DNA of 64,000 bases from Burkholderiales bacterium (GTDB taxonomy: Bacteria; Pseudomonadota; Gammaproteobacteria; Burkholderiales; Methylophilaceae): assembly GCA_030827595.1 (NCBI GenBank), contig JAURED010000001.1, positions 29,061 to 93,060 of the forward strand, in the 5' to 3' direction. The notes below the pieces were generated by a model. That model searched no databases, was not told the origin of the DNA, and saw only the letters and a list, made by a program, of their open reading frames with translations. Below are positions 1 to 64,000 of the stretch, one piece after another (the stretch's first letter is position 1; each line of letters opens with the position of its first letter). The translations under genes and the position numbers were made by a program.

Positions 1-1
1 G

Positions 2-730
2 GGAGGTATACCGAAATATGCCCTGCTGTCATTAACAATTCTTGAACCTGAGGATTCTTGGTTATCAAAATTTGCAAAAGGGTTAAGAGCCTGTGCTAAA
101 AAATATAATGTTGAGTTAATTGGTGGAGACACGAACAAAGGTTCCCCATCGATCTCAATTACCATCATAGGCGATGTCTTAAAAAAAAATGTACTTCGCA
201 GAGATCAGGTACAAATCAATGATGAAATTTGGTTAACAAACGAAGTGGGATATGCTGCGCTTCACTTTCAGTACGATAGTATCCCTCAAAAAAATAGGCA
301 AACCATTTCAAACTGCTTAAAAAAAAGTGCTCATGAAGGTTTTGTTAAGCCCATGCCTCCTTTAGGCTTTATTCAAAAAGCAAAAAGTTTGATTCACGGC
401 GCAATTGACTTATCCGATGGATTAGCTGGTGATTTACAACACATCACATTAAAAAATGGTTTTGGAGCAAAGATTAATATTGATAAAATTCCCATGCATA
501 AATGGTTTAGAGAAAATAATTTTTACGAATTAGCGTTAACTGGGGGTGAAGATTATCAAATTTTATTCACTGCTCCTAAAAAAAATAACAATAAAATCAA
601 TAGTTTATTAAAAAAATTTTCAATGAAAGGGGCAATGATTGGTCATGTGTCTAATAAAAAAAGCATTCAGTATGAGCTAGATGGTCAGCCATTTTATTTA
701 AGTAAGGATGGGTTCAGACACTTTGGTTAA
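2..730 (+). CDS. thiL: Thiamine-monophosphate kinase, 5' end outside the window
   Basis: ThiL phosphorylates thiamine monophosphate to the cofactor thiamine diphosphate in the cytoplasm. The ORF track starts at an internal ATG (245), but the same frame is open back to base 2 and encodes typical ThiL sequence there, including LIGGDTNKG. So the 5' end is cut off by the window edge and the ATG at 245 is not the start. Further downstream are the family motifs AIDLSDGLAGDL and LTGGEDYQILFT of the AIR-synthase-like ATP-binding fold. About 242 codons are visible of a family usually 310-340 residues long. The 3' end overlaps pgpA by 23 bp, which suggests cotranscription. Identification is from motifs. 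Confidence 0.95.
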   Translation, partial: GGIPKYALLSLTILEPEDSWLSKFAKGLRACAKKYNVELIGGDTNKGSPSISITIIGDVLKKNVLRRDQVQINDEIWLTNEVGYAALHFQYDSIPQKNRQTISNCLKKSAHEGFVKPMPPLGFIQKAKSLIHGAIDLSDGLAGDLQHITLKNGFGAKINIDKIPMHKWFRENNFYELALTGGEDYQILFTAPKKNNNKINSLLKKFSMKGAMIGHVSNKKSIQYELDGQPFYLSKDGFRHFG

Positions 731-1196
731 TAAGAAATTTTTATGCTCAAACTTTTGGCATTTTATCGCTTTAGGATTCGGCTCAGGGCTTTCAAAAATT
801 GCGCCTGGTTCTTTCGGAACCTTGATGACTTTTGTGTATTTTTTTATGATACATAAACTTGATTTTCAGCTTCAATGCCTCATCTATATCTTGTTATTCT
901 GGTTAAGCTATATCAGTACACAAAAAACTCTTATTAATCTCAACGTCAAAGATCCTTCTTGTATTGTGATTGATGAAATTATTGCATTTCTATTTGTGTT
1001 GATCTGGTTACCATTCAATCCTTATTTGTTTTTTATCGCTTTTATTCTTTTTCGCTTATTTGATATTATCAAACCATGGCCCATAAACCTTCTAGAAAAA
1101 TTACCTGGTGCCTGTGGAGTCATTGCAGATGACATGGGAGCTGCATTAGCAACCCTAATCCTTACATTATTAATCAATATTTATGTCTTCGCTTAA
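708..1196 (+). CDS. pgpA: Phosphatidylglycerophosphatase A
   Basis: PgpA removes the phosphate from phosphatidylglycerol-phosphate in the inner membrane, the last step of phosphatidylglycerol synthesis. The 162-residue protein has the family motifs GFGSGLSKIAPGSFGTL (about residues 23-39), a DEI acidic site, FRLFDIIKPWPI and the metal-binding GVIADDMGA near the C-terminus, between hydrophobic membrane segments. Length matches the family. It overlaps thiL by 23 bp and pncC by 14 bp. thiL-pgpA-cinA order is common in proteobacteria. The ATG at 708 is the only ATG upstream of the conserved region. Confidence 0.95.
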   Translation: MGSDTLVNKKFLCSNFWHFIALGFGSGLSKIAPGSFGTLMTFVYFFMIHKLDFQLQCLIYILLFWLSYISTQKTLINLNVKDPSCIVIDEIIAFLFVLIWLPFNPYLFFIAFILFRLFDIIKPWPINLLEKLPGACGVIADDMGAALATLILTLLINIYVFA

Positions 1197-1671
1197 ACTT
1201 GAGAGAATAGCTGCTAAATTTTTAAATCATCAAGTGAAACTTGTACTTGCAGAATCATGTACGGGGGGTTTAGTCTCTAAAACCTTCACGGATATTCCAG
1301 GTTCATCCGCATGGTTTGATTCTGGATTTGTCACTTATAGCAATAATTCAAAAATCAATTTACTCAAAGTAAGCCCAAATATATTAGAAAAATTTGGAGC
1401 CGTTAGTCAAGAAATTGCTAATGCAATGGCCTTGGGCGCTGAAGCAAACTCGAATGCTAATTTTTCGATAGCAATTACGGGAATCGCCGGCCCTGGAGGT
1501 GGTACAAAGTCAAAACCTGTGGGCACAGTTTTTATTAGTTTTGTTTATCAAAAAAAGATTATTCATGAATATCATCTGAGCTTATCAGGAACTAGAGAAG
1601 AAATTCGAATGGGAACATTAAATTTTATTATCAGTGAGCTAGATAAACTTACTTTTAATATTCAAATATGA
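1183..1671 (+). CDS. pncC: Nicotinamide-nucleotide amidohydrolase, CinA C-terminal domain type
   Basis: This 162-residue protein is the stand-alone C-terminal CinA domain. Members deamidate nicotinamide mononucleotide to nicotinic acid mononucleotide, recycling pyridine nucleotides. Visible motifs are AESCTGG (residues 23-29, with the active-site serine) and GIAGPGGGTKSKPVGTV. The N-terminal molybdopterin-binding-like domain of full CinA is absent, as is usual in this gene position before recA. The start overlaps pgpA by 14 bp. Family assignment is firm. The in vivo substrate is inferred from characterised homologues. Confidence 0.93.
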   Translation: MSSLKLERIAAKFLNHQVKLVLAESCTGGLVSKTFTDIPGSSAWFDSGFVTYSNNSKINLLKVSPNILEKFGAVSQEIANAMALGAEANSNANFSIAITGIAGPGGGTKSKPVGTVFISFVYQKKIIHEYHLSLSGTREEIRMGTLNFIISELDKLTFNIQI

Positions 1672-1715
1672 AATAATTACAAGTCAAATTCACAAATTAC
1701 TGAAAGTTAAACACA

Positions 1716-2751
<1,036 letters not shown>

Positions 2752-2771
<20 letters not shown>

Positions 2772-3210
2772 AGCAGACAAAAAATTAAGGAATCGTGCAC
2801 TCTATTATCTTGCCAAAAGAGAATATAGTTTCCATGAATTAGTAAATAAAACTCTTAACTATGCTGAAGAACTGGGTTTAAATAAAAAGGATTGTGAATT
2901 TATTATAAGTAAACTAAGAGAACAAAATCTGCAATCAGATCAGCGATTTTGTGAATCTTACATTAACTCGAAAAAAAATAAATTTGGTGCCCAAAAAATT
3001 GTTTTTGAATTAACGCAAAAAGGAGTGAGTGAGGATCTTGTAGCAACTTTTATAGGCGAATTAGTAAACAATGAATATGATTTAGCTTTACAAGTCTGGA
3101 ACAAAAAGTATTCTCATGTAACACAAGATATTAACGAAAAAGCAAAACAAATTCGATTTATGCAAAGTCGAGGGTTTAGTTTTGAAACTATAAAAAAAAT
3201 TATTAAATGA
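2752..3210 (+). CDS. recX: Regulatory protein RecX
   Basis: RecX binds RecA filaments and limits recombinase activity. The 152-residue protein is helical and basic, with the RecX-type start [18 protein letters not shown] and repeats of three-helix units ([35 protein letters not shown]). It overlaps recA by 20 bp and alaS by 4 bp (ATGA), so it is probably translated by coupling with recA. A slightly later start cannot be excluded because the first eight residues are not conserved. Confidence 0.93.
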
Positions 3211-5828
3211 AACAATTAACCAGCAACGAAATTAGACACATTTTTCTCGAGTTCTTTAAAGAAAAAAACCATACCATTGTATCCTCGAGTAGCTTGGTCC
3301 CTCATAATGACCCAACACTCCTGTTCACCAATGCCGGGATGAATCAATTTAAAGATTATTTTCTGGGCCAACAAAAACCAAAATTTTTAAGAGCCGCAAC
3401 AAGTCAAAAATGTGTACGTGCCGGAGGAAAACATAACGACCTTGAAAATGTTGGCTACACTGCGCGGCATCATACTTTTTTTGAGATGTTGGGTAACTTT
3501 AGTTTTGGTGATTATTTTAAAAAAGAAGCAATTGTTTTCGCCTGGGAACTTTTAACGGAGAAATTCCATATCCCAGCCAATAAGCTTCTAGTAACTGTAT
3601 ATCATGAAGACGAAGAAGCATTTGACATTTGGAAAAATACCATCAACCTTCCCCATGAAAAAATAATAAAAATTGGGGATAAATCTGACAAATATATTTC
3701 AGATAACTTCTGGATGATGGGGGATACAGGTCCATGTGGACCATGTAGTGAAATTTTCTTTGATCATGGCTCAGAGATTCCTGGAGGTCCCCCAGGGAGC
3801 GAAAATGAGGATGGTGATCGATTTATTGAGATCTGGAACTTGGTATTTATGCAATTTAACCGAAAAGAAGATGGGACAATGGAGCTGCTTCCAAAACCTT
3901 CTGTTGATACCGGAATGGGTCTCGAACGAATTTCTGCTGTGCTTCAATCCGTACATTCTAATTATGAGATTGATTTATTCCAAAGCCTTATTAAACATGC
4001 AGCAAAAACACTGGGCGTAAAAGATCATTTACTACCGTCATTAAAAGTCATCGCGGATCATGTTCGCTCGATTACATTTTTAATTAATGACGGAGTCCAG
4101 CCATCAAATGATGGTCGAGGTTATGTCCTCCGAAGAATAATGCGTCGAGCTATACGACACGGTTATAAGCTTGGAGCACAATCTCCTTTTCTAGCATCTA
4201 TAATTCATAGTGTCGCTGAGAATATGAATGAAGCTTATCCAGAATTAAGTATAAACATAAAAAAAATACAAGCGATCACGGCTCAGGAAGAAGATAAATT
4301 TTTTGAAACCATTGCCAATGGTATGGAATTAGTAGATCGTGAAATCATCAGATTAAAAACAGAAAAATTAACCCAATTTGATGGTGAAATAGCTTTTAAA
4401 TTACATGATACATATGGATTTCCAATTGATCTAACTGCAGATATTTGTCGAGAAAACGACATCACCATTGATCAAAAAGTATTTGATCAAGAAATGGAAA
4501 AACAAAAAAATCAAGCAAAAAGTGCAAATAACTTTAAAGCCTCTGTTCAAATAAAAATTGATAAAGAGCCAACCGTTTTTCATGGATATTCAGATATTAA
4601 GACAGAGTCATCTATAGAAGCCATCATTGTAGATGATAATTTGGTGAATGAAATTAGTGGTAACCAGTTATGTGGCATAGTTGTCAATAACACACCTTTC
4701 TATGCTGAATCTGGAGGTCAAGTTGGTGACGTTGGCGAAATTTTTAATGATCAAATGATATTTACAGTTTCCGATACCCAAAAACTCCCGAATGGAGTAG
4801 TTGTTCATATGGGTCAGATCACCCAAGGTCATATTCAGCTCTCTGACAAAGTGACCTGTGCGGTTAATGCAAAAAGGAGAGATTCTATAAAAAGAAATCA
4901 CTCCGCAACACACCTATTACATAAGGCCCTTAAGTCTGTTTTAGGTGATCATGTTGAACAAAAGGGATCTCTGGTAGATGAATTTAAAACAAGATTTGAT
5001 TTCTCTCACTCCGGTCAAATGACTTTTGAACAACTATGCAAAGTGGAATCTCTGGTTAATGAAGAAATACTTAAAAATAATTCTACACAAGCAGAAATTA
5101 TGCCAATTGAAGTTGCAAAAAAAAGCGGGGCAATGATGCTTTTTGGAGAAAAATATGATGATAATGTTCGCGTATTAACCATTGGTAACAGCAAAGAATT
5201 ATGTGGAGGAACGCATGTAACCGCTACAGGGGACATTGGACTTTTTAAAATAATTTCTGAAAATGGAATATCGTCTGGAGTCAGAAGAATTGAGGCTACG
5301 ACCGGGTTTAATATTTTAGAATTATTGAATAAACAAGATTCATTATTAAATCTATCAGCTAAGGAATTAAAAACATCTAAAGAAGAATTATCCATAAAAA
5401 TTAAACAAGTTGTTGATCAAATTAAAGACCAAGAAAAACAAATTAATCTCTTAAAACAGAAAATTACGAATAATTCAAAAAGTGACCTAATAAATCAAGT
5501 TGAAATAATTAAAGGAAATAAAGTTTTAATTGCTAGGCTTGACGCCATTGAAACTCCTCAACTGCGCACCTTGATTGACAATCTTAAAGAGGGGATTGGT
5601 TCTGGAATTATAATTTTAGCTTCAACTGTTGATGAAAAAATAAATATTGGTGTAGGTATTACAAAAGATATTACTAATCAGTATCATGCTGGTAAAATAG
5701 CAAGCCAAATTGCTGAAATGGTTGATGGAAAAGGTGGAGGAAAACCAGAAATGGCAATGGCAGGGGGGCATAACATTAAACAACTTCCCAAAGCACTAGA
5801 ACACATTAAAGAAATTTTAAATACATGA
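3207..5828 (+). CDS. alaS: Alanyl-tRNA synthetase
   Basis: AlaS charges tRNA-Ala and edits misacylated Ser or Gly. At 873 residues it is full length. Order of domains: class II catalytic core (FTNAGMNQFKDYFLG, then CVRAGGKHNDLENVG), tRNA-recognition helices, the editing domain with its zinc/deacylase motifs (HSATHLLHKAL and CGGTHV), a coiled-coil stretch rich in Lys/Glu, and the DHHA1-type C-terminal domain (DGKGGGKPEMAMAGG). The recA-recX-alaS order is widespread. The start codon overlaps the recX stop by 4 bp, and the stop overlaps the lysC start in the same way. Confidence 0.99.
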   Translation: MKQLTSNEIRHIFLEFFKEKNHTIVSSSSLVPHNDPTLLFTNAGMNQFKDYFLGQQKPKFLRAATSQKCVRAGGKHNDLENVGYTARHHTFFEMLGNFSFGDYFKKEAIVFAWELLTEKFHIPANKLLVTVYHEDEEAFDIWKNTINLPHEKIIKIGDKSDKYISDNFWMMGDTGPCGPCSEIFFDHGSEIPGGPPGSENEDGDRFIEIWNLVFMQFNRKEDGTMELLPKPSVDTGMGLERISAVLQSVHSNYEIDLFQSLIKHAAKTLGVKDHLLPSLKVIADHVRSITFLINDGVQPSNDGRGYVLRRIMRRAIRHGYKLGAQSPFLASIIHSVAENMNEAYPELSINIKKIQAITAQEEDKFFETIANGMELVDREIIRLKTEKLTQFDGEIAFKLHDTYGFPIDLTADICRENDITIDQKVFDQEMEKQKNQAKSANNFKASVQIKIDKEPTVFHGYSDIKTESSIEAIIVDDNLVNEISGNQLCGIVVNNTPFYAESGGQVGDVGEIFNDQMIFTVSDTQKLPNGVVVHMGQITQGHIQLSDKVTCAVNAKRRDSIKRNHSATHLLHKALKSVLGDHVEQKGSLVDEFKTRFDFSHSGQMTFEQLCKVESLVNEEILKNNSTQAEIMPIEVAKKSGAMMLFGEKYDDNVRVLTIGNSKELCGGTHVTATGDIGLFKIISENGISSGVRRIEATTGFNILELLNKQDSLLNLSAKELKTSKEELSIKIKQVVDQIKDQEKQINLLKQKITNNSKSDLINQVEIIKGNKVLIARLDAIETPQLRTLIDNLKEGIGSGIIILASTVDEKINIGVGITKDITNQYHAGKIASQIAEMVDGKGGGKPEMAMAGGHNIKQLPKALEHIKEILNT

Positions 5829-7045
5829 GCCTGATTGTACAAAAATATGGAGGCACTTCTGTTGCCAATCCGGAACGTATTAATGCGGTTGCCGATCGCG
5901 TTAAACGCTTCGTGGATAAAGGTCACAAAGTCGTGGTGGTGGTATCTGCAATGTCTGGAGAGACCAATAAGTTGCTTCAGTTCATTAGTGATGTCAATAA
6001 AAAACCGGATCCTAGAGAATCTGATGTAGTTTTATCTACTGGAGAGCAAGTTACCATAGGTTTAACAGCATTGGCTATTCAAGCTCGGGGGGTAAAAGCT
6101 AAAAGTTACACCGGGGCTCAAGTTAAGATCCTTACAGACAACGCCCACTCTAAAGCTCGAATAATTAATATTGGCACTGAGAATATTCGAAAGGATTTAG
6201 ATAGTGGTTATGTATTAGTCATTGCTGGATTTCAGGGCGCTGATGAGCAAGGAAATATCACAACACTAGGAAGAGGCGGCTCTGATACAACTGCAGTTGC
6301 AATTGCTGCTGCATTGGGTGCGGATGAATGTCAAATATATACAGACGTAAATGGTATTTATACCACTGACCCAAGAGTTGTGTCTAATGCGAGAAAATTA
6401 AAGTCAATTACATTTGAAGAAATGTTAGAAATGGCAAGTCTTGGCTCAAAAGTTTTGCAAATACGATCCGTCGAATTTGCTGGTAAATACAAAGTTAATT
6501 TGCGAGTTCTCTCAAGTTTTGAAGAAGATGGTGAGGGAACTATTATTACATATGAGGAAAGTCATAAAATGGAAGATCCAATAATTTCAGGAATAGCTTT
6601 TAATCGTGATGAGGCTAAAGTAACCGTGGAAAGTATTCCAGATAAACCAGGAATTGCATATCAAATTCTTGGGCCAATTGCGGAACAGAATATTGATGTG
6701 GACATGATCATTCAGAATATTGGGCATGATGGACTGAATGATTTTACCTTTACAGTAAATAAAACTGAATTGGATAAAACAATTGAGATCTTAGAAAACA
6801 TGAAAGATCATTTAGGTGCTAAAACAATTATTGGTGACTCAAACATTGCTAAACTTTCTCTTGTAGGCGTTGGAATGAAATCACATGTTGGTGTGGCAAG
6901 CAAGATGTTTAGAACACTATCCGAGGAAGGTATTAATATCTCAACCATATCCACCAGTGAGATTAAAATATCTATTCTCATTGAAGAAAAATCTCTAGAT
7001 GCCGCAGTTCAATCTCTTCATAAAGCATTTAACTTAGATCAATGA
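5825..7045 (+). CDS. lysC: Aspartate kinase
   Basis: Aspartokinase phosphorylates aspartate, the first step toward lysine, threonine, methionine and diaminopimelate for peptidoglycan. The 406-residue protein begins with the amino-acid-kinase motif KYGGTSV (residues 7-13), has GRGGSDTTAVAIA in the catalytic domain, and ends with two ACT domains (about residues 265-400), which in this family bind lysine or threonine for feedback control. No homoserine dehydrogenase domain is fused. It is coupled to alaS by an ATGA overlap and is the last gene before tRNA-Ser. Confidence 0.97.
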   Translation: MSLIVQKYGGTSVANPERINAVADRVKRFVDKGHKVVVVVSAMSGETNKLLQFISDVNKKPDPRESDVVLSTGEQVTIGLTALAIQARGVKAKSYTGAQVKILTDNAHSKARIINIGTENIRKDLDSGYVLVIAGFQGADEQGNITTLGRGGSDTTAVAIAAALGADECQIYTDVNGIYTTDPRVVSNARKLKSITFEEMLEMASLGSKVLQIRSVEFAGKYKVNLRVLSSFEEDGEGTIITYEESHKMEDPIISGIAFNRDEAKVTVESIPDKPGIAYQILGPIAEQNIDVDMIIQNIGHDGLNDFTFTVNKTELDKTIEILENMKDHLGAKTIIGDSNIAKLSLVGVGMKSHVGVASKMFRTLSEEGINISTISTSEIKISILIEEKSLDAAVQSLHKAFNLDQ

Positions 7046-7074
7046 TTGGGATCTAGCTTAATTTCATTTAGAAT
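7046..7074 (+). promoter_or_regulatory. Probable sigma70 promoter of tRNA-Ser
   Basis: TTGGGA (7046-7051) and TAGAAT (7069-7074) are separated by exactly 17 bp. Transcription would start near 7081, just ahead of the tRNA at 7090. The -35 element directly follows the lysC stop codon. This is pattern matching only. Confidence 0.5.
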
Positions 7075-7089
7075 ATAGTTTAAAAATTA

Positions 7090-7183
7090 GGAGAGCTGGC
7101 CGAGTGGTCGAAGGCACTTCCCTGCTAAGGAAGCATACGGGTTTAAGCCTGTATCGAGGGTTCGAATCCCTCGCTCTCCGCCA
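7090..7183 (+). tRNA. tRNA-Ser (anticodon GCU)
   Basis: The cloverleaf is complete. Acceptor GGAGAGC pairs with GCTCTCC, followed by discriminator G and an encoded CCA. The anticodon stem CTTCC/GGAAG holds the loop CTGCTAA, giving anticodon GCT (AGC/AGU serine codons). The long variable arm expected for tRNA-Ser is present, and the T-loop is TTCGAAT. Confidence 0.97.
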
Positions 7184-7206
7184 TTTTTATATCAAGGGAG
7201 ACCCAG

Positions 7207-7716
7207 ATGCAACAGCCAATGTATGACTTATCCGTACCAATGATCATCAAAATGCTTGAAAATTTGATAAACATATTAAATAAAGCTCAGAGATTTGCTG
7301 ATAAAAAAAAATTTGACAGTGTTATTTTTGTTGAAAGCCGTCTGATTGCAGACATGTACCCCTTATCTCGTCAAATTCAGATTGGTACTGACATGGTCAG
7401 AAAAGGAATAGGAAGACTTGCCAATAAAAAATTTCCTAACTACCAAGATAATGAAAAAACAATAAAACAATTACAAAACCGCATTACGAAAACTATTAAT
7501 TTCTTAAAAAAAATTAAACCAAAAGACATGATAAATTCTGAAAATAAACCCATCGAATTTTCTATTCGTGAGCATAAATTTTCCTTTAGTAATGGCGAAG
7601 ATTATTTAAAAAGATGGATTCTTCCTCATTTCTTTTTTCATATGACCACCGCCTATAATATTCTTAGAATGAACGGGGTTAATCTTGGAAAATGGGATTA
7701 CACAGGAAAGTTTTAA
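7207..7716 (+). CDS. DUF1993 family protein
   Basis: The 169-residue protein matches the DUF1993 pattern: an N-terminal helix with MLENLINILNKAQRFA, a central conserved FVESRLIADMYPLSRQIQI, and a C-terminal helix with H and Y residues (LPHFFFHMTTAYNILRMNG). Proteins of this family resemble small helical DinB-like bundles, and their function is unknown. There is no signal peptide or membrane segment. A good Shine-Dalgarno (GGGAG) precedes the ATG. Its stop TAA overlaps the ATG of the next gene (TAATG), so the two are probably one operon. Confidence 0.85.
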   Translation: MQQPMYDLSVPMIIKMLENLINILNKAQRFADKKKFDSVIFVESRLIADMYPLSRQIQIGTDMVRKGIGRLANKKFPNYQDNEKTIKQLQNRITKTINFLKKIKPKDMINSENKPIEFSIREHKFSFSNGEDYLKRWILPHFFFHMTTAYNILRMNGVNLGKWDYTGKF

Positions 7717-8801
7717 TGTATTTAAAAGGATTAATATTATTTTTTAGTCTGTTGTTAATTAGCTGTAGTCAATTTGGGCCTGATTTTATGAAAGCAGGCA
7801 GAAATGAATATAACAAAGTATTGGCGCAGACAGATGACGAGGAAATTTTATTAAATTTAATCCGTCTTCGATATGCCGATAATCCCACTTTTTTAAAAGT
7901 CAGCAGCGTATCAACTGCATTTAACTGGAAAGAGGGTTTTGGAATTAATGGCTCGATTTTTGATGGGGCTACGACATCAAATAACGTCGGAGTTCGAGGT
8001 AATACAGAATACATCGAAAAACCAACCATCACTTATTCGCCATTGTCAGGAGCAGATTTCGTAAAAAATGTCTTAACCCCAGTCGACCACGAAGTAATTT
8101 TATTGCTAGCTCGATCTGGGTGGAGTATTGAACGTATCCTAAGATTAACGGTAAACCGCATTAATAATATCAATAATGCATCAGAAGCCTCTGGTCCAAC
8201 CCCATCTGAGGCCCCAGAATTTGATGAATTCATTCAATTATCAAAAGATTTTAGAGATTTGCAAAAGACATCTAAGATCACCCTTGGCTATCAACTTGAA
8301 GGTAACCCAGACGAATTGGCTTTATTAATTCAGAAAGACTATAGAAATGATCCAATGGTAAATCGCCTTTTAAATGATCTTAAAATTGAAACCAAAAACA
8401 ATATCATCCCAATTACTAAAAACTATTTTGATTCAACGCAAAATTCAAAAATACAACTTGAATCTCGCTCTCTAGCGGGTATACTTTTTTTCCTTTCCCA
8501 TGGAGTTGAGGTACCCACTGATGACATTGCAAATGGAAGAGTAACCGTTACCAAAAATAAAAATGGCGAAATCTTTGATTGGCAAAAAGTGCTTGATGGA
8601 TTATTTACAGTTTACACCTCAAAAAATCCTCCAGAACAGGCCACTATAGCTGTTGAATATCGAGGTAATTGGTTTTATATAAAAGACAATGATATGCAAA
8701 GCAAATATACCCTCATGTTACTCAATCAAATTTCTGCTCTCCAGTCAGGAAAAATAGAAAAATCTGGCCCTATTTTAACGCTTCCCGTATCGAGCAACTA
8801 G
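7716..8801 (+). CDS. Conserved lipoprotein of unknown function
   Basis: The start at 7716 is preferred over the track's 7692 because it gives a clean lipoprotein signal: Met-Tyr-Leu-Lys, a hydrophobic stretch, then the lipobox LLISC. It also couples to the upstream gene through TAATG. The mature protein of roughly 345 residues has a conserved N-terminal block (LLNLIRLRYADNPTFLKVSS), a beta-rich glycine and asparagine region, the block TITYSPLSGADFVKNVL, and an alpha-helical part beginning SGWSIERILRLTVNRIN. I recognise this pattern from unnamed proteobacterial envelope proteins but know of no assigned function. Export and lipidation are inferred from the signal. Confidence 0.8.
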   Translation: MYLKGLILFFSLLLISCSQFGPDFMKAGRNEYNKVLAQTDDEEILLNLIRLRYADNPTFLKVSSVSTAFNWKEGFGINGSIFDGATTSNNVGVRGNTEYIEKPTITYSPLSGADFVKNVLTPVDHEVILLLARSGWSIERILRLTVNRINNINNASEASGPTPSEAPEFDEFIQLSKDFRDLQKTSKITLGYQLEGNPDELALLIQKDYRNDPMVNRLLNDLKIETKNNIIPITKNYFDSTQNSKIQLESRSLAGILFFLSHGVEVPTDDIANGRVTVTKNKNGEIFDWQKVLDGLFTVYTSKNPPEQATIAVEYRGNWFYIKDNDMQSKYTLMLLNQISALQSGKIEKSGPILTLPVSSN

Positions 8802-8822
8802 TTAATCTATGTGTTTTAAGGA

Positions 8823-8828
8823 TATAAT
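8823..8828 (+). promoter_or_regulatory. -10 element of the tRNA-Arg pair
   Basis: A perfect TATAAT lies 9 bp before the first tRNA-Arg. It is followed by a G+C-rich discriminator (ACGGGTGACG), unlike the surrounding AT-rich DNA and typical of stable-RNA promoters under stringent control. No good -35 is visible at 16-18 bp. Confidence 0.5.
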
Positions 8829-8837
8829 ACGGGTGAC

Positions 8838-8914
8838 GCGCCCGTAGCTCAGCTGGATAGAGTACTTGGCTACGAACCAAGGGGTCAGGAGTTCGAATCT
8901 CTTCGGGCGCGCCA
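8838..8914 (+). tRNA. tRNA-Arg (anticodon ACG)
   Basis: A 77-nt cloverleaf with acceptor GCGCCCG/CGGGCGC, discriminator G and encoded CCA. The anticodon stem CTTGG/CCAAG encloses CTACGAA, so the anticodon is ACG. In bacteria A34 is normally deaminated to inosine by TadA to read CGU, CGC and CGA. Confidence 0.97.
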
Positions 8915-8927
8915 TTTAAATCTGTCT

Positions 8928-9004
8928 GCGCCCGTAGCTCAGCTGGATAGAGTACTTGGCTTCGAACCAAGTGGTCAGGAGTTCGAATCTCTTCGGGCGC
9001 GCCA
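8928..9004 (+). tRNA. tRNA-Arg (anticodon UCG)
   Basis: A tandem copy of the preceding tRNA after a 13-bp spacer. The two differ at only two of 77 positions: the first anticodon base (A to T, giving TCG) and the first variable-loop base (G to T). The cloverleaf is intact and CCA is encoded. It is expected to read CGA and CGG. The gene ends 4 bp from the 3' end of the opposing protease gene. Confidence 0.96.
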
Positions 9005-9007
9005 AAT

Positions 9008-10003
9008 TTAAGATTGGTTGGCTAAATTTTCAAAGTAATACTGGTCAACCTTTTCAATCATGGACTTGTATTTCTGAATCAACTCACTATCGTTTTCCTC
9101 AACAGCAATTTGATGAAGGACTTCAAGAGCATCAAGATTTTTAGAGTTCAGCTGGATTGATTTGTTAAGAAATAATTTTGCAAAATCCTTATTAAATTGC
9201 TTTTCAGCCAGGCCTAAATAAAACCATGCATTGGTACTATCATCCTCAGATTGTGTCCACATTTTAGCAATTCGCTTCACCTCAGACCAATTAGAATCTA
9301 GAAGGGGGAGAACCACTTGCATGAAAAAGGGTTTTTTCTCATCAGGCAAGGCCCAAAATGGTGGCGTATCGCTTCGAATATCCGTCAACATTTCCGTTTG
9401 CAAGACTTTATCTATCCATTCGGTTGGTAAGCAATAAAAATATCCTAATCGCTTGCCGGGACTCTTGAATGTCGTAATACCAATCAGATTAAAGTCATTA
9501 TCAAACAAAGCACCCCCACTGGATCCAACTGTGAAAGTAGCTGATGTTCTTATAATTGAGCTTTTATCAAAGGAATATAAGGCTTTTACCTTTCCGTAAG
9601 ATGGAAGTGGCACGGGATTATCATTAGGAAAAGTCAGGGTGAATACTTCTTCTTCATACTCAACAGTCCTGCTCTCTCGAACATTGACCGGCTCCAAAGG
9701 TAGGTTATCAAATTTTAATACACATAAATCATGTTCCCAATCAGCATAAACGCCAATCGGGCTGTAAGTATCATGGTACTTAATCACATTCACCCCTGTC
9801 GCATTTTGAAAGACATGGCAGTCTGTTGCAACATGATTCTTTTTGATCACAACACCTGAACCAGTGCCGGTAACTCCTTTTTCATAACTGACCCATAATT
9901 GGATCATAGATTTATTTAAACCAAATAACTCAGATTGAGCTGGATAACTCTGTGCCAAGAATGGTGATAGAGTAACGACTAGGATTAAGATTATTTTTTT
10001 CAT
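9008..10003 (-). CDS. Exported trypsin-like serine protease with helical C-terminal region
   Basis: The 331-residue protein starts with a Sec signal peptide (MKKIILILVV, cleavage probably near residue 20). It then has a chymotrypsin/HtrA-type fold with the triad His63 (ATDCHVF), Asp92 (EHDLCVL) and Ser162 in GSSGGAL. The usual TNAHV around the histidine is changed to TDCHV, which adds a cysteine next to the active site. No PDZ domain follows. Instead, residues about 230-320 are helical and TPR-like (AWFYLGLAEKQFNKDFAKLFLNK), suggesting protein binding. It probably acts in the periplasm. Substrate unknown. Confidence 0.88.
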   Translation of the reverse strand: MKKIILILVVTLSPFLAQSYPAQSELFGLNKSMIQLWVSYEKGVTGTGSGVVIKKNHVATDCHVFQNATGVNVIKYHDTYSPIGVYADWEHDLCVLKFDNLPLEPVNVRESRTVEYEEEVFTLTFPNDNPVPLPSYGKVKALYSFDKSSIIRTSATFTVGSSGGALFDNDFNLIGITTFKSPGKRLGYFYCLPTEWIDKVLQTEMLTDIRSDTPPFWALPDEKKPFFMQVVLPLLDSNWSEVKRIAKMWTQSEDDSTNAWFYLGLAEKQFNKDFAKLFLNKSIQLNSKNLDALEVLHQIAVEENDSELIQKYKSMIEKVDQYYFENLANQS

Positions 10004-10039
10004 AGATGATAGATTATTAAATCAAGATTAAATTCAATT

Positions 10040-10603
10040 ATGTTTAAGAAAAATTATGTAATTTCAATTGTAATTATTCTTAATTTATTTTATTTTTTTG
10101 TTGAATTATATTACTCCCATACCAGTTACTCTGTTGCCTTAATCGCAGATAGTTTAGATTTTCTTGAAGATGCTTTAACAAATTCTTTTGCTTTAATTGG
10201 ACTGAGTTTAACTATTTTCTATCGGAAAATTATTGGTTATGCGATATTAACTTCTTTTATTATTCCATCACTATATGCCCTGACCTTCTCTATTAATAAA
10301 ATTTTTCATCCTGAAGTCCCCGATCATCATGATATGATCCTAATTTCTCTAGGGGCAATAATCATTAATTGCCTATGCACAATACTTTTAAAAAGATATA
10401 CAAAATCGAGAAATTTTTTACTTAAGGCAATCTATTTGTCTTCCAGAAATGATTTGATCGGAAACTTATTAGTTTTATTAGCAGCTCTTTTGACCCTTAA
10501 ATCAGAATCCTTTTTACCAGATTTTCTTGTCGGAGTTATTATTTTAGGAATAAACATTTATGCTGTATATGAAATTAAAACAATGATGAATCAACGAAGA
10601 TGA
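10040..10603 (+). CDS. Short cation-diffusion-facilitator-like membrane protein
   Basis: A 187-residue protein with about five or six hydrophobic segments. The motif ADSLDFLEDALTN near residue 35 resembles the metal-binding TM2 of cation diffusion facilitators (ADSLDMLGDA type). SSRNDLIGNLLVLLAALLT followed by PDFLVGVIILGI resembles TM5-TM6. The cytoplasmic C-terminal dimer domain of most CDF proteins is absent. A histidine cluster (HPEVPDHHD) lies in a central loop. Its last codons overlap modA (ATGA), so it is probably translated with the molybdate transporter. CDF membership is likely; the transported ion is unknown. Confidence 0.75.
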   Translation: MFKKNYVISIVIILNLFYFFVELYYSHTSYSVALIADSLDFLEDALTNSFALIGLSLTIFYRKIIGYAILTSFIIPSLYALTFSINKIFHPEVPDHHDMILISLGAIIINCLCTILLKRYTKSRNFLLKAIYLSSRNDLIGNLLVLLAALLTLKSESFLPDFLVGVIILGINIYAVYEIKTMMNQRR

Positions 10604-11313
10604 GCAGAATTATATTTATCTATTTAATTTTTTTTAATTTTCTTGTTCACGCTGAGGAAAAAATTAATATAGCCTATGCATCAAGCTTGCATCCGATTAT
10701 GCAAAATATTTTACTCGAATTTGAAAAAGACCTTAATTACAAGGTTGCCTTTTCCTCTGGAGGTTCAGGAAGTTTAGCTCAACAGGCCTTGCGTGGGGCT
10801 CCCTTTGATATGATTATTTCAGCAGATCCAACATGGATTCAATATTTAAATAACAAACACATTTTAAAAGACAAGCAGGATTGGATCTCTAATCAATTAG
10901 TCTTCATCAGCAATCAAAAGAAAGATTTAATGCAATTGAAAATTTCCAAAAATGAAAAGTTATGTTTAGCTGATCCCCAGCTTGCTCCACTGGGGACATA
11001 CAGTTATCAAGTCATAAATTTTTACCAATTAAAATTTGCTAAAAAAAGTATTTTGCATATTAGGGATTCAGCATCTCTTCTCTCAAATTTAAAAATGGGT
11101 GAGTGCGACTATGGAATTATCTTTGCGTCCGATTTAAAAAAAATAAATAATAGGTATCACTATCAAAATATACCTCTAAATAGTCATCAGGAAATTATTT
11201 ATTCCATAGGCATCATCACAAATAATGCCATTAATGAAAAATTTATTTCATTTTTAAACTCAGAAAAAACCAAAATTAAACTTATCGATCAAGGGTTTAT
11301 AATACGTCCATGA
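10600..11313 (+). CDS. modA: Molybdate ABC transporter, periplasmic binding protein
   Basis: ModA captures molybdate (or tungstate) in the periplasm and delivers it to ModB. The 237-residue protein has a short signal peptide ending near VHA-EE. It has family blocks IAYASSLHPIMQNIL, FSSGGSGSLAQQALRGAPFDMIISADPTW split across the two lobes, and a closing segment SIGIITNN. It overlaps modB by 4 bp. Molybdate uptake would supply the cofactor for enzymes such as formate dehydrogenase or nitrate reductase, none of which lie in this window. Confidence 0.93.
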   Translation: MSRIIFIYLIFFNFLVHAEEKINIAYASSLHPIMQNILLEFEKDLNYKVAFSSGGSGSLAQQALRGAPFDMIISADPTWIQYLNNKHILKDKQDWISNQLVFISNQKKDLMQLKISKNEKLCLADPQLAPLGTYSYQVINFYQLKFAKKSILHIRDSASLLSNLKMGECDYGIIFASDLKKINNRYHYQNIPLNSHQEIIYSIGIITNNAINEKFISFLNSEKTKIKLIDQGFIIRP

Positions 11314-11978
11314 TTACTTTGACTGATTATGAAATTACTGTACTGATTTTATCGAGTAAAGTAGCAATTATTTCATCACTGATCATATCCATTCCTGCAT
11401 TTTTTCTGGGCCTTGCCTTGGCCACTAAGCAATTTTACGGAAAATCTATAATTGACAGCGTCATTCATCTACCCCTGGTTCTTCCTCCCGTTGTAATTGG
11501 GTTTTTATTATTAATTATTTTTGGTAAAAATGGATTATTAGGTTCCCCTTTTTATTCACTATTCGGGTGGTCCATCTCATTTACCTGGGTTGCAGCAATT
11601 ATTGCTTCTTGTGTGATGTCCTTTCCACTATTTGTGCGCTCAATAAGGCAATCAATTGCAGAAATTGATCCAAAACTGATTGAGGCAGCAAGAACTTTAG
11701 GAGCTAATAGGTTAAAAATATTAAAAACAATCATTATCCCCCTTTCCAAAAATGGCATCATCTCTGGTTTAGTTTTGAGCTTTAGCCGAAGTTTGGGAGA
11801 ATTTGGTGCAACGATCACCTTTGCTGGAAATATATTTGGAGAAACACAAACTATTCCACTAGCAATTTATTCCTCTCTTCAGGATCCTGATGCCAGCCAT
11901 GTGGTGATGAGGCTCGTCATTATTAGTATCACTATTTCGTTTATTGCCTTATTTGTGAGTAACAGGTTCGCAAAATGA
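11310..11978 (+). CDS. modB: Molybdate ABC transporter, permease
   Basis: The 222-residue inner-membrane protein has about five transmembrane helices. It carries the coupling-helix motif EAARTLGANRLKILKTIIIPLSKNGI (EAA loop), which contacts the ATPase. HLPLVLPPVVIGFLLLIIFG and SRSLGEFGATITFAGN are typical ModB blocks. It overlaps both modA and modC by 4 bp, so the three are translated as a unit. Confidence 0.95.
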   Translation: MITLTDYEITVLILSSKVAIISSLIISIPAFFLGLALATKQFYGKSIIDSVIHLPLVLPPVVIGFLLLIIFGKNGLLGSPFYSLFGWSISFTWVAAIIASCVMSFPLFVRSIRQSIAEIDPKLIEAARTLGANRLKILKTIIIPLSKNGIISGLVLSFSRSLGEFGATITFAGNIFGETQTIPLAIYSSLQDPDASHVVMRLVIISITISFIALFVSNRFAK

Positions 11979-12607
11979 TTGATTTAAACTTTTCATACAG
12001 TAACCCGTCACTTAAATTGGCTATTCGCCTTCAAAGCAAAGCTATGATTTTAGGATTTAGTGGAGATTCTGGCGTAGGAAAATCGACTTTATTTAATATC
12101 GTTTCAGGTCTTCTTGAACCAGAAAAGGGGAATATTGTTATTGATCATAATGTTCTCTATGATTCAAAATCTCATACTAACGTTTTGCCTAAAGCAAGAA
12201 ATATTGGATATGTATTTCAAGATCTCAGACTATTTCCACATTTAAATGTGTACCAAAATATAAAATATGCATCCACATCTCAACAACATATCGATGAAAT
12301 TATAGAGCTTTTAGAATTAGAAAAAGTAATTAACAAAGATATTAAACTTCTATCAGGAGGTGAGTCGCAACGGGTCGCGATTGCTCGAAGTTTAGCCTCT
12401 GATCCTAAAATTTTACTTCTAGACGAATCATTTAATGCCATTCATCTTACTCAAAGAAAAATAATTACCAGAAAATTAAAAAATTACATTTCCCAAAAAA
12501 AGATCTCAACTTTATTTATTAGTCACCAACACAATGAAATAAAAAGTTTTGCAGACGAGGTCTACACCATGCAGAATATTCGTGGAATTGTAAAAATGAC
12601 GAGATAA
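11975..12607 (+). CDS. modC: Molybdate ABC transporter, ATP-binding protein, short form
   Basis: At 210 residues this is only the ATPase domain. Typical ModC proteins are about 350 residues, with a C-terminal TOBE/MOP molybdate-sensing domain that is absent here. Visible are Walker A GDSGVGKST (residues 30-38), the Q-loop in YVFQDLRLFPHL, signature LSGGESQRVAIARSL, Walker B ILLLDE, and the switch histidine in FISHQHNEI. The sequence after Walker B reads SFNAIH where transporters normally have PLSALD, so the D-loop aspartate is missing. The remaining motifs look functional. Position after modAB makes the assignment secure. Confidence 0.9.
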   Translation: MIDLNFSYSNPSLKLAIRLQSKAMILGFSGDSGVGKSTLFNIVSGLLEPEKGNIVIDHNVLYDSKSHTNVLPKARNIGYVFQDLRLFPHLNVYQNIKYASTSQQHIDEIIELLELEKVINKDIKLLSGGESQRVAIARSLASDPKILLLDESFNAIHLTQRKIITRKLKNYISQKKISTLFISHQHNEIKSFADEVYTMQNIRGIVKMTR

Positions 12608-12608
12608 G

Positions 12609-12684
12609 TGGTAGGGTGTGCGAGATTCGAACTCGCGACCAACGGATTAAAAGTCCGCTGCTCTACCAACTGAGCTAACACCCC
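12609..12684 (-). tRNA. tRNA-Lys (anticodon UUU)
   Basis: A 76-nt cloverleaf on the minus strand. Acceptor GGGGTGT pairs with ACACCCT (with a G1-U72 wobble pair), followed by discriminator A and encoded CCA. The anticodon loop CTTTTAA lies between CGGA-type stem strands, giving TTT. Confidence 0.96.
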
Positions 12685-12700
12685 ATAAATCAAACACGCA

Positions 12701-12729
12701 ATTATGGACTAGATCATCGAAATGGTCAA
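12701..12729 (-). promoter_or_regulatory. Sigma70 promoter of tRNA-Lys
   Basis: On the minus strand TTGACC (12724-12729) and CATAAT (12701-12706) are exactly 17 bp apart, placing the start about 10 bp before the tRNA. It lies in the 62-bp gap between ffh and the tRNA. Confidence 0.65.
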
Positions 12730-12746
12730 TAAACATAGAGGAATAA

Positions 12747-14102
12747 TTAGCGCATTCCTGGAAATTTTCCTGCCAAACCTCTCATCATTTTTGATAATCC
12801 GCCTTTAGAAAATAGCTTCATCATTTTGCGCATTTGTTCATACTGGGTCAATAATCTATTGATATCTTGAACTTGTGTACCGGAACCATTGGCAATCCTC
12901 TGCTTTCTTTTTGCTTTTATTAAATCTGGATCTCTTCGTTCTAATGGGGTCATAGAATTGATAATGGCCTCAATTTGAATCAATGATTTATCTCCATCCT
13001 CAGGATTGATTTTCTGTTGTGCTTGACCCATGAGTTGAGCAGGCATTTTTTCCATCAATGCACCTACACCACCCATTTTTTTCATTTGGGTTATTTGATT
13101 TTTAAAGTCTTCTAAATCAAAGTTTTTTCCTGACTTAACTTTTTCAGCCAGCTTTAAAGCTTCTTTTTGATCTACATTTTTTTGAGCTTCTTCGACTAAG
13201 CCCACAATGTCACCCATGCCAAGGATTCTTGAGGCTAAGCGATCAGGATAAAAGGGTTCAATACCATTTATTTTTTCACTCACACCTACAAACTTAATAG
13301 GCTTTCCAATTACATGTTTTGCAGACAGTGCTGCTCCGCCTCGGGAGTCTCCATCAACTTTTGTTAATATAATTCCTGTTAACTCGAGAGCCTGATTGAA
13401 GGCTTGTGCAGTGTTGACCGCATCTTGTCCTTGCATTGAGTCCACAACAAATAAAGTCTCTGCTGGATCAAGTTGTTTGTGCAATTTTCTGATTTCATCC
13501 ATCATGGCCTCATCAATGGACGTTCTTCCAGCAGTATCAAATATGATCACGTCATAAAAATGCTTTTTAGAAAATTCAACAGATGCTTTTGCAATGGCCA
13601 ACGGTTTATCCTGTGGGGAGGAGTCAAAACAATCAACATCAATACTTTTTGCCAAAGTTTTTAATTGCTCTATCGCCGCTGGACGATAGACATCGGCACT
13701 AACTAATAAAACTTTTTTCTTTTGTTCTTTTAATAATCGAGCTAATTTTGCAGATGTGGTAGTTTTACCAGAGCCCTGAAGACCAGCCATGAGCACTATA
13801 GAGGGTGGTTTTTTTGCGATATTCAATGGTGCATTTTCTGGGCCCATGAGATTAGTTAATTCGTCTTGAACAATTTTAACTATGGCATCGCCGGGGGATA
13901 CAGACTTTAAAACGTCGGTTCCAATCGCCTTTGCTTTGACTTCATCAATAAAAAATTTAACTACGGGAATTGCGACATCAGCCTCGATCAGGGCAATACG
14001 AACTTCTCGCATCGCATCACTAATATTATCCTCTGTAAACCTCGCTTGGCCTGAGATCTTTCGAACAACTGACTGAAGTTTATCGGTTAAATTTTCTAAC
14101 AT
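12747..14102 (-). CDS. ffh: Signal recognition particle protein Ffh (SRP54)
   Basis: Ffh is the GTPase that binds signal sequences on ribosomes with 4.5S RNA and hands them to FtsY and SecYEG. The 451-residue protein has the N-domain, the G-domain (G1 GLQGSGKTT near residue 110, DTAGRTSIDE, TKVDGDSRGG) and a methionine-rich M-domain at the C-terminus (YEQMRKMMKLFSKGG; KMMRGLAGKFPGMR). Length and motif order are normal. It is divergent from the YpjD-type gene, as in many gamma- and betaproteobacteria. Confidence 0.98.
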   Translation of the reverse strand: MLENLTDKLQSVVRKISGQARFTEDNISDAMREVRIALIEADVAIPVVKFFIDEVKAKAIGTDVLKSVSPGDAIVKIVQDELTNLMGPENAPLNIAKKPPSIVLMAGLQGSGKTTTSAKLARLLKEQKKKVLLVSADVYRPAAIEQLKTLAKSIDVDCFDSSPQDKPLAIAKASVEFSKKHFYDVIIFDTAGRTSIDEAMMDEIRKLHKQLDPAETLFVVDSMQGQDAVNTAQAFNQALELTGIILTKVDGDSRGGAALSAKHVIGKPIKFVGVSEKINGIEPFYPDRLASRILGMGDIVGLVEEAQKNVDQKEALKLAEKVKSGKNFDLEDFKNQITQMKKMGGVGALMEKMPAQLMGQAQQKINPEDGDKSLIQIEAIINSMTPLERRDPDLIKAKRKQRIANGSGTQVQDINRLLTQYEQMRKMMKLFSKGGLSKMMRGLAGKFPGMR

Positions 14103-14118
14103 ACTGAGTTATATCACC

Positions 14119-14124
14119 TATAAT
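14119..14124 (+). promoter_or_regulatory. Possible -10 element for the YpjD-type gene
   Basis: TATAAT lies in the 55-bp gap between divergent ffh and the next gene, 33 bp before its ATG. No convincing -35 is visible. It could also overlap the ffh promoter on the other strand. Confidence 0.35.
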
Positions 14125-14157
14125 ATAAATAGTTATTGTAAATCATTAAACATACTT

Positions 14158-14937
14158 ATGTTGTATTTGAGTTCTTACATATTTGCACTGTTATTATATT
14201 GGCTGAGCCTTTTTAATTTCAACGATAAATATATCAGCGTTAAAAGACTATCTGTCGCATTAGCCTTAATTTGTCATGCATTGCTCATTTATTATGATGT
14301 CTTGCTCCGCTCATTAAATTTTGATTTTTCAAATGCTCTGTTAGTGGTGAGTATTATCACCGTATTTTTCTACTTAATATTTAATATAAAAATGCATCAC
14401 AAGGGATTAGAAAAAATCATTATTATTCCCACTATTGGAATATTGATTTTTCATAGTATATTCTCCCATGAACATGCCATTCGAAATGATGACTCTATTT
14501 ATTATCTTTTGCATATTGGTATTGCAATTTTAGGGTATGGCTTGTTAACGTATTCAGCATTTTTTTCAATTTTTATAATGTTTTTAGAAAAAAATCTTCA
14601 TAGAAAAAAGTTATCTTCTTTTTTTTCATCCGAAAATTCATTATTGGGAATGGAAAAATTCTTATTTTTTATTTTAGGGTTTGGATTTATTTTACTCACC
14701 ATCACCATCTTTACAGGCGTTTTCTTCTCAAATCAAATATTTGGACAGCCTTTTATTTTTAATCATAAAACTTTTTTTGGAATAACATCTTGGATATTTT
14801 ATGCGTATGTTTTATACCAGAGATTTTTTAACGGACTAAGAGGGAAAAAAGCCTTACATTATTCGCTGACAGCTTTTATCCTTCTTCTGCTCTCTTACTT
14901 TGGCAGTAAGTTTGTAATCGAGTACTTACTTAGCTAA
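14158..14937 (+). CDS. YpjD/CcsA-type cytochrome c assembly family membrane protein
   Basis: A 259-residue integral membrane protein with about seven or eight hydrophobic helices, starting at its first codon. The region LHIGIAILGYGLLTYSAFFSIFIMFLE and the following TM segments match the cytochrome_c_asm domain shared by CcsA, CcmC and YpjD. The conserved histidines of the heme-handling core appear as HALLIYYD, HSIFSHEHAIR and HKTFFGI. YpjD beside ffh is a conserved pairing, and its role is not established. The 3' end overlaps the opposing HAD gene by 4 bp. Confidence 0.82.
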   Translation: MLYLSSYIFALLLYWLSLFNFNDKYISVKRLSVALALICHALLIYYDVLLRSLNFDFSNALLVVSIITVFFYLIFNIKMHHKGLEKIIIIPTIGILIFHSIFSHEHAIRNDDSIYYLLHIGIAILGYGLLTYSAFFSIFIMFLEKNLHRKKLSSFFSSENSLLGMEKFLFFILGFGFILLTITIFTGVFFSNQIFGQPFIFNHKTFFGITSWIFYAYVLYQRFFNGLRGKKALHYSLTAFILLLLSYFGSKFVIEYLLS

Positions 14938-15599
14938 TCCTCAAGTGAAATAATTGGCCAATGATTGGCTTGAGCTTCTTTTATGAGAGTTTTATCCGGA
15001 TTAACGCATACAGGGTCTGACACAGCTTTTAACAAGGGAAGATCATTCAAGGAATCTGAATAAAAAAAACTTTTTTCAAATTGATGGAAATCGTAATTAT
15101 TTTCTTTCAACCACTGATTAAGCCTTGTAACTTTTCCTTCTTTAAATGAAGGTAATCCGTTAACTTTCCCGGTAAATTCACCCGCCACTTCTTCTGGATC
15201 CGTGCCAATCAAATAATCTATATCAAACAGCTTGGCAATGGGCCTAGTGATATATGAATTGGTGGCCGTAATCACAATACAAAGATCGCCTCGTTTTTGA
15301 TGCTTCTTCACCAATTCAAGTGATTTTTTGCTGACAAGAGGTTTTATCACTGTCTCAATGTATTCATGTCTTAAGTTATCTAATTTATCTCGATTATTTT
15401 CTTTAAGCGGTCGAAATTGAAACTCGCAAAAGGCATATATATCTAAGGTTCCGTTTTGATAGTCTTGATAAAAAATTTCATTTTTTTCCTGATGAAGCTT
15501 GGGATCTAGCAAATGATGTTTTATCAGAAATTTTGCCCAATTGTAATCAGAGTCCCCCCTTAACAAGGTGTTATCAAGATCAAATAAGGCTAAATCCAA
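14934..15599 (-). CDS. HAD-IB family phosphatase, SerB-like
   Basis: The 221-residue protein has the HAD nucleophile motif FDLDNTLLRGDSD (residues 6-18), motif II Thr in IVITATNSYITRPIA, and motif III/IV in FYSDSLNDLPLL. It has the helical cap typical of subfamily IB. Members include phosphoserine phosphatases and phospholipid-related phosphatases, and the true substrate cannot be told from sequence. The start lies 2 bp after the leuA stop, suggesting membership of the pssA-leuA operon. Confidence 0.85.
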   Translation of the reverse strand: MDLALFDLDNTLLRGDSDYNWAKFLIKHHLLDPKLHQEKNEIFYQDYQNGTLDIYAFCEFQFRPLKENNRDKLDNLRHEYIETVIKPLVSKKSLELVKKHQKRGDLCIVITATNSYITRPIAKLFDIDYLIGTDPEEVAGEFTGKVNGLPSFKEGKVTRLNQWLKENNYDFHQFEKSFFYSDSLNDLPLLKAVSDPVCVNPDKTLIKEAQANHWPIISLED

Positions 15600-15601
15600 A
15601 A

Positions 15602-17137
15602 TTAAACCTGAGGATGAGCTCTTTCAAGCTTTGAAGTAATTTTATTAACTGCATTGATATAAGCTTTTGCAGAGGCAATCACAATATCTGTATCTGAACC
15701 TTGCCCATTCACAATTCGACCACCCTTTGTAAGTCGAACAGTAACTTCACCTTGAGCGTCGGTTCCTGTCGTAATGTTATTCACAGAGAAGAGCAATAGC
15801 TCTGCATCGGATTGTACAATTTTTTCAATAGCCTTAAATGTTGCATCAACCAAACCACTGCCCTCAGAGGTTTCTGATTTATTTTCACCATTACAATTAA
15901 TCACAATTGAAGAATGAGGATTTTGATTAATTTCAGAGGTGGCCTTTAATGCAACCAGTTTAAAACTCTCTTGCATGGCTGAGGAGTATTCATCGCTGAT
16001 GAGGGCGTGAATATCTTCATCAAAAATTTCAGATTTTTTATCAGCTAACAGTTTAAATTTATCAAAAGCTGCATTCACTAATTCATCGGTATCTAATTGA
16101 ATTCCCAGCGCATCAAGTCTGCTCTTAAAAGCATTGCGTCCAGACAATTTACCCAGCGATATTTTATTAGCACCCCAGCCCACATCTTCGGCTTTCATAA
16201 TTTCATAAGTTTCACGATGTTTTAACACACCATCCTGGTGAATACCGGACTCATGTGCAAAAGCATTAGCCCCAACAATCGCCTTATTTGGCTGAACTGC
16301 ATAACCGGTAATGGTTGAGACAAGTTTTGAGGTGGGTACGATAAATTCAGTATTAATTGAACTGGTTAAGTTAAAAACATCTTGTCTTGTTTTGATGGTC
16401 ATAACAATTTCCTCAAGACTTGCATTTCCTGCTCTTTCACCAAGACCATTAATGGTACATTCAACTTGTCTCGCACCATTCAAAACAGCAGCTAACGAGT
16501 TGGCAACCGCCATTCCTAGATCGTTGTGACAATGTGTTGACCATATTACGTTTTTAGAATTTGGAACTTTTTCAATTAACTGTTTGATTCGATCTCCCCA
16601 CTGAAAAGGAATCGAGTACCCAACAGTATCAGGAACATTAATGGTTTTTGCACCCGCCTGAATAACTGCATCAAAGACTTCAATGAGGAATGGAATCTCT
16701 GATCGAACAGCATCCTCTGCTGAAAACTCAACATCATCTGTAAACTCTAATGCCCATTTAACCGCTTCTACAGCTCGCTCACGCACCTGATCAGGAGTCA
16801 TACGTAATTTATTTACCATGTGAATCGGACTTGTAGCTATAAAGGTGTGTATTCTTCCTGATTTTGCATGCTTAATGGCGTTCCCGGCACGATCGATATC
16901 GTTTCTCACTGCTCGGGCTAATGAACACACGGTAGATTTGGTTACTTTTTTAGAAACAGCTTCTATGGCACTAAAATCTCCTGGGCTTGCTGCTGCAAAA
17001 CCAGCCTCAATAATATCCACACCAAGCTTTTCAAGTTGGAGAGCTATTCTAACCTTCTCCTCTTGGGTCATCGAAGCCCCAGGGCTTTGTTCGCCATCCC
17101 TGAGTGTTGTATCAAAAACAATTAATTTTTCAGTCAT
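15602..17137 (-). CDS. leuA: 2-Isopropylmalate synthase
   Basis: LeuA condenses acetyl-CoA with 2-oxoisovalerate, the first committed step to leucine. The 511-residue protein has the catalytic barrel with [17 protein letters not shown] at the start, the metal-binding [16 protein letters not shown], and GAGERAGN-type sequence ([15 protein letters not shown]). A C-terminal regulatory LeuA_dimer domain (about residues 370-505) is expected to bind leucine. It overlaps pssA by 4 bp. I see no leader peptide or attenuator before it, because pssA lies directly upstream. Confidence 0.97.
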
Positions 17138-17901
17138 TTTTTCTTAGTATTTTGTTTTACATTAAAGTTTTCTTTAAAAAAATTGGCATACCCGGATAAG
17201 AGATAGCCAAGCAAGATGATAAAAATAATTTCAGCGGGACTGTGTGACAAGAGTGAGAACGCCAAAACAATCAGCAAAATAGATACGGAAGGTACGCTAT
17301 TCCTTAAATTTAAGTCCTTACCGCTATAGTATTTGATGTCGGTAACCATTGATAAAGCCGCAATTAAAATCATAATCCATGCAAACCATTGCATTTGAAA
17401 AAAATTAAAAAATGTATCATTACCACTAATACCGTTATCGATACAAACCCAAATAAATGCTGCTATAAGCGCTGCTGCCGCAGGAGATGGAAGTCCAAAA
17501 AAATATTTTTTTTCTGACATATCTAATTTTGTGTTGAATCTTGCGAGGCGAAATGCAGCACAAGCACAATAAATAAAAGCCCCAATCCAACCAATTTTTC
17601 CTAATGGCTTGAGAGCCCATACGTACATCACTAAGGCGGGAGCTACCCCAAATGACACCATATCTGAAAGACTGTCGTATTCAGCGCCAAATTTACTTTC
17701 TGTATTCGTGAGTCGAGCAACTCTTCCATCAAGCCCGTCCATTACCAAGGCCAAAAAAATAGCTAATGCGGCAAATTCAAATTTACCATTCATCGCATTA
17801 AGGATTGAAAAAAAACCAAAAAATAATGCCGCTGTCGTAAATAAATTTGGCAACAAATAAAATTCAGATTGTTTTTTTAAATTTTTATCATTTTTTACCA
17901 T
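17134..17901 (-). CDS. pssA: CDP-diacylglycerol-serine O-phosphatidyltransferase
   Basis: PssA makes phosphatidylserine, the precursor of phosphatidylethanolamine, in the inner membrane. The 255-residue protein carries the CDP-alcohol phosphotransferase motif as [20 protein letters not shown] followed by [11 protein letters not shown] near residues 58-88, and six or so transmembrane helices. This is the integral-membrane, Bacillus-type class, not the soluble E. coli type. It is the first gene of pssA-leuA-HAD and is divergent from tgt. Confidence 0.95.
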
Positions 17902-17935
17902 CCTGCAATTTTATCCTAGTTCCCCCTTTTTTTCA

Positions 17936-19094
<1,159 letters not shown>

Positions 19095-19117
19095 ACAGCT
19101 TTTTCATTCTCAAAATA

Positions 19118-19126
19118 TGCTAAAAT
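19118..19126 (+). promoter_or_regulatory. Possible extended -10 promoter for yajC-secDF
   Basis: TGcTAAAAT in the 63-bp tgt-yajC gap fits an extended -10, 32 bp before the yajC ATG. No clear -35 is visible. The operon may also be read through from tgt. Confidence 0.35.
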
Positions 19127-19157
19127 TCGACTTTAAATTTTTAAGATTGAAGTAAAC

Positions 19158-19472
19158 ATGATTTCTTTAGCCTATGCCAATACTGCCGTTGCTCCCGGCG
19201 GTCTAATGAGCTTTGTTCCATTTATTATAATTTTTATTTTATTTTATTTCATGCTGATTCGGCCACAAATGAAGCAAGCTAAGGATCATAAAAAATTAAT
19301 CTCAGAACTCAAAAAAGGTGACGAAGTAATGTTGTCCTCAGGAATGATGGGAACCATTGAGAAAGTATCTGATCTCTATATTATCTTAAATGTAGCAAAT
19401 GAAACTAACGTAAAATTCCAAAAAAATTCAGTGCAAACTGTGCTTCCAAAAGGAACCATTAAGTCCATTTAA
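19158..19472 (+). CDS. yajC: Preprotein translocase accessory subunit YajC
   Basis: YajC is a single-span inner-membrane protein that associates with SecDF. The 104-residue protein has one transmembrane helix (about residues 18-38, FVPFIIIFILFYFMLIRPQ). A cytoplasmic domain follows with the family signature QAKDHKKLISELKKGDEVMLSSG. It is followed by secD after 2 bp. Confidence 0.97.
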   Translation: MISLAYANTAVAPGGLMSFVPFIIIFILFYFMLIRPQMKQAKDHKKLISELKKGDEVMLSSGMMGTIEKVSDLYIILNVANETNVKFQKNSVQTVLPKGTIKSI

Positions 19473-19474
19473 CT

Positions 19475-21367
19475 ATGAATCAATATTCACGCTGGCAAAA
19501 TATTTCTATACTGCTGATTGTATTGCTATCAGTTGTCTATGCAATACCTAATTTTTTTGGTGAGGCTCCAGCTGTTCAAATAATGTCATTAAAGTCTGGA
19601 GAAAAAATTGACCCCATTGTTATCTCGCAGGCAGAAAACATACTTAATGAGAATAACATTAGCGTTAATGGGACTATTCTAACCGATGGTTATGTCAAGT
19701 TTAAGCTTGAAAATAATGAAGATCAATTAACGGCAAAAGGACTGCTTGAAGAAAAGCTTGGTCCAAATTTTATTATTGCTTTAAATTTGCTGCCTAACTC
19801 GCCTAACTGGCTTGAGGCCATTGGAGGTCAGCCGATGTACCTAGGGCTGGATCTTAGAGGTGGGGTACATTTCTTGATGCAAGTTGATTTGAGTAATATT
19901 GAGGCAAAAGAATCAACGGGTAAAATCAATGAGATTCGAACTACTTTAAGGGAAAATAAAATTCGATATGATCAAATTGATGTTGAAAGTGGATCAATAT
20001 TCGTTCAATTTACTGATGAAAAAGATTTAAAAAAAGCTAAAGCTTTGTTAACACAAACTGACAGTAGTTTTGAATTTTCAAAAAGAATTAATTTAGGCAA
20101 TACAGGGAATACCCCAAAAATTAAAGAACTGGAAAAAGATAATAAATTTATATTAACTGTGGAAAGTTCTGCAGCAAATAAAGAGGAAATGACCAAATTT
20201 GCAATTAAGCAAAATCTTGAAACGTTAAATAATAGAATCAATGAATTAGGTGTGGCCGAGCCAGTTATTCAACAGCAAGGTGATAACCGTATCGTGGTTC
20301 AGCTCCCAGGGGTTCAGGATACCGCCAAAGCAAAAGAAATTATTGGCCGTACCGCTTTACTAGAAATGCGACTTGTTGATGACGAGGCTTCGCCTTCAAT
20401 CATCGATGAGGCAATTGCTGGAAAAATTCCCTTAGGGCGTGAACTCTATTATGATCGCAATGATAATCCATTATTGCTAAAAAAAGAGGTAATTCTTACT
20501 GGTGAGAATATCAATAATGCTGGTCCTGGTGTGGATAATCAAACAGGACAGTCTATTGTATCTCTAACTCTTGATGGAAAAGGTGCAAACGTATTTAAAA
20601 AAGTTACGCGAGAAAATATTGGCAAAAGAATCGCTATTCTTCTAATTGAAAAAGAATTAACAGAAATTATTACCGCCCCTGTCATCAAAAGTGAAATTGG
20701 TGGTGGCCGCGTTCAAATTACTGGAATGAAAAATGCGCAAGAAGCCACAGATGTTTCATTACTCTTGAGGGCAGGTTCGCTTGCAGCACCAATGGAAATT
20801 ATTGAAGAAAGAACTGTAGGACCAAGCATGGGAAAAGAAAATATTCAAAGAGGTATTCAATCAACTCTTTGGGGTTTTATTGCGGTCATTCTGTTAATTT
20901 CTTTCTACTATATGCTCTTTGGAATATTTTCTTCAATTGCCTTATCTATTAACTTAATTTTATTGATTGCGGTTTTATCAACCCTCCAAGCCACACTAAC
21001 GCTTCCTGGGTTAGCCGCTATGGCTCTGACTGTGGGTATGGCTATTGATTCCAATGTTCTTATCAATGAAAGAATTCGAGATGAAATCAGAAATGGAAAT
21101 ACACCGCAGGCAAGTATTCATCTAGGGTATCAAAAAGCTTGGGGTACTATTCTTGACTCAAACATCACGACATTAATTGCAGGTTTGGCTCTGTTTATGT
21201 TTGGAACGGGACCAATTAAAGGTTTTGCTGTTGTTCATGTTCTCGGTATTCTTACATCAATGTTTTCAGCCATTCTTGTCTCGCGTGCACTCGTGAATTT
21301 ATATTATGGTGCGAAAAGAAAAATTGATAAATTAAACATTGGCGAAATTTACAAGGTAAACAACTAA
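19475..21367 (+). CDS. secD: Protein translocase subunit SecD
   Basis: SecD with SecF uses the proton motive force to pull proteins out of the SecYEG channel on the periplasmic side. The 630-residue protein has an N-terminal membrane helix and a large periplasmic P1 domain (with LGLDLRGGVHFLMQVD and VVQLPGVQDTAKAKEIIGRTALLEMRLV). Five C-terminal helices form the RND-like membrane domain with the D-x-N motif GMAIDSNVLINERIRDE. Length matches the family. It is 5 bp ahead of secF. Confidence 0.98.
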   Translation: MNQYSRWQNISILLIVLLSVVYAIPNFFGEAPAVQIMSLKSGEKIDPIVISQAENILNENNISVNGTILTDGYVKFKLENNEDQLTAKGLLEEKLGPNFIIALNLLPNSPNWLEAIGGQPMYLGLDLRGGVHFLMQVDLSNIEAKESTGKINEIRTTLRENKIRYDQIDVESGSIFVQFTDEKDLKKAKALLTQTDSSFEFSKRINLGNTGNTPKIKELEKDNKFILTVESSAANKEEMTKFAIKQNLETLNNRINELGVAEPVIQQQGDNRIVVQLPGVQDTAKAKEIIGRTALLEMRLVDDEASPSIIDEAIAGKIPLGRELYYDRNDNPLLLKKEVILTGENINNAGPGVDNQTGQSIVSLTLDGKGANVFKKVTRENIGKRIAILLIEKELTEIITAPVIKSEIGGGRVQITGMKNAQEATDVSLLLRAGSLAAPMEIIEERTVGPSMGKENIQRGIQSTLWGFIAVILLISFYYMLFGIFSSIALSINLILLIAVLSTLQATLTLPGLAAMALTVGMAIDSNVLINERIRDEIRNGNTPQASIHLGYQKAWGTILDSNITTLIAGLALFMFGTGPIKGFAVVHVLGILTSMFSAILVSRALVNLYYGAKRKIDKLNIGEIYKVNN

Positions 21368-21372
21368 AATTT

Positions 21373-22305
21373 ATGGAAATTTTTAGAGTAAGAAACGATA
21401 TCCCTTTTATGAAATACCGTAAAATTTCTGCGGCTATTTCAATCATCACTTTTGTCTTAGCTTTTTTCTTTTTATTTCAAAAGGGTTTAAATTACGGTGT
21501 TGATTTTACCGGTGGTACCATTATTGAAGTCTCCTATCAAGAAAAAGCAAACCTTGATGAAATCAGAGAACAATTAAAAAATATCAATTTGAATGAAATT
21601 CAGGTACAAAATTTTGGCACTGATAAAGATGTTTTAATCAGACTGCCAATCAATGAGCAAATATCAATTGCTGAATTATCGGAAACTGTCAGTCAAGAAT
21701 TATCAGCCTTAGGGAATAATTTTGAAATCAAACGTGTTGAATCGGTTGGCAGCCAAGTTGGTGAGGAGCTTTTTGAAAATGGCGCTTTAGCAATTCTTTT
21801 TGTTTGTATAGGAATCATTCTGTATTTGTCCTTAAGGTTTGAGTGGCGCTTTGCTTTGTCAGCAGTGATTGCAAATATGCATGATGTCATTATCATCCTT
21901 GGCTTCTTTGCACTCTTTCAATGGGAGTTTAATTTAACTGTCCTAGCCGCTGTATTAGCAGTTTTAGGCTACTCCGTGAATGAGTCTGTAGTGGTTTTTG
22001 ATCGAGTTAGGGAAAACTTCAGAAAAATGCGTCGTGCATCAGTAACTGAAGTGATGAATAATGCAATTACCCGAACGATGTCAAGAACCATCATGACCCA
22101 TCTTTCAACCCAAACTGTTGTTATATCGATGCTAATTTTTGGTGGTGAAATATTACATAACTTCTCTTTAGCTTTGACTATTGGAATTCTATTTGGTATC
22201 TACTCATCAATAATGGTCGGTTGTCCAATGGCCCTTTGGTTAGGCACAAACCAGTCTAATCTTGCCGGATCTATTTCTGAAAAAAAAGAAACTGAGTCTC
22301 CCTAA
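21373..22305 (+). CDS. secF: Protein translocase subunit SecF
   Basis: SecF completes the SecDF motor. The 310-residue protein has the first helix, a periplasmic domain with GVDFTGGTIIEVSY, and the membrane core with GYSVNESVVVFDRVRENFR and the late helix pair. The motif VESVGSQVGEELFENGALA precedes TM2. Length is normal. Its stop is 8 bp from the GTG start of the CorC-type gene. Confidence 0.98.
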   Translation: MEIFRVRNDIPFMKYRKISAAISIITFVLAFFFLFQKGLNYGVDFTGGTIIEVSYQEKANLDEIREQLKNINLNEIQVQNFGTDKDVLIRLPINEQISIAELSETVSQELSALGNNFEIKRVESVGSQVGEELFENGALAILFVCIGIILYLSLRFEWRFALSAVIANMHDVIIILGFFALFQWEFNLTVLAAVLAVLGYSVNESVVVFDRVRENFRKMRRASVTEVMNNAITRTMSRTIMTHLSTQTVVISMLIFGGEILHNFSLALTIGILFGIYSSIMVGCPMALWLGTNQSNLAGSISEKKETESP

Positions 22306-22313
22306 ATCCAAAC

Positions 22314-23570
22314 GTGATTGATTTACCCATAACTTATCAAATTTTAATTTTATTTACCCTCCTCGGTATTTCCGCATTTTTTTCAATTGCGGAAACCAGT
22401 TTAATGGGTATCAGCCAGCACAAGCTTAATTATTTAGAAAAAAAAGGTTTGAGATCGGCAAAGCTGGCTTCAAAATTACTTTCACAAACTGATAAACTTT
22501 TGAGCGTTATTTTGATTTGTAATAATTTTTCAAATGCAGCGGCAGCATCAATGGTAACAGTAATCTCTATTCAGCTTTTTAATAATAATGAGGAAGTTTT
22601 ATTGATAGCCACTCTCCTCGTGACTTTCCTTATCGTTATTTTTAGCGAAATTACTCCCAAAGTTATTGCTGCAGCGCATACCGAAAGACTAGCTTTAGGT
22701 TGCAGTTTTCTTTTGTATCCTTTACTAAAAATTCTTTATCCCATTGTGTTATTTATTAACTTTTTTGTTTTATCAATTTTAAAAATATTTAATATCAAAT
22801 TAAATTTTTCTGAAAAACATCTCATCACCATGGACGAATTAAAATCAGTAATATCATCCTCATCTAAAGGCATTACCAACAAAAATCAATCCATGTTAAT
22901 CAATCTTTTAGATTTGGAGAATGATACTGTAGACGATTTGATGATTCCCCATACTAATGTTGAATTCATTTCATTTAATCAGGACATTGAAGAAATAATC
23001 AAAAAATTAAAAACCTTTCATCATGATTTTATTCTAGTCAGGGAAAGTGAACACCAAGCGATAACAGGATTCCTGAATATCAAAAAATTAGTAAAGTTTA
23101 TTGATAACCAAGAAAGTTTGAGTATTGCTCAAATAAAAGAAATTATAGAGCCTGCACGATTTATTGCATCTGGAACATCTCTATATAAACAAATTCAAAA
23201 TTTCCAAGAGAATAAATACAAAATTGCCGTGGTGGTGAATGAACATGGAGATTTTATGGGGATGATTACGCTTGAAGATATTTTGGAGGAAATTACAGGT
23301 GAATTTAATTTAAATCTTCCATCAGATGATGCAAGAATTATTGAAGAGCCAGATGGTTGGATCGTAGAAGGAAGTTGTAGTTTAAGAAAAATTAATAAGA
23401 TTATTAAATTACAATTAAACTCAAAAAAAGCAAAAACCTTAAATGGATTTGTTTTAGAATATTTTGAAGATATTCCCGAAACAAATACCAGTTTTAAAAT
23501 CAATAATATTACATTTGAGATAATAAATGCTCAAGACAAGAGTATTAAAACTTTAAAGATATTTAAATAA
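22314..23570 (+). CDS. CorB/HlyC-CorC family protein (DUF21, CBS pair, CorC_HlyC)
   Basis: The 418-residue protein has an N-terminal DUF21 membrane domain of about four helices (residues 1-150, ISAFFSIAETSLMGI, ITPKVIAAAHTERLA). A CBS pair follows (LMIPHTNVEFISF to EPARFIASGTSLY), then the C-terminal CorC_HlyC domain (HGDFMGMITLEDILEEITGE). Relatives include CorB/YfjD and magnesium exporters of the CNNM type, so Mg2+ handling is likely. The start is GTG, with no clear Shine-Dalgarno, 8 bp after secF; no ATG gives a complete DUF21 domain. Confidence 0.9.
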   Translation: MIDLPITYQILILFTLLGISAFFSIAETSLMGISQHKLNYLEKKGLRSAKLASKLLSQTDKLLSVILICNNFSNAAAASMVTVISIQLFNNNEEVLLIATLLVTFLIVIFSEITPKVIAAAHTERLALGCSFLLYPLLKILYPIVLFINFFVLSILKIFNIKLNFSEKHLITMDELKSVISSSSKGITNKNQSMLINLLDLENDTVDDLMIPHTNVEFISFNQDIEEIIKKLKTFHHDFILVRESEHQAITGFLNIKKLVKFIDNQESLSIAQIKEIIEPARFIASGTSLYKQIQNFQENKYKIAVVVNEHGDFMGMITLEDILEEITGEFNLNLPSDDARIIEEPDGWIVEGSCSLRKINKIIKLQLNSKKAKTLNGFVLEYFEDIPETNTSFKINNITFEIINAQDKSIKTLKIFK

Positions 23571-23578
23571 TTTTATCT

Positions 23579-23887
23579 ATGGCACAACATGAATCAAAAA
23601 TAATTATTGAACCCAAAAAAAAGGTTAAACCAAATCTTCCTAAAATGTTCAAAGTGTTATTATTGAACGATGACTTTACTCCAATGGAGTTTGTTGTGGA
23701 TGTTATTAAGAAGGTTTTTTTAAAATCTGATGATGAAGCAACACGATTAATGCTCAAAATTCATACAGAAGGAATGGCTGTTTGTGGCATTTATCCCTAT
23801 GAAATTGCTGAAACTAAAATGAATCAGGTATTAAAATTAGCAAAAGAACAACAGCACCCCTTGCAAAGTATTATAGAAAAGATATGA
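23579..23887 (+). CDS. clpS: ATP-dependent Clp protease adaptor ClpS
   Basis: ClpS binds N-degron substrates and delivers them to ClpAP. The 102-residue protein has the core FKVLLLNDDFTPMEFVVDVIKKVF, with the conserved D-D-x-T for the destabilising N-terminal residue, and VCGIYPYEIAETK. It sits 8 bp after the CorC-type gene and 7 bp before clpA. Confidence 0.97.
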   Translation: MAQHESKIIIEPKKKVKPNLPKMFKVLLLNDDFTPMEFVVDVIKKVFLKSDDEATRLMLKIHTEGMAVCGIYPYEIAETKMNQVLKLAKEQQHPLQSIIEKI

Positions 23888-23894
23888 TAAAAAT

Positions 23895-26180
23895 ATGATT
23901 TCACAAGAACTAGAAGTAAGTTTACATATGGCGTTTATGGACGCACGACAAAAGCGTCATGAACTCATCACGGTTGAACACCTGTTAATGGCTATGATGG
24001 ATAATCCATCAGCTCAGGAAGTTCTTAAGGCATGCGGTGCGAATTTTGAATCATTAAAAAAGGATTTACATAGCCACATTGAAGAGCATACTCCGATTGT
24101 TAATGGTGAAAACGAAGTTGATACACAGCCTACACTTGGATTTCAAAGAGTTATTCAGAGGGCCATGTTGCATGTTCAATCGTCGGGGAAAAAAGAGGTT
24201 ACAGGAGCAAACGTTCTTGTAGCAATTTTTGGAGAAAAGGACTCTCACGCTGTTTATTTTCTACATCAACAAGGTATTGCTAGACTTGATGTCGTTAACT
24301 TTATTGCACATGGGATAGGCAAAGATTCAACAGATAGTCCTAGCTCAGAAGATATTGAGGATCCAGCTGAACAAGCAGCTCCTAAAAAAGAAAGTGACCT
24401 TGATGCTTATGCAATCAATTTAAATAAGGTGGTTGGTGAAGGTAGAATTGATCCAGTTATTGGAAGAAGTGATGAAATTGAAAGACTCTCCCAAATTCTG
24501 TGTAGAAGAAGAAAAAATAATCCATTACTAGTGGGTGAAGCGGGTGTTGGTAAAACTGCAATCGCTGAAGGTTTAGCTAAGAAAATTGTTGATGGTGACA
24601 TTCCAGATGTCCTAAAGAACACAACTATCTATTCACTTGATTTGGGTTCGCTTATTGCTGGGACTAAATATCGTGGTGATTTTGAACAACGACTAAAAAA
24701 TGTTTTAAAGGAATTAAGTAAAAAACCAGATTCTATTTTGTTCATTGATGAAATTCATACAATCATTGGGGCTGGTTCTGCGAGCGGTGGAACGCTTGAT
24801 GCTTCAAATCTTTTAAAACCTGCTCTTGCTAAGGGAGAGTTGAGATGTATTGGCGCAACTACCTTTACAGAATTTCGCTCTGTATTTGAAAAAGACCATG
24901 CTCTGACAAGACGGTTCCAAAAAATCGATATTGAAGAGCCCTCGATTCCTAATTCAATAGAGATTCTTAAAGGTTTAAAAAATTCTTTTGAAAAACATCA
25001 TAAAGTTAAATTCTTAAATAATGCAATTACGGCAGCGGTTGAGTTATCTGCTAAGTATATAACTGATAGAAGGCTTCCTGATAAGGCCATTGATGTTATT
25101 GATGAAGCTGGCGCATTACAGAAAATCTTGCCGAAAGCGAAACAGAAAAAAACTATTTCATCTAAAGAAATAGAAGAAGTGATTTCAAAAATTGCAAAAA
25201 TACCTTCAAAAAATATTAATCAAGACGATCGCAGCATGCTCAGAAATCTCGAGCGTGATCTGAAAGCAATTATTTTTGGCCAAGATGAAGCAATCAATAA
25301 ATTATCAACTGCAATTAAAATGTCACGCAGTGGCTTACTTGCAGATAATAAGCCAATTGGTAGTTTTATGTTTAGCGGTCCCACCGGTGTAGGTAAAACT
25401 GAAGTTGCCAAACAATTAGCTTACACCTTGGGTATTGAGCTGATTCGAATTGATATGAGTGAGTTTATGGAAAGGCATTCAGTATCTAAATTAATTGGTG
25501 CTCCTCCAGGATATGTTGGATTTGACCAAGGAGGAACATTAACAGAAGCTGTTAATAAAAATCCATATGCTGTTTTGCTATTAGATGAAATTGAAAAAGC
25601 TCATCCTGATGTTCATAACATCCTTCTTCAAATAATGGATAATGGCTTCTTAACCGATAGTAATGGCAGAAAAATTGATTTCAGAAATATTACATTGATA
25701 ATGACAACTAATGTTGGTGCGGAATCTTTGTCAAAATCAAACCTTGGATTTGTGAACGCAAAACAAGAAACACTTGATGAAAAAGCTGAAATTAATAAAG
25801 CTTTTTCTCCGGAATTCAGAAATAGAATAGATGCGATCGTTGCATTTGCTCCATTACAGCATGAAACTATTCTTAAAGTTGTCGATAAATTCTTGATTCA
25901 ACTAGAAAACCAACTTCATGATAAAAAAGTCGAGGCTATCTTTTCTGGTAACTTAAAAGATTATTTAGCAAAAAATGGATTTGATGAAAAAATGGGTGCA
26001 AGGCCAATGTCAAGATTAATTCAAGACACGATCAGGAAAGCTCTCGCTGATGAATTACTTTTCGGTGACCTGGTCAATGGCGGCGAAGTTGAGATTGACA
26101 TTGACTCAGAAAATAAAATTATTCTGAATATCAAATCAAAGCAAAATTCATCTCCTAAGAAAGATTTGGCTTCTTCATAA
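23895..26180 (+). CDS. clpA: ATP-dependent Clp protease ATP-binding subunit ClpA
   Basis: ClpA is the AAA+ unfoldase that feeds ClpP. The 761-residue protein has the Clp_N repeat domain (residues 1-140), a first AAA domain with Walker A GEAGVGKTA and Walker B ILFIDEIHT, and a second AAA domain with GPTGVGKTE and VLLLDEIEKAH. A ClpA/B D2-small domain follows. Length and lack of a ClpB middle coiled coil fit ClpA. It is paired with clpS as usual. The 3' end overlaps the opposing GST gene by 26 bp. Confidence 0.98.
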   Translation: MISQELEVSLHMAFMDARQKRHELITVEHLLMAMMDNPSAQEVLKACGANFESLKKDLHSHIEEHTPIVNGENEVDTQPTLGFQRVIQRAMLHVQSSGKKEVTGANVLVAIFGEKDSHAVYFLHQQGIARLDVVNFIAHGIGKDSTDSPSSEDIEDPAEQAAPKKESDLDAYAINLNKVVGEGRIDPVIGRSDEIERLSQILCRRRKNNPLLVGEAGVGKTAIAEGLAKKIVDGDIPDVLKNTTIYSLDLGSLIAGTKYRGDFEQRLKNVLKELSKKPDSILFIDEIHTIIGAGSASGGTLDASNLLKPALAKGELRCIGATTFTEFRSVFEKDHALTRRFQKIDIEEPSIPNSIEILKGLKNSFEKHHKVKFLNNAITAAVELSAKYITDRRLPDKAIDVIDEAGALQKILPKAKQKKTISSKEIEEVISKIAKIPSKNINQDDRSMLRNLERDLKAIIFGQDEAINKLSTAIKMSRSGLLADNKPIGSFMFSGPTGVGKTEVAKQLAYTLGIELIRIDMSEFMERHSVSKLIGAPPGYVGFDQGGTLTEAVNKNPYAVLLLDEIEKAHPDVHNILLQIMDNGFLTDSNGRKIDFRNITLIMTTNVGAESLSKSNLGFVNAKQETLDEKAEINKAFSPEFRNRIDAIVAFAPLQHETILKVVDKFLIQLENQLHDKKVEAIFSGNLKDYLAKNGFDEKMGARPMSRLIQDTIRKALADELLFGDLVNGGEVEIDIDSENKIILNIKSKQNSSPKKDLASS

Positions 26181-26790
26181 TATATTTAAACTCACTGGAT
26201 TCATCAATTATTGAATACCAATCTTCAATATTCTTTTGATTTGTATCTTTAAATTTTTGTTGATCTACATTAATAAACTGTCTTATAAAAGGAAATATTG
26301 CATAGTCTACAAGTGACAGTGTTTTTGATAAGATAAATCTATTATTTTTTTCAATCATAATGTCTAATGTTTTAATAAATTCCATGCATTGATTAAATGC
26401 CTTGTTCTTGTCAATATCGCTTTGTGCATATTTATAAAGATCCAAATTTTCCTTAAAAAATGAATCATTGATATGAATTAATTCAAAGATTTTCTTACGA
26501 TTTTTTTTTGGAATCAACTTATCTTCAATCTGGGCTTGCTGAAATGCCCAAAGCATAATATCCAAACTCTCATCGATTTTAGTACTTTCGGCAATCAATA
26601 AAACAGGGACAGTCCCTTTAGGGCTAATTGATATCATATGTTCTGGTTTATCTTTTAATGAAATCTCATAAATAAAATAATTGATGTTAGAAATATGTAA
26701 TGCGAGCCTTGCCCTCATTGCATAAGGGCATCTTCTGTAGGAATATAAAAATGGATAATTAAAGTTAAAGTTCTCGACGTATTGCATCAA
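26155..26790 (-). CDS. Glutathione S-transferase family protein
   Basis: The 211-residue protein has a thioredoxin-fold N-terminal domain with the cysteine active-site motif YRRCPYAMRARLAL near residue 17 and the glutathione-binding KGTVPVLLIAESTKIDESLDIMLW. A helical C-terminal domain follows. The Cys-Pro-Tyr motif points to Omega/Lambda-type or glutaredoxin-like GSTs, which act in thiol transfer. The start is MM or the second M; both overlap the pyrD 3' end. Substrate unknown. Confidence 0.85.
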   Translation of the reverse strand: MMQYVENFNFNYPFLYSYRRCPYAMRARLALHISNINYFIYEISLKDKPEHMISISPKGTVPVLLIAESTKIDESLDIMLWAFQQAQIEDKLIPKKNRKKIFELIHINDSFFKENLDLYKYAQSDIDKNKAFNQCMEFIKTLDIMIEKNNRFILSKTLSLVDYAIFPFIRQFINVDQQKFKDTNQKNIEDWYSIIDESSEFKYIMKKPNLS

Positions 26791-27769
26791 CCAACAATGG
26801 TCCTTGATAGATTAAACCTGTATATAACTGTATTAAATCCGCCCCAAGTTGTATTCTTCTTTTAGCATCCCGTGGTGTCATGATTCCCCCAACGCTGATA
26901 ATTGTCAGTTTATTTCTTGATACCTTTTTAACATTAATCAACATTTCTTCAGACTTTTTATTAAGTGGCAATCCAGAAATACCTCCTGGAATATTTCTAT
27001 AGGCTTTGGATACAAGTGATTTATCAATAGTGGTATTAGTTAATATAACTCCATCTATTTTATGACGAACCAGTAAGTTGATTATCGGTTTAATTTCTTT
27101 TAAATTTAAATCAGGAGATAACTTTATAAAGATAGGCTTAAACACTTTAAATTTTTTGTGAAGCTTTACTCTTTCATTAACAATTTTTTCAATTAGGTTC
27201 TCTAAATCCTTTATGTTGTGAAGATTTCTTAAATTTTGAGTATTGGGTGATGAGATATTTACTGCGATATAATCACCGTGTACATAGAGCTGTCTCAAAC
27301 ATGTTAAATAATCATCTGTAGACTTTTCGTAAGGGGTGATAGCATTTTTTCCGATATTAACGCCCAAGATTACAGACTTATTAGATGCTTTTATATTATC
27401 TATAAATTTTTTTACCCCCACATTATTAAAACCATAGGAATTTATAATTGCTAATTTATTAACATCTCTATGAATTCTTGGTTTAGGATTTCCAGGTTGT
27501 GGTTTTGGTGTTACTGTTCCTAATTCGAGAAAACCAAAACCAAGATTCTGAAAAATATTAATATGCTCTGCATTTTTATCAAATCCTGCAGCTAATCCAA
27601 TACGATTTTTGAAGAGCAAGCCATTCAATAAAATTGGTTTCTCAGATGGTATTTCTTTAGGTTTTATTAAATTTAGAAAGTTTACTATTTTAAGAATCTG
27701 AAGAACAAAATGATGGGAGAATTCTGGAGGCAATAAAAATATAAAAAATCGAGAAATTCTGTATAACAT
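26765..27769 (-). CDS. pyrD: Dihydroorotate dehydrogenase (quinone)
   Basis: Class 2 PyrD oxidises dihydroorotate to orotate and passes electrons to quinone at the inner membrane. The 334-residue protein has the N-terminal membrane-associating helix (residues 1-35), GLAAGFDKNAEHI, GFLELGTVTPKPQPGNPKPR, NISSPNTQNLRNLH with the catalytic serine, and the FMN phosphate site SVGGIMTPRDAKRRIQLGAD. No other pyrimidine genes are near. Confidence 0.97.
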   Translation of the reverse strand: MLYRISRFFIFLLPPEFSHHFVLQILKIVNFLNLIKPKEIPSEKPILLNGLLFKNRIGLAAGFDKNAEHINIFQNLGFGFLELGTVTPKPQPGNPKPRIHRDVNKLAIINSYGFNNVGVKKFIDNIKASNKSVILGVNIGKNAITPYEKSTDDYLTCLRQLYVHGDYIAVNISSPNTQNLRNLHNIKDLENLIEKIVNERVKLHKKFKVFKPIFIKLSPDLNLKEIKPIINLLVRHKIDGVILTNTTIDKSLVSKAYRNIPGGISGLPLNKKSEEMLINVKKVSRNKLTIISVGGIMTPRDAKRRIQLGADLIQLYTGLIYQGPLLVDAIRREL

Positions 27770-27807
27770 ATGTACATTCTAACTTTAATGTCATCTAAAA
27801 TAAACTA

Positions 27808-28845
27808 ATGAAATTTAAATTAAATAAGCGTTTATTCTTGAAAAATTTTTGGGAGAAAAAAGCTATTTTCATTCCAAAAGGTCTCAGTAATTTTGAGGAT
27901 AATTTTATATTTAGTGATTTTTTTAATTACGCCATAAAAAATAATCTTGATCACAAAGTTTATATCAAAGAAAAAAATCAATACCGCCAGCAGTTAACTT
28001 CAAAAAGTATTTCAAAAAAAAGTGTTTTTGCCCATTTATTTTTTAAAACTAATCATTTTCATCAACTCTCATATGATCTTTTAAATTTAATCACATTTAT
28101 CCCAGATTATCTTATCGATGATGTAATGATTTCACATTCATCGTTAAATGGATCTGTGGGAAAGCACCAAGATAATTACAGCGTCTTTTTAATTCAAGGC
28201 AAGGGCTGTAAGGAATGGAGAATATACCAAGATAATAAAATTTTTAAATTTATGGCCCATGAAGGAGATGTTCTCTATGTACCGCCCAATGTGTTCCACT
28301 ACGGAATCAGCAAAACTGATATTTGCAATACCTACTCTATTGGTTTTAGATCACCAGACACATTAACCATACAAGAAGATTTTAATAATTTTATTTTTGA
28401 AAAACTTAATTCCGAAAAAACAAATTTTTTTAAAAATAAAAATTTTTCAAATATCAAAAGTCTATTACCCTTAGATATTTTAAAATTTTTCCAAAATCAA
28501 CTTGATTATAAATCCTTAATTTATTCGGACTTTATTGGGCATTACCTAACAACTGTGGATGTAAATTTCCTCTCCAAAAAGAGTATGCCTAAAGATAAAT
28601 TTATTGCTAGATGTCGAGAAAATCCTATTTATGTAGACCAGAGATCTCGAGTATGTTTTTATGATAATCACTTTTTTATTAACGGTGAGAAAATAAATAT
28701 CGATGCACAATCCCAGGTAATGATGAAAAAATTTTTTAATGAAAAAGAATTTAGAATTATTAATACCCCTTCAGTTGATATTGAAATATTGCATAAACTA
28801 TATTTAAAAAGCTACCTCACATTCAAAAGAACGTTTAATTTTTAA
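27808..28845 (+). CDS. roxA: JmjC/cupin ribosomal oxygenase, RoxA (YcfD)-like
   Basis: RoxA-type Fe(II)/2-oxoglutarate oxygenases hydroxylate an arginine on ribosomal protein L16. The 345-residue protein starts with KRLFLKNFWEKKAIFIPKG, matching the family FLxxxWxKxP start. It carries the iron ligands H-x-D in GSVGKHQDNYSVFLIQGKG and the distal His in LYVPPNVFHYGISKTD. A helical dimer segment and a winged-helix C-terminal part follow. These features match YcfD closely. The exact target is inferred. The 3' end overlaps the opposing MBL gene by 11 bp. Confidence 0.85.
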   Translation: MKFKLNKRLFLKNFWEKKAIFIPKGLSNFEDNFIFSDFFNYAIKNNLDHKVYIKEKNQYRQQLTSKSISKKSVFAHLFFKTNHFHQLSYDLLNLITFIPDYLIDDVMISHSSLNGSVGKHQDNYSVFLIQGKGCKEWRIYQDNKIFKFMAHEGDVLYVPPNVFHYGISKTDICNTYSIGFRSPDTLTIQEDFNNFIFEKLNSEKTNFFKNKNFSNIKSLLPLDILKFFQNQLDYKSLIYSDFIGHYLTTVDVNFLSKKSMPKDKFIARCRENPIYVDQRSRVCFYDNHFFINGEKINIDAQSQVMMKKFFNEKEFRIINTPSVDIEILHKLYLKSYLTFKRTFNF

Positions 28846-29590
28846 TTGTTACCCAATCAAATACGTTATCCTGCTCGATAAAGTCACACTGATATTTCTT
28901 AAAATAGGGTTCAAATTCTTTTCGAACTTGTTCTTGTGTGTTGTTATTTTTACTCAAGTGACAAAAAATTACTTTTTTAAGTCGACTTTTATTTAGTTTC
29001 TCAAATAAAGCTTTAGTTAATTGATTATTTGTATGCCCATAAGGACCAGAAATTCTATTTTTTAAATTAATCGGATAATTTGATTTTTCAAGCATCTCTA
29101 AATCATGATTGGTTTCTATTACCAATAAATCTAAATTTGAATACTCTTCAATAATTTTTTCGGTAATTGAGCCAAAATCCGTAATTATCCCAACTTTAAT
29201 GTTATTTGATTCAAAGGTGTAGTGACAAGGCTCCATTGCATCATGAGGAACAGGAATAGCTTTTACCTTAATATCATTAATATCCACTATCTGATCATAA
29301 TTTAATAATGAAAAGTTATTTTCCATTCCTAATCTTTTGGCTGTGCCGTAAGTTGATGAAATAAGCATATTTTCATTTTTATAAATCATAGGAGCGGCTT
29401 TAATATGATCCTCGTGCTCATGAGTTATGAAATAGTGATTTATATCTGAGAAAGTAAGATCAAGACGAGCTAATCTTTTTGTGGTTTCTTTATAATTAAA
29501 ACCACAATCAATCATAATTATGGCTTCATTTGATTTGATTAGAAAGCAATTACCCTCACTTCCACTTCCTAATGAGGCAAAGCTTAACAT
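28835..29590 (-). CDS. MBL-fold metallohydrolase, YycJ/WalJ-like
   Basis: The 251-residue protein is a metallo-beta-lactamase-fold hydrolase with the dinuclear metal motif FITHEHEDHIKAA near residue 56 and further ligands in VPHDAMEPCHYTF, TDFG and CHLSKNNN. The N-terminal SLGSGSEGNCFLI matches the YycJ/WalJ group, some of which are exonucleases. The gene follows bamC with no gap, in the dapA-bamC-MBL order seen in betaproteobacteria. Biochemical role here unproven. Confidence 0.88.
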   Translation of the reverse strand: MLSFASLGSGSEGNCFLIKSNEAIIMIDCGFNYKETTKRLARLDLTFSDINHYFITHEHEDHIKAAPMIYKNENMLISSTYGTAKRLGMENNFSLLNYDQIVDINDIKVKAIPVPHDAMEPCHYTFESNNIKVGIITDFGSITEKIIEEYSNLDLLVIETNHDLEMLEKSNYPINLKNRISGPYGHTNNQLTKALFEKLNKSRLKKVIFCHLSKNNNTQEQVRKEFEPYFKKYQCDFIEQDNVFDWVTIKN

Positions 29591-30943
29591 TTAAGATTTT
29601 AAGTAATCATAAAGAATATTTATGATTGATTGAGCTGTTTTAGTTTTGTTGATAGTTTCATCAGGGTAGTCTATATAAACCTTGGAGCCATTTTCCAACT
29701 CAACTATGCGCACTCTAAATCTTTTCTCTCCTTGAGGAACATCATTTTCATTGTCTTTACCCCAGAATCTTAACTTATCTTTCCAGTTTTCTTCTTTATT
29801 TGTAGATAATTTTTCTGTTTCATCGCCTTCTATTTCTTTTCTATACTTTTCCTGACCCTCGGAATCTTCTTCGTTTTCTGTTTCATCTTCCCAGAATGCT
29901 AATTTACTAATAATTCCTTTTTTCTTTTTCGGCTTGGTATCATCAATCTCTAAATTCGAATATTTAATGTAAAAAACTCCATCACTCCTATTTTTATCTT
30001 CAACCAGAAAACCAACCATATCTATTGCTAAACTTAACCTTCTCCAAGAACGACTATAATTATCAGATAGGATAATATATTTGTAATTTTCATCACTGAC
30101 CAACTCCGCTCTTTTAATTTCTTGGGCATTATCCAATAACTGCTGAGCATCAAGATCTGTGTTCCCCAATTTAACCATTAATCGGCGCAGTAATTCATAC
30201 TGAATTTCAAGATCATCTTCCTTGAAGTTACTTTTAATTTCTGTGTTATTTTGTTTTTCATCAGATTTATATTCTTGAATCTTATAAACAGTATCCGGGT
30301 TTATCGTGCCCTCATAATGTTTTGCTTTTCTTTCATAGTGCTCATCAAGACCTTTTAAAACTGACCTTTGTGACAAATATATTTCGGTTGTTCCTTCTTC
30401 GATACCGTCTTCAATTCTTGTTCTGAATTTTCTTCGTGTCCCCGTATTGGCCAACGCGTCAAGCCAGGCATCAAATTTTCCCAATGTTCCATCGTCTTTA
30501 TTCAAATCAGATTCTGCAATCCAGCGTGTTTCAATAATTCCTTTTCTTTTTGATGAGCTCACTTCAAAGCCCATATCTTCCCAAAAACTCTCAACCACTG
30601 GCCATACTTGATTTGGTGATGCTGGTATTACCAACCATCTCATATTTCCTGATTTCACAACTTTTATTTTTTCTTTTCTATTTTGTAAAAGATTAGCCGC
30701 TTCTTTTGCTTCGTCTTTATTCTGGTATTGTTTAAGCGAAGTGGGCTGGCCAGAAATTGAGTACTCATTCGAAGTATTTATTTCATCAAGATCTGGGGGA
30801 ATTTCTAATTTTTTTGATTTTTTTGAGCTCACATAATCTGGTTGTGTCACTTTATCAATGATAGGAATTTCTTCTATGGACATACACCCTAAGAGCATTA
30901 TTGGTATTAAAACTAATAACAAAAATCTAAACATATTTTTCAA
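29591..30943 (-). CDS. bamC: Outer membrane assembly lipoprotein BamC
   Basis: BamC is a lipoprotein of the BAM complex that inserts beta-barrel proteins in the outer membrane. The 450-residue protein has a lipoprotein signal with lipobox MLLGC (cysteine near residue 20). The conserved unstructured segment YVSSKKSKKLEIPPDL binds BamD, and two helix-grip domains follow (VWPVVESFWEDMGFEV; WRRLSLAIDMVGFLVEDKNRSDGVFYIKY). It is about 100 residues longer than the E. coli protein. The extra length is an acidic linker containing two related W-K/L-x-FW motifs. It overlaps dapA by 17 bp. Confidence 0.93.
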   Translation of the reverse strand: MKNMFRFLLLVLIPIMLLGCMSIEEIPIIDKVTQPDYVSSKKSKKLEIPPDLDEINTSNEYSISGQPTSLKQYQNKDEAKEAANLLQNRKEKIKVVKSGNMRWLVIPASPNQVWPVVESFWEDMGFEVSSSKRKGIIETRWIAESDLNKDDGTLGKFDAWLDALANTGTRRKFRTRIEDGIEEGTTEIYLSQRSVLKGLDEHYERKAKHYEGTINPDTVYKIQEYKSDEKQNNTEIKSNFKEDDLEIQYELLRRLMVKLGNTDLDAQQLLDNAQEIKRAELVSDENYKYIILSDNYSRSWRRLSLAIDMVGFLVEDKNRSDGVFYIKYSNLEIDDTKPKKKKGIISKLAFWEDETENEEDSEGQEKYRKEIEGDETEKLSTNKEENWKDKLRFWGKDNENDVPQGEKRFRVRIVELENGSKVYIDYPDETINKTKTAQSIINILYDYLKS

Positions 30944-31784
30944 ATTTTGAATGAAATTCTGAAGACAGCTGAATTAAAGGGAGTCTAATTCCTGAATCAA
31001 TTAGCCCCATCTTGTTAAGCAAGTATTTCACTGGAATTGGGTTAGATTCAACAAATAAAATATGATGCAACTCATCCAGTGTTTGATTAATTTTTTCAGC
31101 TTCACTGAATCGATTTTCATCGACTAGCTTACACATCATACTCATTTCTTTGGGTTTAATATTTGCCGTAACCGAAATGACCCCATGACCCCCCTTTTTT
31201 AGGAATTCAAAAGAGGTGCTATCGTCACCGCTAAAAAATAAAAAACTGTTATCCACTTTATTTTTGAGCCATTCTATCCTTGATAAATCTCCAGTAGCAT
31301 CCTTAATCCCAATAATATTCTCTAGTTTTGATAATTTAATTACTGTGTCATTGCTAATATCAGAACATGTTCTCGTTGGAACATTGTACAAGATTTGAGG
31401 AATCTGCACCTCATCATTAATTTTTTTATAATGCTGGTAAAGCCCTTCTTGTGGCGGTTTATTGTAGTAGGGAGCAACAATCAATGCCGCTTTAGCTCCT
31501 AGTTCCTTGGCTGATTTTGTAAGGTATATAGCCTCTTCTGTTGAATTAGCTCCAGTTCCAGCTATAACAGGGATACGATTATTCGTATAATTAATGGTTT
31601 CTTTAATTAAATTCGTGTGTTCATCAAAAGTTATCGTCGGCGACTCCCCTGAGGTTCCCACAATAACAATACCATCGGATCCGTTATGACAATGAAAATC
31701 AATAAGCTTATGCAGAGATTTATAATCAATTGACCCATCTTTGAACATGGGAGTGACAATGGCAACAAAACTTCCTTTGAACAT
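30927..31784 (-). CDS. dapA: 4-Hydroxy-tetrahydrodipicolinate synthase
   Basis: DapA condenses pyruvate with aspartate semialdehyde on the way to diaminopimelate and lysine, the pathway lysC in this window starts. The 285-residue TIM barrel shows VGTSGESPTITFDEH, YYNKPPQEGLYQHYK and YNVPTRTCSDIS, and the Schiff-base lysine in GIKDATGDLSRIEWL. Length is typical. It heads dapA-bamC-MBL. Confidence 0.98.
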   Translation of the reverse strand: MFKGSFVAIVTPMFKDGSIDYKSLHKLIDFHCHNGSDGIVIVGTSGESPTITFDEHTNLIKETINYTNNRIPVIAGTGANSTEEAIYLTKSAKELGAKAALIVAPYYNKPPQEGLYQHYKKINDEVQIPQILYNVPTRTCSDISNDTVIKLSKLENIIGIKDATGDLSRIEWLKNKVDNSFLFFSGDDSTSFEFLKKGGHGVISVTANIKPKEMSMMCKLVDENRFSEAEKINQTLDELHHILFVESNPIPVKYLLNKMGLIDSGIRLPLIQLSSEFHSKFEKYV

Positions 31785-31958
31785 GCGTCTTTTTGGTGAT
31801 AAAAATAAAGATATATTTTACTTTATTTCAAAGTCATATAAATTATTTTTTTATATATATAAATGTTATATTTAAATAGATTTATATTCTTTTTATTTAT
31901 AATAAAATTTGGTTATATTACTGATTAACATTTAGCCTTAAACCTCTATAATCTTAAC
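31785..31958. other. AT-rich divergent intergenic region dapA/rnfA
   Basis: This 174-bp gap, the longest in the window, is almost pure A/T (including TTATATATATAAATG). It holds the rnfA promoter at its right end and presumably the dapA promoter. I see no small gene, hairpin terminator or conserved riboswitch in it. Confidence 0.6.
31925..31952 (+). promoter_or_regulatory. rnfA promoter placing the start at the ATG
   Basis: TTAACA (31925-31930) and a perfect TATAAT (31947-31952) are 16 bp apart. The expected transcription start, 6-7 bp past the -10, falls on the rnfA ATG at 31959. No Shine-Dalgarno precedes that ATG, so the mRNA is probably leaderless. Confidence 0.6.
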
Positions 31959-32540
31959 ATGACGGAATATTTACTAATCATTATAAGTGTTGTTCTTGTG
32001 AACAATATTGTACTTACCAAGATATTGGGATTATGTCCATTCATGGGTGTGTCAAAAAAACTGGATACATCAGTCAGTATGTCCGCCGCAACTGCTTTTG
32101 TTTTGACAGTTGGCTCAATAACAAGCTGGTTGGTAAATTATTATCTTCTCATCCCCTATGGTTTGGAGTATTTAAGAACAATATCTTTTATAGTCATCAT
32201 CGCGGCAGTGGTTCAATTTACCGAAATGGTTATGGAAAAAAACTATCCCTACCTTTATCGCGTTTTAGGCATTTTTCTTCCTCTAATCACAACTAACTGT
32301 GCTGTCCTTGGAATTCCACTGCTTAATGCCCAACTTAGCCATAATCTCTTAGAAGCTGCTCTTTTTGGGCTTGGTGGTGCTTTAGGATTTTCTTTAGTGC
32401 TAATTCTCTTTGCATCGCTTAGAGAAAAATTTGAAGGTGCTGATACGCCAGAATTAATGCGAGGAAGCGCTCTTGCAATGCTGACCGCGGGTTTAATGAG
32501 TTTATCATTTATGGGGTTTATAGGGCTTGATCGTCTATGA
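31959..32540 (+). CDS. rnfA: Rnf electron transport complex subunit A
   Basis: RnfA (RsxA) is a six-helix membrane subunit of Rnf, which couples electron transfer between NADH and ferredoxin to ion pumping or, as Rsx, keeps SoxR reduced. The 193-residue protein has [21 protein letters not shown] and [17 protein letters not shown], the paired NC/GLCP motifs shared with RnfE that bind a membrane [2Fe-2S] cluster. It overlaps rnfB by 4 bp. Confidence 0.97.
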
Positions 32541-33088
32541 TTGAAGCTATCCTAATTACACTTTCAATTACGATTTTCATAGGCCTTGTTCTTGGGTATG
32601 CGTCAATTAAACTTAAGACAACTGGAGATCCGATAGTTGATAAGATTGATAAAATACTTCCACAAACCCAATGCGGTCAATGTGGTTACCCGGGTTGTAA
32701 ACCATATGCAACAGCTATTGCCAATGGTGAGGCTGACATTAATCAGTGCCCCCCTGGTGGCGATGATGGGATTCATAAACTTGCTGACCTGTTAGGTGTT
32801 GAGTACAAGCCGCTTAATGCTGAACATGGCGAACCAAAACCTAAATCAGTTGCCATAATTGATGAGTCAACTTGTATCGGTTGTACTTTGTGTATCCAGG
32901 CGTGTCCTGTTGATGCAATTGTTGGGGCAGCCAAACAAATGCACACCATCATTGAAAAGGAATGCACGGGGTGTGAATTATGCTTACCTCCCTGCCCCGT
33001 TGATTGTATAGATATGCAAGTAATTCCAGAAACAACAGAAAATTGGAAATGGAAATATCCAATTTATAAGATCAAACAACAGAATTAA
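32537..33088 (+). CDS. rnfB: Rnf electron transport complex subunit B
   Basis: RnfB carries an N-terminal membrane helix (residues 1-26). A 4Fe-4S domain follows ([13 protein letters not shown] with QCPPGG), and then two ferredoxin-type clusters ([12 protein letters not shown] and [12 protein letters not shown]). At 183 residues it has the normal size for the proteobacterial form. It takes electrons from ferredoxin in the cytoplasm. The next gene starts 5 bp later. Confidence 0.97.
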
Positions 33089-33093
33089 TTTAT

Positions 33094-34605
33094 ATGAACA
33101 TCACAGATAAAATTTTCAAATTTTTTGGGGGGATTAAGCCAGAGGGTCATAAGCAGATATCCACGCGCAATCCAATAAAGAGATTGCCCTTGCCCAAGGA
33201 ACTTATTATTCCCATCAGACAACATGTTGGGAAGATGCCAAATATTATTGTGAAAATTGGTGATCGTGTGCTTAAGGGGCAAATTCTTGCAGAACCAGTG
33301 GCTAATTTGTCTGCAGCTACGCATGCATCGACATCGGGGTATGTTAAAGAAATTAAACCGATGAACATTCCTCATCCATCAGGACTACCGGATCAATGTG
33401 TTGTTTTAGAGACTGATGGGAAAGATGAATGGATTAGTCTTGAAAAAATTGATATTGAAAATATTAGTGTAAGTAATTTATTAGAAAAATTAAAACATTC
33501 TGGCGTAGTTGGGTTGGGTGGCGCAACTTTTCCATCCCATATTAAGCTCAATACTAATAGGATAGAAACATTAATAGTTAATGCAGCTGAATGTGAGCCT
33601 TACATCACTTGTGATGATATGGCCATGCAAGAAATGACCCAGGATTTTGTCGACGGTATTAATCTTATTATGCATATTTTAAATATTCCAAAAACAATAA
33701 TTGGGATTGAAGATAATAAGCCTCAGGCTATATCGAAACTAAATAGTGTATTGAGTGGCTCTAAAAATATTCAACTAAAAATTATCCCAACCGTTTATCC
33801 AAGCGGTGATGAAAAAAGATTAATCTATTTGATGCTAGGTGTAAAAATTCCAAAAGAGAAAAGACCAACTGAATTTGGAATTCAGGTATTCAATGTTGCC
33901 ACACTCATTTCAATTGCTAGATTTATTAATTACGGGGAACCTGTTATCAGCAGGGTTGTTACTGTGACTGGAGCGTTAAGTCAACCCAACAATTACCTAG
34001 CTTTAATTGGAACACCTATTCAACAACTTATTAAAGATGCTGGAGGAGACCCTAGCCAAGAAGTTATTATGGGGGGTCCAATGATGGGTTTTAAATTACC
34101 TCATACAGATGTTGGAGTAACCAAGGCCATGAACTGTTTACTGGCCGTCACAGATGAGATGAAATCTAAAGCTTCCACCGAGATGCCTTGTATTCGTTGT
34201 ACTAAATGTGTTGAAGTCTGCCCGGCACAACTTCAGCCGCAAGAACTTTATTGGCATGCAAAATCCAAACAATTTGAAAAGTTAACCGATGATTATAAAT
34301 TATTTGATTGTATTGAGTGTGGCTGTTGTTCATATGTTTGCCCAAGTAATATCCCTTTAGTTCAATATTATCGCTATGCAAAAAGTGAGATTCGCGAGCA
34401 ATCAAAGTCTTCTGAAATTGCAGACATTGCAAGAGACAGAAATGAATTTAGATTATTTAGGCTTGAAAGAGAAAAAAAAGAGCGGGCTGAAAGAAATGCT
34501 CAAAGAAGAGCGCAAGTTAGTGATGAGGATAAAAAAAAATTGATTGATGAAAAAAAAGCTGCCATTGAGGCGGCTATGAAAAGAGTTGCGGAGAATGAAG
34601 AATAA
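33094..34605 (+). CDS. rnfC: Rnf electron transport complex subunit C
   Basis: RnfC is the NADH/FMN-binding peripheral subunit. The 503-residue protein has an N-terminal barrel-sandwich domain (LPLPKELIIPIRQHVG), the Complex1_51K-like fold (GVVGLGGATFPSHIK; NAAECEPYITCDD), an SLBB region, and two 4Fe-4S motifs (CIRCTKCVEVCP and CIECGCCSYVCP). It ends with a short charged helix, without the long repeat tail of the E. coli protein (about 740 residues). It abuts rnfD with a 1-bp overlap. Confidence 0.97.
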   Translation: MNITDKIFKFFGGIKPEGHKQISTRNPIKRLPLPKELIIPIRQHVGKMPNIIVKIGDRVLKGQILAEPVANLSAATHASTSGYVKEIKPMNIPHPSGLPDQCVVLETDGKDEWISLEKIDIENISVSNLLEKLKHSGVVGLGGATFPSHIKLNTNRIETLIVNAAECEPYITCDDMAMQEMTQDFVDGINLIMHILNIPKTIIGIEDNKPQAISKLNSVLSGSKNIQLKIIPTVYPSGDEKRLIYLMLGVKIPKEKRPTEFGIQVFNVATLISIARFINYGEPVISRVVTVTGALSQPNNYLALIGTPIQQLIKDAGGDPSQEVIMGGPMMGFKLPHTDVGVTKAMNCLLAVTDEMKSKASTEMPCIRCTKCVEVCPAQLQPQELYWHAKSKQFEKLTDDYKLFDCIECGCCSYVCPSNIPLVQYYRYAKSEIREQSKSSEIADIARDRNEFRLFRLEREKKERAERNAQRRAQVSDEDKKKLIDEKKAAIEAAMKRVAENEE

Positions 34606-35603
34606 TGACCTCACTTGACTCCCCAGCAATTAAAAAGAATATGTCCGTTTCGGTTATCATGTTCACGGTCGTATTTGCCCTCATTCCTGCTTTAATTGCA
34701 CAGATTGGTTTTTTTGGTTTACAAATTCTTGGAAATCTAATTATTGGAATCTCATTTGCGCTAATTTTAGAAGCTGTGTGTTTAAAACTCCGTCATTATC
34801 CAATCAAGCCTTTTTTAAAGGATGGTTCAGCCTTTTTAACCGCATGGCTTCTTATCATATCCATTCCATCATCAACCCCGATTTGGGTTATGTTAGTTGG
34901 TCTATTTTTTTCTATCGTAATTTCAAAACATGCTTACGGTGGAATTGGCTCAAATCCTTTTAACCCGGCAATGATTGGATATGCAGTTCTTTTGATATCA
35001 TTTCCAAAAATTATGACAAATTGGCCATCGGCAGAGTACTTTGATTTCAATAATTTTTTAAATTTTTCGCAATTATTTTCTATGTTTACATCTTTAGATG
35101 TTGTGGATGGAATTGTTAGCGCGACCCCACTGGATGAAATTAAAACAGCCTTGTTTCTTGGAGAACCAATAAAGAATTCTTTTTCATTTTTTGATCAATT
35201 TAATGCATACCAAATCATGTCAATATTTTATTTAATTGGCGGATTATATTTAATGATCAAAAAAATTATTACCTGGCATCTTCCTGTTTCTCTAATATTA
35301 AGTATCTTTTTATTTTCATTTATCTTGCATCAGATAAATCCAGATGTATTTATGCCTAGTTTGTTTCATTTAATGAATGGCGCTACATTTCTCGCGGCTT
35401 TTTTTATTATCACTGACCCTGTTTCCAGTCCAACAACTTTAAATGGAAAAATTATTTTTGGGGTTATGGTGGGTTTAATTACTGTCATCATTCGTAACTT
35501 TGGCGGATATCCAGATGGGATCGCATTTGCAGTGATTTTTATGAATATTTTTGTGCCTTTAATTGAAAAGTTTACCCAACCCAAAGTCTTCGGTTATGAG
35601 TGA
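34605..35603 (+). CDS. rnfD: Rnf electron transport complex subunit D
   Basis: RnfD is a membrane subunit with about nine helices and a covalently bound FMN. The 332-residue protein has AYGGIGSNPFNPAMIGY and the FMN-attachment motif SATPL, with Thr174 as the predicted attachment residue. The end shows ITDPVSSPTTLNGKIIFG and the FGGYPDGIAFAVIFMN block. It overlaps rnfG by 8 bp. Confidence 0.97.
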   Translation: MTSLDSPAIKKNMSVSVIMFTVVFALIPALIAQIGFFGLQILGNLIIGISFALILEAVCLKLRHYPIKPFLKDGSAFLTAWLLIISIPSSTPIWVMLVGLFFSIVISKHAYGGIGSNPFNPAMIGYAVLLISFPKIMTNWPSAEYFDFNNFLNFSQLFSMFTSLDVVDGIVSATPLDEIKTALFLGEPIKNSFSFFDQFNAYQIMSIFYLIGGLYLMIKKIITWHLPVSLILSIFLFSFILHQINPDVFMPSLFHLMNGATFLAAFFIITDPVSSPTTLNGKIIFGVMVGLITVIIRNFGGYPDGIAFAVIFMNIFVPLIEKFTQPKVFGYE

Positions 35604-36210
35604 ATATAAAATAATTTTCAAGACCGTTGGATTGATCTCCTTTCTCGGTTTAATTTTTGCTATCAGCCTGAGTATTGTTTTTGAAAGTAGCTACCCGATT
35701 ATTGAAAAAAATAAATCCGATTTTAAAAAAAAATTATTAGACCAAATTTTGTTGGGGGTAGATTACAACAATAATATTTTAGAAAGCTTTGTTGAAATCG
35801 AACCTAATGAATTATTAAAAAACAAACTTCCATCAAAAGCCTACATCGCAAAAAAAGACGACCAACTAAAAGCCGTACTCATTGAGTCTATAGCCCCTGA
35901 TGGTTATAGTGGAGAAATCTTTATTTTGACTGCAATTGATGAAAATGCTGAAATTATCGGATCGAGAATTATTGATCATAAAGAAACCCCAGGTCTAGGT
36001 GATTATATTGATCAAAAAAAATCTGATTGGATTTTAAATTTTAATCAAATGAGTCTTGAAAAGACTAACGATCAAAATTGGCGAGTTAAAAAGGATCAGG
36101 GAACATTTGATTACAAAGCTGGGGCAACTATTACTCCACGAGCTGTTATCAAGTCTGTAAAAAATACTTTAGCTTTTTATAATAACCATAGAGATTTATT
36201 TTATGATTAA
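35596..36210 (+). CDS. rnfG: Rnf electron transport complex subunit G
   Basis: RnfG has one membrane helix (residues 7-28) and a periplasmic domain carrying covalent FMN. I place the start at 35596, not the track's 35563, because it begins MSEYKIIFKTVGL, just before the helix, and gives 204 residues. The track start adds residues lying wholly inside rnfD. The flavin-attachment motif reads D-Y-K-A-G-A-T-I-T: Thr178 is present, but the Ser/Thr normally three residues before it is Ala. HKETPGLGDYID is the conserved family block. Confidence 0.93.
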   Translation: MSEYKIIFKTVGLISFLGLIFAISLSIVFESSYPIIEKNKSDFKKKLLDQILLGVDYNNNILESFVEIEPNELLKNKLPSKAYIAKKDDQLKAVLIESIAPDGYSGEIFILTAIDENAEIIGSRIIDHKETPGLGDYIDQKKSDWILNFNQMSLEKTNDQNWRVKKDQGTFDYKAGATITPRAVIKSVKNTLAFYNNHRDLFYD

Positions 36211-36835
36211 AGATCAATTTCACGATGGGATGTGGAAACAAAACGCGGGCTTAATACAGTTATTAGGTCTATGTCCAACACTTGCTGTAACGGTTAATAT
36301 TACAAATGGTTTTGCTCTTGGCGTTGCAACTATTTTTGTCATGATTTTATCAAATATTTCCATATCCCCGATCCGTCAATTTGTTCCTGAATCTGCGAGG
36401 GTTCCTATTTTTATTTTAGTTATCGCAGGTCTCGTCACTATTGTTGACTTATCAATTAATGCACTTTCTAAACCTCTTTATGACGCCTTGGGTATATTTA
36501 TTCCATTGATTGTAACTAATTGTATTGTGTTAGCTCGTGTAGAGGCTTTTGCATCTAAAAATCCTATCCTTCCATCTTTTTATGATGGACTTTTTATGGG
36601 GCTGGGACTCACTTTAGTTTTAATTATTCTCGGAGCTATGCGCGAGATGATTGGTAACGGCACATTATTTCAAAACCTACATTTTTTAATTGGCGATGAC
36701 TATAAATTTTTAACCATTCAATTATTTAATAGTGACCATGGTTTTTTATTAGCTGCTCTCCCTCCAGGGGCCTTCATAGCCTTATCATCTTTAATTCTTT
36801 TTATGAACTGGATTAATCAAAAACAAAAAAAATGA
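36203..36835 (+). CDS. rnfE: Rnf electron transport complex subunit E
   Basis: RnfE is the six-helix partner of RnfA. The 210-residue protein shows NAGLIQLLGLCPTLAVT and FIPLIVTNCIVLARVEAFA, the conserved GLCP and NC motifs, and the closing LPPGAFIALSSLI. It overlaps rnfG by 8 bp and nth by 4 bp. Confidence 0.97.
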   Translation: MIKDQFHDGMWKQNAGLIQLLGLCPTLAVTVNITNGFALGVATIFVMILSNISISPIRQFVPESARVPIFILVIAGLVTIVDLSINALSKPLYDALGIFIPLIVTNCIVLARVEAFASKNPILPSFYDGLFMGLGLTLVLIILGAMREMIGNGTLFQNLHFLIGDDYKFLTIQLFNSDHGFLLAALPPGAFIALSSLILFMNWINQKQKK

Positions 36836-37464
36836 ATTCCAAAAAAAGATGGGAAATATTTAACGCTCTTAAAAGAGAAATTAACAATCCCACGACAGAG
36901 CTTATTTTTAAAAATCCTTTTGAGCTCCTAATTGCAGTTATTTTATCTGCCCAAACGACTGATATTCAAGTCAATAAAGTCACCGAGAAACTTTTTAAAA
37001 TAGCGCCAACCCCAGAAACTTTGGCAAAATTATCATTTGCCTCAATAGAATCCATAATCAATAAAATTGGCTTGTATAAAAATAAAGCAAAAAACATTCA
37101 ACAAACCAGTCAAATTTTAATTAATGAATTTTCAAGTCAAGTTCCCAGAAAGAGAGAGGACTTAGAAAGGCTCCCCGGGGTGGGAAGGAAGACCGCTAAT
37201 GTGATATTAAATACGATTTTTAATGAGCCAGTCATCGCCGTTGATACCCATATTTTTAGATTGGCTAACCGAATCAATTTAGGTCAGGGAAAAACACCTC
37301 TCGAAGTTGAAAAAAAATTAACTAAAACTACGCCGAAAGAATTTTTAAAAGATGCGCATCATCTTTTGATTTTACACGGACGGTATACCTGTAAAGCGCA
37401 AAAGCCTAATTGTGTGTGTTGTTGTATACGGGACTTATGTGAGTATAAATATAAAAATATTTAA
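36832..37464 (+). CDS. nth: Endonuclease III
   Basis: Nth removes oxidised pyrimidines and cuts at the abasic site. The 210-residue protein has the helix-hairpin-helix LPGVGRKTANVIL with the catalytic lysine, the aspartate in IAVDTHIFRLANR, and a 4Fe-4S site with C-x6-C-x2-C-x5-C spacing near the C-terminus (CKAQKPNCVCCCIRDLC). Linkage of nth to rnf is common in proteobacteria. Its TAA stop overlaps the opposing DUF1289 stop through the palindrome TTAA. Confidence 0.98.
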   Translation: MNSKKRWEIFNALKREINNPTTELIFKNPFELLIAVILSAQTTDIQVNKVTEKLFKIAPTPETLAKLSFASIESIINKIGLYKNKAKNIQQTSQILINEFSSQVPRKREDLERLPGVGRKTANVILNTIFNEPVIAVDTHIFRLANRINLGQGKTPLEVEKKLTKTTPKEFLKDAHHLLILHGRYTCKAQKPNCVCCCIRDLCEYKYKNI

Positions 37465-37637
37465 TCAAAGCTCTCTGCTGCTCTTCGATCAAGATCCCTC
37501 ATAACCAAATCTCTTTCATCATCCGACATATCAAACCAGTTCACGATCTCATCGGATGTTCGGTAACATCCAACACAGCTGCCTTTATCATTATAGGAGC
37601 ATATTCCTATACATGGAGTTACAATTTGTTTTGTCAC
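37461..37637 (-). CDS. Small DUF1289 protein (missed by the ORF track)
   Basis: A 58-residue gene below the track's size limit. It reads MTKQIVTPCIGICSY at the start, then GSCVGCYRTSDEIVNW and MSDDERDLVM, the C-x3-C...C-x2-C pattern of DUF1289 proteins, which probably bind a metal. Function is unknown. The start is GTG, sharing one base with the secA TAG stop (TAGTG). A GGAG Shine-Dalgarno lies about 10 nt upstream, inside the last codons of secA. Translation is therefore probably coupled to secA. Confidence 0.85.
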   Translation of the reverse strand: MTKQIVTPCIGICSYNDKGSCVGCYRTSDEIVNWFDMSDDERDLVMRDLDRRAAESFD

Positions 37638-40312
37638 TATTTCAACACTCCATGACAGTGTTTATATTTCTTTCCACTTCCGCATGGGCAAAACTCATTT
37701 CGTCCAATTTTTCTTTGCGGCTCTTCGTTCACACCAAGATCATTTGATGATGAACTAGCCTGATTGATTTCATTTTGATTTTTTTCATCAATTTTTTTTG
37801 CCTGGTCCTCACTCTTCACTTCAACCAACATCAAAACTTTCGCAATTTCATTTTTTATATTAATGAGCAATGTCTCAAACATGCTGAATGCTTCTTTTTT
37901 AAATTCTTGTTTTGGATCTTTTCCACCATAAGCTCTCATACTGACACCTTGGCGAAGATGATCTAGAGCAGATAAATGCGAACGCCAATGATGATCGATA
38001 ATTTGTAGCATAATTGATTTTTCAAAATGTCTAATTGCCTCCACTCCCGCAATCTTTTCTTTCTTGAAGTAGTCTTTCTCTGCCATTTCAACAATATTTG
38101 AAGCAAGTTGAGAAATTTCGATGTTAGCATCCTCATCCAGCCATTTCTTGATTGAAATTTTAAGATTATATTCAAGCTGGAGTCTATTTTCTAACCCCGA
38201 AACATCCCACATCTCTTCCACACTCTCTGGGGGAATATATTCAAAAACAATGCTTGAGATTGCTTCATTTAAAATATTTTTGACCATCAATTCTGATTCG
38301 GAAGAATTTAAAACATCATTTCTTTGCTCATAGATAACTTTTCTTTGGCTGTTCGGTACTTCATCAAATTCCAACAATTGTTTTCTTATCTCGAAGTTAC
38401 GTCCTTCCACTTTTTTTTGTGCACTCTCAATAGATTTACTTACCCAGCTGTGTTCAATTGGTTCATTATCAGGCATATTCAGCTTCTGCATAATATTTGA
38501 TATCCGATCAGAAGCAAATATTCTCATGAGAGAGTCTTCCAGCGAGAGATAAAAAGTACTTGAACCCGGATCGCCTTGGCGACCAGATCTTCCTCTTAAC
38601 TGATTATCGATTCGCCTCGATTCATGACGCTCCGTTCCAATTATATGAAGTCCTCCTGCATTAATCACAGTTTCATGATCTTTTTTCCATTGCTTCTTAA
38701 TATCTTCAATTTTTTTCTTGGTTGCTTGAGTTATATTCTTTTCGCTAGAAAGTCTTTCTAATTCAGGCTCAACATTTCCTCCTAAAACAATATCTGTTCC
38801 TCTTCCTGCCATATTGGTAGCAATGGTTATCATCCCTGGTTTTCCAGCTTGTTCAATGATGTGGGCTTCTTTTTCATGTTGCTTCGCATTTAAGACTTGA
38901 TGATTTAATTTATGTTTTTTTAAAAAATTACTAATAAATTCGGAATTTTCAATTGAAGTTGTTCCAATTAAAATTGGTTGGTTTTTTTTATTTCGCTCGA
39001 GGATATCACTTATCACTGCGTTATACCTCTCCTCAGAAGTTCGGTAGATTTTATCCATGTGATCAATTCTTGAAATTGTTCTATGAGGAGGGATGATGAC
39101 TGTATCTAGATTGTATATATGTTTAAATTCTTCGGCCTCAGTTTCAGCTGTTCCAGTCATGCCTGCAATTTTATTGTATAAGCGAAAGTAGTTTTGAAAA
39201 GTTATTCCTGCCAATGTTTTTGACTCTCTTTGAATTTTAACTTTTTCTTTTGCCTCAATAGCTTGATGAAGGCCATCAGACCATCTTCGGCCTGGCATCA
39301 TTCGCCCAGTGAACTCATCTATTATGACAACACCCCCATCTTTAACCACGTAGTCTTTATCTTTGACAAATAAGTTATGTGCTTTTAGAGCAGATTGCAC
39401 ATAATGAAGCAGGCTGATATTTTCAGGATCATATAAATTTGACCCCGCAGTTAAAACGCCTAACTTACTCAGGACTTTTTCTACACTTGTGTGGCCATTT
39501 TCAGATAAGATCACTGCTGATGTTTTTTCATCAATCCAATAGTCTCCATCACTATCTTCTTTATCTTGTCTTTGAAGGCTGGCAACAATTTGATCAATTT
39601 TTGCATACAAATTAACATCAACGTCTGATTGCCCAGAAATAACCAAAGGGGTTCTCGCTTCATCGATTAATATGGAATCAACCTCATCAATTAGTGCAAA
39701 ATTAAGTCCCTTTTGAACTTTTTGGTTTTGTTCATAAACCATATTATCCCTGAGGTAATCAAAACCAAACTCGTTATTGGTTCCATAGGTGATATCAGCG
39801 GTATAGGCTTTTAATTTTTCTTCTGTAGGCAGCTGAGCTTGATTTACTCCGACAGTTAACCCCAAGAATTTATATATTTTTCCCATCCAATCTGCATCTC
39901 GACGAGCAAGGTAATCGTTGACCGTTATGACATGAACCCCCTCACCAGATAACGCATTCAAATACACAGGTAGAGTTGCGACTAAGGTTTTTCCTTCCCC
40001 AGTTTTCATTTCTGAAATTTTACCTTCATGCAGGGCAATGCCTCCTAATAGCTGCTCATCAAAGTGTCGGAGTCCAAGCGTCCTTACACTAGCCTCCCTC
40101 ACGAGAGCAAAGGCTTTTATCAATAATTCATCAGTAAATCCTGTTTTTTTATAAACATCTTTTAGGGTTTGGGTAGTTTTTTGAAAATCAATATCTTTTA
40201 GCTTCTGCATATCAGGCTCTAAGTTATTGATCTTATTCACGATTACTGAATATTTTTTTAATAGTCTTTGATTACTGCCGCCAAAAACAGCATTTAATAT
40301 AGTTTTAAACAT
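37637..40312 (-). CDS. secA: Protein translocase ATPase SecA
   Basis: SecA drives preproteins through SecYEG. The 891-residue protein has nucleotide-binding domain 1 with Walker A MKTGEGKTLVATLP and Walker B VDSILIDEARTP, the preprotein cross-linking domain, domain 2 with ATNMAGRGTDI and GRSGRQGDPG, and the helical scaffold. It ends with the zinc-binding tail FCPCGSGKKYKHCHG. Length is standard. It starts 4 bp after the M23 peptidase gene. Confidence 0.99.
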   Translation of the reverse strand: MFKTILNAVFGGSNQRLLKKYSVIVNKINNLEPDMQKLKDIDFQKTTQTLKDVYKKTGFTDELLIKAFALVREASVRTLGLRHFDEQLLGGIALHEGKISEMKTGEGKTLVATLPVYLNALSGEGVHVITVNDYLARRDADWMGKIYKFLGLTVGVNQAQLPTEEKLKAYTADITYGTNNEFGFDYLRDNMVYEQNQKVQKGLNFALIDEVDSILIDEARTPLVISGQSDVDVNLYAKIDQIVASLQRQDKEDSDGDYWIDEKTSAVILSENGHTSVEKVLSKLGVLTAGSNLYDPENISLLHYVQSALKAHNLFVKDKDYVVKDGGVVIIDEFTGRMMPGRRWSDGLHQAIEAKEKVKIQRESKTLAGITFQNYFRLYNKIAGMTGTAETEAEEFKHIYNLDTVIIPPHRTISRIDHMDKIYRTSEERYNAVISDILERNKKNQPILIGTTSIENSEFISNFLKKHKLNHQVLNAKQHEKEAHIIEQAGKPGMITIATNMAGRGTDIVLGGNVEPELERLSSEKNITQATKKKIEDIKKQWKKDHETVINAGGLHIIGTERHESRRIDNQLRGRSGRQGDPGSSTFYLSLEDSLMRIFASDRISNIMQKLNMPDNEPIEHSWVSKSIESAQKKVEGRNFEIRKQLLEFDEVPNSQRKVIYEQRNDVLNSSESELMVKNILNEAISSIVFEYIPPESVEEMWDVSGLENRLQLEYNLKISIKKWLDEDANIEISQLASNIVEMAEKDYFKKEKIAGVEAIRHFEKSIMLQIIDHHWRSHLSALDHLRQGVSMRAYGGKDPKQEFKKEAFSMFETLLINIKNEIAKVLMLVEVKSEDQAKKIDEKNQNEINQASSSSNDLGVNEEPQRKIGRNEFCPCGSGKKYKHCHGVLK

Positions 40313-40316
40313 GATT

Positions 40317-41213
40317 TTATTTTTTCTTTAGATATTGTCTTGGATCAAGTGAGCGACCATTGAATCGTATTTCATAATGAAGATGAGGTCCGGTTGATCG
40401 TCCTGTGTTGCCAACAAGAGCAATGACTTCATCTTTACTAACCAGGTCACCTTTCTTCACTAAAATTTTTGAAGCATGGGCATATCTTGTCTCAATGCCG
40501 CCGCCGTGTTTAATTTTCACATAATTTCCATAATCGGGAGCCTTTCCAGCAGCGATTACCATTCCCGAGGCTGTTGCTTTGATTTGATCTCCCTCTGAAG
40601 CAGAAAAATCTAAGCCTTCATGAAAAGAACGAATACCTAAAAAAGGGTCAACTCGCCATCCATAGCTGGATGAATTGTACCCCACATTGACAGGATAAAG
40701 ATCTGGTAGGGTATCTTTTAAAACACTCTGCTTTAACAAAATGGACTCAGTCTCATTGTAGATATCTTCTCTTATTTGTATTTTTTTCATGAGTGCTTGC
40801 AAAGCAATTTGAACATCCTGGTCTCTTAATTTATGATTAATAAAAGGGCCTCCCTGATTTTCATACTCTTTTTCTTTTTTCGGTAAAGAAGGAAGTTTTT
40901 GCTTACCCACAATTTGTTTTTTTAGGATCCCCTGCAATCTTTCAGTTTGATTATCCAATTCCTCAACGCGTGCGTTTATTTCACCAATTTGTTGGATATA
41001 CATTTGTAAACTTTTTTGATAACTACTAAAACCCAAATCAAGCTTAAGAGTATCAACATTTGTTAAGTTATTTTCATTATTTTTTACAATTAAATATTGA
41101 TAAACCGAAAAACTGGTTACGAAGATGAGCAAAACCAGCAGAAGAATAAAGACCCTAAAATCTATGGCAAGTGGTTTTCGTGTATTATTTTTACTTATTA
41201 GTAGCAGTTTCAT
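40317..41213 (-). CDS. M23 family (LytM-type) metallopeptidase, membrane-anchored
   Basis: The 298-residue protein has an N-terminal membrane anchor (about residues 18-45), a coiled-coil segment with INARVEELDNQTERLQGIL, and a C-terminal LytM domain. The zinc-site motifs are SFHEGLDFS (H-x3-D) and GPHLHYEIRFNG (HxH), so the enzyme looks active and not an EnvC-like activator. It is expected to cut peptidoglycan cross-bridges in the periplasm. The M23-secA pairing next to a DUF721 gene is typical of betaproteobacteria. Confidence 0.92.
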   Translation of the reverse strand: MKLLLISKNNTRKPLAIDFRVFILLLVLLIFVTSFSVYQYLIVKNNENNLTNVDTLKLDLGFSSYQKSLQMYIQQIGEINARVEELDNQTERLQGILKKQIVGKQKLPSLPKKEKEYENQGGPFINHKLRDQDVQIALQALMKKIQIREDIYNETESILLKQSVLKDTLPDLYPVNVGYNSSSYGWRVDPFLGIRSFHEGLDFSASEGDQIKATASGMVIAAGKAPDYGNYVKIKHGGGIETRYAHASKILVKKGDLVSKDEVIALVGNTGRSTGPHLHYEIRFNGRSLDPRQYLKKK

Positions 41214-41232
41214 AATTAGCTTAACATTATAT

Positions 41233-41631
41233 ATGGAATCAATTAAAAAATTACTTAAAACAGATCAATTTCATGAAATTATTGATAATAAAAACATCCA
41301 TGACCAGTACCTAAAATATTTGGAAAAACAAGTTGGTGATAAAAAGATGCGCTTATCTCAACGACTTGATATTCTTTACATTGTTTTTAGCAATAATGCT
41401 TTTGCATCAAAATACAAGATGAATAAAATTCAGATTTTAGATGACTTGAATCAATTCCATTCCAAAATAAAAATTAAGAATATCCATATCAAAGTTGATC
41501 CTTCTATTTTGGAATCAAGAAAAAAACCAACGGTTAAAATCTCTGCTCACGCTAAAAAAATATGGAACAAGGTTCATGAGACACTTGAAGATTCTCCATT
41601 GAAAGATTTTTTTCTAAAAAAGCATGATTGA
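41233..41631 (+). CDS. DUF721 (DciA-like) protein
   Basis: I take ATG 41233 (132 residues, MESIKKLLKTDQFHEII) as the start. The track's 41125 start lies inside the opposing M23 gene and adds a non-conserved hydrophobic segment. The core LSQRLDILYIVFSNNAFASKYKMNKIQILDDLNQF resembles the DUF721/DciA pattern, and its position by M23-secA supports it. DciA loads the replicative helicase in bacteria lacking DnaC, so this could be the loader here. The match is weaker than for most genes in the window. It overlaps the next gene by 8 bp. Confidence 0.65.
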   Translation: MESIKKLLKTDQFHEIIDNKNIHDQYLKYLEKQVGDKKMRLSQRLDILYIVFSNNAFASKYKMNKIQILDDLNQFHSKIKIKNIHIKVDPSILESRKKPTVKISAHAKKIWNKVHETLEDSPLKDFFLKKHD

Positions 41632-42424
41632 AATCTTAACTTTATCGGTTACCGGACTTTTTGTTGGATTTATGGCAGGGCTTTTTGGCATTGGTGGAGG
41701 TTTAATCATCGTCCCAGTCGTAACATACTTACTCATTCACCTTCATGGAATGAATCATCATCTCGCTTTTGCGACTGGAATCGGCTCTTCAATGATTTCA
41801 ATTATTTTCACCGGGTCGGTCGCAACATTTTTTAATTACAAAAATAAAAACCTCAATACGTTTTACTTCAAAAAACATATTGGTCCATTAATGTTTGGCT
41901 CATTTATCGGAGGTATGTTAGTTATTTATGGCAACTATTACTATTTAAAAGTTTTTTTTGTATTTTATTGTTTTTTTGCAGCAATTAAACTCTTGACGAA
42001 AATAAATTTTTTAAAACCCATCTATTACTTTCCAGAAAAAATAATTGGTCTTATTTTTGGTTTAATATCTTCACTGGTTGGGATTGGTGGTGGAACACTT
42101 TATGTCCCCTACTTAGTTACTCAAAAACTCAATATCAGAGAGTCTGTATCAAGTGCGTCCATGCTCGGAGTCGTTATCGCTATCTCAACACTTTTATGTT
42201 TTTTCATGAATAATTTATTTATTCATCCGATTACTAATAACTTTAAATCAATTCTCGATTACGGGTATATTTATGTACCGTCATTAATTTTTTTAACACT
42301 ACCAAGCTTGTTATCGATTTATTTTTCAACTAAGTTACTTATTACAATTAATGAAATTACTATCAAAAAATCTTTTGCTATTCTCCTCATCATTATCGGT
42401 TGTTTAAGCTTTGTTAATCTGTAG
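41624..42424 (+). CDS. TauE/SafE (DUF81) family permease
   Basis: A 266-residue membrane protein with about eight helices in two related halves. Each half starts with a glycine-rich motif (GFMAGLFGIGGGLIIVPVV near residue 15 and GLISSLVGIGGGTLYVPYL near residue 142), the signature of TauE/SafE transporters. Members export sulfite, sulfoacetate or related anions; the substrate here is unknown. It overlaps the DUF721 gene. Confidence 0.92.
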   Translation: MIEILTLSVTGLFVGFMAGLFGIGGGLIIVPVVTYLLIHLHGMNHHLAFATGIGSSMISIIFTGSVATFFNYKNKNLNTFYFKKHIGPLMFGSFIGGMLVIYGNYYYLKVFFVFYCFFAAIKLLTKINFLKPIYYFPEKIIGLIFGLISSLVGIGGGTLYVPYLVTQKLNIRESVSSASMLGVVIAISTLLCFFMNNLFIHPITNNFKSILDYGYIYVPSLIFLTLPSLLSIYFSTKLLITINEITIKKSFAILLIIIGCLSFVNL

Positions 42425-42432
42425 AGTTTAAA

Positions 42433-42462
42433 TTGTCCAAAATTATTGAAATATGAGATAAT
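42433..42462 (+). promoter_or_regulatory. Possible hppA promoter
   Basis: TTGTCC (42433-42438) and GATAAT (42457-42462) are 18 bp apart in the 77-bp gap before hppA. A strong Shine-Dalgarno (AGGGAGGAAG) precedes the ATG, unlike most genes here. Confidence 0.35.
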
Positions 42463-42501
42463 TCTTTTTTTTTAAAAATTGTAAGATATTAGGGAGGAAG
42501 T

Positions 42502-44529
42502 ATGTCAGAAATCCAAATGGCATTGGGTGCTGCAGTTATTGCAGTTTTATATGGTGCCTTAGTTTCAAAGTCTATTCTCAGCCTACCAGCCGGGAATAAA
42601 AAAATGCAAGAAATTGCTGGAGCAATTCAAAAAGGTGCCTCAGCTTACCTAGCTCGTCAATACAAAACAATTGCCATTGTGGGCGTTGTATTAACAATCT
42701 TAATAGCACAATTTATTGATTTAAATACTGCCATCGGTTTTGTTGTTGGTGCCGTGTTATCTGGTGCTTGTGGCTTCATTGGGATGAATGTATCAGTTCG
42801 TGCTAACGTAAGAACGGCGCAAGCTGCCACAAATGGAATTGTTCCCGCATTTGATGTCGCCTTTAAAGGTGGTGCTATCACGGGTATGTTAGTTGTTGGC
42901 TTAGGGCTTCTTGGAGTTGCAGGTTTCTACCTTTATTTAGGTGGCACTGAAGCTGAGAACTTAAATCCCCTTATTGGTCTTGCGTTTGGTTCATCCTTAA
43001 TATCAATTTTCGCAAGACTTGGTGGAGGAATCTTTACTAAAGGTGCTGACGTCGGTGCTGATTTAGTCGGAAAAGTTGAGGCTGGAATCCCGGAAGACGA
43101 TCCTCGAAATCCTGCAGTTATCGCGGATAACGTAGGTGATAATGTGGGTGACTGTGCGGGTATGGCAGCTGATTTATTTGAGACCTATGCGGTAACAATT
43201 ATAGCTACTATGGTGCTTGGGGGTCTGATGATTACAGGTGACACTGTTAATGGTGTTCTCTATCCATTAATGTTAGGTGCTGTATCTATTATCGCTTCAA
43301 TTATTGGTTGTTTCTTTGTAAAAGCTAATAACAAAATGACTAACGTCATGCCAGCTCTTTATCGAGGCTTGGCTATCGCGGGTCTTCTCTCTTTAGTTGC
43401 TTTTTATTATGTGTCTGAACATCTATTCCCATCTGGAATAGTCATTGATGGCATCACCTATCCAGCGATTGGTTTATTTGCCTCAGCAGCTATTGGTCTT
43501 GCCCTAACGGCAGCATTAGTATTTATTACAGAATACTATACAGGTACAGAATATAAGCCTGTTCAACACGTAGCAAAAGCATCTGAAACTGGACATGCTA
43601 CCAACATTATTGCTGGTATTGGAATCTCCATGAAAGCTACAGCACTTCCAGTTTTATCAGTTTGTTTAGCGATATTTTTATCTTATTCTTTTGCGAATCT
43701 ATATGGTGTTGCTGTTGCAGCTACATCTATGCTGAGTATGGCTGGAATTATTGTTGCACTCGATGCTTATGGCCCAATCACCGATAATGCAGGCGGCATT
43801 GCTGAGATGGCTGGTTTACCCCAAAAAGTTAGGGATGTTACAGACCCATTAGATGCAGTTGGTAATACAACTAAAGCTGTTACCAAAGGTTATGCAATTG
43901 GTTCCGCTGGTTTAGCTTCTCTAGTGCTTTTTGCCGACTACACTCATAAACTAGATGTGTATGGTGTGATTGCAACTTTTGATTTAAGTGAGCCAAACGT
44001 GATTATTGGGCTCATCATCGGCGGTCTTATTCCATACCTTTTTGCTGCGATGGCAATGGAAGCTGTTGGACGCGCCGCAGGTTCAGTTGTTGAGGAAGTT
44101 CGTCGACAATTTAAAACCATTAAAGGTATTATGACTGGCAAAGGTCAGCCTGATTATGCAAAAGCAGTTGATATGCTGACCACATCAGCCATTAAAGAGA
44201 TGATCGTTCCATCACTTCTTCCTGTAGCAGTCCCAGTGATTGTGGGTCTCTCACCTTTAGGTGCTCAAGGGCTTGGTGGATTATTAATGGGTACAATCGT
44301 AACGGGTCTATTTGTGGCTATCTCAATGTGTACCGGTGGTGGTGCATGGGATAATGCTAAAAAGTACATCGAAGATGGCAATCATGGTGGCAAAGGCTCA
44401 GAGGCTCATAAGGCCTCAGTGACTGGTGACACTGTGGGTGACCCTTATAAGGATACTGCGGGTCCTGCAATTAATCCACTCATTAAAATTATTAACATCG
44501 TTGCATTACTAATTGTGCCTTTGTTATAA
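42502..44529 (+). CDS. hppA: K+-independent H+-translocating membrane pyrophosphatase
   Basis: This enzyme hydrolyses pyrophosphate in the cytoplasm and pumps protons across the inner membrane. The 675-residue, roughly 16-helix protein has the substrate motif [20 protein letters not shown] followed by [14 protein letters not shown], and the late motifs [15 protein letters not shown] and [15 protein letters not shown]. The subtype marker reads GNTTKA, with Lys where K+-dependent enzymes have Ala, so it should be K+-independent and proton-pumping. Strong upstream ribosome-binding site; terminator directly after. Confidence 0.97.
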
Positions 44530-44547
44530 ATTTTAATTAAGTTTTAC

Positions 44548-44583
44548 AAAAACCCATCTTGTTAAATAAGATGGGTTTTTTTA
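44548..44583 (+). terminator. Rho-independent terminator after hppA
   Basis: The stem AAAACCCATCTT / AAGATGGGTTTT with a 7-nt loop (GTTAAAT) is followed by a run of T residues. It stands between convergent hppA and the TspO-like gene and may serve both, though the T-run is better on the plus strand. Confidence 0.88.
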
Positions 44584-45057
44584 TATGTGAACTAATGTCA
44601 TCAAAAAGGTGACATAAATCACCCACACAGCTGTCAGACCAATAAACAAAGAAAATAATTTTGATTCTAAAAATATACTGCCTGAAATAAAAGCACTCAG
44701 GCCTATTGTGATCAAATTGCCAATCAGAATCATAGAAAATATGGAAAAACCAAGCGTATAAATAGGATACAAAATACAGTTCATAATTAAAATTAAAATT
44801 AAAAATGAATTGATCTGTGAAGTTATTTTCTTAAATGCGACTGTTTGTAAAATAACCAAAATGGTCCATATCAATCCGATTAGATACCCCTTCGGGAAAA
44901 AGCTTCCATTCATGATCGCTTTTTTTTGGGTTACTCCTTCAAAGCCCAATTGAAATATTAAGTAATTTGTCACACAAAGAATTATAAAAATGAAAATCAT
45001 TAATTGATTCAATGATCTATCTTTTAAGAAATTAACTAAGGAGCAATCTTTCCACAT
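44581..45057 (-). CDS. TspO/MBR-like membrane protein
   Basis: A 158-residue protein with five hydrophobic segments. FFPKGYLIGLIWTILVILQTVAF resembles the family's FPPGWLFGxVWTxLY block, and the last helix (VWVIYVTFLMTLV) fits the TspO end. The tryptophan-rich and WTPLFF motifs are weak or missing, so this is a divergent member if it belongs. TspO proteins bind tetrapyrroles and other hydrophobic ligands. The start is uncertain: the listed ATG overlaps purC by 26 bp, and a second in-frame ATG at 45000, just before the first helix, is possible. Confidence 0.55.
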   Translation of the reverse strand: MWKDCSLVNFLKDRSLNQLMIFIFIILCVTNYLIFQLGFEGVTQKKAIMNGSFFPKGYLIGLIWTILVILQTVAFKKITSQINSFLILILIMNCILYPIYTLGFSIFSMILIGNLITIGLSAFISGSIFLESKLFSLFIGLTAVWVIYVTFLMTLVHI

Positions 45058-45898
45058 GTTGATATTTTTCTATGGTTTTTTGAATGACCTCTAAAGGTAA
45101 ATCAGGGGGTGGAGGTTTTTTATTCCACGCGCTCAACTCAAGCCAATCTCTTAGATATTGTTTATCAAAACTATGAGGAGATGTCCCTATTTTATATGCC
45201 TCCATATCCCAAAATCTTGAGGAGTCTGGGGTAAGAATTTCATCCATCAAAACTAAATCTCCTTTATTATCCAAGCCAAATTCAAATTTTGTATCTGCAA
45301 TAATAATTTTTTTTTGAAAAGCATAGTCTCTAGCAAATTTGTAAAGATCAATACTGGTTTTTTTTATCAGCGAGGCTAAATCTGAACCGATGCTCTTGCT
45401 CATGACTTCAAAAGAAATGTTTTCATCATGATCGCCGACATTTGCTTTGGTAGAGGGTGTAAATATTGGCTCATTTAACTTCTCTGCTTGCTGAATTCCC
45501 TTTGGCAACTCAATGTCACAAACCCTTCCTGTTGCTTGGTAATCTTTCCAACCACTTCCGGTTAAATAACCTCTCACTATCGCCTCGATAGGAACAGGTT
45601 TTAAGCGCTTTACAATTACCGATCTATTTTTAACAAGTTCTTTTTCATCAAAAGCAACGACATCTTCTGGGTTGATTTGGGTTAAATGATTTTTGATTAT
45701 TGAGGATGTTTTTTTAAACCAAAAGTTTGAAATATGTGAAAGAATTTTACCTTTCTCATTTATTTCCTGATTCATAATCACATCAAACGCTGAAATACGA
45801 TCACTGGTTATCATTAAAAAATGATGCTCATCAACGATATAAGTATCCCTTACTTTACCCTGATGAAATAATTGAAGACTTTTTATTTTTGATTGCAT
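45032..45898 (-). CDS. purC: Phosphoribosylaminoimidazole-succinocarboxamide synthase
   Basis: PurC ligates aspartate to CAIR in purine synthesis. The 288-residue protein starts with LFHQGKVRDTYIVDEHHFLMITSDRISAFD. It continues with VIVKRLKPVPIEAIVRGYLTGSGW and KFEFGLDNKGDLVLMDEILTPDSSRFW, the ATP and substrate motifs. The length matches the type 2 form. It follows pgk after 11 bp. Confidence 0.97.
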   Translation of the reverse strand: MQSKIKSLQLFHQGKVRDTYIVDEHHFLMITSDRISAFDVIMNQEINEKGKILSHISNFWFKKTSSIIKNHLTQINPEDVVAFDEKELVKNRSVIVKRLKPVPIEAIVRGYLTGSGWKDYQATGRVCDIELPKGIQQAEKLNEPIFTPSTKANVGDHDENISFEVMSKSIGSDLASLIKKTSIDLYKFARDYAFQKKIIIADTKFEFGLDNKGDLVLMDEILTPDSSRFWDMEAYKIGTSPHSFDKQYLRDWLELSAWNKKPPPPDLPLEVIQKTIEKYQHVERLLLS

Positions 45899-45909
45899 AA
45901 CAAAATTGA

Positions 45910-47079
45910 TTATCTTTCTAAGATTTCAATGGCCGGAAGTTTTTTTCCTTCCGCAAACTCAAGAAATGCTCCGCCCGCTGTTGAAATATAGGAAATTGAA
46001 CTAGTTACATTAAATTTCTCAATAGCTGCAATTGTATCTCCACCACCCGCAAGTGAATAGGCACTGCTTTGAGCAATTCCTTCGGATAAAATTTTTGTTC
46101 CATTGCTAAACTGATTCATCTCAAAGACCCCGATAGGACCATTCCATAAAATAGTTTCCACTTGATTTAATTTATCTGTAATTTGAATTAATGTTTTTGG
46201 ACCTAAATCTAAGATCATGTCATCTGAGGAGACCTCTTGAATATCTTTGATTATCGCCTCAGCATTTTCACTTAATTCTGAGGCGCAAACTACATCAATA
46301 ATTTCTGGAAAAAATATTTTTTTTTCCTTTATGATGTTTAAAATTATTTTAGCTTCATCGATAAATTCTTTTTCATAGAGTGATTTTCCAATATTAATTC
46401 CTTGCGCAGCGATAAAGGTATTTAATATCCCGCCCCCCAGAATCAACCCATCAACCTTGTTAATTAAATTTTTTAACACACTGAGTTTGGTAGAGACCTT
46501 ACTCCCGCCAACAACTGCAAACAGAGGATGCTTTGGTTTTTCAAATGTCTGTGTCAGCGCCTCAACCTCTTTTGCAAATAATAACCCGGCACATTTTTCT
46601 TTTACGTATTTCCCAATTCCAAAAGTACTTGCTTCTTTTCGATGGGCTGTTCCAAAAGCATCCATGACAAAAACATCTGACATTGCTGCATATTGTTTTG
46701 ATAGATTGTCATCACAGGACTTTTCACCTTTATTAAATCTGACATTCTCGAGAACATGTAACTGATCGCTTTCAAAGTTGAAACGATCTAGTAACAAGTC
46801 ATGATGCAACTTTACTTTGATATCAAATTTTGTGGATAAATAGTCAACAATTGGTTGTAATGATAATTGGGGATCAAATTGACCTTCATTGGGTCTTCCT
46901 AAATGAGAACTAAGAATAACCGTTCCTCCATGATCAATTACAAACTGAATTGTGGGTATGGATGCGTCAATACGATTAGTGGAAACGATCTTATTATTTT
47001 GAATGGGAACATTGAGGTCTGAGCGAATAAAAACTTTTTTTCCACTTAATTTTAAATCTTTTATATTCTGAATTGCCAT
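45910..47079 (-). CDS. pgk: Phosphoglycerate kinase
   Basis: Pgk interconverts 1,3-bisphosphoglycerate and 3-phosphoglycerate with ATP. The 389-residue protein has KKVFIRSDLNVP, LSSHLGRPNEG, ENVRFNKGEKSC, DAFGTAHR, the hinge-region VVGGSKVSTKL and the C-terminal GGGDTIAAIEKF. It lies 3 bp after gap in tkt-gap-pgk. Confidence 0.98.
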   Translation of the reverse strand: MAIQNIKDLKLSGKKVFIRSDLNVPIQNNKIVSTNRIDASIPTIQFVIDHGGTVILSSHLGRPNEGQFDPQLSLQPIVDYLSTKFDIKVKLHHDLLLDRFNFESDQLHVLENVRFNKGEKSCDDNLSKQYAAMSDVFVMDAFGTAHRKEASTFGIGKYVKEKCAGLLFAKEVEALTQTFEKPKHPLFAVVGGSKVSTKLSVLKNLINKVDGLILGGGILNTFIAAQGINIGKSLYEKEFIDEAKIILNIIKEKKIFFPEIIDVVCASELSENAEAIIKDIQEVSSDDMILDLGPKTLIQITDKLNQVETILWNGPIGVFEMNQFSNGTKILSEGIAQSSAYSLAGGGDTIAAIEKFNVTSSISYISTAGGAFLEFAEGKKLPAIEILER

Positions 47080-47082
47080 GAC

Positions 47083-48102
47083 TTAATTTGCATGAGTCAT
47101 AGCTACAGCTGTGTCAAGCATGCGACAGCTAAATCCATATTCATTATCGTACCAACCAAATACCTTAATCAGGTCTCCCGATGAGGAAACTGTGGTTAAT
47201 AATGAATCAAAATATGCTGAAGCGGTGGTATGGTTAAAATCAATAGATACTAATGGAATATCAGAATACATAAGAATATCTTTGAGTTCATTTTCAGAGG
47301 CATCTTTAATGACCCTGTTCACTTCTGAAGCTGTCACTTTTTCCTTTATTTTTAGGGTTAAATCAACCAATGACACATTAGTTGTAGGAACCCTGATAGC
47401 CACTCCATCTAATTTTCCTTTTAATTCCGGAATCACTAAACCAATTGCAGAGGCTGCTCCTGTTTTGGTTGGTACCATGGATGAGCTTGCTGTTCTCGCT
47501 CGCCTAATATCTTTATGCATATTGTCGAGAAGGGCTTGGTCATTAGTAAAAGAATGGATTGTATTCATTAATCCTGATTCAATAGTTAATTTTTGATTTA
47601 AGGCATGTAAGATTGGTGCAAGACCATTGGTTGTGCAGGATGCATTAGAAACAACCAGATCACTTTTTTTAAGATTTGAGTGATTAACGCCATAGACTAT
47701 TGTCGCATCGACATCAGAATCCCCGGGTGCAGATATGAGAACTTTTTTTGCGCCTTGCTCAAGATGAGTAAGGTTTGATTTTTTACTTCTTAAACTGCCT
47801 GTACATTCCATCACAACATCCACATCCAATTCTCTCCAGGGGAGCTCTTGAGGATCTCTCGTTGCATAATATTTAATCACATCACCATTCAAAGTAAATT
47901 CATTGTCACTCATTTGGATATCGCAATCAAAACGACCGTGAGCTGAATCATATTTAAGCAAATGAAGATTACTTTCCATGGTCCCACGAGCACTTCCATT
48001 GATGGCAACAACTTGAACATCTTTTCTTTTTTGCTCATAAACCGCTCGAAGAATGAGTCGCCCAATTCTTCCAAAGCCTGTGATTGCTATTTTTACAGCC
48101 AT
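47083..48102 (-). CDS. gap: Glyceraldehyde-3-phosphate dehydrogenase, probably NADP-using
   Basis: The 339-residue protein has GFGRIGRLILRA for the dinucleotide fold, the catalytic cysteine in SNASCTTNGLAPI, and HSFTNDQ. Cofactor-selecting residues differ from glycolytic NAD enzymes. The Asp after AVN/AIN is Gly (VAINGSARG), and the LP of the usual DLPHKDLRR is NM (DNMHKDIRR). Changes at these positions favour NADP(H) in studied GAPDHs, so the enzyme may work in the anabolic direction or use both cofactors. The substrate reaction is secure; the cofactor is inferred. No Shine-Dalgarno is obvious. Confidence 0.93.
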   Translation of the reverse strand: MAVKIAITGFGRIGRLILRAVYEQKRKDVQVVAINGSARGTMESNLHLLKYDSAHGRFDCDIQMSDNEFTLNGDVIKYYATRDPQELPWRELDVDVVMECTGSLRSKKSNLTHLEQGAKKVLISAPGDSDVDATIVYGVNHSNLKKSDLVVSNASCTTNGLAPILHALNQKLTIESGLMNTIHSFTNDQALLDNMHKDIRRARTASSSMVPTKTGAASAIGLVIPELKGKLDGVAIRVPTTNVSLVDLTLKIKEKVTASEVNRVIKDASENELKDILMYSDIPLVSIDFNHTTASAYFDSLLTTVSSSGDLIKVFGWYDNEYGFSCRMLDTAVAMTHAN

Positions 48103-48126
48103 TTTTTTATCTTTATTTAAAATTAT

Positions 48127-48158
48127 AAAAAAAGGTATCTCACCTGATGAGATACCTT
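48127..48158 (-). terminator. Rho-independent terminator after tkt
   Basis: On the minus strand AAAGGTATCTCA / TGAGATACCTTT forms a 12-bp stem with a 5-nt loop, followed by TTTTTTTAT. It lies between tkt and gap on the same strand, so it should reduce or separate gap-pgk-purC transcription from tkt. Confidence 0.88.
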
Positions 48159-48184
48159 TAATAGATTAAACTAACATTGAAAGA

Positions 48185-50170
48185 TTAAAGAACAGATTTA
48201 ACTGTTTTCACCACATTCTCAACAGTGAACCCAAAATGTTCAAAAAGCTTTCCACCTGGTGCTGATTCGCCGTAGGTATCAATTCCTACTGATGCTCCAT
48301 CAAGCCCAACATATTTTCTCCAATAGTCTGTAACTCCAGCTTCAAGCGATACACGCTTTACCCCAGGTGTTAGAACAGAATCTTTATAGGCCTGGTCTTG
48401 TCGATCAAAGGCATGAGTACATGGCATCGATACCACTCGTGAAGCGATTCCTTCAGCCTTTAAAGCTTCGCAGGACTTCATTGCAAGATCTAGTTCCGAA
48501 CCGGTAGCAATAAGAATGACTTGATAATTATCACAGTCACAAAGGACGTAACCCCCTTTTTTTATTCCTGCTAATTGGGCATCAGTTCTTTCATGAAAGC
48601 CAACATTCTGTCTAGTTAAAACTAAGCTTGTTGGATTATTAAGGTTTTCAACCGCTTGCACCCATGCAACTGCAGTTTCAGTTGCATCACCTGGACGCCA
48701 CACTTCCATATTTGGAATAAAACGAAGGCCTGAGGTTGTCTCGATAGGTTGGTGGGTTGGTCCATCTTCACCTTGTCCAATTGAATCGTGTGTTAACACA
48801 TAAATAACGCGTTGCTTCATGAGAGCTGACATTCTCATACCATTTCTCATATAGTCCGTAAACATATGGAACGTTCCGCCAAAGGGTAATATGCCGCCGT
48901 GAAGTGCCATACCATTCATAATAGCAGCCATACCAAATTCACGAACACCGTAGGAAATATAATTACCTGGTTTTTTACCACTCACATGTTCAAAGCTTGC
49001 ACAACTTGTGAGGTTTGATCCTGTTAAATCTGCTGAACCTCCAACAAACTCTGGAAGCATTTCAGCTAGTTTAGTAATAGCATTTTGCGATGCTTTTCGG
49101 GTCGCAACTTTGTCTCCAGATGCATTTGTATCTTTAATAAAAGCTTCAGATTTTTTTTGCCAATCTGATGGTAGTTGGTTAGACATTCTTCTTTGAAATT
49201 CTTTTGCCAATTCTGGATGATCTTTTTCATAAGCAGCAAACTTTTCATTCCAAGCAGCTTCACGTTGCTGTCCTTTATCTTTCTGATTCCAACCATCATA
49301 GACATCTTGAGGAATTACAAATGGTTCATGCGTCCATCCTAGTTCTTTTCTTGTTAAAGCAACTTCATCTTCGCCAAGTGCTGCACCATGACAATCATGT
49401 GATCCTGATTTATTGGGGGAACCCTTACCAATAATAGTTTTGCAACAGATTAATGAAGGTTTATCAGTGATTTTTTTAGCCTCTTGAATTGCCTTATCAA
49501 CGGCGTCAAAATCATGCCCGTCGACGTTTCTTACAACATGCCATCCATAAGACTCAAAACGGCCAGCTGTATCATCTGTGTACCAGCCTTCAATATGTCC
49601 ATCAATTGAAATACCGTTATCGTCCCAGAATGCGATAAGCTTACCTAAACCCCATGTTCCCGCTAGTGCACAAGTTTCATGAGAGACACCTTCCATTAAG
49701 CAACCGTCACCTAAAAAGACGTATGTATGGTGGTCAACTATGTCATGACCTGGTTTATTAAACTGATTAGCAAGGAGTTTTTCAGCCATTGCAAATCCAA
49801 CTGCATTACTTATACCTTGTCCTAGCGGTCCTGTTGTAGTTTCAACGCCAGGAGCATATCCATACTCTGGGTGACCTGCACATTTAGAATGGAGTTGTCT
49901 GAATGATTGGATTTCACTCATTGGTAAATCATATCCAGTCAAATGAAGTAGAGAATAAATTAGCATTGATCCGTGACCGTTTGATAATATAAAACGGTCG
50001 CGATTGGCCCAATTTGGATTTACTGGATTATGGTTTAAATGATGATTCCATAACACTTCACCAATTTCGGCCATACCCATAGGTGCGCCTGGATGTCCAG
50101 AGTTTGCCTTCTGAACTGCATCCATCGATAATGCACGGATTGCATTTGCTAATTCTTGTCTACTTGCCAT
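48185..50170 (-). CDS. tkt: Transketolase
   Basis: Transketolase moves two-carbon units between sugar phosphates with thiamine diphosphate. The start at 50170 ([15 protein letters not shown], 661 residues) is preferred over the track's 50209 because a GGGAGA Shine-Dalgarno sits just before it and the alignment begins there. Motifs: [40 protein letters not shown], the ThDP site [14 protein letters not shown], and [14 protein letters not shown]. In a methylotroph it would serve formaldehyde-acceptor regeneration; here that is only inference. Confidence 0.98.
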
Positions 50171-50317
50171 TCTTAGTTTCTCCCTATTTAATTCGAGGAT
50201 ATAAGCCAATAATAGTTTTTATTTTGACCTAATCTATCCCATATGAATAATTTTGATAATTAATACCAATATAACCTGTAATTATTGCTTAAACCCATAC
50301 AATCATCAAGAATTTGT

Positions 50318-50875
50318 TCAATTTTCTTTCCATTTTATTGAGCAACCAATGCTCGGAATTTGATCTTTTGGTCCTCTTTGTGTTTGAGCAATATATTTCA
50401 TAGCATTAAATAAATCTCTCTCATTGTTTTCAGATGGCTCATTTCTTCCAGTAGAGTCAAATCGACCACGATACTGTAATTCAAATGATCGATTAAACCC
50501 AAAAAAATCTGGAGTACAAATGGCTTCATAGGCTTTTGCAACCTCTTGCGTTTCATCAAAACAATATTCAAATGGAAATTTTTCCTTATTTGCCAAAATT
50601 CTCATATTTTCAAATGAATCCTCTGGATAATTCAATTGATCATTTGCTGAAATAGCGACAGTATTGACTCCATAATCCTTTAATTCTCTAGTGTCATGAA
50701 TCAGTCGAGGTAATATTGCCTTTACGTATGGGCAGTGATTACATATAAACATGATGAGAAGCCCGTTTTTGCCCATTGAATTATTTAGATCAATCATAGA
50801 GTCATTAGTTGAAAGTAAACTGAAAGGTTTTGCTTTCCATCCAAAATTGCACACCGGGCTTGTAAGACTTACCAA
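50318..50875 (-). CDS. Thioredoxin-fold redoxin family protein
   Basis: The 185-residue protein is a cytoplasmic thioredoxin-fold protein with FICNHCPYVKAILPRL, where a CNHCPY replaces the WCGPC motif, and a second conserved cysteine in EAICTPDFFGFN. It matches the AhpC/TSA-Redoxin group of thioredoxin family proteins that keep these two motifs. No signal peptide is present. Partner and substrate are unknown. It is divergent from rsmE with only 28 bp between. Confidence 0.88.
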   Translation of the reverse strand: MVSLTSPVCNFGWKAKPFSLLSTNDSMIDLNNSMGKNGLLIMFICNHCPYVKAILPRLIHDTRELKDYGVNTVAISANDQLNYPEDSFENMRILANKEKFPFEYCFDETQEVAKAYEAICTPDFFGFNRSFELQYRGRFDSTGRNEPSENNERDLFNAMKYIAQTQRGPKDQIPSIGCSIKWKEN

Positions 50876-50903
50876 AACTCTGTCCTTTCTATTAAAATGA
50901 GTT

Positions 50904-51644
50904 ATGCATAGATTTTATCACCCAGAACAGATTTCTTCACCCAGTAAAATTATATTGACTGAAGAAGCTTCAAATCATCTAGCCAGGGTCTTAAGATTAA
51001 AAGTACAGGAGCCCGTTTCAATTTTTAACGGTGATGAATATGATTATCATGGGATTATTCAATCCATTGATAAAAAGAAAGTTTCTATAAATATTGAAAC
51101 AAAATCTCTGAATATTTGTAATCCAAAAATTCATATCTCTTTGATTCAGTCAGTTACATCAAAAGAAAAAATCGACATGATTTTTCAAAAATCTACTGAA
51201 TTAGGCATTTCTTCTTTGCATTTAATTGATTCTGAGCGAAGCAATTTCAGAATACCCGATCATAAAATAGATAGTCGATTAGAGCACCTCAGAAAGGTCA
51301 TTATTGCTGCGTGTGAACAATCAGGCAGATCAAGAATTCCTTCCATAAACAATCGAATCCTCAACTTTAGCGATATAGAGAAGAATAACGAAAACATACT
51401 TAAATTTATTCTTGACCCTCAAGCTGATCAGAGCCTGGGAAAGGTGGAATTCAATAAAATTGAAAAAATAAAAAATATTTTGTTACTTATTGGCCCGGAA
51501 GGTGGATTCACAAACAGCGAAATTATCATTGCAAATAAATTAGGATTTCAATCGATCAATTTAGGTAAAAGAGTTCTTAGAACTGAAACGGCATCACTGG
51601 CTATGTTGAGCGCCATACATATGCTTTTTGGTGATTTTGTATAA
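50904..51644 (+). CDS. rsmE: 16S rRNA (uracil-1498-N3)-methyltransferase
   Basis: RsmE methylates U1498 of 16S rRNA. The 246-residue protein has an N-terminal PUA-like domain (HRFYHPEQ; HLARVLRLKVQEPVSIFNG). A SPOUT domain follows with the knotted SAM site LLIGPEGGFTNSEIIIANKLGFQSINLGKRVLRTETA. ACEQSGRSRIP is also conserved. Length is normal. Confidence 0.97.
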   Translation: MHRFYHPEQISSPSKIILTEEASNHLARVLRLKVQEPVSIFNGDEYDYHGIIQSIDKKKVSINIETKSLNICNPKIHISLIQSVTSKEKIDMIFQKSTELGISSLHLIDSERSNFRIPDHKIDSRLEHLRKVIIAACEQSGRSRIPSINNRILNFSDIEKNNENILKFILDPQADQSLGKVEFNKIEKIKNILLLIGPEGGFTNSEIIIANKLGFQSINLGKRVLRTETASLAMLSAIHMLFGDFV

Positions 51645-51684
51645 TTTACATTTTTTATATTTATATTTATATAAATAATGTAAA
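51645..51684 (+). promoter_or_regulatory. Probable argA promoter and operator palindromes
   Basis: TTTACATT (51645-51652) and AATGTAAA (51677-51684) form a perfect 8-bp inverted repeat with 24 bp between. Inside it is a second perfect 12-bp palindrome ATTTATATAAAT (51665-51676). TTTACA (51645-51650) and TATATA (51668-51673) can serve as -35 and -10 with 17-bp spacing. The right arm would then lie at the transcription start. The layout suits autoregulation by the N-terminal HTH of the next gene, but that is inference. Confidence 0.5.
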
Positions 51685-51693
51685 ATATACACT

Positions 51694-53199
51694 ATGAAGT
51701 TAAAACAACTCAGATTAAGCAGAAAATTAACCATTTCAAAGCTAGGACAGACTTTAGGAATTGATTCTGGTAATTTATCTAAAATTGAACAAGGTAAAAT
51801 TAAGCCTTCAATTAAGGTTTTACATAAGTACTCGGATTTTTTCAATATAAGTGTTGATGAGCTTTTAGGAAAATCATCTCATGATTTTATAACTTTTTTT
51901 AGGTCTGCAGCTCCGTATATACATAGTTACAGAAATAAAATATTTGTTATTGCCTTTGATGGATTTGCAGTTGATAGCAAGGAATTTACTAATTTATGTA
52001 CTGACATCAATTTACTTCATGCTCTGGGTATCAAAATAGTTATAGTTCATGGCATCAGGCCATTCATAGATCAAAGATTGAATCTAGGAAAAATTGACTC
52101 TAAATTCCATAAGAACCAAAGAATAACAACCTCAAGCATGATGCCCCATGTTATTGAGACGAATGGCTTAGTCAGAACCAAAATAGAAGCCGCATTATCT
52201 TCTAACATATACCACAACAATATCTTTAAAAGTGAAATAAAAATTTCATCTGGAAATTTTTTAATGGCTAGGCCTATTGGCGTCATTGATGGTATAGATA
52301 TGGAACATACTGGCTTAATAAGAGAAATTAATCATGAGGCTATTTTGGAAAAATTAGATCATAATGAAATAGTGATGATTTCGCCTATTGGTTATTCGCC
52401 TATAGGCGAAATATTTAATTTATCTTATGAATCATCTGCCAGCATGATTGCCGCAGGATTAAAAGCTGAGAAATTAATTTTTTATACAGAAAATAATGGG
52501 TTACGAAATATCAGAGGTGAGTATTTATCCGAAATGACACTCAATAAAGCTCTAAATCTTTTAAAGCATATAAAACATACAACAGACCCAGAGTATATTG
52601 AAAAAAATACCATTCCAATTCTTGAGGCTGGAATTCAGGCGATTAATAGCGGCCTAAAAAAAACTCATTTGATCAACAGGCATGTGAATGGATCGATCAT
52701 TACTGAATTATTCACAAATTCAGGTCAAGGCACAGTGATTACTCACGAGCAAATAGAAAATTTTAGACAAGCCACACTTTTTGATGCAAAAGTTATTGAA
52801 AAAATGATTAAGCCATTATCTAACAATCAAATTCTGATCCAAAGATCCCTAGATATGATTGAAAAAGATATTAATCATTTTCATATTCTAGAGTTTGATA
52901 ATAAGATTATAGGATGCGCAAAAATATCTCACTTTAATGATATTTCTGAAATAGCATGTTTTGCAATAAACGAGAATTATCAAAATATGGGTTATGGAAA
53001 AAAATTGTTAATGCACTGTGAAAACTATTGTAGACATATAAATCAAAAAACTTTTGTTATGACAACCCAGTCTGCGCATTGGTTTATGGAAAATGGTTAC
53101 CAAAATGCACAAATACAAGATTTACCCTCAGAAAAACAAAGTGAATACTCAAAAGAACGAAACTCTAAGATACTAATTAAAATAATGGAGCAAAAATGA
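51694..53199 (+). CDS. argA: N-acetylglutamate synthase with N-terminal Cro/C1 HTH domain
   Basis: One frame of 501 residues joins three parts. Residues 1-59 form a full XRE/HTH_3 DNA-binding domain ([32 protein letters not shown]). Residues about 65-350 form the amino-acid-kinase-like domain of ArgA ([39 protein letters not shown]). Residues about 355-500 are the GNAT acetyltransferase, with acetyl-CoA motif [12 protein letters not shown] and the closing RNSKILIK. Typical ArgA is 430-450 residues and lacks the HTH. No ATG, GTG or TTG codon lies in frame between residue 36 and the start of ArgA homology, so a separate enzyme cannot be made by ordinary internal initiation. It acetylates glutamate, the first arginine step, and overlaps argB by 4 bp. 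Confidence 0.93.
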
Positions 53200-54062
53200 C
53201 GCCTAACGATAAAGCCAAGATATTAAGCGAAGCCCTGCCATATATTAAACAGTTTATTGATAAAACCATAGTGATTAAATTTGGTGGCAATGCAATGGTT
53301 GATGAGCAACTGAAGAGTTCTTTTGCGAAGGATGTAGTCCTCCTCAAGCTTGTTGGAATGAACCCTGTAGTGGTTCATGGAGGAGGTCCTCAAATTAATG
53401 AACATCTCGAAAAAATTGGTAAAAAAGGTGAATTTATCAATGGTATAAGAGTTACTGACGAGGAGACAATGGATGTTGTCGAAATGATTTTAGGAGGGCA
53501 AATTAATAAAGAAATAGTCCACCAGATCAATATCCATGGAGGTAAAGCAGTTGGCCTGACTGGGCAAGATGGAAATTTTATTCATGCTTCAAAACTCGAG
53601 ACCATTTCTGAAGGGAAAAAAATTGATTTAGGTTATGTGGGTAAAATCGATTCCATTGACCCAAGTTTAATTCAGTTTCTTGATACCGGTGATTTTATTC
53701 CGGTAATTGCTCCGATTGGAATAGGTCTCGATGGTAAAACCTACAACATCAATGCCGATGTTGTTGCTGGGAAGCTGGCCCAAGTTTTAAATGCAGAAAA
53801 ATTAATACTGATGACCAATACCCAGGGCGTGCTTGATAAAGAAAGTAAACTCATTACAGGAATAAAACCAGCAGATATTGAGAAATTAATACTTAATGGA
53901 ACACTAAGTGGCGGCATGTTGCCAAAAATTGAATCTGCTATGGATGCTGCAAAAGGAGGTGTAACTAGTGTTCATATTATTGATGGTCGCGTTGAACACG
54001 CTCTGTTGCTTGAAATTTTAACCAATCAAGGTGTAGGAACATTAATCAAAGGCAAAAATTAA
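53196..54062 (+). CDS. argB: Acetylglutamate kinase
   Basis: ArgB phosphorylates N-acetylglutamate, the step directly after ArgA. The 288-residue protein has [58 protein letters not shown] and the end [17 protein letters not shown]. The N-terminal helix (residues 1-25) seen in arginine-inhibited hexameric forms is present, so feedback inhibition by arginine is likely. It is coupled to argA by ATGA. Confidence 0.97.
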
Positions 54063-54682
54063 AAAGACTTTGGGTTTTTGATTTAGACGATACACTTCAT
54101 TTAGCCAGCCCTGATGTATTTGAATTAATCAATCAAGATATGACCAAATATATCTCGAATGTCTTAAATATTTCCAAAGAAAATGCAGATAAAATTCGGA
54201 TGGATTATTGGCAAAGATATGGCTCTACATTAAGAGGTCTTCAAATAAATCATCGAATTCAAACAAATGATTTTTTGAAAAAAACACATGATCTTAAAAA
54301 AATTGAATCAAAAATTAAACCAGTAGGATATATAAAAAAAATTATGCATTCCATTCGTGAGGATAAAATTGTTCTTACAAACGCTCCAAAACATTATGCA
54401 GATTTTGTGTTAAAAAAAATTGGTATTTTTCATCATTTTAAAAAAATAATTTGTATTGAGGATAATTTTTATATTCCAAAGCCGAATCAAAATGTATTTA
54501 AGAGAGTGAAAAAATTACCTTATGAGAAATTTATTTTAATTGATGACAATAAAGAAAATTTAAAACAAGCCTTTTTTTGTGGATTTATAACATTACATTT
54601 ATCCTGCATTAGAGAGCAAAATGCATATATAAATTTCAGATTAAATCAATTAAATAAAATTTTAAAACTCAAAAATATTTAA
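54041..54682 (+). CDS. HAD pyrimidine 5'-nucleotidase, probable AUU start
   Basis: The track's ORF (54140) lacks the catalytic N-terminus. The same frame upstream encodes [19 protein letters not shown] with the HAD nucleophile DxD, directly after argB. That frame is open only back to 54014 and contains no ATG, GTG or TTG before 54140. The best start is ATT at 54041, seven bases after AAGGTG, giving 213 residues, the family's usual size. Later motifs are [14 protein letters not shown] and [14 protein letters not shown]. Homologues dephosphorylate UMP/CMP or modified pyrimidine nucleotides. Alternatives are a decayed start or a sequence error. It overlaps argB by 22 bp and cca (opposite) by 21 bp. 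Confidence 0.75.
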
Positions 54683-55762
54683 TAGCTCAATTCTCTTTTT
54701 AGTAAGATATTCATTAATTGCTTGACCAGTTAAATTTGTTGGAAGTGATATTGGATGTGAGGCGTAATGAATTCGTAAATGATCGAAATAAATTAATATT
54801 TTTGAAACAACCTGCTGATATGCATCGGCATTTAGTTGAAACAAAAGTAAAATTTCATTTAATTTTTCATCTCGCCCAAAAAAACCAATATCTTTTAATA
54901 ATTTATATTTTTCATTAATACTTAAATTAAGAAAATTCTCTAGTTTTTGATGTATTTTAAAAAATAGATCGATAATAGCTTGGTCTTTTTTTGAAAAATT
55001 CGTTACATAGTTTTCGTTTAAACTAAAATTAAATTTATTCTGAAAAAAAAGCCACAATAAATTAAATCTTACTTTTAAAAAAAATGAGGACAAAAAGAAT
55101 GGTTTGAAACATTCAGATAAATTGTTTAACTTCTGATTATCAAACGTAAATAATTGATCACTTGCTCCAATATCATTTAATGTTTTAAAGAAAATATAAC
55201 CATGCCTCAATAAAAATACTTTTTTTAATTCCAGCATTATCCGATCAACAGATAAAAACTGTAGTTCTTTGTTTGCTACCATGTTTAATAAATATTTTTT
55301 TGTATCATCCTCGATCTGAAAATCTATGAATTTTGCTTGAAATCTACAAACCCTCAATATTCTTAATGGATCTTCTGAAAAAGCAGAAGAAATATGCCTT
55401 AAAACTTTGTTTTGCAAATCTTTGACGCCATTAAAGGGGTCGATAATTTTTCCACATTCATCTTTTGCAATCGCATTAATAGTCAAATCTCTACGCTGTA
55501 AATCTTCTTCAAGGGTAATCTCAGGACTTGTAAAAAACTTAAAACCTTTATAGCCAAATCCCTCTTTTTTCTCTGTTCTTGCGAGAGCATATTCTTCAAA
55601 GGTTTTAGGATGAATAAATACCGGGAAGTCTTTACCTACCGGTTTGAAATTATTTTTTACCATTTCTTCAGGGGTTGCCCCAACCACAACATAGTCTTTT
55701 TCAAAGAACGGCATCTTAAGCAATTCATCTCTGACTGCGCCGCCAACAAGATATATTTTCAT
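54662..55762 (-). CDS. cca: CCA-adding tRNA nucleotidyltransferase
   Basis: Cca builds or repairs the 3' CCA of tRNAs. The 366-residue class II enzyme has LVGGAVRDELL, the catalytic EKDYVVVGATPEEMV, ALARTEKKEGFGYKGF, RRDLTINAIA, and DPLRILRVCRFQAKF in the neck. The C-terminal half is short and poorly conserved, and I see no HD phosphohydrolase motif as in the 412-residue E. coli enzyme. All four tRNAs in this window already encode CCA, so repair is its likely main job. It overlaps the upstream gene by 4 bp. Confidence 0.93.
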   Translation of the reverse strand: MKIYLVGGAVRDELLKMPFFEKDYVVVGATPEEMVKNNFKPVGKDFPVFIHPKTFEEYALARTEKKEGFGYKGFKFFTSPEITLEEDLQRRDLTINAIAKDECGKIIDPFNGVKDLQNKVLRHISSAFSEDPLRILRVCRFQAKFIDFQIEDDTKKYLLNMVANKELQFLSVDRIMLELKKVFLLRHGYIFFKTLNDIGASDQLFTFDNQKLNNLSECFKPFFLSSFFLKVRFNLLWLFFQNKFNFSLNENYVTNFSKKDQAIIDLFFKIHQKLENFLNLSINEKYKLLKDIGFFGRDEKLNEILLLFQLNADAYQQVVSKILIYFDHLRIHYASHPISLPTNLTGQAINEYLTKKRIELLNIFEF

Positions 55763-56643
55763 AATTCTCTAATGTAGGTTTTAAGATCTTTTAAATTGGT
55801 TAAAAATTCATACGCATGATTTACATCACAAATATTATCAACTTTTAGTGATTTTAAATTATCTCTTGTTATTATTTTGTATGGACTCAATTCAAGAATA
55901 GACACCAAGGGCAATTCTAAATATTTAGGAAGTTTAATTAATAAACATTTAATTTTTTTAGTTTGTTTTAATAGTTTTAAAATTTGATAAAAAGAATATT
56001 TTTGATGCCCACCGAGGTTAAACAATCGGGATTCAAACTTATTATTATCAAGAAGTTGAGCGATAATAGCATTTAAATCTTTAACTGAGATTGGCTGAAA
56101 TAAAGATTGATGCGATATTACGCTCATGAAAGGAAAAAATTTCATCAATTTATAAAAAAGATTTATAAACTTATCATTTTTACCAAAAACGATTGAGGGT
56201 TTAAGAATATAAGTTTTAATTTTATTCTTAGACTTTAGCAATTCATGTTCGCCATTAAATTTTGATTCTAAGTAATTACTCTGCTTTGTTTCAGATTTAA
56301 GTGCACTCATGTGAATAAATTTAGATACCTTTGATTTAATACAGGCCTCTTGGATTATTTTTGGATAGTCAGTATGAATTTGTTTAAATGTATTAAATTT
56401 ATTTTCATGCAAAATACCTATTAAATTAATCACAGCGTACGAATTTTTTAACAAATCTATTATTTCTTTTTGGTTAAATTGATTTATTTTAGAAAACTTT
56501 ACATTGGGCAAGACTTTAAGATCTTTTATCTTATTTTCATGACGTGAAACAATTTGAATGTGTAGATTAGGATTTTTTGATAACTCAATTATTAATTCTT
56601 TTCCAATAAACCCTGAGCCGCCAAAAATTGTTACTAATCTCAT
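55759..56643 (-). CDS. NDUFA9-like NAD(P)-binding protein (atypical SDR)
   Basis: The 294-residue protein has an N-terminal Rossmann motif TIFGGSGFIGKELI, VINLIGILHENKF, and KFIHMSALKSETKQSNYLESKFNGE followed by YILKPSIVFGKND, the pattern of complex I NDUFA9-type atypical short-chain dehydrogenases. The strict YxxxK triad is not clear. In bacteria such proteins often lie near cell-wall or tRNA genes and have no proven function. It is coupled to cca by an ATGA overlap and follows the 59-residue membrane gene after 1 bp. Confidence 0.85.
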   Translation of the reverse strand: MRLVTIFGGSGFIGKELIIELSKNPNLHIQIVSRHENKIKDLKVLPNVKFSKINQFNQKEIIDLLKNSYAVINLIGILHENKFNTFKQIHTDYPKIIQEACIKSKVSKFIHMSALKSETKQSNYLESKFNGEHELLKSKNKIKTYILKPSIVFGKNDKFINLFYKLMKFFPFMSVISHQSLFQPISVKDLNAIIAQLLDNNKFESRLFNLGGHQKYSFYQILKLLKQTKKIKCLLIKLPKYLELPLVSILELSPYKIITRDNLKSLKVDNICDVNHAYEFLTNLKDLKTYIREL

Positions 56644-56644
56644 A

Positions 56645-56824
56645 TCACAAATGTGTGATTCGAAGAAACAAGTAAATCACTAGGGTAATTAAAATAGCTG
56701 TAATTGTATAACGAGTAATTTTTTTTACTAATTCTAAATAATTTTTATTTTTAGTGGCAACATACAACACCATTAACACGATTAATGAAATCGCAAGTAA
56801 AAATGCCATTACTCTCAAAATCAT
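56645..56824 (-). CDS. 59-residue two-helix membrane protein (missed by the ORF track)
   Basis: The minus strand encodes a 59-residue frame starting MILRVMAFLLAISLIVLMVLY and ending ITHL. It has two hydrophobic helices (about residues 4-22 and 37-54) and a positively charged, presumably cytoplasmic loop (TKNKNYLELVKKITRY). Its ATG overlaps the lpxC stop as ATGA. Its stop TGA lies 1 bp before the ATG of the next gene. The tight coupling and hairpin topology argue that it is a real gene. I do not recognise the family. Confidence 0.72.
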   Translation of the reverse strand: MILRVMAFLLAISLIVLMVLYVATKNKNYLELVKKITRYTITAILITLVIYLFLRITHL

Positions 56825-57762
56825 ATTAAAGCCGCCTCAAATTTTTTTTCATAAACTTTTTGATTATGCTGTTCGATCTCGAGAAATAATTTTTCATTTT
56901 CTTCTAACGTCACTATTTCAAAAGAATCTTTGTCATTGATTAGTAAGCGAAGCAATTGATTGTTTATCTCATGCCCCGATTTAAATGCGGTAAATTTACC
57001 AATAATTGAATACCCAGCGAGATAAAGATCACCAAATGCATCTAAGACTTTATGTCTAACAAATTCATCATCGTAGCGTAGTCGATCCTTATTAATAATT
57101 TTATATTCATCCATAACAATTGCATTATCCAGAGAACCTCCTTTGGCTAGACCATTTGCTCGAAGGTACTCAACTTCTTGCATAAAGCCAAATGTCCTTG
57201 CCCTTGCTATCTCATCAAAATAAGAATCATTATAATAATCAATAGAGATTTGGTTGTTTCTTTCAGCAAAAACAGGGTGAGGAAATTCAATTGAAAAATT
57301 AATTTTGAATCCCTCGTATGGCTCAAACATTGCAAATTTACCGTCAATTTCGTATTTAAGTGCTTTCTTGATTCTAATAAATTTTTTTTCAAGATCTTGA
57401 TTTATCGGTTCAGCTGATTGTATTAAATAAATAAATGGATTTGAGCTCCCGTCAAGTATTGGGATTTCCAAACCTGATACCTCTATCATTACATTATCTA
57501 TCGAGCATGCATAGAGAGCAGACATTAGATGTTCCACTGTCATAATTTTTGCATTATCTTTTTGCAGTGTTGAACATAATTTTGTATCTGAAACTAAAAA
57601 AGGATCAGCTTTAATAAGGACTTTTTCTTTTAAATCTGTTCGTACAAATGTTATTCCACTATTAGGCTTAGCTGGCTTTAATGTCAAAGTAACTGACTCA
57701 CCCGAATGAAGACCAATGCCTTGAATAGAAACATTTTTTGAAATTGTTTTTTGATTAATCAT
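56821..57762 (-). CDS. lpxC: UDP-3-O-acyl-N-acetylglucosamine deacetylase
   Basis: LpxC catalyses the first committed step of lipid A synthesis. The 313-residue protein has GIGLHSGESVTLTLKPA, the zinc histidine in TVEHLMSALYACSIDN, the second zinc site FVRHKVLDAFGDLYLAG (H-x3-D), and the catalytic histidine in FKSGHEINNQLLRLL. Its presence shows a Gram-negative outer membrane. It ends the dcw cluster and overlaps ftsZ by 4 bp. Confidence 0.98.
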   Translation of the reverse strand: MINQKTISKNVSIQGIGLHSGESVTLTLKPAKPNSGITFVRTDLKEKVLIKADPFLVSDTKLCSTLQKDNAKIMTVEHLMSALYACSIDNVMIEVSGLEIPILDGSSNPFIYLIQSAEPINQDLEKKFIRIKKALKYEIDGKFAMFEPYEGFKINFSIEFPHPVFAERNNQISIDYYNDSYFDEIARARTFGFMQEVEYLRANGLAKGGSLDNAIVMDEYKIINKDRLRYDDEFVRHKVLDAFGDLYLAGYSIIGKFTAFKSGHEINNQLLRLLINDKDSFEIVTLEENEKLFLEIEQHNQKVYEKKFEAALI

Positions 57763-58934
57763 TTATTTCTTCGTAAAAATGATGGTATATCGTATTCATC
57801 CTCAGAAATGCTTGAATTATTATTAAAATTAGAATCGTCCACTCCATCAAAGAATACACTGGGAGTATCTGTATTATTTTCACTAACTTGCTCATTTAAA
57901 TTTTCTTCAACTGGACGATCAAAGACTTCTATTTTTGCATCAGTCATATCTGTTTCTAATTGACTTACCTGTGAACTGTAGTCGTCATCTAATCCAGTCG
58001 CCACAATAGTGACTTTAATTTTATTTTCAAGAGAATCATCAATAACATTACCAACAATGACAGTTGCATCATGAGCTGTAATGCTTTTTACCTCATTCAT
58101 CACATCTATATATTCTTTCATTTTAAAAGAGCTGCTTGCTGAAATATTGACCAGGATACCTTTGGCATTTTTTAATTGTATATTTTCTAAAAGAGGGCTA
58201 TTTATTGCTAGCTGTGCTGCCTTAACAGCTCGATTATCTCCCTCAAAAACTCCAGAACCAATAATGGCTGAACCCATTTCAGCCATGACAGTTTTAACAT
58301 CAGAGAAATCAACATTAATAAGTCCAGTGTGGTTAATAATATCCGAGATACCAGACACTGAATTATAAAGAACCTCATTGGCTGCTGAAAATGCATTTAT
58401 AAAAGTTACATCTGCACCAAGAACATTCATTAATTTTTCATTAGGAATCACAATCAATGAATCAACATAATTTCTTAATTCTTTGAGACCTTGTTCAGCA
58501 ATTTGATTTCTTTTACCTTCAAAGCTAAATGGTTTTGTGACCACGGCTACAGTTAAAATTCCTAATTCTTTAGCAATTTCAGCAATCACTGGTGCGGCTC
58601 CAGTACCCGTTCCACCTCCCATGCCAGCAGTAATAAATAGCATATCCGCATCTTCAATGATACTTTTAAGCTTCTCTTTGTCTTCGATTGCTGCCTGTTT
58701 TCCTGAATCTGGTCTTGCTCCTGAGCCTAGACCCTTGGTGAGGTTTAAACCAATTTGAACAATATTATTCGCTTGTGATTTCTTTAAAGATTGTAAGTCG
58801 GTATTAACCGAAATAAAATCCACTCCATGAACATTTTTTTCAATCATGAAATCCACAGCATTGTTTCCACACCCGCCAACACCGATGACTTTGATAACTG
58901 CTTCTTGTTTTTTTTGTTCAATGACTTCAAACAT
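57759..58934 (-). CDS. ftsZ: Cell division protein FtsZ
   Basis: FtsZ is the tubulin-like GTPase of the division ring. The 391-residue protein has the GTP motif GMGGGTGTGAAPVIA (near residue 105), the N-terminal VGVGGCGNNAVDFMI, the T7-loop region NVDFSDVKTVM, and a variable linker. The C-terminal peptide EYDIPSFLRRNK binds FtsA and ZipA-type partners. It is 6 bp downstream of ftsA. Confidence 0.99.
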   Translation of the reverse strand: MFEVIEQKKQEAVIKVIGVGGCGNNAVDFMIEKNVHGVDFISVNTDLQSLKKSQANNIVQIGLNLTKGLGSGARPDSGKQAAIEDKEKLKSIIEDADMLFITAGMGGGTGTGAAPVIAEIAKELGILTVAVVTKPFSFEGKRNQIAEQGLKELRNYVDSLIVIPNEKLMNVLGADVTFINAFSAANEVLYNSVSGISDIINHTGLINVDFSDVKTVMAEMGSAIIGSGVFEGDNRAVKAAQLAINSPLLENIQLKNAKGILVNISASSSFKMKEYIDVMNEVKSITAHDATVIVGNVIDDSLENKIKVTIVATGLDDDYSSQVSQLETDMTDAKIEVFDRPVEENLNEQVSENNTDTPSVFFDGVDDSNFNNNSSISEDEYDIPSFLRRNK

Positions 58935-58940
58935 AGTTTT

Positions 58941-60179
58941 TTAAAAGTTTCCTTGAAACCATAACTTCATTTTTTCTAAGATCTGCACAAGAGAGTTTCC
59001 TTCAATTTTTCTTCTCTGATCATTCTCATAATCAATTTTTCCTCTCTTAATGAGCCCAATTCCAGTTGCATAACGAGGATTTTCAATAATTTGCCTTAAC
59101 CCATCTACGCCCTGTGGATATCCTATTCTAACTGATTGATTAAAATTTTTCTCAGCTATATCTGTAATATTTTTCATTAGTGATGATCCGCCAGTAATAA
59201 CAATTCCTGAGGCAATTTTATTAATTAATTTTGATCGGATTAATTCATTAGTCACTAGCTCAAATAATTCTTTAACCCTCGGCTCTATGATTGAAGCCAG
59301 CTCTTTTGCATTGATTTTTTTCGGTGATCTTCCATCAACCAAAGGCACATCAATAACTTCCTGTGAATTTGCTTTCGAAGTATCACAGCTTCCATAATTA
59401 ATCTTTATTTCTTCTGCCGATTGCTGAGGTGTTCGGAATGCAACAGAAATATCATTTGTGATTTGATCACCTGCTATTGGAATGACAGCTGTATGTTTAA
59501 CAGACCCATCTTTATACACAATTATATCTGTAGTGCCGCCTCCAATGTCAATTAGACAAACCCCAAGCTCTTTTTCATCATTTGTTAAAACTGCATCGGC
59601 AGATGCAAGCGGTTGTAAGATTAATTCCATAACATCTAAACCCGATCTCTTGATACATTTCACGATATTCTGTGCAGCCGCGATTGCCCCAGAAACAATA
59701 TGGACTTTCACTTCGAGTCTCATTCCACTCATTCCCCTTGGCTCCTTGATATCATACTGGTCGTCAATAATGTATTCTTGAACCAGGGTGTGGAGTACTT
59801 GTTGATCCGGGGGTAAGGTGATGGCCTGAGCAGTTTCAATAACTCTTTCTACGTCTGAGTTATCTACTTCTAAGTCTCGAATTTTAACCATACCCGTGGA
59901 ATTAATACTCCTAATATGGCTGCCGGCAATGCCAGTATAAACTTCTTTAATTTTACAGTCGGCCATTAACTCTGCCTCCTCTAGAGATCTCTGAATTGCT
60001 TGCATTGTAGATTCAATATTAACAACAACACCCTTCTTAAGACCGCGCGAAACATGTTGACCTATTCCCAAAATTTGAATATCACCATCCGCTTTAATTT
60101 CGGAAACGATTGTTACTATTTTTGAGGTTCCAATATCTAGTGCGACAATTAATTTTTTTTCTTCTTTTTGCTTAATCAT
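58941..60179 (-). CDS. ftsA: Cell division protein FtsA
   Basis: FtsA is the actin-like protein that anchors FtsZ to the membrane. The 412-residue protein has VALDIGTSKIVTIVSE for phosphate 1, the 1C insertion domain, LIDIGGGTTDIIVYKDGS for phosphate 2 and VITGGSSLMKNI for the adenosine site. The C-terminal amphipathic helix is KMKLWFQGNF. It overlaps ftsQ by 4 bp. Confidence 0.98.
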   Translation of the reverse strand: MIKQKEEKKLIVALDIGTSKIVTIVSEIKADGDIQILGIGQHVSRGLKKGVVVNIESTMQAIQRSLEEAELMADCKIKEVYTGIAGSHIRSINSTGMVKIRDLEVDNSDVERVIETAQAITLPPDQQVLHTLVQEYIIDDQYDIKEPRGMSGMRLEVKVHIVSGAIAAAQNIVKCIKRSGLDVMELILQPLASADAVLTNDEKELGVCLIDIGGGTTDIIVYKDGSVKHTAVIPIAGDQITNDISVAFRTPQQSAEEIKINYGSCDTSKANSQEVIDVPLVDGRSPKKINAKELASIIEPRVKELFELVTNELIRSKLINKIASGIVITGGSSLMKNITDIAEKNFNQSVRIGYPQGVDGLRQIIENPRYATGIGLIKRGKIDYENDQRRKIEGNSLVQILEKMKLWFQGNF

Positions 60180-60889
60180 AATTTATTTTTTATTTGATTA
60201 CTTTTACTATCTGTCTCAACTGCAAATCCATCTCTATATCTTAAATCAACATTTGATATTCTTTTATTAGTGGACTTTAATATTTTTTGAAAATTACTTA
60301 CGAATCTTTTTAAATTTTCTTCTGATCTTTCTTCATTTAATTTTATTAACATTCCATCTGAGGTTTGAATCGTCCAATCTTCTTTCCTGGTAAAAGTAAT
60401 TTTGTGAATTTTGATATACTCCTCCCCTAAAATATTATTAAATTTAATAAATTTATCTGTGATGAAAGCAATCTTATCTTTTGGCCCATATATGATCGGT
60501 AAATAATCCTCATATGCTGCGCCAAAATATTCCCCATCTTCATTCACAAGTCCTTGCATCCCATATCGAGCAATTGGTTGATGCTGTTTGACTAGCATTG
60601 TAATTCTATTTGGCCATTTGCGATATATATCCACATCTTTAATCCAGGGTAGTTTTCTCATTCCATCTCTTAATAATTGGATATTTAAAGTAAAAAAATT
60701 TCCTTCTAAATAGTTATTAGTAACAAGTAAAATTTGTTCTCTTTCAAGATATTTATAATCGCCACTAATAACAATTTCATTGATTGGGAACCATCGATCA
60801 AATGTATAGGGAGATATAATCTTGACTATCAAGATAAAGATTGAAATTAAGCATATTCTAAAAAGAAACTTATAAAGTGATTTTTCCAA
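60176..60889 (-). CDS. ftsQ: Cell division protein FtsQ
   Basis: FtsQ is a single-span inner-membrane protein that recruits FtsB/FtsL and holds the divisome. The 237-residue protein has a membrane helix (residues 10-25), a POTRA domain (INEIVISGDYKYLEREQILLVTNNYLEGNFFTL is the typical region), then the beta domain with LPWIKDVDIYRKWPNRITMLVKQHQPIARYG. Position between ddl and ftsA supports it. Confidence 0.95.
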   Translation of the reverse strand: MEKSLYKFLFRICLISIFILIVKIISPYTFDRWFPINEIVISGDYKYLEREQILLVTNNYLEGNFFTLNIQLLRDGMRKLPWIKDVDIYRKWPNRITMLVKQHQPIARYGMQGLVNEDGEYFGAAYEDYLPIIYGPKDKIAFITDKFIKFNNILGEEYIKIHKITFTRKEDWTIQTSDGMLIKLNEERSEENLKRFVSNFQKILKSTNKRISNVDLRYRDGFAVETDSKSNQIKNKL

Positions 60890-60892
60890 AAT

Positions 60893-61786
60893 TTATTCTA
60901 TTAAATTTAAAATTCGCTCAACAACTTGTTCAAAACTTAATCCTGCATTTTTGGCTGATAATGGAAAAAGACTGTGCCCAGTCATCCCAGGTACTGTATT
61001 GATTTCAATTAAGTAAAAGCTTGCTTTGCCGTCCATAATAAAATCAACCCTTCCCCAGCCTCTACAACCAATACTTCTGAATGCTTCAATGGCAGTGGCA
61101 AATAAATTTTTTAATTGATCTTGACTAAGGTCATTAGGTTGTAAGAAGATGGTTTCATCTGAAATATATTTTGCATCGTAATCATAAAACTCATTTTTAG
61201 GGATAATTTCTATAACACCAAGAGGTTGGTTATCTAAAATTGATACTGTGAATTCACGGCCTTTTATATACTGTTCTGCGATAACCAGGGAATCATATTT
61301 GCTTGCCTCAAGAATAGCCAATTCAAACTGAGCTTTACTTTTTACCAATGAAATACCAAATGATGAGCCTGAACTTGATGGTTTAACAACAAAAGGACTC
61401 TCAATTTTACTCACGATATCTTCATAAGAACTATCTTTATGAATAATTTCATATTCAGGGGTTAATAACTGATGCTTTAACCAAACAAGCTTTGAAAAAA
61501 ATTTATTCATTGATAACATTGAAGCCTGAGGATCGGATCCCGTGTAAGGCACCTTAATTAATTCCAAAAATGATTGTATCTTGCCATCTTCGCCATTCTT
61601 ACCATGTAAGCAAATAAAAGCTGCGTCAAATTTTTTTAGCTGAGAAAGATCATCTGTTTTTGGATCAATTAATTCAGCATCATATTTAAGAAGTTTTAGA
61701 GCATGAAATACAGATTGTCCACTCTCCAGAGAAATCAGCCTCTCCTCAGAGTTTCCTCCTGCCAATACTGCAATTTTTTTATTCAC
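60893..61786 (-). CDS. ddl: D-alanine-D-alanine ligase
   Basis: Ddl makes the D-Ala-D-Ala dipeptide for peptidoglycan. The 297-residue ATP-grasp enzyme has VLAGGNSEERLISLESG, CLHGKNGEDGKIQSFLEL, PFVVKPSSSGSSFGIS, and the metal site INTVPGMTGHSLFPLSA. The length matches the DdlB type usually found in dcw clusters. It overlaps murB by 8 bp. Confidence 0.97.
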   Translation of the reverse strand: MNKKIAVLAGGNSEERLISLESGQSVFHALKLLKYDAELIDPKTDDLSQLKKFDAAFICLHGKNGEDGKIQSFLELIKVPYTGSDPQASMLSMNKFFSKLVWLKHQLLTPEYEIIHKDSSYEDIVSKIESPFVVKPSSSGSSFGISLVKSKAQFELAILEASKYDSLVIAEQYIKGREFTVSILDNQPLGVIEIIPKNEFYDYDAKYISDETIFLQPNDLSQDQLKNLFATAIEAFRSIGCRGWGRVDFIMDGKASFYLIEINTVPGMTGHSLFPLSAKNAGLSFEQVVERILNLIE

Positions 61787-62666
61787 TTTTATCCCCGATA
61801 ATTTTTACTTCAATTTGTAGATCAATATCATTCAGCTCTCTAATTGTCTTTTGTGCAAGATATATAAGCTGCTCAATATCATCAGCTGATGCATTCCCCA
61901 TATTTTCTATAAAATTTGCATGTTTATCAGAAAATCGTGCGCCACCAATAGTGAACCCTTTTAAACCAGCATCTTGAATTAATTTTGCAGCAAAAGTATT
62001 TTCAGGATTTTTAAAGGTTGATCCTGCAGTCGGCCAATTCAGTGGTTGCGTTTCTCGCCTTATTTTTAAAAGTTTATTTATCCTCGTTATTTCATTCTCG
62101 TCTTGTTCAGATAAATCTGGAAAATTAAACCAAGCGCCAATAAAAATATCGTTTTTTAAGTTTTTTACATTTCGATAACTTATTTCAAAGTCATCTTTTT
62201 TTTTGATCGCTATATTTCCAGCAAAATTAATTATTTTTACCTTACTTACAAAGTCCCAAGTTTCATTACCATAACAACCGGCATTCATTGCCAATGCCCC
62301 TCCAATAGACCCTGGTATGCCGGCTAAAAAAGCACATGATTTTTTTTTATTTTTTGCTGCATATCTTGCTAATGAGGAGCACGAAACACCGCATTCTGCA
62401 TAAATGGTATTTTCATCATTTTTTATGTCCTTCATGCCTCTTGATAAATTTATTACTGTCCCCTTTAACCCTCCATCTCTTATTAAAACGTTTGAACCGA
62501 GACCAATCACGGTTATTGGTAACTTAATCTTTTTTTGCTCCAGCACCTCTTGAAGTGTCAATTCTGAACTTACTTCAATATAATTTTCTGCATTTCCGCC
62601 CACTTTCCATGAATTAAATTTTTTCATAGAAATATTTTGATAAATGATGTCTTTATTCACGATCAT
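61779..62666 (-). CDS. murB: UDP-N-acetylenolpyruvoylglucosamine reductase
   Basis: MurB reduces the enolpyruvyl group to give UDP-MurNAc. The 295-residue flavoprotein has SWKVGGNAENYIE, VIGLGSNVLIRDGGLKGTVI, AGIPGSIGGALAMNAGCYGNE for FAD, and the catalytic serine in WPTAGSTFKNPE. The length and the missing extra loop match the type II enzymes of Gram-positives and many betaproteobacteria, not the 340-residue E. coli type I. It overlaps murC by 14 bp. Confidence 0.97.
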   Translation of the reverse strand: MIVNKDIIYQNISMKKFNSWKVGGNAENYIEVSSELTLQEVLEQKKIKLPITVIGLGSNVLIRDGGLKGTVINLSRGMKDIKNDENTIYAECGVSCSSLARYAAKNKKKSCAFLAGIPGSIGGALAMNAGCYGNETWDFVSKVKIINFAGNIAIKKKDDFEISYRNVKNLKNDIFIGAWFNFPDLSEQDENEITRINKLLKIRRETQPLNWPTAGSTFKNPENTFAAKLIQDAGLKGFTIGGARFSDKHANFIENMGNASADDIEQLIYLAQKTIRELNDIDLQIEVKIIGDKSE

Positions 62667-64000
62667 TTTCTATAAAATTTTGTGAGAACCATTTTCCAAT
62701 TGACCCAGCTCCCATCACAAGCAAAATTTCATTAGAGTTTATTTTTTTTTCGATAAAGTCTTTTGAATTGCTCATATCTTGAAGGTAATAGGAATCACAT
62801 GTTATTTTTTTTAATAAATTTTTACTTGATATTTTTGAGATAATTTTTTCACCGGCAGAATAAATATCAAATAGAAAAAGACGATCAACCTTGGATAAAA
62901 CTTTGACAAAATCATCAATAAGATCTTGTGTCCTTGAGTACCGATGAGGCTGAAAAACTAAATTAATTTTTTTTCTTGGAAAACCTTTTTTAATTGATTT
63001 GATGACTGCTTCAATTTCAGTGGGATGATGACCATAATCATCAATTAGATGAACATTTTTTTCACCTATTTTAAAGTTTTCATACAAATCAAAACGTCTT
63101 GCTACCCCTTTGAAATCTAATAATGCCTGCTTTATAACTTGATGATTAATTTTAAAATGATCAGCAACCGCAATCGCTCCCAAAGTATTTAACACATAAT
63201 GCTTTCCTGGCATTGCGATTTCAACCTTAAATGATCTAAATTTATTTTTACTAGAATTTACCCTAAAACTAGATAAATTCTTTTTAATCTGAATCTGATC
63301 TGCAAAAAAGTCAGCTTTTTTATTTAATCCATAAGTAATAATTGGTCTTGCGATATGTTTTAAAATTGATTTAATATTTACATCATCAATACATATAAAA
63401 ACTTCATTGTAAAAAGGAATTTGATGAAGAAAATCTAAAAATGTTTTCTTTAACCTTTGCTCATCGTACCCATAAGTCTCCATGTGATCGTAATCTATAT
63501 TCGTTAATAAAATATTATCAGGATTTAAATGAAGAAAAGAAGCATCAGATTCATCAGCTTCAACAATCATATATTTGCTTTTCCCCAACCGAGCACTTTG
63601 TTTTAAGGAATTGATCCTTCCACCAATAACATAAGTGGGATCCAATCCTGCTGTATTCATAATTGAAGCTAAAATACTCGTCGTTGATGTTTTTCCATGA
63701 GTACCTGCGATTGCAATCCCAACCTTAAATCTCATTAACTCTGCAAGCATCTCTGCTCTTGGAATTATTGGTATTTTTAGTTTTTTTGCAGCGACTAGCT
63801 CACAGTTATTCTTTGATATGGCTGATGAGGTCACAACAACATCGGCTTGATTTATGTTGCTGGCATCATGATTGGTAAACAATTTAATCCCTCTATTTTC
63901 AAGATGCTTAGTAACCGAAGTGGATGAGGTGTCAGATCCTGTAACTTCAAATTTCATATTATGCATAATTTCTGCGATACCAGACATTCCTGATCCACCT
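62653..64000 (-). CDS. murC: UDP-N-acetylmuramate-L-alanine ligase, 5' end outside the window
   Basis: MurC adds L-Ala to UDP-MurNAc. The track starts at an internal Met (63987). The frame runs on to the window edge as GGSGMSGIAE, which is the N-terminal UDP-binding loop of MurC (VGIGGSGMSGIAE), so the first residues are cut off. Other motifs are the ATP loop AGTHGKTSTTSILA, EADESDASFLHLNPD, and DDYGHHPTEIEAVI. About 448 codons are visible. Confidence 0.97.
   Translation of the reverse strand, partial: GGSGMSGIAEIMHNMKFEVTGSDTSSTSVTKHLENRGIKLFTNHDASNINQADVVVTSSAISKNNCELVAAKKLKIPIIPRAEMLAELMRFKVGIAIAGTHGKTSTTSILASIMNTAGLDPTYVIGGRINSLKQSARLGKSKYMIVEADESDASFLHLNPDNILLTNIDYDHMETYGYDEQRLKKTFLDFLHQIPFYNEVFICIDDVNIKSILKHIARPIITYGLNKKADFFADQIQIKKNLSSFRVNSSKNKFRSFKVEIAMPGKHYVLNTLGAIAVADHFKINHQVIKQALLDFKGVARRFDLYENFKIGEKNVHLIDDYGHHPTEIEAVIKSIKKGFPRKKINLVFQPHRYSRTQDLIDDFVKVLSKVDRLFLFDIYSAGEKIISKISSKNLLKKITCDSYYLQDMSNSKDFIEKKINSNEILLVMGAGSIGKWFSQNFIENDRE

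Follow-up and report, generated by a model that had tools for sequence, protein, structure and literature searches.

Two nearly identical tRNA-Arg genes that differ in the first base of the anticodon lie side by side in a genome of a marine OM43-type Methylophilaceae bacterium (an 821 kb assembly, 67% complete), raising the question of whether one arose from the other, when this happened, and which codons the second gene serves. We analysed a stretch of 64,000 nucleotides of this genome, hereafter the window, together with related genomes. ARAGORN places the two genes in tandem on the + strand at 8838-9004, ACG then TCG. The features of the locus are:

7090..7183, + strand, tRNA-Ser(gct), in the ancestral order the gene next upstream of tRNA-Arg(ACG) (ARAGORN)
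8823..8828, + strand, TATAAT, likely the -10 box of the tandem transcript (read from the sequence)
8838..8914, + strand, tRNA-Arg(ACG), anticodon at 8872-8874, position 44 at 8882 (ARAGORN)
8915..8927, + strand, 13-base spacer between the ACG and TCG genes
8928..9004, + strand, tRNA-Arg(TCG), the copy with A34 changed to T34, anticodon at 8962-8964, position 44 at 8972 (ARAGORN)
12609-12684, tRNA-Lys(ttt) (ARAGORN)

The two tRNA-Arg genes are identical at 75 of 77 bases. One difference, at index 35, is tRNA position 34 (A in the ACG gene, T in the TCG gene) and the other, at index 45, is position 44, the first base of the variable loop (G and T, respectively), exactly as described in the initial annotation of this DNA. 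This near-identity is beyond chance, because the TCG gene of the window matches tRNA-Arg(CCG) of Methylophilaceae at only 59/77 positions and tRNA-Arg(TCT) of the same genus at 53/77. The TCG gene folds into a canonical cloverleaf with a UCG anticodon and an encoded CCA (ARAGORN), and matches RF00005 above the cut-off. The identity elements of tRNA-Arg are A20, C35, G/U36 and A/G73 (PMC9976931), all of which are present in the TCG copy (as A20, C35, G36 and G73), in agreement with the earlier claim that A20 and C35 are unaffected.

A promoter-like element was looked for in the 13-base spacer and none was seen; the ACG-TCG pair is probably co-transcribed. The TATAAT motif ends 8-11 bases 5' of the ACG gene in the window and in three further genomes (G095, G080 and G103). 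It was not flagged by a generic promoter scan, and scanning the surroundings of the pair for promoters and terminators added nothing.

Distribution and polarity of the tandem

The same tandem locus is present in the OM43 records KB13 and HTCC2181, in isolates LSUCC0401, LSUCC0665 and LSUCC0717, and in Ca. Methylopumilus, the freshwater sister group of OM43 (loci L155, L182 and L196). Within the genus of the window, 26 of 31 genomes have the ACG-TCG tandem and one has TCG alone, on a short contig. Neither TCG nor ACG was matched in the other four (G010, G021, G025 and G028), which points to assembly gaps since the ACG gene is also unmatched there. A search with a CCG pattern, allowing up to 2 mismatches, yielded no tRNA-Arg(CCG) in any of these 31 genomes; the same holds for the tRNA sets of two complete genomes described below (G008 and G095), as the initial annotation had supposed.

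Pattern searches of the other 22 Methylophilaceae genera returned ACG and CCG among the matches listed and no TCG, with some genomes matching neither ACG nor CCG (for example, nine near-complete ones of genus g18). A tRNA-Arg(CCG) with a different body occurs in 20 of these 22 genera (the exceptions being g4 and g8). A grouping of the TCG gene with an unrelated TCG lineage, the outcome that had been named as speaking against a duplication, was looked for in the family and not seen. In an order-wide sample, TCG was matched in 17 of 399 genomes and 8 of 158 genera; two of these genera are those of the window and of Ca. Methylopumilus (g1 and g15, respectively), and the others differ in tRNA body and site.

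The surroundings of the pair give the change a direction. At this locus, six other genera (g6, g8, g11, g14, g16 and g23) carry just one Arg gene, arranged as alaS-lysC-Ser(gct)-Arg(ACG). The tRNA-Ser(gct) behind lysC lies within about 0.3 kb upstream of Arg(ACG) in g8, g11, g14, g15, g16 and g23, and at a distance of 2.7 kb in g6. In Ca. Methylopumilus the tandem follows immediately after tRNA-Ser(gct) (Ser-ACG-TCG), and in OM43 genes are inserted between the two. The alaS-lysC-Ser-Arg locus is common but not universal, the ACG gene being sited elsewhere in 5 other fetched genomes (g3, g4, g7, g13 and one of g14). In a tree of alaS and lysC, the branch separating g1 and g15 from all others has a support of 100/100, a grouping that the long branches of OM43 and Methylopumilus could inflate and that agrees with the published history of the family (PMC6794327). 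On this tree, the TCG state is a single change.

Near-identical paralogues with different anticodons in one genome, and a single gene at the locus in relatives without TCG (the six genera above), are both features of scenario iii of Wald and Margalit, and they favour the duplication of the ACG gene with an A34-to-T34 change proposed in the initial annotation. No similarity is visible between the upstream flank, spacer and downstream flank of the two copies. Such similarity would be supporting, not required, as erosion with time is expected; because none remains, a duplication is suggested by the identity of the bodies, by their position side by side and by the single gene at the sister locus.

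Two incomplete MAGs of the Methylopumilus group, G086 (L099) and G092 (L104), have ACG only at the locus, with no CCG or TCG match, and these states count against the preferred reading given below. In G086 the single ACG gene is flanked as ACG on its 5' side and as TCG on its 3' side, so that the two copies are fused exactly; recombination between them or their collapse in assembly would give this structure, and it looks like such a collapse of the tandem.

Two further observations concern the neighbourhood. The interval 7184-8837 of the window is a variable spot: in OM43 genomes, 1.6 to 8 kb separate tRNA-Ser(gct) from the Arg pair, with changing gene content and orientation, whereas the two are close neighbours in most other genera. 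It is absent from the tRNA-bounded islands named in the accessible part of PMC10872708. The alaS gene (window 3207-5828) is unusually divergent, with 57% identity to same-genus G007 and 48% to G012 (partial), and is no closer to these than to other genera, perhaps through fast evolution or replacement; the adjoining lysC shows 70-73% identity in the same comparison.

Decoding of the CGN box

We assembled the tRNA sets of three single-contig genomes, one per kind: OM43 (G008, 35 distinct tRNAs), Methylopumilus (G095, 36 tRNAs) and an intermediate-sized relative (G103, 38 tRNAs; 1,754,988 bases, GC 0.445 in the stretches sampled). The Arg tRNAs are ACG, TCG, TCT and CCT in G008 and G095, and ACG, CCG, TCT and CCT in G103. 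Their number is four with CCG and four with TCG, indicating a swap; the picture of a genome shedding tRNA genes, which the initial annotation had applied to arginine, does not hold for these tRNAs, among which CCG went out and TCG came in.

The streamlined G008 and G095 are also without Gly(CCC) and Leu(CAG), and G008 is without Lys(CTT) as well. In the Gly, Leu and Lys boxes a U34 partner pre-existed, so the C34 tRNA could simply drop out. This route is blocked in the Arg CGN box because the partner there is not U34 but A34, and inosine derived from A34 cannot read CGG according to the decoding rules (PMC4041420, PMC3711424). By these rules, a U34 tRNA would have been needed before the loss of CCG, and the A34 partner would account for the CGN box being the only place in these tRNA sets where an anticodon change is seen.

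Since tadA is found above the curated cut-off in 23 of 23 genomes tested, including that of the window, the ACG tRNA should still carry inosine. Thus, the earlier claim that the UCG tRNA reads CGA and CGG without inosine stands for the CGG need only; inosine was not given up, tadA and the ACG tRNA both being kept. Of 16 genomes, 15 carry mnmG, whose product belongs to the usual pathway of U34 modification, and only the 67%-complete G000 lacks it; action on tRNA-Arg(UCG) is a candidate role for this product.

Codons were counted in open reading frames. CGA makes up 13% of CGN codons in G103 (129/1023), and a larger share in G095 (26%, 209/790), G008 (37%, 253/688) and the window (44%, 121/272). 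CGG stays at 5-8% of CGN throughout, with counts of 47, 36, 54 and 15, respectively, and is rare in the window (15 of 20263 codons). tRNA-Arg(TCG) is the only CGG-capable tRNA in the OM43 and Methylopumilus sets. Its UCG anticodon would add a Watson-Crick reader of CGA and keep CGG readable; we take CGG to be the need that it meets and CGA reading to be a bonus.

Concerted evolution of the two copies

In OM43, the T-arm state at positions 63/64 (CTCTT or CTTCT) is always the same in both copies of a genome. Similarly, both copies have A73 in G006 and C16T in G027 and G030. Rough counts of changes come from a tree of orf9008r, the gene next to the pair, which covers the genus only and in which forks are weak and some branches (G006, G024) long: 2 for the T-arm, the same for both copies, 3 for position 44, 2 for position 6 and 2 for position 73. 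As judged from these shared states, the tandem copies evolve in concert within a genome; homogenisation is likelier than independent parallel change, and shared selection on the T-arm is possible. Because the copies are homogenised, as derived changes found in both genes of one genome indicate, the identity of the pair, 75/77 in the window, is no guide to its age. Near-identical tandem tRNAs should not, on this evidence, be taken as recent.

Other changes are confined to one copy: G44T in TCG, and compensatory C6T/G67A in the TCG genes of G018, G023 and G006. G44T was not part of the founding event, being absent from Methylopumilus and from about half of OM43; pair identity is 76/77 in Methylopumilus and part of OM43. 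A requirement of U34 for U44 was considered and rejected as a rule, as Methylopumilus, half of OM43, Orbaceae and alphaproteobacteria have TCG without U44. At L143, L163, L164, L166, L167, L178 and L194, and also at L136-L138, TCG has U44 and its ACG partner G44 or C44, and the reverse (U44 in the ACG partner only) has no case among the pairs compared. Some of the U44-bearing TCG bodies of several lineages may share descent.

Origin of tRNA-Arg(UCG) and its counterparts elsewhere

Our preferred reading, to which we give a probability of about 0.9, is that tRNA-Arg(CCG) was replaced by a duplicated tRNA-Arg(ACG) carrying A34-to-T34. A tandem duplication of the ACG gene behind lysC and tRNA-Ser(gct) would have taken place in the ancestor shared by OM43 and Ca. 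Methylopumilus, with A34 changing to T34 in the downstream copy. The new tRNA-Arg(UCG), presumably charged by the same ArgRS, would read CGG through wobble and CGA through a Watson-Crick pair, and tRNA-Arg(CCG), now dispensable, would have disappeared as the genome was streamlined and drifted towards AT. The ACG copy, converted to ICG by TadA, would continue to read CGU, CGC and CGA. We infer this order of gain and loss. The replacement is finished, apparently of single origin, and older than the split of OM43 and Methylopumilus; of the two options of the initial annotation, a switch "in progress or completed", the second fits and the first does not.

The TCG gene could instead descend from an independent tRNA-Arg(TCG) that stood beside ACG in a beta/gamma ancestor, was mostly lost, and became ACG-like by gene conversion. 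Concerted evolution is real here, as shown by the T-arm 63/64 change and by A73, each shared by the two genes of a genome, and the order Ser(gct)-Arg(ACG)-Arg(TCG) recurs in Orbaceae, a RIFCSP gammaproteobacterium and Oleiphilus. Nonetheless, the sparse TCG matches in the order and the lack of TCG among the genomes listed for the other 22 family genera would demand very many losses, and in most tandems the TCG body lies close to that of the adjacent ACG gene and varies from lineage to lineage, making this origin improbable. Horizontal transfer of a TCG gene that then joined the local array has a precedent in another U34 Arg tRNA, that of Natranaerobius (PMC4041420), and is less probable still, given that TCG adjoins ACG within a syntenic locus and is one substitution away from it in Methylopumilus and part of OM43. 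That the TCG copy is a degenerate by-product decoding nothing important would suit the rarity of CGG, but it is hardly credible for the sole CGG-capable tRNA, kept across two genera and with compensatory changes in some genomes.

The ACG-then-TCG pattern at tandem spacing was found at 74 loci in a public genome set. Besides OM43/Methylopumilus, these belong to Orbaceae (Gilliamella, Orbus, Frischella, Schmidhempelia, Zophobihabitans), Legionellales-like gammas, Oleiphilus, single-cell proteobacteria, Pseudorhodoplanes/Pseudolabrys-type alphas, MarineAlpha12 and a few others. CCG was unmatched in 17 of 20 representative tandem genomes, a count that includes two of OM43/Methylopumilus and is limited by incomplete assemblies and pattern misses, and is present alongside the tandem in G583, G588 and G590. 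Since pair identity falls from 76/77 (Methylophilaceae) and 71/77 (Orbaceae) down to 58/77 ungapped, some of these tandems are to be regarded as old or unrelated. Bee-gut Orbaceae (L146-L207) carry the array Ser(gct)-Arg(ACG)-Arg(ACG)-Arg(TCG), and the five genomes checked gave no match to CCG; this array is apparently a separate instance of the CCG/TCG swap. We tentatively suggest, at somewhat less than even odds, that streamlining leads to the swap in a predictable, convergent way, in which the CGN box blocks C34 loss until a spare ACG copy in the Ser(gct)-Arg(ACG) array has become TCG, with U44, which recurs in part of OM43 and several other TCG lineages, as a later refinement. The recurrence of the tandem makes this constraint of Arg decoding on streamlining testable by counting.

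In the portions of the literature that were searched, among them two papers on the family, no report of a CCG-to-TCG replacement in Methylophilaceae was found. Wald and Margalit (2014) counted the A34C35G36/T34C35G36 tRNA-Arg switch twice, gave duplication plus mutation as one scenario for it, and found U34C35G36 in place of C34C35G36 in 24 genomes, associated with low GC (PMC4041420). The present case involves the same anticodons and the same amino acid, A34C35G36 to T34C35G36. It differs in that the event can be assigned to a single branch within one family, that the unduplicated locus, the tRNA sets on both sides and the concerted evolution of the copies are available, and that the gained tRNA replaces CCG and is not merely added. 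In Mollicutes too, tRNA-Arg(CCG) was lost and tRNA-Arg(UCG) gained, and an ACG duplication with A34-to-U34 has been put forward as a possible origin (Yokobori et al. 2013, PMC3711424). There tadA was damaged or lost first, whereas here the loss of CCG is shared but tadA and the ACG tRNA are kept. In Pseudomonas fluorescens, a tandem tRNA duplication rescues the loss of a C34 tRNA gene, and a later switch is discussed (PMC7661048); the likeness lies in a tandem duplication covering for a C34 isoacceptor, and the difference in that it was a laboratory event with Ser tRNAs in which no switch was observed. The process is thus already known from other bacteria, and the case described here is ordinary in kind but unusually well resolved. 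It documents, together with its direction, the replacement of one tRNA by another in abundant free-living bacteria, and complete genomes, several of them of cultured strains, show the state before, the state after and the intact single-copy locus.
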